Source: Caulobacteraceae bacterium (GTDB lineage: Bacteria; Pseudomonadota; Alphaproteobacteria; Caulobacterales; Caulobacteraceae). Taken from it: a stretch of DNA of 16,011 bases. Below the pieces are notes generated by a model that saw nothing but the letters and a program-made list of their open reading frames with translations, did not search any database and had not been told where the DNA came from. Position numbers and translations under genes: made by a program. The DNA lies in contig CANJYY010000016.1 of assembly GCA_947479185.1 (NCBI GenBank), forward strand, positions 1 to 16,011. Reading direction: 5' to 3'. This document shows positions 1-16,011 of the stretch, one piece after another. Numbering within the stretch: position 1 is the stretch's first letter; the number at the start of each line of letters is the position of its first letter.

Positions 1-1454
1 GCGTCGCCCTGCGTGAGCTTCAGCGCCTTGACGATCTCCGCGTGGCGCACGCGGGTGATGTTGTAGGCGGTGAAAATGGCCATCGCGACCAGCGACAGCA
101 GCGCCGCGGCCGGGGCCCAGATCAGGATCAGCCGGAACTGCACGTCGGCCGGCAGGATGGCCCCGACGGTGTGGCCGATGTCCTTGGGAAAATGGATCAG
201 GTCGAGGGCCACGCCCGCGACCATGACGCCGAGGCCCGTGGCGGCCTTGCCGGCGAAGCCGAGGCCCGCGAAGTACAGCCCTTCGCGCCGGCGGCCGAAG
301 AGGTGCTCGTGCTCGTCGGCGGCGTCAGCCATCATCGAGGGATAGGCCACCGAGACAAAGCCGACGCCGATGCCGGCGATGAAGGAGTTGATCGCCAGCG
401 GCGTCAGGGCCAGGTCGCCGACCGGGGTGAACACCCCCGTCAGGCGCAGGATCGGCAGCACCAGCCAGACGCCGACCAGCATGACGAAGCCGACAATGAC
501 GACGTCCTTCTTCTCCATCATCCGCTGCATCATCGGCGCGCCCGAGACGCCCAGCAGGATGCCGGCGAGATAGGCGTAGCCGAGCACCTGCAGCAACTCG
601 CTCTTCAGCCGCCAGACGAAGACGTAGGCGTAGTTGTTCAGGCTGGCGTTCACGCCGATGGCCACGAAGACCACGACGGCCGAGAGGAACAGCACGCGGA
701 ACGAGCGGTTGCGGAAGATCTCCGCCATGTCGCCCGGCAGGCGACGCCACATGGACCCGGCGTGCGCCGCGGGCTGCGGCAGGCCGGCGGCGTAGCGCCA
801 GACGCCGAGACAGCAGAGCGCCATGCAGACCAGCAGCACCACCGACACCGACCAGCCGAAGCCGGGGTAGCCCTCGGGCCGCTGCAGGCCGCCGGCGGCG
901 AAGAAGAAGGTGTAGCCGATGGCGAGGATGAACACCGTGGAGAAGATGCCGGCGATAGCCCGGTAGACCACCACGCTGGTGCGCTCGGTGTAGTCGGAGG
1001 CCATCTCGGCCCCGAGCGCGATGTAGGGCACGTTGAACAGCGAGATGAAGCTGCGCGCGGCCACCGACATCACCGCCAGCCAGCCGCACAGGCCCCACTG
1101 GCCAAGCCCCTGCGGGGGCGAGAACAGCAGGCCGATCGACACCGCGATCAGCGGCGCGGCAAGGATCATCAGCGGCAGGCGGCGGCCGAGGCGGGACTGG
1201 ATGTTGTCGGACCAGGAACCGACCACCGGGTCGACCACCGCGTCGAAGGCCAGGCTGACGGCCAGCGCCGCGCCGACAAGGGCGCCGGACAGGCCCAGAA
1301 CGGCCGAATAGTAGAAGAAGATGAAGCCGATCGCCGCGTCGAAGCCGCCGCTCTGGGCCGCCTGGCCGAGGCTGTAGGACAGCTTCACCAGCCGGGATGG
1401 ACGCAGATCGACCCTGCTCGCGACCGGTCCGGCCGAGTCTTCCACGATCGACAA
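1..1454 (-). CDS. GPH-family (MFS_2) cation symporter, 3'-truncated by window edge
   Basis: Probable inner-membrane secondary transporter of the glycoside-pentoside-hexuronide:cation symporter family (MelB-like). The reverse strand reads open for about 484 codons from a TTG at 1454-1452, preceded by a purine-rich GGGGGGAAG; a GTG nine bases downstream (1445-1443) is an alternative start. The product is hydrophobic throughout, with many membrane spans. Near residues 75-92 it has the family signature: DPVVG, then WSD, then SRLGRR, the MelB-type loop between TM2 and TM3. Family members are 450-500 aa, so only the last few residues should be missing at the left edge. It is divergent from the acyl-CoA operon and shares its 187-bp intergenic region, which suggests uptake of that operon's substrate or of a sugar conjugate; this is inference. 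The substrate cannot be read from sequence, and many GPH proteins beside catabolic genes are uncharacterised. Confidence 0.85.
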   Translation of the reverse strand, partial: MSIVEDSAGPVASRVDLRPSRLVKLSYSLGQAAQSGGFDAAIGFIFFYYSAVLGLSGALVGAALAVSLAFDAVVDPVVGSWSDNIQSRLGRRLPLMILAAPLIAVSIGLLFSPPQGLGQWGLCGWLAVMSVAARSFISLFNVPYIALGAEMASDYTERTSVVVYRAIAGIFSTVFILAIGYTFFFAAGGLQRPEGYPGFGWSVSVVLLVCMALCCLGVWRYAAGLPQPAAHAGSMWRRLPGDMAEIFRNRSFRVLFLSAVVVFVAIGVNASLNNYAYVFVWRLKSELLQVLGYAYLAGILLGVSGAPMMQRMMEKKDVVIVGFVMLVGVWLVLPILRLTGVFTPVGDLALTPLAINSFIAGIGVGFVSVAYPSMMADAADEHEHLFGRRREGLYFAGLGFAGKAATGLGVMVAGVALDLIHFPKDIGHTVGAILPADVQFRLILIWAPAAALLSLVAMAIFTAYNITRVRHAEIVKALKLTQGD

Positions 1455-1500
1455 ACGCTTCCCCCCAGGGTGGTCTTGTTTTGTCGGAGCGTAACGGCCG

Positions 1501-1528
1501 GGCCCCGCATGGCAATGACCGCGGGGCC
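1501..1528. repeat. Perfect 8-bp inverted repeat, 12-nt loop
   Basis: GGCCCCGC (1501-1508) and GCGGGGCC (1521-1528) are exact reverse complements around a 12-nt centre. The repeat sits mid-way between two divergent genes and has no T-run, so an operator is more likely than a terminator. In GC-rich DNA such a repeat can occur by chance. Confidence 0.45.
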
Positions 1529-1566
1529 GATTTCCCCTTGCCGGCTTGAGAATTCCACGTTCCGCA

Positions 1567-1604
1567 GGGGAAGCCGAAGCGTGCGTCTTCCGCTTGCTTT
1601 CCCC
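1567..1604 (+). repeat. Imperfect long hairpin in the 5' leader of the acyl-CoA operon
   Basis: The left arm 1567-1581 (GGGGAAGCCGAAGCG) pairs with the right arm 1591-1604 (CGCTTGCTTTCCCC), with small internal mismatches, around a 9-nt loop. It ends 37 bp before the first start codon, so it could be an operator or an mRNA leader structure. Which of these applies is not determinable here. Confidence 0.4.
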
Positions 1605-1641
1605 GCCGTCCGGCTGGCATTTCGGGGTCAGGGAGAACGCC

Positions 1642-2748
1642 ATGATCACATTCGAGCTCAACGAAGAGCAGACCATGATCCGTGACAGCCTGAAGGGCTT
1701 CGCCGCGGAGGTGCTGGCTCCGGCCGCCCGGGCCATCGACGAGTCCGGCGAGATGCCGGCCGCCGTGATCCGCCAGGGCTGGGACTTCGGCCTGATCGCC
1801 GCCTCGATTCCCGAGGCCTACGGCGGCGGCGGCGGCGAGCGGTCGTGCATGACCAACGCCGTGGCGCTGGAAGCGCTGGGCGGCGGCTGCGCCAGCCAGA
1901 CCGTGGCCATCATGGCCCCCGGCCAGTTCGTCGGCGCCCTGCTCGACTTCGGGACCGAAGCGCAGAAGGCCGAGCACCTGCCCCGCTTCACCGGGACCGA
2001 GCCGGTGGCCGCGGCCGTGGCGATCCAGGAGAGCCAGTTCGGCTTCGCCGCCGGCGCGCAGCGGACCACGGCCACCCGCAAGGGCAACGGCTGGGTGCTG
2101 AACGGCGAGAAGCGCCTGATCCCGCTGGGCGACCGGGCTGACACCTTCCTGGTGCTGGCCAGCGAGCCGGGCGCCGCCGGCGCGGTCTCCGCCTTCTTCG
2201 TGCCGCGCGAGACCGCCGGCCTGACCGTTTCGGCCGAGACCGGCACCCAGGGCCTCAAGCCCGTGCCAAAGGCGAAGATCCTGCTCGAGGGCGTCGAACT
2301 GCCCGGCTCGGCCCGCCTCGGCGGCGACGCCGGTTTCGACGCCGCCCGACTGGTCAACCAGGCCCGGGTCGGCGCCGCGGCGGTCGCCGTGGGCCTGTCG
2401 CGCCAGGCGACCGACTTCGCCATTCCCTACGCCAAGGAGCGCGTCGCGTTCGGCGAGCCGATCGGCAAGAAGCAGTCGATCGCCTTCATGCTGGCCGACA
2501 TGCACATCGAGTGCGAGTCGATGCGCTGGATGGTCTGGAAGGCCGCCAGCCTGCTCGAACACAACGATCCAGGCGCGGCGAAGGCCGCCGTGCTGGCCCA
2601 GGACTATGTGCGGCGCAAGGCCGTGAAGATCGCCGACGACGCCCTGCAGATCTTCGGCGGTCACGGCTTCATCCGCGATCTGCCCCTCGAAATGTGGCTG
2701 CGCAACGCCCGCACCCTGACCGTCCTCGACGGTCCGGTCTCGGTTTAG
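1642..2748 (+). CDS. Acyl-CoA dehydrogenase family protein with degenerate active site
   Basis: A 368-aa flavoprotein-fold acyl-CoA dehydrogenase (ACAD), first gene of a three-gene operon. ATG 1642 was chosen because AGGGAG lies six bases upstream and the N-terminus then starts on the ACAD helical domain (FELNEEQ). The C-terminal domain is well conserved: an RVAFGEPIGKKQ block near 265-279 and ALQIFGGHGF from 334. Two hallmarks are abnormal. The FAD/substrate loop, normally TEPGAGSD, reads QESQFGFAAG (about 129-138). The catalytic Glu of the usual YEGT motif is Asp363 in LDGPVSV, after which the protein ends at once, without the usual C-terminal helix. The next gene encodes a complete ACAD 12 bp downstream. 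Known heteromeric ACADs of steroid catabolism (for example ChsE1-ChsE2 in mycobacteria) combine one competent and one degenerate subunit, so this may be a partner subunit. That role is inference; the family assignment is firm. Confidence 0.88.
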   Translation: MITFELNEEQTMIRDSLKGFAAEVLAPAARAIDESGEMPAAVIRQGWDFGLIAASIPEAYGGGGGERSCMTNAVALEALGGGCASQTVAIMAPGQFVGALLDFGTEAQKAEHLPRFTGTEPVAAAVAIQESQFGFAAGAQRTTATRKGNGWVLNGEKRLIPLGDRADTFLVLASEPGAAGAVSAFFVPRETAGLTVSAETGTQGLKPVPKAKILLEGVELPGSARLGGDAGFDAARLVNQARVGAAAVAVGLSRQATDFAIPYAKERVAFGEPIGKKQSIAFMLADMHIECESMRWMVWKAASLLEHNDPGAAKAAVLAQDYVRRKAVKIADDALQIFGGHGFIRDLPLEMWLRNARTLTVLDGPVSV

Positions 2749-2760
2749 GGAGCTCTGAAC

Positions 2761-3954
2761 ATGGCTGACTTCCGTCTCTCCGACATCGACCAGCAGATCC
2801 TCGACAAGGTCATCGAGGTGGGCAATTCGACCACCGCCCACACCCGCTACTACGAGGACCACGAGCACGAGTTCCCGCCCGCCAGGCTGGAGGGGGAACG
2901 CGGCTTCGAGGAGGTCTTCCCGCTGTTCGGCCAGCGCAAGCCCGACGACACGCCGATGATGACCTTCATGATGGCCGTCAGCATGGCGCGCGGCTCGACC
3001 AACGGCGTGGTGCGGGGCCTCGGCCTGGCCATGCCGGCCGGTCGCGCCAGCGGCCTGGGCAACGCCGCCCTGCAGTCGGCCGGCACGGCCGAACAGAAGG
3101 CCAAATGGGGCAACCTGTTCCTGGCCATGTCGATCACCGAGCCGGGCGCCGGCTCCGACACCAAGGCGATCTCGACCACCGCCCGCCTCGAGGGCGACGA
3201 ATGGGTGATCAACGGCGACAAGATCTTCGTCACCGACGGCGTCCGCGCCGACGGGGCCATCGTCTGGGCGACGATCGACAAGTCGGCCGGCCGGGCCGGC
3301 ATCAAGTCGTTCCTGGTGCTGAAGGACGCGCCGGGCTTCGAGTTGGTGCGCAAGGAAAAGAAGCTCGGCATCCGGGCGTCGGACACGGCCGCCTACGCCT
3401 TCCGTGACTGCCGCATCCCGCGCGAGAACCTGCTGGGCGACGACGAGACCGTGCCGAAAGGTGGCGGCTCGGCCGCCTACAAAGGCGTGATGAAGACCTT
3501 CAACATGACCCGCCCGGCCGTGGCCTCCGGCGGCGTCGCCAAGGCCATGGGGGCTCTGGAATTCGCCAGGTCGGCCATGGCCGCCGAGGGCGTCGAGGTC
3601 GACTGGGACAAGAGTTTCGCCCAGCGCGGCGCCGTCGAGCAGAAGCTGATCGAGATGGAGGCCGACACCGAGGCCGCCGCCCTGACCGTGCTGCACGCCG
3701 CCTGGCTCAGCGACACGCGCCAGCCGAACAACCTCGAGAGTTCGATCTGCAAGGCCAAGGGCGGCGAGGTCTGCCGGACCATCCCGCAGGCGGCCATGGA
3801 CGTGCTGGGCGGCATGTCCGTCAGCCACGACCACCTCGTGGAGAAGTACCTCCGCGACGGCCGGATCAGCGACATCTACGAAGGCACCGGCCAGATCCAG
3901 CGGCTGATCATCGCCCGCGAGATCCTCGGCTATTCCTCTGAAGAACTGACCTGA
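2761..3954 (+). CDS. Acyl-CoA dehydrogenase (catalytically complete)
   Basis: A 397-aa ACAD expected to oxidise an acyl-CoA to the 2,3-enoyl-CoA using FAD, passing electrons to electron-transfer flavoprotein. The flavin/substrate loop is intact: SITEPGAGSD, residues 124-133. So is the C-terminal signature IYEGTGQIQ, with Glu374 at the position of the catalytic base. The following RLIIAREIL helix is also present. GGAG at 2749-2752 lies eight bases before ATG 2761, and only 12 bp separate it from the preceding ACAD stop, so the two are co-transcribed and probably co-assembled. Residues 22-50 (TTAHTRYYEDHEHEF...) are an unusual N-terminal stretch rich in His, Tyr and acidic residues. The chain length and nature of the substrate cannot be told from sequence; the ligase downstream points to a free carboxylic acid as the starting compound. 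Confidence 0.92.
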   Translation: MADFRLSDIDQQILDKVIEVGNSTTAHTRYYEDHEHEFPPARLEGERGFEEVFPLFGQRKPDDTPMMTFMMAVSMARGSTNGVVRGLGLAMPAGRASGLGNAALQSAGTAEQKAKWGNLFLAMSITEPGAGSDTKAISTTARLEGDEWVINGDKIFVTDGVRADGAIVWATIDKSAGRAGIKSFLVLKDAPGFELVRKEKKLGIRASDTAAYAFRDCRIPRENLLGDDETVPKGGGSAAYKGVMKTFNMTRPAVASGGVAKAMGALEFARSAMAAEGVEVDWDKSFAQRGAVEQKLIEMEADTEAAALTVLHAAWLSDTRQPNNLESSICKAKGGEVCRTIPQAAMDVLGGMSVSHDHLVEKYLRDGRISDIYEGTGQIQRLIIAREILGYSSEELT

Positions 3955-3985
3955 CGGTCGCCTCGAGTTCAGGACAGGACACTCC

Positions 3986-5593
3986 ATGACCACCGCCACG
4001 GCTGCCCCGCCCGTCGATTTCGACCAGATGCCTACGCTCGCCCAGGTAGCGCGCTACCATGCCCGTGAGCGCGGCGACTCCACGGCCCTGGTGTTCGAGG
4101 GCCGGACGAGCAGCTTCGCCGACTTCGACCGGCGCACCAACCAGGTCGCCAACGCCCTCAAGGCGGCGGGCCTGTCGAAGGGCCAGCGCATCACCTACAT
4201 CGGCAAGAACAGCGACCACTATTTCGAGCTGCTGTTCGGCGCCGCCAAGGTCGGGGTGGTGATGACGCCGATAGGCTGGCGCCTCGCGCCGCCGGAGGTG
4301 GCCTACATCATCAGCGACTCGGCCGCGCCGCTGGTGTTCGTCGGACCGGAGCTGATCGGCCAGGTCGAGGCGGTCGCCGCCCATCTGGACGTCCGGCCGC
4401 AGGTCATCGCCATGGAGGCCGACGGCGCCGGCGACTACCCGCTGTTCGAGGTCTGGCGCGACGCCGCGCCGGCTACCGATCCAGGCGTCGAGATCACCGC
4501 CGGCGACGTGGCTGTGCAGCTCTACACCTCCGGCACCACCGGCAAGCCCAAGGGCGCCATGCTGACCCACGCCAACATCCTCGGCGGACGTCGCCAGGCG
4601 GCCGAGGCCAACATGCCCTGGAACAGCTGGAGCCCGGACGACGTCAGCCTGGTGGCCATGCCCGTGGCCCACATCGGCGGCACCGGCTGGGGCATCGTCG
4701 GCCTGTTCAACGGCGCCAAGGGCATCGTGGCCCGGGAGTTCGATCCGTTCCGCGTCCTCGACTTCATCGAGCAGGACCGCATCAGCAAGATGTTCATGGT
4801 GCCGGCGGCGATGCAGATCGTCGTGCGCCAGCCGCGCGCCCGCGAGGTCGACTACAGCCGGCTCAAGTACATCCTCTACGGGGCCAGCCCGATCCCGCTC
4901 GACCTGCTGCGCGAGTGCATGGAGGTGTTCGGCTGCGGCTTCTGCCAGCAGTACGGCATGACCGAGACCTGCGGCACGATCGTCTATCTGCCGCCCGAGG
5001 ATCACGACCCGGCCGGCAACGCCCGCATGCGCGCCGCCGGCCTGCCGATGCCCGGCGTCGAGCTGAAGATCATCGACGAGGAGGGCAAGACCCTGCCGCC
5101 GAACACCGTCGGCGAGGTGGCCACCCGCTCGGTCGCCAACATGGCCGGCTACTGGAACCTCGACGCGGCCACCAGGGCCACCATCGGCGAGGACGGCTGG
5201 CTGCGCACCGGCGACGCCGGCTACCTCGACGAGGACGGCTATCTGTTCATCCACGACCGGGTGAAGGACATGATCATCTCCGGCGCCGAGAACATCTATC
5301 CGGCCGAGGTGGAGAGCGCGGTCTATGGCCACCCGGCCGTGGCCGAGGTGGCGGTGATCGGCATCCCCGACGACAAGTGGGGCGAGGCGGTCAAGGCCGT
5401 GGTGGCGCTGAAGCCCGGCGCGACGGCCGACGCCGAGGACATCATCGCCTTCGCCCGCACCCGCATCGCCGCGTTCAAGGCCCCCAAGAGCGTGGACTTC
5501 ATCGACGCCCTGCCCCGCAACGCCTCGGGCAAGATCCTGCGCCGCGAACTGCGCGATCCCTACTGGGCGGGCCGCGAACGCCGGGTCAACTGA
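3986..5593 (+). CDS. AMP-dependent acyl-CoA synthetase/ligase (FadD-like)
   Basis: A 535-aa member of the ANL superfamily, which activates a carboxylic acid with ATP and CoA to acyl-CoA, AMP and PPi. Core motifs are in the right order: the P-loop LYTSGTTGKPKG at 179-190, YGMTET at 323-328, TGD ending at Asp410, then a DRVKDMIISGAENIYP hinge region, and the C-terminal PRNASGKILRRELR with the adenylation lysine at Lys516. The length is normal for medium/long-chain or aromatic acid ligases. It follows the second ACAD by 31 bp, with AGGAC repeats just before ATG 3986, so it is the third gene of the operon and plausibly supplies the CoA thioester for both dehydrogenases. Its stop overlaps the 3' end of the convergent SnoaL-like gene by eight bases. 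The substrate class (fatty, cyclic or aromatic acid) is not decided by visible motifs. Confidence 0.92.
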   Translation: MTTATAAPPVDFDQMPTLAQVARYHARERGDSTALVFEGRTSSFADFDRRTNQVANALKAAGLSKGQRITYIGKNSDHYFELLFGAAKVGVVMTPIGWRLAPPEVAYIISDSAAPLVFVGPELIGQVEAVAAHLDVRPQVIAMEADGAGDYPLFEVWRDAAPATDPGVEITAGDVAVQLYTSGTTGKPKGAMLTHANILGGRRQAAEANMPWNSWSPDDVSLVAMPVAHIGGTGWGIVGLFNGAKGIVAREFDPFRVLDFIEQDRISKMFMVPAAMQIVVRQPRAREVDYSRLKYILYGASPIPLDLLRECMEVFGCGFCQQYGMTETCGTIVYLPPEDHDPAGNARMRAAGLPMPGVELKIIDEEGKTLPPNTVGEVATRSVANMAGYWNLDAATRATIGEDGWLRTGDAGYLDEDGYLFIHDRVKDMIISGAENIYPAEVESAVYGHPAVAEVAVIGIPDDKWGEAVKAVVALKPGATADAEDIIAFARTRIAAFKAPKSVDFIDALPRNASGKILRRELRDPYWAGRERRVN

Positions 5594-5936
5594 CCGCGCC
5601 GTAGCAGGCGAACGAGCGCACCACCCCGTCGCCGGGACCGAACTCGAAGGTCTCGGCGACGGTCTGGCCCCGGTGATTGCAGTAGGTGATTGTCAGGCAA
5701 TCGTGGCCGGTCAGCACCGACTGCAGCGTGAACCGCAGGTCCGGCTGGGCGTCGAGCCCGCCGCGCCAGTAGCCGCGCAGCGCCTCCAGTCCCTCGACCC
5801 TGCCGTCGCCGAGCCGCGCCCGCGCCACCGGCGAGAGGAACACGATCTCCGGCGCGTAGTGCGACAGGATGCGGTCCAGGTCGTGGGCGTTCCAGGCCGC
5901 CAGCCATTCGCTGGCGAAGGTGTCGGGGTCGGGCAT
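5586..5936 (-). CDS. SnoaL-like / NTF2-fold small protein
   Basis: A 116-aa protein with the layout of the SnoaL/NTF2-like superfamily. The N-terminal helix FASEWLAAWNAHDLDRIL is followed by YAPEIVFLSP, then GLEALRGYWRGGL, then alternating beta strands ending in VVRSFACYG. These cone-shaped folds include isomerases, cyclases, dehydratases and non-enzymatic binding proteins, so no specific reaction is claimed. GGAG lies about nine bases before ATG 5936. It is 36 bp downstream of the RNase gene on the same strand, so it may be the last gene of that operon. Its 3' end overlaps the convergent ligase gene by eight bases, sharing the sequence TCAACTGA. No signal peptide or membrane segment is visible. 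Confidence 0.8.
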   Translation of the reverse strand: MPDPDTFASEWLAAWNAHDLDRILSHYAPEIVFLSPVARARLGDGRVEGLEALRGYWRGGLDAQPDLRFTLQSVLTGHDCLTITYCNHRGQTVAETFEFGPGDGVVRSFACYGAVS

Positions 5937-5972
5937 CCGGGCAGCTCCGCTGACTCGTCGGCGGACAGGACG

Positions 5973-7568
5973 TCAGATCCGGCGTTTACCGGCAAGACCG
6001 GCGCGCACCTTCGACAGGATGGCCTCGCGGGCCGCGTCGTCCGGCGCCTCGTCCAGCGCCTCGTCCAGCGCCATGAGGAAGCCGGCGCGGGCGTTGTGCC
6101 AGTCCAGCGCCGCGGCGGCCTCCGGCGCGATACGCGGAGTTTCGCCCTGCGCATGTTCCGCCCGCGCCCTGTTCAGCACGAAGGTCTCGTCGAGTTGCGG
6201 CGCCAGCAGCTGATCGGCCGGCAGGCCCGCCGCGACGAGCCGCTCGCGCAGCCCCTCGACCGCGCGGGGCTCGCCGTGGGCCATGAACACCGAGCCGCGC
6301 ACCGGCAGCCTCGCCTTGGCCCAGGTCACCAGACCCGTGGCGTCGGCGTGGCCCGAATAGGCGTCGAACATGCGGATCTCGGCCTGGACGCGGATTTCCT
6401 CGCCCTGGATGGTCACGCGGCGGGCGCCATCGGCCAGCAGGCGGCCGAGCGTGCCGGCGGCCTGGAAGCCTGACAGCAGCACCGTCGTCTCCTTGCGCCA
6501 AAGCAGCCGCTTGAGATGCTTGCGGATGCGGCCGGCGTCGCACATGCCGCTGGCGGCGAGGATCACGTGCCAGCCCTTGAGCCGATCAAGGCCGTCGCTG
6601 TCCCAGGGCTTGTCGAGATAGCGCAGCCGTTGCGACTGCCGGGCCCCCTCGAACGGGTTGCGACCCAGGTCCTTATTCCAGCCCCGCTCAAGGAACACCT
6701 CGGTCGCCTCGATGGCCAGCGGGGAGTCGAGGAACACGTCGCCGCCGGGCGCCTCGCCGCTGTCCATCACCTCGACCAGGTCGGCCAGCAGCTCCTGTGA
6801 CCGCTCCACCGCGAAGGCCGGGATCAGCAGCGGGCCGCCGCGGGCGTGGGCGTCGCGCAGCTCCTGGGCCAGGGCCTTGCGCCGCGTGACGGCGTCGGCG
6901 ACGACCCGTTCACGGTCGCCGTAGGTCGACTCCATGATCAGGTGATCGAGTCCGGCCGGCCCCTGGGGATCGGGCACGAAGGCGCTGCCGCCCGGCCCGA
7001 TGTCGCCGGAGAAGAACAGCCGCATCGGCTCGCCGTCGCCCTCGACCAGCACCTCGATCGAGGCGGCGCCGAGGATGTGGCCGGCGTCCCAGTAGATGGC
7101 GGTGACGCCCGGCGCGACCGTGACCGGCTCGCCCAGCTTGACCCGCTCGAACTGGCCCATGACGCGTTCGGCGTCGCGCTCGGTGTAGATCGGCTCGACG
7201 ACCGGCCGGCCGCGCTGCTCGTTGCGGCGGTTGAGATGCTTGACCTCGGCCTCCTGGATGCCGCCGGCGTCGGCCAGCATCACCCGGCACAGGTCGCGCG
7301 TCGCGGCGGTGGCGTGGATCGGCCCCTCGAACCCGGCCAGCATCAGCTTCGGCAGCAGGCCGGAGTGGTCGATGTGGGCGTGGGTCAGCAGCACCGCGTC
7401 GACCGTGCCCGGATCGAACGGAAACGGATCGTAGTTGAGCGCCTTCAGGGTCTTGGAGCCCTGGAACATGCCGCAGTCGATCAGCACCCGGGCCTTGTCG
7501 GTGCGCAGCTCGGCGCAGAAGCCGGTGACGCAGCCGGCCGCGCCGTGGAAGGTCAGGGTGGGGGTCAT
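5973..7568 (-). CDS. MBL-fold/beta-CASP metallohydrolase, predicted RNA-processing nuclease
   Basis: A 531-aa zinc-dependent metallo-beta-lactamase-fold protein of the beta-CASP/RMMBL type (CPSF73/Ysh1-like), predicted to cut RNA. Zinc ligands are visible: THAHIDH (His63, His65, Asp67, His68), His164 in DAGHILGA, and Asp188 in FFSGDIG. The beta-CASP region follows, with STYGDRE near its start. Near the C-terminus, SGHAD (His407) and FMAHGE (His431) fit beta-CASP motifs B and C. About 75 residues beyond the core form an extra tail, rich in Ala, Asp and Glu, that includes a duplicated ALDE. ATG 7568 overlaps the stop of the PRPP synthetase-like gene as ATGA, so translation is coupled. The partners (phosphorylase and PRPP synthetase) suggest a role in feeding RNA-derived nucleotides into salvage; that is inference, and exo- versus endo-activity is unknown. 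Confidence 0.88.
   Translation of the reverse strand: MTPTLTFHGAAGCVTGFCAELRTDKARVLIDCGMFQGSKTLKALNYDPFPFDPGTVDAVLLTHAHIDHSGLLPKLMLAGFEGPIHATAATRDLCRVMLADAGGIQEAEVKHLNRRNEQRGRPVVEPIYTERDAERVMGQFERVKLGEPVTVAPGVTAIYWDAGHILGAASIEVLVEGDGEPMRLFFSGDIGPGGSAFVPDPQGPAGLDHLIMESTYGDRERVVADAVTRRKALAQELRDAHARGGPLLIPAFAVERSQELLADLVEVMDSGEAPGGDVFLDSPLAIEATEVFLERGWNKDLGRNPFEGARQSQRLRYLDKPWDSDGLDRLKGWHVILAASGMCDAGRIRKHLKRLLWRKETTVLLSGFQAAGTLGRLLADGARRVTIQGEEIRVQAEIRMFDAYSGHADATGLVTWAKARLPVRGSVFMAHGEPRAVEGLRERLVAAGLPADQLLAPQLDETFVLNRARAEHAQGETPRIAPEAAAALDWHNARAGFLMALDEALDEAPDDAAREAILSKVRAGLAGKRRI
6044..6072. repeat. 12-bp tandem repeat, about 2.4 copies, within the RNase gene
   Basis: GCGCCTCGTCCA occurs at 6044-6055 and again at 6056-6067, followed by a partial third copy. 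It keeps frame and encodes the doubled ALDE motif in the acidic C-terminal tail. Slippage here could lengthen or shorten the tail without a frameshift. Confidence 0.8.
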
Positions 7569-8449
7569 GCGGGGATCTCGCTTCGCAGGGCGTCGGCCAG
7601 CCGGCCGGTCAGGTCGAGCGCGTTGGTCAGGTGGGGGATGGAGTCGCTGGAGACGATGCGGCGGGCCCCGGCCTCGCGCAGCCGGTCCAGGGCCTCGGCG
7701 TCGAACAGGGCGTGGGCCACGGCGACGTCGACGGACGCGGCGCCGGCCTGGAGCAGGTGATGGATCGCCTGGGCCAGGGTGCAGCCGCTGGAGCAGATGT
7801 CGTCGAGCAGCAGGGTCGCGCGGCCCGCGACCGGCGTGGCGTCGTCGAGCGTCAGGCGCACCTCGCGGTCGCCCAGCCGCTGTTTGTCGAACGCGGTCCA
7901 GTCCGTCCCGAGCGTCATGGCGGCGGCCTGGACCCCGGGACGGGACTCGCTGTCCGGCCCGACGATCAGCGGCCGCTCGCCGGCCGCAACCAGGGCGGCC
8001 AGATCGCCGCCGATGTCGATGTTGGTCGCCGGAATGCCGAGCGCCTCGGTCAGCGACGCCGTCCGGTGCAGATGGGCCTGCACCGTCACCAGCCGGTCGA
8101 AGGCGCCGCCCAGCCAGCCGCAGATCAGGTCGCGGCTGAGCGGCTGGCCCGGGGCGAAAACCATGTCCTGGCGCAGGTAGCCAAGGTAGGGCGTGACCAG
8201 CACCAGCCGGGAGACGCCGGCCCGGCGCCAGGCGTCGGCCGCCTGCAGCAGCGGCACCAGCCGCGTGTTCGGCTGATTCAGCGCGCGATAGACGATGACC
8301 GTGGTCGCGCGGGTCACCGGCACGGTGGGCAGGGTCTCGCCGTCGGGAAAGGTCTTCACCTCGACGATGGCCGAGGCGACGCCCAGCGCCGCCGCCAGTC
8401 GCGCCACCGGCGCCGCGTCGCCGGGAAAGCCGTGCACCTGGATCGTCAT
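7565..8449 (-). CDS. Ribose-phosphate pyrophosphokinase-like protein (divergent PRPP synthetase)
   Basis: A 294-aa member of the PRPP synthetase family, shorter than the typical 310-320 aa. Canonical enzymes convert ribose-5-phosphate and ATP to PRPP and AMP. Recognisable blocks are FPDGE (34-38), [10 protein letters not shown] (86-95, the ATP-binding flexible region), QAHLHR (124-129, matching the DLHA histidine region), GPDSESRPG (164-172) and the PRPP loop [12 protein letters not shown] (213-224). In ordinary synthetases the loop reads DDMIDTGGT; here the third acidic residue is Ser220 and a glycine is Cys223. Its ATG overlaps the phosphorylase stop (ATGA, 8449-8446), and its own stop overlaps the RNase start in the same way. 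A cell normally has a separate housekeeping prs, so this copy is probably a specialised paralog of the operon. Product and direction of reaction are uncertain. Confidence 0.87.
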
Positions 8450-9993
8450 GGCGCGGCGACCCGGAAGCCCGACTCGGCGCCCGCGGCCTCGGCGGCGAAG
8501 GCGAAGTCGGACGGGTCGGAGGCGTAGACCCGGTAGAGCGGGTCGCCCTTGCGGACGACATCGCCGATGCGGTGGAACAGCTCGATGCCGGCGCCGGCGT
8601 CGGTCGGCGCGCCGGCCAGCCGGGCGACCGTGGCGATGCGCAGGCAGTCGATCGACTCCACGCGCCCATCCCGCTCGGCCGTCGCCTCCATGCCCAGGGT
8701 TCCCGGGCCCGCGTTCAACGGCGAGGCGCCCTGGGCCTCCATGATCGCCCGCATCTTCTTCAGGGCCGCGCCGGACTCCAGCAGCTCGCGCGCCCGCGCC
8801 TCGGCCATGCCGCCCGGCAGGTCAGGGTCGGCGTCGAGCACCCGGGCGGCCAGGCGGATGGCCTTTTCGCGCAACTCCGCCGGCGCGCCAGGCTCATTGC
8901 CGAGCACGGCCATCACGTCGCGCGCCTCCAGCCACGGGCCGACGCCCCGGCCGATCGGCTGGCTGCCGTCGGTGAAGACCACCTCGATCTCGAGCCCGAG
9001 GTTGGTGGCGACATATTCGAACAGCTTGCGCAGCCGCAGGGCCGCGCGGTTGTCGCGCAACTTGGCCGACGGCCCGATCGGCAGGTCGAGCACCAGCCGC
9101 CCGACACCGGCGGCGACCTTCTTGGACAGGATCGAGGCGACCATCTGTTCCGGCGTGTCGATCGACAGCGGCCGCTCGACCGAGATCAGCACGTCGTCGG
9201 CCGGCGACAGGTCGACCTTGCCGCCCCAGATGACGCAGCCGCCGGTGCGTTCGACGACATCGTGCATCTCGTCCTCGGTGAGGTCGACGCGGGCAAGCAC
9301 CTCCATGGTGTCGGCGGTGCCCGCCGGCGAGGTGATGGCGCGGGACGAGGTCTTGGGGATGGTCAGGCCGTGGGCCGCGACGATGGGGGCGATGATCAAC
9401 GAGGTGCGGTTGCCCGGGATGCCGCCGATGCAATGCTTGTCGACGACCCGGCGGCCGTTCCAGTCGAGGCGCGCGCCGGCGGCGATCATGCCGCGGGTCA
9501 GGCCCAGCGTCTCCTCCGGCGACATGAACCGGGCGCAGGCGACGAGGAAGGCGGTGACCTCCATGTCGCTCCAGCGATGAGCGGCCAGGTCCCGCGCGAC
9601 GGCGGCGAGCGCGGCGTCGTCCAGGGTGTGGCCGTCGACCTTGGCGCGGATGGCCGAAAGGCTCTCCGGCGCGCGGGCCTGCGAGATATGGATGAGGTCA
9701 CCCGGCTTGACGCCGAGGCGGCGGAACAGCGGCTCGGGCAGGCCGATCTCGTCCGGGGCCAACAGGCCGTCGTCGCCGATCATGGTGGTGGCCAGCAGGC
9801 TGCGGGACCCGGCCCTCAGCTCGATCCGGCGCGAGCCGCGCAGTCGCTCCGGACGGAGCACATGGCTGCAGCGCGCCAGCACGGCGACATTCTCGCGAAA
9901 GCTGTCCAGACCCAGCGGCCGGGCCTTGAGCACCCCGCCGCCATCGGCCGGCGCCTCGTCCGTCGCCCCGTCGCCAGTCCTCAATCTGATCAT
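8446..9993 (-). CDS. Thymidine phosphorylase family / archaeal-type NMP (AMP) phosphorylase
   Basis: A 515-aa nucleoside-phosphate phosphorylase. It carries an N-terminal domain of about 85 residues before the pyrimidine phosphorylase-like helical core, as in archaeal AMP phosphorylases and in the proteobacterial 'putative thymidine phosphorylase' group. Diagnostic motifs are [15 protein letters not shown] (184-198) and [16 protein letters not shown] (214-229). Classical DeoA has a GRGLGHTGGT-type loop instead. Archaeal relatives convert AMP, CMP or UMP plus phosphate to free base and ribose-1,5-bisphosphate. ATG 9993 was chosen because homologous sequence begins soon after it and a GGGGG sits just upstream. 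An ATG at 10038 would place the start inside the FNR-like box. The gene heads an operon with the PRPP synthetase-like and RNase genes, joined by ATGA overlaps. AMP phosphorylase activity is inferred from motifs. Confidence 0.9.
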
Positions 9994-10159
9994 GCTACCC
10001 CCGACGGTGAACCATGACGTTCCGATGCCCGCCTGCATTGAGCGACATCAAAGGGCCGGGCCGCTTGCAGATTTCGTCGGCTAGCCAAACGCGCCCTGCT
10101 CCTCCACATGTCATGCAACGGAACCAGCGTTCGCCAAATTCAGATCCGGAGCACACGGA
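9994..10159. promoter_or_regulatory. Divergent intergenic region, phosphorylase operon and GST
   Basis: These 166 bp separate two divergent starts. They contain the FNR/FixK-like box at 10038-10051 and an 8-bp palindrome GGCTAGCC at 10079-10086. For the GST gene, GGAG (10148-10151) precedes ATG 10160 by eight bases. No strong sigma70 -35/-10 pair is evident in either direction, which fits an activator-dependent promoter for the phosphorylase operon. Confidence 0.5.
10038..10051 (-). promoter_or_regulatory. FNR/FixK/Anr-like binding site
   Basis: On the plus strand it reads TTGAG-CGAC-ATCAA, on the operon's strand TTGAT-GTCG-CTCAA. It matches nine of the ten defined bases of the FNR/FixK consensus TTGAT-N4-ATCAA. 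Its centre is about 51 bases from the phosphorylase ATG. Placement near -41.5 would put the transcript start about ten bases upstream of that ATG, a class II activator geometry. A chance match is possible. Confidence 0.5.
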
Positions 10160-11038
10160 ATGTCCGACGCCTCAGCCTACACCCCGCCCAAGGTCTGGAC
10201 CTGGAACAAGGAGAGTGGGGGGCGCTTCGCCAATATCAACCGGCCGATCGCCGGGCCTACGCACGACAAGGACCTGCAGGTCGGCAAGCATCCGCTGCAG
10301 CTCTATTCGCTGGCCACGCCGAACGGCGTGAAGGTCACGGTGATGCTCGAGGAGCTGCTGGCCAAGGGCCACAGCGGCGCCGAGTACGACGCCTGGCTGA
10401 TCAACATCGGCTCGGGCGACCAGTTCGGCAGCGGCTTCGTGTCGGCCAACCCGAACTCGAAGATCCCCGCCATGGTCGACCACAGCGATCCGGCCAAACC
10501 GATCCGCATCTTCGAGTCCGGCGCGATCCTGATCCACCTGGCCGAGAAGTTCGGCGCGTTTCTGCCGACCGACCCTGCGGCCCGGGCCGAGACCCTGTCC
10601 TGGCTGATGTGGCAGATGGGCAGCGCGCCCTACCTCGGCGGCGGCTTCGGCCACTTCTACGCCTACGCCCCGTTCAAGATGGAATACCCGATCGACCGCT
10701 TCGCCATGGAGGTGAAGCGCCAGCTGGACGTGCTCGACCGCCGTCTGGGCGAGAGCGAGTATCTGGCCGGGCCGGACTATACCATCGCCGACATGGCCGT
10801 CTGGCCCTGGTACGGCGCCCTGGCCAAGGGTCTGGTCTATGAGGCCGGCGAGTTCCTGCAGGTGCAGGACTACAAGCACGTCCAGCGCTGGACCGACCAG
10901 ATCGCCCAGCGGCCCGCCGTAAAGCGCGGCCGGATGGTCAACCGGGTCATGGGCGATCCCGCCAGCTGCCTGCCCGAGCGGCACGACGCCGGCGACTTCG
11001 ACACCAAGACCCTCGACAAGGTCGCCAAGCCGGACTGA
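10160..11038 (+). CDS. yghU: YghU-type (nu-class) glutathione S-transferase, disulfide-bond oxidoreductase
   Basis: A 292-aa protein that closely follows remembered E. coli YghU (about 288 aa) along its whole length. It shares the N-terminal extension KVWTWNKESGG, the FANINRPIAGPTH block, KHPLQLYS, and the C-terminal ERHDAGDF tail. YghU/YfcG enzymes bind two glutathione molecules and reduce organic disulfides and peroxides, with little classical transferase activity. The thioredoxin-like domain shows the TPN motif (Thr53-Pro54-Asn55) used in place of a catalytic Tyr or Ser, the cis-Pro in KIPAM (Pro103) and the glutathione-binding Glu119-Ser120. The helical domain carries GGGFGHFYAYAPFK and the ADMAVWPW segment. 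It is a cytosolic stress enzyme. It is divergent from the phosphorylase operon, with a short-chain dehydrogenase gene 77 bp downstream. Confidence 0.95.
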   Translation: MSDASAYTPPKVWTWNKESGGRFANINRPIAGPTHDKDLQVGKHPLQLYSLATPNGVKVTVMLEELLAKGHSGAEYDAWLINIGSGDQFGSGFVSANPNSKIPAMVDHSDPAKPIRIFESGAILIHLAEKFGAFLPTDPAARAETLSWLMWQMGSAPYLGGGFGHFYAYAPFKMEYPIDRFAMEVKRQLDVLDRRLGESEYLAGPDYTIADMAVWPWYGALAKGLVYEAGEFLQVQDYKHVQRWTDQIAQRPAVKRGRMVNRVMGDPASCLPERHDAGDFDTKTLDKVAKPD

Positions 11039-11044
11039 CCGGCC

Positions 11045-11083
11045 GGGCGGCGCCTTTCTTCACCACCAAGCGAGGGCGGCGCC
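11045..11083. repeat. 10-bp direct repeat between GST and SDR genes
   Basis: GGGCGGCGCC occurs at 11045-11054 and 11074-11083, 29 bp apart start to start, in the 77-bp gap. Each copy holds the palindrome GGCGCC, so the copies can also pair with each other, and a short T-rich run follows the first. It might act as a weak terminator or a protein site; function unknown. Confidence 0.35.
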
Positions 11084-11115
11084 ACGGGCGCGCGCCCCGA
11101 CATCAGGGACGAACC

Positions 11116-11886
11116 ATGGATCTGCAGCTCAAGGGCAAGAACGCCGTCATCCTCGGCGGCACGCGCGGCATCGGCCGGGCGATCGCCGAGACTCTCGCGG
11201 CCGAGGGCGCCAACGTCGCCGTCTGCGCCCGCAACGCCGAACAGGTGGCCGAGGCCGTCGCGGCGCTGGGCGCCACGGGCGTGAAGGCGCTGGGGGCCTC
11301 GGTCGACATCATGGATGGGCCAGCCCTCAAGGCCTGGATCGCCGCGGCCGGCGAGGAGCTGGGCGGCATCGACATCCTGGTGTCCAACGCCGGAGCCATG
11401 GCCCAGGGCGCCGACGCCGGGGCCTGGACGCAGAACTTCCAGCTCGACGTGCTGGGCCTGGTCAACGCCTTCGACGCGGCCAAGCCCTTCCTGCTGAAGT
11501 CGGCGGAGACGCACGGCGACGCCTCGGTGGTGATCATCGCCTCGGTCTCGGCGGCCGAATCCGACGCGGCCAGCTCCTACGGCCCGATCAAGGCGGCGCT
11601 GATCCACTACGCCAAGGGCCTGTCGCGGCAGTACGCGCCCAAACACCTGCGCACCAACGTCGTCTCGCCCGGCACCGTCTATTTCGAGGGCGGCGTCTGG
11701 CACATGGTCGAGAAGAACGCGCCGGAGATGTTCAAGGGCGCCATGGCGCGCAACCCGATGGGCCGGATGGCCACGCCGCAGGACATCGCCAACGCCGCCG
11801 TCTTCCTCAGCAGCCCGCTGTCGAGTTTCACCAGCGGCATCAACATGCTGGTCGATGGCGCGATCAGCCGGCGGGTAAACTTCTAG
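11116..11886 (+). CDS. Short-chain dehydrogenase/reductase (SDR family)
   Basis: A 256-aa classical SDR, an NAD(P)-dependent oxidoreductase of alcohols or ketones. The cofactor motif GGTRGIGRA begins at Gly14, SNAG (90-93) replaces the usual NNAG, and the catalytic set is Ser143 (IASVS), Tyr155 and Lys159 in YGPIK. The conserved SPGTV segment (184-188) and the C-terminal FTSGINMLVDGA segment fit the family. AGGGA at 11105-11109 ends six bases before ATG 11116. The basic residue after the glycine motif (Arg17) and CARN after strand 2 favour NADP(H), which is an inference. It may be co-transcribed with the GST. It converges on the FAD oxidase gene, with the two stop codons only 10 bp apart. Substrate unknown. 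Confidence 0.92.
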   Translation: MDLQLKGKNAVILGGTRGIGRAIAETLAAEGANVAVCARNAEQVAEAVAALGATGVKALGASVDIMDGPALKAWIAAAGEELGGIDILVSNAGAMAQGADAGAWTQNFQLDVLGLVNAFDAAKPFLLKSAETHGDASVVIIASVSAAESDAASSYGPIKAALIHYAKGLSRQYAPKHLRTNVVSPGTVYFEGGVWHMVEKNAPEMFKGAMARNPMGRMATPQDIANAAVFLSSPLSSFTSGINMLVDGAISRRVNF

Positions 11887-11900
11887 GGGCCGGACCCTAG
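11883..11900. terminator. Inverted repeat carrying both convergent stop codons
   Basis: CTAGGG (11883-11888) and CCCTAG (11895-11900) form a 6-bp inverted repeat with a 6-nt loop. The TAG of the SDR gene lies in one arm and the TAG of the FAD oxidase gene in the other. It could work as a short bidirectional terminator, though it has no T-tract and the stem is short. Confidence 0.35.
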
Positions 11901-13240
11901 TTCGCGCGGCCCATCCAGGGGTGGAACCGGCCCTCGGGGTCCCAGACGGCGCGGATCTGGTCGAGGCGCTTCATGTTGGCGTCCGACAGGAAGCGGTCCG
12001 GCCGGCGGGCGAGGTTCTCGTCGGCCAGCTGGATGCCGCGGCTGTGCGTCGACAGGGCCTGCATGTGGCGGGTCGCCCAGTCGCCGTGGGCCGCCTCGTC
12101 CGAGGCCTTCCGCAGGCCGCCATAGAGCGCAAGATAGGTGCGCGCCTCGACCGAGAAGGCCATGTCCGGCCGGCTGGCGGGCGGGTTCCAGTTGAGCCAC
12201 AGCGCATGACTGGGCGCCGGCGGCTGGCTGTCGGCGATGGCGCGCAGGGCCGGCAGCAGCGGCCCGATCGGCTCGTCCATCCACATGTTGTCGGCCTGCC
12301 AGCGGGTGTTCGGCAGGAACAGGGTCTTCTCGCCGGTCTTCATCATCTGGCCCAGCGACATCGGGATCAGCGGCAGGGTCAGGCTGGCTTTGCGGGCGAC
12401 CGGGTCGGTGGTCATGAAGCGCACGGCCTCGAGCGCCTCCTTGCGGCTGTCGGCCAGGACCGGGGAGAAGACCTCCAGGCCGGGCGCGAAAATGCCGATG
12501 GCCTTGCGGTTCATGACCATCTGGAACTCGACGCTCGGCGACACCGACGGCCCGACGCGGTCGGCCCAGGTGAACACCTCCTCCAGATGCTTCATGCGGA
12601 ACACCTGCAGCTTCAGCCCGATGTATTTCGGCCGGGCGTGCAGCCTGAGGTGAAAGCAGACGACGACGCCGAAGAAGCCGGGGCCGGATCCGCGCGCGGC
12701 CCAGAACAGATCGGCGTTCTCGCTCTCGCTGGCGTGCACCACCCGCCCGTCAGCGAGGACCACGTCGATGCCGGTGACGTTCTCGCAGCCGAGGCCGAGG
12801 CGACGGCTGTTCCAGCCAAAGCCACCCTGCAGCAGGAAGCCGCCGATGCCGACGGTCCAGGCGTGGGCGACCGGAAAAAACAGGTCTGCATTTTTCACGG
12901 CCGCGTCGACGTCGCCGCAGTGGGCGCCGGGGCCGACGGTGGCGGTGCGGGCGACGCTGTCGACCGTGATCGCGTTCAGCCGTGAGACGTCGATCAGCAG
13001 GCCGTCCTCGCGGATGTGGTTCTGGGCCCAGCTGTGGCCGCCCGAGCAGATGCTGACCTTGCGCCCCTCGCGGCCCGCCCGGCGGACGGCGGCGATGACG
13101 TCGAGCACGTCGTTGGCCTGGACCACCACGGCGGGGCGGCGGCCCGGCTCGCGGGCGTTGAAGCTGGTGCCGAGCACGGCGGCGTCGAAGCCCGGCGCGC
13201 CGCGTTCGAGGGTCACGCCCGTCTGACCTGAGGATTTCAT
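11897..13240 (-). CDS. FAD-linked oxidase, berberine-bridge-enzyme-like (FAD_binding_4 + BBE)
   Basis: A 447-aa flavoprotein oxidase/dehydrogenase of the vanillyl-alcohol-oxidase superfamily. The N-terminal FAD domain shows PAVVVQAND, then VSICSGGHSWAQ, where His69 is the expected 8-alpha covalent flavin attachment. TVGIGGFLLQGGFG (129-142) follows, then GLGCENVTGIDVVLADG. Enzymes with two covalent flavin bonds have a Cys just before this segment (the VCPTVG pattern); here the aligned residue is Ala127, so only the His link is expected. The C-terminus ends in a BBE-like WDPEGRFHPW segment. ATG 13240 overlaps the stop of the hydrolase gene (ATGA) and lacks its own Shine-Dalgarno sequence, so it is translationally coupled. 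Members oxidise sugars, alkaloids, phenolics or polyketides; the partner hydrolase suggests a phenolic substrate, which is inference. Confidence 0.9.
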   Translation of the reverse strand: MKSSGQTGVTLERGAPGFDAAVLGTSFNAREPGRRPAVVVQANDVLDVIAAVRRAGREGRKVSICSGGHSWAQNHIREDGLLIDVSRLNAITVDSVARTATVGPGAHCGDVDAAVKNADLFFPVAHAWTVGIGGFLLQGGFGWNSRRLGLGCENVTGIDVVLADGRVVHASESENADLFWAARGSGPGFFGVVVCFHLRLHARPKYIGLKLQVFRMKHLEEVFTWADRVGPSVSPSVEFQMVMNRKAIGIFAPGLEVFSPVLADSRKEALEAVRFMTTDPVARKASLTLPLIPMSLGQMMKTGEKTLFLPNTRWQADNMWMDEPIGPLLPALRAIADSQPPAPSHALWLNWNPPASRPDMAFSVEARTYLALYGGLRKASDEAAHGDWATRHMQALSTHSRGIQLADENLARRPDRFLSDANMKRLDQIRAVWDPEGRFHPWMGRAN

Positions 13241-14067
13241 GCGGAGGGTCCGGTGCTGAAGGCGGCGTGGAGGTCGGGCAGGATGGTCGCCAGGTGGCTC
13301 ATCTCCTGGGCGCAATGGACCAGCAGGTCGGCGGCCTGGGCGGGCGGCAGCGGCGCGAGCCGGCTGGCCGCGCGGCCGAGCACGGCGCCGACCGGGCCGG
13401 GCATGCCGCGCGGGCGGACGTTCTCGCCGCCGAGCCAGAAGCGCGAGCGCATCTCCGCCCCGCCCGGGACCGGCCGGACATGGTGGATCAGCCAGCCGGT
13501 CTCCACCGGCGTTCCGGCGATGCCGCCGCGAGCGCAGATGGCCACGGCCCCGTCCCGCGCCAGCCGGGCCTCGTCGAGGCCGAGGCTGGCGGGCGGCACG
13601 AAGCGGATGGTCAGGCCCATGCGGCCCGCGCCGACATACTCGACGACGTTGGAGGTGCGGCCGATGTAGTGAGTCAGGTCGTCGCGGCCATCGGACCAGG
13701 CGACATGCACATGGGCCTTGGGGTGCCAGAGCTTGTAGCGTTCGGCGTGGCTGCCGTGCCAGGCGAACCACCAGTCCCACATGGCCGGAGTCACCCCAGG
13801 CATCGGCGTCTTGACGAAGACCCGGGCCGAACCGTCGGGCGCGACCGTGTAGCCGGTCTCCACCGGCCAGTCGCCGTCATCGAGCAGGTCCCCTGCCCGC
13901 GCCACCGGCGGCAGCAGTTCGTGGGCCACGGGTCCGATCGCGAGAGCTTCGCGGACGTCATTCGACAGCGGCGCCATGTCCGGCCGGAAGAACCGGGCCG
14001 TCGGGCTGCGCGCGAGGTCGGCGGCGCTGTAGCCGAGGTAGAGGTCTTGTTCGGGGACGGGCGGCAT
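13237..14067 (-). CDS. DAPG hydrolase (PhlG)-like C-C bond hydrolase
   Basis: About 276 aa from ATG 14067, or 291 aa from an in-frame ATG at 14112. It resembles 2,4-diacetylphloroglucinol hydrolase PhlG, which removes an acetyl group by cleaving a carbon-carbon bond using zinc. From memory, PhlG binds zinc through His129, Glu160, His270 and Glu274. Counting from the longer start, this protein has His130 in KLWHPKAH, Glu158 in NVVEYV, and His266 and Glu270 in VHCAQEMSH, the same spacing and order. The WDWWFAWHGSHAERYK segment is typical of the family. The start is uncertain: GAG precedes 14067 at a usable distance, while 14112 would be nearly leaderless from the predicted promoter. It is the first gene of a two-gene unit with the FAD oxidase and lies opposite a TetR gene. 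The natural substrate need not be DAPG. Confidence 0.82.
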   Translation of the reverse strand: MPPVPEQDLYLGYSAADLARSPTARFFRPDMAPLSNDVREALAIGPVAHELLPPVARAGDLLDDGDWPVETGYTVAPDGSARVFVKTPMPGVTPAMWDWWFAWHGSHAERYKLWHPKAHVHVAWSDGRDDLTHYIGRTSNVVEYVGAGRMGLTIRFVPPASLGLDEARLARDGAVAICARGGIAGTPVETGWLIHHVRPVPGGAEMRSRFWLGGENVRPRGMPGPVGAVLGRAASRLAPLPPAQAADLLVHCAQEMSHLATILPDLHAAFSTGPSA

Positions 14068-14119
14068 GGGCGTCTCGGATGAGCGAACGCCGGCCCCGAG
14101 CCGGGCCGCCATCCTGTTA

Positions 14120-14143
14120 TTGGGACTATTCCCAAATTTGGGA
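14120..14143. promoter_or_regulatory. Palindromic operator, three TTGGGA half-sites
   Basis: TCCCAAATTTGGGA (14130-14143) is a perfect 14-bp palindrome. A further half-site TTGGGA at 14120-14125 forms a second inverted repeat with TCCCAA (14130-14135) around CTAT. The middle half-site is shared. The stretch is markedly AT-richer than its surroundings and lies between the divergent hydrolase and TetR genes. It is the probable binding site of that TetR protein; the assignment rests on position. Confidence 0.75.
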
Positions 14144-14153
14144 TATCTGTCAA
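14125..14153 (-). promoter_or_regulatory. Sigma70-type promoter of the hydrolase-oxidase unit
   Basis: On the minus strand, TTGACA (14153-14148) is followed by a 17-bp spacer and AATAGT (14130-14125). The -35 is a perfect consensus. The perfect palindrome occupies nearly the whole spacer and touches the -10, so a bound repressor would exclude polymerase. The predicted start of transcription is near 14118. Confidence 0.65.
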
Positions 14154-14175
14154 TTGTGCCGAAACCGGCTAGGAT
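14147..14175 (+). promoter_or_regulatory. Probable promoter of the tetR gene
   Basis: CTGTCA (14147-14152), 17 bp, TAGGAT (14170-14175). Each box matches the consensus at four of six positions. Its -35 overlaps the oppositely directed TTGACA, so the two promoters compete for the same DNA beside the operator. The predicted transcript would start near 14182, just ahead of the AGGGAG at 14185-14190. Confidence 0.45.
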
Positions 14176-14198
14176 CGGGCCGTCAGGGAGTCGCCCAT

Positions 14199-14876
14199 TT
14201 GACCGTGCAGGGCCTGTTCGCCACCGAAGCCAGCAATCTGGGCAAGAGCGCCCGCACGCGCGCCCGGCTGATGGACGCGGCGGTGCAGCTGTTCGCGCGC
14301 GACGGCTTCGAGGCGACCTCCGTCAACGAGATCGCCCGCCAGGCCGGGGTGGTGAACGGCACCTTCTATGTGCACTTCCGCGACCGGGACGAGATCGCCG
14401 CCGCCGTGGCGCTGGCGATCGGCCAGAACGTCGTGCGCCAGCTGGACGAGGCGATGGTCGGTATCGAGGACGCGGTCGAACGGTCGAGCCTCGCCACCCG
14501 CCGGTTCATCGATCTGGCCGCCAGCCAACCGGACTGGGGCGCGGCGCTGGTGCGGGCGGTGCTGACGTTCCGCGACCTGCGCGACAGCATGATCGCCTAT
14601 CTGCGGGCGGACCTGCAGCGGGGCGTCGACCAGGGCCTGTTCACGGTCGCGATCGACGACCTGCTGATCGACACCTTCGCCTCGATGACCCTGGGGGCCC
14701 TCGCCGGCCGTCTGCGCGGCGACTTCGGGCCCGAGGCCGGGGCGCGGGTCTCCGAGCTGCAACTGCGGATGCTGGGCGTGCCGGCAGACCGGGCGCGAGA
14801 GGTCTGCGGCCGAGACGTCCCGGCCCTGACCCTCGAGCTCGCGCCCTTGCCGAAGGGGCTGGCGAAAGCCGGCTAG
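14199..14876 (+). CDS. TetR/AcrR-family transcriptional regulator
   Basis: A 225-aa one-component regulator. The N-terminal helix-turn-helix spans roughly residues 17-63: ARTRARLMDAAVQLFARDGF, then TSVNEIARQAGVV, then NGTFYVHFRDRDE. The rest is a variable helical ligand-binding and dimerisation domain. The start chosen is TTG 14199, because AGGGAG (14185-14190) lies eight bases upstream. The same frame is open up to an ATG at 14079, but that would run through the operator and both promoters and add residues without family resemblance. It is divergent from the PhlG-like hydrolase, as TetR regulators (PhlH/PhlF) accompany phlG in Pseudomonas. It probably represses the hydrolase-oxidase unit and itself, with release by a phenolic or acyl ligand (inference). 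Its stop overlaps the stop of the next, convergent gene by four bases. Confidence 0.9.
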   Translation: MTVQGLFATEASNLGKSARTRARLMDAAVQLFARDGFEATSVNEIARQAGVVNGTFYVHFRDRDEIAAAVALAIGQNVVRQLDEAMVGIEDAVERSSLATRRFIDLAASQPDWGAALVRAVLTFRDLRDSMIAYLRADLQRGVDQGLFTVAIDDLLIDTFASMTLGALAGRLRGDFGPEAGARVSELQLRMLGVPADRAREVCGRDVPALTLELAPLPKGLAKAG

Positions 14877-16011
14877 ACCGTCTCGTCCTTGAAGGTCAGG
14901 CCGGCGTTGGCGGCGAGGCGATCGACCAGCGTCTGGCCCAGCGCGGCGCCGGGCGTCCAGATGCCGCCGGGAACGTCAGCGCGATCCTTGACCAGGCAGA
15001 TGGCCGTCTCGGCGATGATCTTGGACGTCGAGCCATAGCCCGGGTCCTTGTCGCCGTAGACCGAGCCGCGCACCTGTTTGCCATCGGCGTCGATGCCGAT
15101 GAACAGCAGGTCGTAGAAGCCGGCCTCGCGATCTTCCTTGCTCGGCCCCTCGCCCGGCTTGGGCGCGCCCGCGCCGCCCATGCCGGTGAACTCGGTCGGG
15201 GCGCCGGGGATGACCACGGCCATTTCGTCGTAGACGAAGTCCGCGCCGTAGGCCGTGCCCTGAAGGACGTTCGAACGGTGGACGTTCTTGGTGTTGATCG
15301 TCGCCATCATGAACGGCCCGACCTCCTGGCCCAGATCCGGATCGACGTGCGCGTCCATGCCGGTGGGCTGGGCGGGGCCCTCGAAGCCGGGGGTCAGGGC
15401 GAAGGGGTTGATCATCAAGGCGAACAGGCTGGGGTCCTTCTGCAGGGCCGCCATGGTGGCGCGGCCCGAGGCCGCCGTACCGCCCGAGAGGCCGCCCAGC
15501 ATCTTGCGCATCCGGCCCTTCACGCGCGGAACCATCGCGCCGAGTTTCTCCTTCGCCGTCGCCTGCGCGAAATAGACGCCGAGCTCGAAGGGAATGGAGT
15601 CGAAGCCGCAGGAGAACAGGATGCGGGCGCCGCTCTTCTTCGCCGCGGCCTCATGCTTGCCGATCATCTCGGCCATCCAGTTGGGCTCACCCGAGAGGTC
15701 GAGATAGTCGGTCCCCTGGGCGGCGCACTCGGCCACCAGGTCCGAGCCATAGAGCTGATAGGGGCCCACCGTCGTCAGGATCGCCTTGGCGCGGGAAACC
15801 ATGGCCTTCACGGAAGCCGGGTCGGAGGCGTCGGCCACGATCAGGGGGGTGTCCGCAGGCGCGCCGATCTCATCGCGGACGGCGGCCAGCTTGTCGGCGC
15901 TACGGCCGGCCATGGCCCACTTCACCTCAGCCCCGACGCCGTAGGTCTGGGCCAGGTACTCGGCCACCAGACGGCCGGTGAAGCCGGTGGCGCCATAGAC
16001 GATGATGTCGA
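14873..16011 (-). CDS. Saccharopine dehydrogenase-like / trans-acting enoyl reductase family protein, 5'-truncated
   Basis: The visible 378 residues run off the right edge, so the start codon and a few residues are missing. The upstream codons read DIIVYGATGFTGRLVAEYL, a Rossmann NAD(P)-binding fingerprint that normally lies within about ten residues of the N-terminus. Conserved blocks follow: VGPYQLYGSDLV, DYLDLSGEPNW, FSCGFDSIPFELGVY and GGTAASGRATM. They match the saccharopine-dehydrogenase-like group that includes mycobacterial trans-acting enoyl reductases; true lysine-pathway enzymes are more distant. About 390 aa in full is normal for this group. Predicted to be an NAD(P)-dependent oxidoreductase, possibly acting on lipid or polyketide intermediates. 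Its TAG shares CTAG (14873-14876) with the tetR stop. No link to the hydrolase unit is evident other than position. Confidence 0.88.
   Translation of the reverse strand, partial: DIIVYGATGFTGRLVAEYLAQTYGVGAEVKWAMAGRSADKLAAVRDEIGAPADTPLIVADASDPASVKAMVSRAKAILTTVGPYQLYGSDLVAECAAQGTDYLDLSGEPNWMAEMIGKHEAAAKKSGARILFSCGFDSIPFELGVYFAQATAKEKLGAMVPRVKGRMRKMLGGLSGGTAASGRATMAALQKDPSLFALMINPFALTPGFEGPAQPTGMDAHVDPDLGQEVGPFMMATINTKNVHRSNVLQGTAYGADFVYDEMAVVIPGAPTEFTGMGGAGAPKPGEGPSKEDREAGFYDLLFIGIDADGKQVRGSVYGDKDPGYGSTSKIIAETAICLVKDRADVPGGIWTPGAALGQTLVDRLAANAGLTFKDETV

Follow-up and report, generated by a model that had tools for sequence, protein, structure and literature searches.

The window analysed here is the whole stretch of 16,011 nt at positions 1-16,011 of contig CANJYY010000016.1, from a Caulobacteraceae bacterium (assembly GCA_947479185.1). 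It contains three adjoining genes and the following features:

8446..9993, minus strand: NMPP, archaeal-type nucleoside 5'-monophosphate phosphorylase, 515 aa (TIGR02645; match to 4ga5)
7565..8449, minus strand: PRS, PRPP-synthetase paralogue, 294 aa; active-site variants HLHR and GPDxES (TIGR01251)
5973..7568, minus strand: CASP, beta-CASP nuclease of metallo-beta-lactamase fold, 531 aa (PF00753, PF10996, PF07521)
8446..8449, minus strand: NMPP-PRS stop/start overlap, ATGA, read from the sequence
7565..7568, minus strand: PRS-CASP stop/start overlap, ATGA, read from the sequence
10038..10051, minus strand: FixK/FNR-like box TTGATGTCGCTCAA, 45-58 bases upstream of the NMPP start (match with at most one mismatch)
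5586..5936, minus strand: SnoaL-like gene, 36 bases downstream of the trio (PF12680)

The first-pass annotation described the three genes as joined by two exact ATGA overlaps, and these are confirmed at 8449-8446 and 7568-7565; the fixed stoichiometry that it drew from them is a conjecture. In a dereplicated set that includes the window, a 4-nt overlap recurs at 49/73 NMPP-PRS junctions, 22/31 PRS-CASP junctions and 13/20 CASP-NMPP junctions, which argues that the overlaps are not due to chance. The SnoaL-like gene may be co-transcribed with the trio; it lies outside the conserved set and does not belong to the neighbour families annotated as recurrent at homologous loci.

A non-random sample of 87 NMPP loci, dereplicated and complete in their flanks, has PRS next to NMPP in 61 cases and CASP in 57. 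NMPP is found with PRS and without CASP at 20 loci, with CASP and without adjacent PRS or PhnN (the ribose-1,5-bisphosphate (R15P) phosphokinase) at 16, and, on the distance rule used, with neither PRS, CASP nor PhnN at 4. Fifty-seven of the fetched loci were taken from a single close-relative scan, PRS-less carriers were chosen by preference for one fetch batch, and two genomes (G105 and G205) were chosen because they had PhnN next to NMPP. Long open frames were the reason for fetching eight stretches from seven further genomes, of which three proved to be non-fusions. The distance rule misses some links: in L084, which is counted as alone, CASP and PRS lie just upstream, PRS is farther off in L162 and L181, and L165, which fails both the flank rule and the one on PhnN distance, appears as alone in the NMPP tree. 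In the class survey, where 18 of the 38 NMPP carriers were examined in context, an adjacent operon-type PRS is present in only 15/38 and a linked PhnN in 2/38, so many NMPPs stand without PRS or PhnN. The first-pass annotation named rare adjacency of the three genes as grounds for refutation; the Pseudomonadota sample does not show this, much of it having the genes together (61/87 and 57/87), although the class survey gives only 15/38.

The window NMPP scores over the cut-offs of TIGR02645 (594.1 bits, cut-off 434.6) and NF003338 (644.1 bits, cut-off 434) and below that of the AMP-phosphorylase equivalog TIGR03327 (454.3 against 535), so that on sequence scores its membership of this exact equivalog is not established. 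Its nearest solved chain is 4ga5 (E 7.1e-93), which is labelled there as a putative thymidine phosphorylase and which we take to be the Thermococcus kodakarensis AMP phosphorylase. The two share GGxPGN[RK]T and another archaeal motif (15 protein letters), and both the 4ga5 alignment and the comparison of 113 sequences with three proteins like thymidine phosphorylase (TP) show archaeal motifs in place of the TP pattern; the archaeal type proposed in the first-pass annotation is thus borne out. PhnN-fused NMPPs carry PGSRI where the others have PGNRT; two of these fusions, L158 and L160, were too short for the length filter of the 113-sequence alignment, and their motifs were read separately. 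NMPP very probably makes or uses R15P, its substrates being predicted ones.

Archaeal NMP (AMP) phosphorylase belongs to the pentose bisphosphate pathway, or NMP shunt, as set out for T. kodakarensis in PMC9700705. The R15P isomerase of that type (TIGR00511) is found over cut-off in none of 48 carrier genomes, 20 of which have weaker relatives, and a RuBisCO (PF00016) match is present in 4/48, with none in the window's genome, the assembly of which is 74% complete; five of 47 class-survey hits were left out of the isomerase, RuBisCO and PhnN scans as TP-like only. These counts indicate that the archaeal branch is mostly missing from the carriers, as had been claimed for this locus, and an isomerase/RuBisCO branch was rejected on the 0/48. 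In G277 (L112), one strong RuBisCO lies beside the module on the opposite strand; it was rejected as a branch of the module and, with a small subunit and a HAD-family gene next to it on that other strand, is read as an ordinary carbon-fixation cluster.

The box TTGATGTCGCTCAA at 10038-10051 has one mismatch and is the only match with at most one mismatch in the 16-kb window, where 0.33 are expected by chance. A FixK/FNR-like box is present upstream in 29/69 homologous loci, compared with 6.7% of control windows (the loci were not dereplicated, and 4 of the 29 boxes do not lie ahead of the earliest possible start codon), and the enrichment was repeated on new dereplicated loci (10/46 against 4.4%, p 2.5e-5). 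Loci in which CASP comes first seldom have the box (0/9 in the dereplicated set, 2/14 in the earlier set). Induction is published for bll3117-bll3116-bll3115 of Bradyrhizobium diazoefficiens, which at 0.5% oxygen show protein log2 changes of 2.1, 4.4 and 2.9 and transcript increases of 5.1-, 7.7- and 15.4-fold (PMC6515984 Table 2). This 2019 table includes the trio neither among the direct FixK2 targets nor among the bacteroid-induced genes; bll3117 and bll3115 are listed as FixK2-dependent, with the box ATGATCTGGGTCAA, in Table 2 of PMC9104804. The same 14-mer was found independently in L166 and L167. FixK/FNR-like control of the window operon is predicted from its box, by analogy with B. diazoefficiens, from which the induction data come. 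Neither low-oxygen regulation nor the PhnN alternative was part of the first-pass annotation.

PhnN is fused to NMPP in a single ORF in five genomes of five families (L096 and L157-L160), and in each of them the PhnN domain is N-terminal, scores over the TIGR02322 cut-off and has a Walker A motif. In the NMPP tree all five fusions group in a single clade (SH-aLRT 99), so independent inventions were rejected in favour of one origin and a separate adjacency in L097, where PhnN lies unfused beside NMPP in another clade. Operon PRS is missing at all six of these loci, and PhnN is present at 0/61 PRS loci and 6/26 PRS-less loci (Fisher p 0.00046, in a sample partly chosen on PhnN). The phylum survey, with 36/45 genomes examined in context, gave 30 PRS-linked, 4 PhnN-fused, 2 with neither and 0 with both (p 0.00025, the fusions being one clade and so not independent). 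PhnN is also linked to NMPP in L165, at 1.2 kb, which brings the genomes with such a linkage to seven; none of them has an operon-type PRS anywhere, and 7/7 have a housekeeping-type PRS. Across whole genomes PRS and PhnN do not exclude each other, since unlinked PhnN is often found in PRS-linked genomes (G640, G476, G431, G362, G442, G574, G613, G667, G026 and G081); among 47 NMPP carriers PhnN is not significantly commoner without operon-type PRS (5/22 against 2/25, p 0.23). At L096, the one of the five fusion loci that was annotated, the neighbours are nadC and TRAP transporter genes with no phn genes, on which a part in a phosphonate operon was rejected. Because PhnN is a kinase that converts R15P to PRPP, its fusion and adjacency to NMPP support the order NMP to R15P to PRPP, and the PRPP end point suggested in the first-pass annotation gains independent support. 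A limited literature search found no earlier description of this fusion, and prior notice is possible.

The window CASP has Lactamase_B (PF00753), Beta-Casp (PF10996) and RMMBL (PF07521) domains with HxHxDH, its nearest solved chain is RNase TTHA0252 (E 2.1e-57), and the metal motif THAHxDH is present in at least 97% of 80 aligned CASP sequences, the window included. That CASP feeds the pathway is a tentative proposal, held a little short of an even balance. The genes could instead share regulation only, CASP being a regulatory or quality-control RNase of a low-oxygen regulon that supplies nothing to NMPP. Beta-CASP enzymes, whether endonucleases or 5' exonucleases, have many roles, and such a reading, which we regard as possible and somewhat doubtful, agrees with the 20/87 loci that have NMPP-PRS without CASP and with the lack of CASP at all six PhnN loci of the 87, while the direct 4-nt overlaps that CASP has with its NMPP or PRS neighbour, whichever the gene order and even in a PRS-less clade, speak against it.

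The window PRS is over the TIGR01251 cut-off (151.8 bits against 113) and misses that of NF005537 (303.6 against 322). Lys189, Arg191, His126, Asp166, Arg-Gln-Asp 93-95, Asp36, Glu38, Asp216, Asp217 and Thr224, which presumably have the known catalytic and R5P-loop roles, are invariant in 85 operon-type copies, a set that includes near-copies and four copies unlinked to NMPP in the fetched stretch (L107-L110). H[LM]HR and GPDxE[SA] are each present in 85/85 of these and in 0/11 housekeeping copies (12 stretches fetched, of which L198 gave no sequence). GPDxE[SA] takes the place of the PP loop PDxGG, which is seen in 10/11 housekeeping copies, and one operon copy additionally contains a PDxGG string. 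NMPP and PRS lie on separate contigs in the fragmented assemblies of G269 and G111.

To our knowledge, known PRPP synthetases use R5P and not R15P. The operon PRS itself might nonetheless handle R15P, a suggestion that we make with reserve; it is rather unlikely, and still worth stating, that it is a new enzyme of PRPP-synthetase fold acting directly on R15P, as a non-homologous counterpart of PhnN in a bacterial pentose bisphosphate route that is free of RuBisCO and induced by low oxygen. Reactions of this kind would be, for example, R15P + ADP to PRPP + AMP, or R15P + AMP to R5P + ADP. An ordinary second PRPP synthetase (R5P + ATP to PRPP + AMP) without normal feedback, with which the operon would do no more than increase PRPP and the capacity for salvage under low oxygen, would fit the invariant catalytic residues and the TIGR01251 score; NMPP alongside it would act on AMP, or synthetically (base + R15P to NMP). 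We consider this unlikely, as a housekeeping copy is usually present too (a second PRS match at E 1e-40 in 16/19 genomes over the NF005537 cut-off, the 7/7 carriers of NMPP-linked PhnN, and the window's genome, with a housekeeping-type match of 295.7 bits on contig C315), the loop and H[LM]HR signatures separate the two types, and the PhnN-NMPP fusions are left unexplained. Quite improbable is energy recovery, in which PRS would run R15P + AMP to R5P + ADP (or PRPP + AMP to R5P + ATP) and turn RNA-derived nucleotides into ATP and pentose phosphate in hypoxia: in this fold AMP naturally serves as leaving group and acceptor, and low-oxygen induction and the altered loop agree with it, set against a reaction that we estimate to be probably uphill and a fused PhnN that would spend ATP in the same slot, which favours PRPP over ATP formation. 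It is very improbable that NMPP serves ordinary nucleoside salvage as a thymidine or pyrimidine nucleoside phosphorylase. The product names of public records have it so, and Ser287 and Lys291, conserved with the three TP-like proteins and presumably nucleobase-binding, might suggest it. Against this, the thymidine-phosphorylase models stay under cut-off (NF004490, 203.5 against 269; TIGR02643, 144.9 against 570.7), A-I-T-S replaces the TP motif G-L-G-H as in 4ga5, and Ser222 and Arg196 are kept in 113/113 and 112/113 aligned copies (not dereplicated); on these scores and motifs an ordinary thymidine phosphorylase was rejected.

On balance we favour a low-oxygen-induced nucleotide salvage module that runs from NMP through R15P to PRPP, with PRPP as its probable end product. 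Linkage, fusion, residue patterns and box enrichment are observed in the genomes, and low-oxygen induction is published for B. diazoefficiens; every substrate, and the way the flux runs, is inferred. CASP would begin RNA breakdown, and NMPP would phosphorolyse 5'-NMPs (NMP + Pi to base + R15P). R15P would then be converted to PRPP and not isomerised for RuBisCO. In some lineages the PhnN kinase joined to NMPP would do this, and in that of the window the modified PRPP synthetase of the operon would assist. Phosphoribosyltransferases would use this PRPP to rebuild the nucleotides needed by a hypoxic, energy-limited cell. The PhnN route spends one phosphoanhydride bond, against two for an ordinary PRPP synthetase, and would thus offer energy-starved cells a cheaper way to PRPP.

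NMP phosphorylase has so far been discussed as a RuBisCO feeder, mainly in archaea, and no enzyme assay of a bacterial NMPP-operon member was found in the literature searched. If the module works as proposed, R15P gains a general role outside phosphonate metabolism, through a widespread bacterial PRPP-linked NMPP, and the "thymidine phosphorylase / ribose-phosphate pyrophosphokinase / MBL-fold" cluster of the low-oxygen regulon, which has no stated role in the literature searched, is accounted for. The PhnN-NMPP fusion makes the pathway directly testable with one polypeptide.

Among known systems, the T. kodakarensis NMP shunt (PMC9700705) has a homologous phosphorylase, the archaeal signature motifs and the predicted NMP to R15P step in common with NMPP; unlike in that shunt, the bacterial NMPP is often joined to PRS and sometimes to PhnN, and the isomerase and RuBisCO are mostly missing. 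PhnN of phosphonate metabolism (TIGR02322) shares the R15P to PRPP step with the fused domain, which differs in being joined to NMPP and, at L096, in having neighbours that are not phn genes. The ribose-phosphate diphosphokinases of NF005537/PRK07199 give the best-scoring family model for the operon PRS, which is set apart from the housekeeping enzymes by HLHR, GPDxES and its score below the NF005537 cut-off. Thermus TTHA0252 and archaeal aCPSF1/FttA share the beta-CASP fold and catalytic motifs with CASP, which, unlike them, sits in a nucleotide-metabolism operon. The operon bll3117-bll3116-bll3115 of B. diazoefficiens has the same three products and gene order, together with low-oxygen induction and a box of similar type, and stands as table entries with no pathway assigned in the consulted tables of PMC6515984 and PMC9104804.

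The trio of NMPP (archaeal-type nucleoside 5'-monophosphate phosphorylase), PRS (a PRPP-synthetase paralogue) and CASP (a beta-CASP nuclease) is best accounted for as a putative low-oxygen salvage module. NMPP would convert NMPs into ribose-1,5-bisphosphate (R15P), which would become PRPP through the R15P kinase PhnN or with the help of a modified PRS. The NMPs would probably stem from RNA that CASP breaks down. The ORF coordinates and junctions bear out the first-pass annotation of three same-strand genes with two ATGA stop/start overlaps:

9993-8446, minus strand, NMPP, first gene of the trio
8449-7565, minus strand, PRS, second gene of the trio
7568-5973, minus strand, CASP, third gene of the trio
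10038-10051, FixK/FNR-like box, 45 to 58 bases upstream of NMPP, one mismatch from consensus

NMPP is over the cut-off of two models for archaeal-type phosphorylases, TIGR02645 and NF003338, and does not reach that of the AMP-phosphorylase equivalog TIGR03327. CASP combines lactamase, beta-CASP and RMMBL domains, and its nearest solved chain is the RNase TTHA0252. PRS is over the TIGR01251 cut-off; its top-scoring model is NF005537, yet it stays under the cut-off of that model. On a different contig, the genome of the window, 2.77 Mb in size and 74% complete, carries a housekeeping-type PRPP synthetase match as well, so the operon PRS is a paralogue. Elsewhere in the window, a DAPG-hydrolase (PhlG-type) domain protein (13237-14112, minus strand) adjoins a FAD-binding protein (11897-13240, minus strand), and a TetR regulator (14079-14876) is divergent from this pair.

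The search for enzymes able to use R15P led to PhnN (TIGR02322), which is reported to convert R15P into PRPP (PMC9700705). In G105, a survey genome, PhnN and NMPP share one open frame encoding 678 residues, in which PhnN spans 3-179 and NMPP 186-666, and four further fusions are found in other families. Each of the five carries a Walker A motif as well as the archaeal NMPP motif, which in one copy is KASSRAITS, and the fused NMPPs form a single clade. Given the PhnN reaction, the fusion argues that NMPP handles R15P with PRPP as the goal. A separate PhnN adjoins NMPP divergently at locus L097, from a different clade, and lies about 1.2 kb from NMPP at locus L165. All seven genomes with NMPP-linked PhnN have a housekeeping-type PRPP synthetase and none has an operon-type PRS; three of them (G690, G561 and G617) have a second, unfused PhnN, so the fused PhnN looks dedicated to NMPP. 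PhnN is found in 0/61 PRS-linked loci versus 6/26 others (p 0.00046), in a sample partly chosen on PhnN, and in the phylum survey (Pseudomonadota) in 0/30 PRS-linked genomes versus 4/6 others (p 0.00025), the four being fusions related by descent. Since the two linkages to NMPP are mutually exclusive, we infer that PRS fills the same slot as PhnN. Unlinked PhnN coexists with the PRS operon in eight genomes of one survey set and two of another.

The catalytic residues are retained across 85 operon-type PRS sequences, all of which have H[LM]HR, including the catalytic His and the residues after it, and a PP loop of the form GPDxE[SA], both absent from 11 housekeeping copies. When PRS is aligned to solved PRPP synthetases, neither set of residues is found in the three top-scoring alignments. 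The changes sit at what we take to be the sites binding diphosphate and ribose, and therefore a changed reaction of the operon PRS is possible.

The archaeal RuBisCO branch is mostly missing: among 48 NMPP or PRS carriers no R15P isomerase reaches the cut-off (weaker relatives occur in 20) and RuBisCO matches are found in four (one strong, two weak and one contig-end fragment). In genome G277, a RuBisCO large/small subunit cluster (L112:10531-14187) is encoded on the opposite strand to the module, some 3 kb away from it.

No second FixK/FNR-like box of this kind occurs in the window, where 0.33 are expected by chance. Such boxes are ahead of 29/69 loci versus 6.7% of control windows, and of 10/46 later-fetched dereplicated loci versus 4.4% (p 2.5e-5). 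All ten of the latter are NMPP-first loci (10/37, with 0/9 for CASP-first); in the first set of 69, 2/14 CASP-first loci have a box. Among the recurrent neighbours, in a list weighted heavily by Reyranella-type loci, are Usp, Crp/Fnr regulators, PAS histidine kinases, heavy-metal ATPases, cytochrome c and HemN. In Bradyrhizobium diazoefficiens, protein and transcript of the homologous trio bll3117-bll3116-bll3115 are reported up at 0.5% oxygen (PMC6515984), and without fixK2 bll3117 drops 6.6-fold and bll3115 30.6-fold (PMC9104804). The box printed for these genes, ATGATCTGGGTCAA (PMC9104804), is identical to that already found in loci L166 and L167 of two genomes, which cluster in the tree with the Bradyrhizobium plasmid copy L087. 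The 2019 table marks the trio neither as direct FixK2 targets nor as bacteroid-induced (PMC6515984).

The module is patchy, with NMPP matches at E < 1e-100 in 7/41 near relatives and over the cut-off in 38/289 Alphaproteobacteria (class survey) and 43/398 genomes of the phylum survey; plasmids also carry it (118 records, E 1e-30). That the genes travel together holds for 30/36 phylum-survey genomes examined in context, where NMPP is PRS-linked, and for only 15/38 carriers over the cut-off in the class survey, where an operon-type PRS is adjacent (manual count). Operon-type PRS (> 300 bits) occurs in 21 class-survey genomes: by manual count, 16 beside NMPP, two apart and one without NMPP, the remaining two being on other contigs than NMPP in fragmented assemblies. 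The 116 NMPP loci were dereplicated to 105, and 87 of these keep 3.5 kb or more of flank at each end. Of the 87, 41 contain both PRS and CASP, 20 PRS only, 16 CASP only, five a PhnN fusion, one an adjacent PhnN and four none of these. The gene order is NMPP-PRS-CASP or CASP-NMPP-PRS, and 4-nt overlaps are kept despite the changes of order (49/73, 22/31 and 13/20 junctions). In a Reyranella-type clade, PRS is missing and NMPP is joined straight to CASP. In G310 and G215 (L105, L106, L107, L108) the NMPP-CASP pair and the operon-type PRS are on separate contigs, with PRS standing by itself, a naturally occurring example of PRS detached from NMPP.

On plasmids L089-L092 the module is beside heavy-metal P-type ATPases, in some with LemA/TPM and VTT genes; one example, Acidovorax p1-T1, has ppk2 near its module, and on Azospirillum ramasamyi plasmid L085 NMPP adjoins CASP without PRS, upstream of a HlyD/RbbA-type transporter set. 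Modules on two contigs labelled Candidatus Marinimicrobia (L067, L071), possibly mis-binned, are nested among alphaproteobacterial ones in the tree. Small alphaproteobacterial genomes of 1.4-2.2 Mb, such as G113, G042 and G087 (L114, L113, L115), have a divergent NMPP by itself, and neither PRS nor CASP nor PhnN was found in the fetched stretches around it; these are perhaps host-associated bacteria salvaging NMPs.

The substrates, the reaction direction and the exact PRS reaction of the module are predictions from sequence. A literature search, mainly at title and abstract level and with key subscription reviews outside its scope, found no statement of the combination of NMPP, PhnN and FixK2 control, the individual pieces of which are already known.
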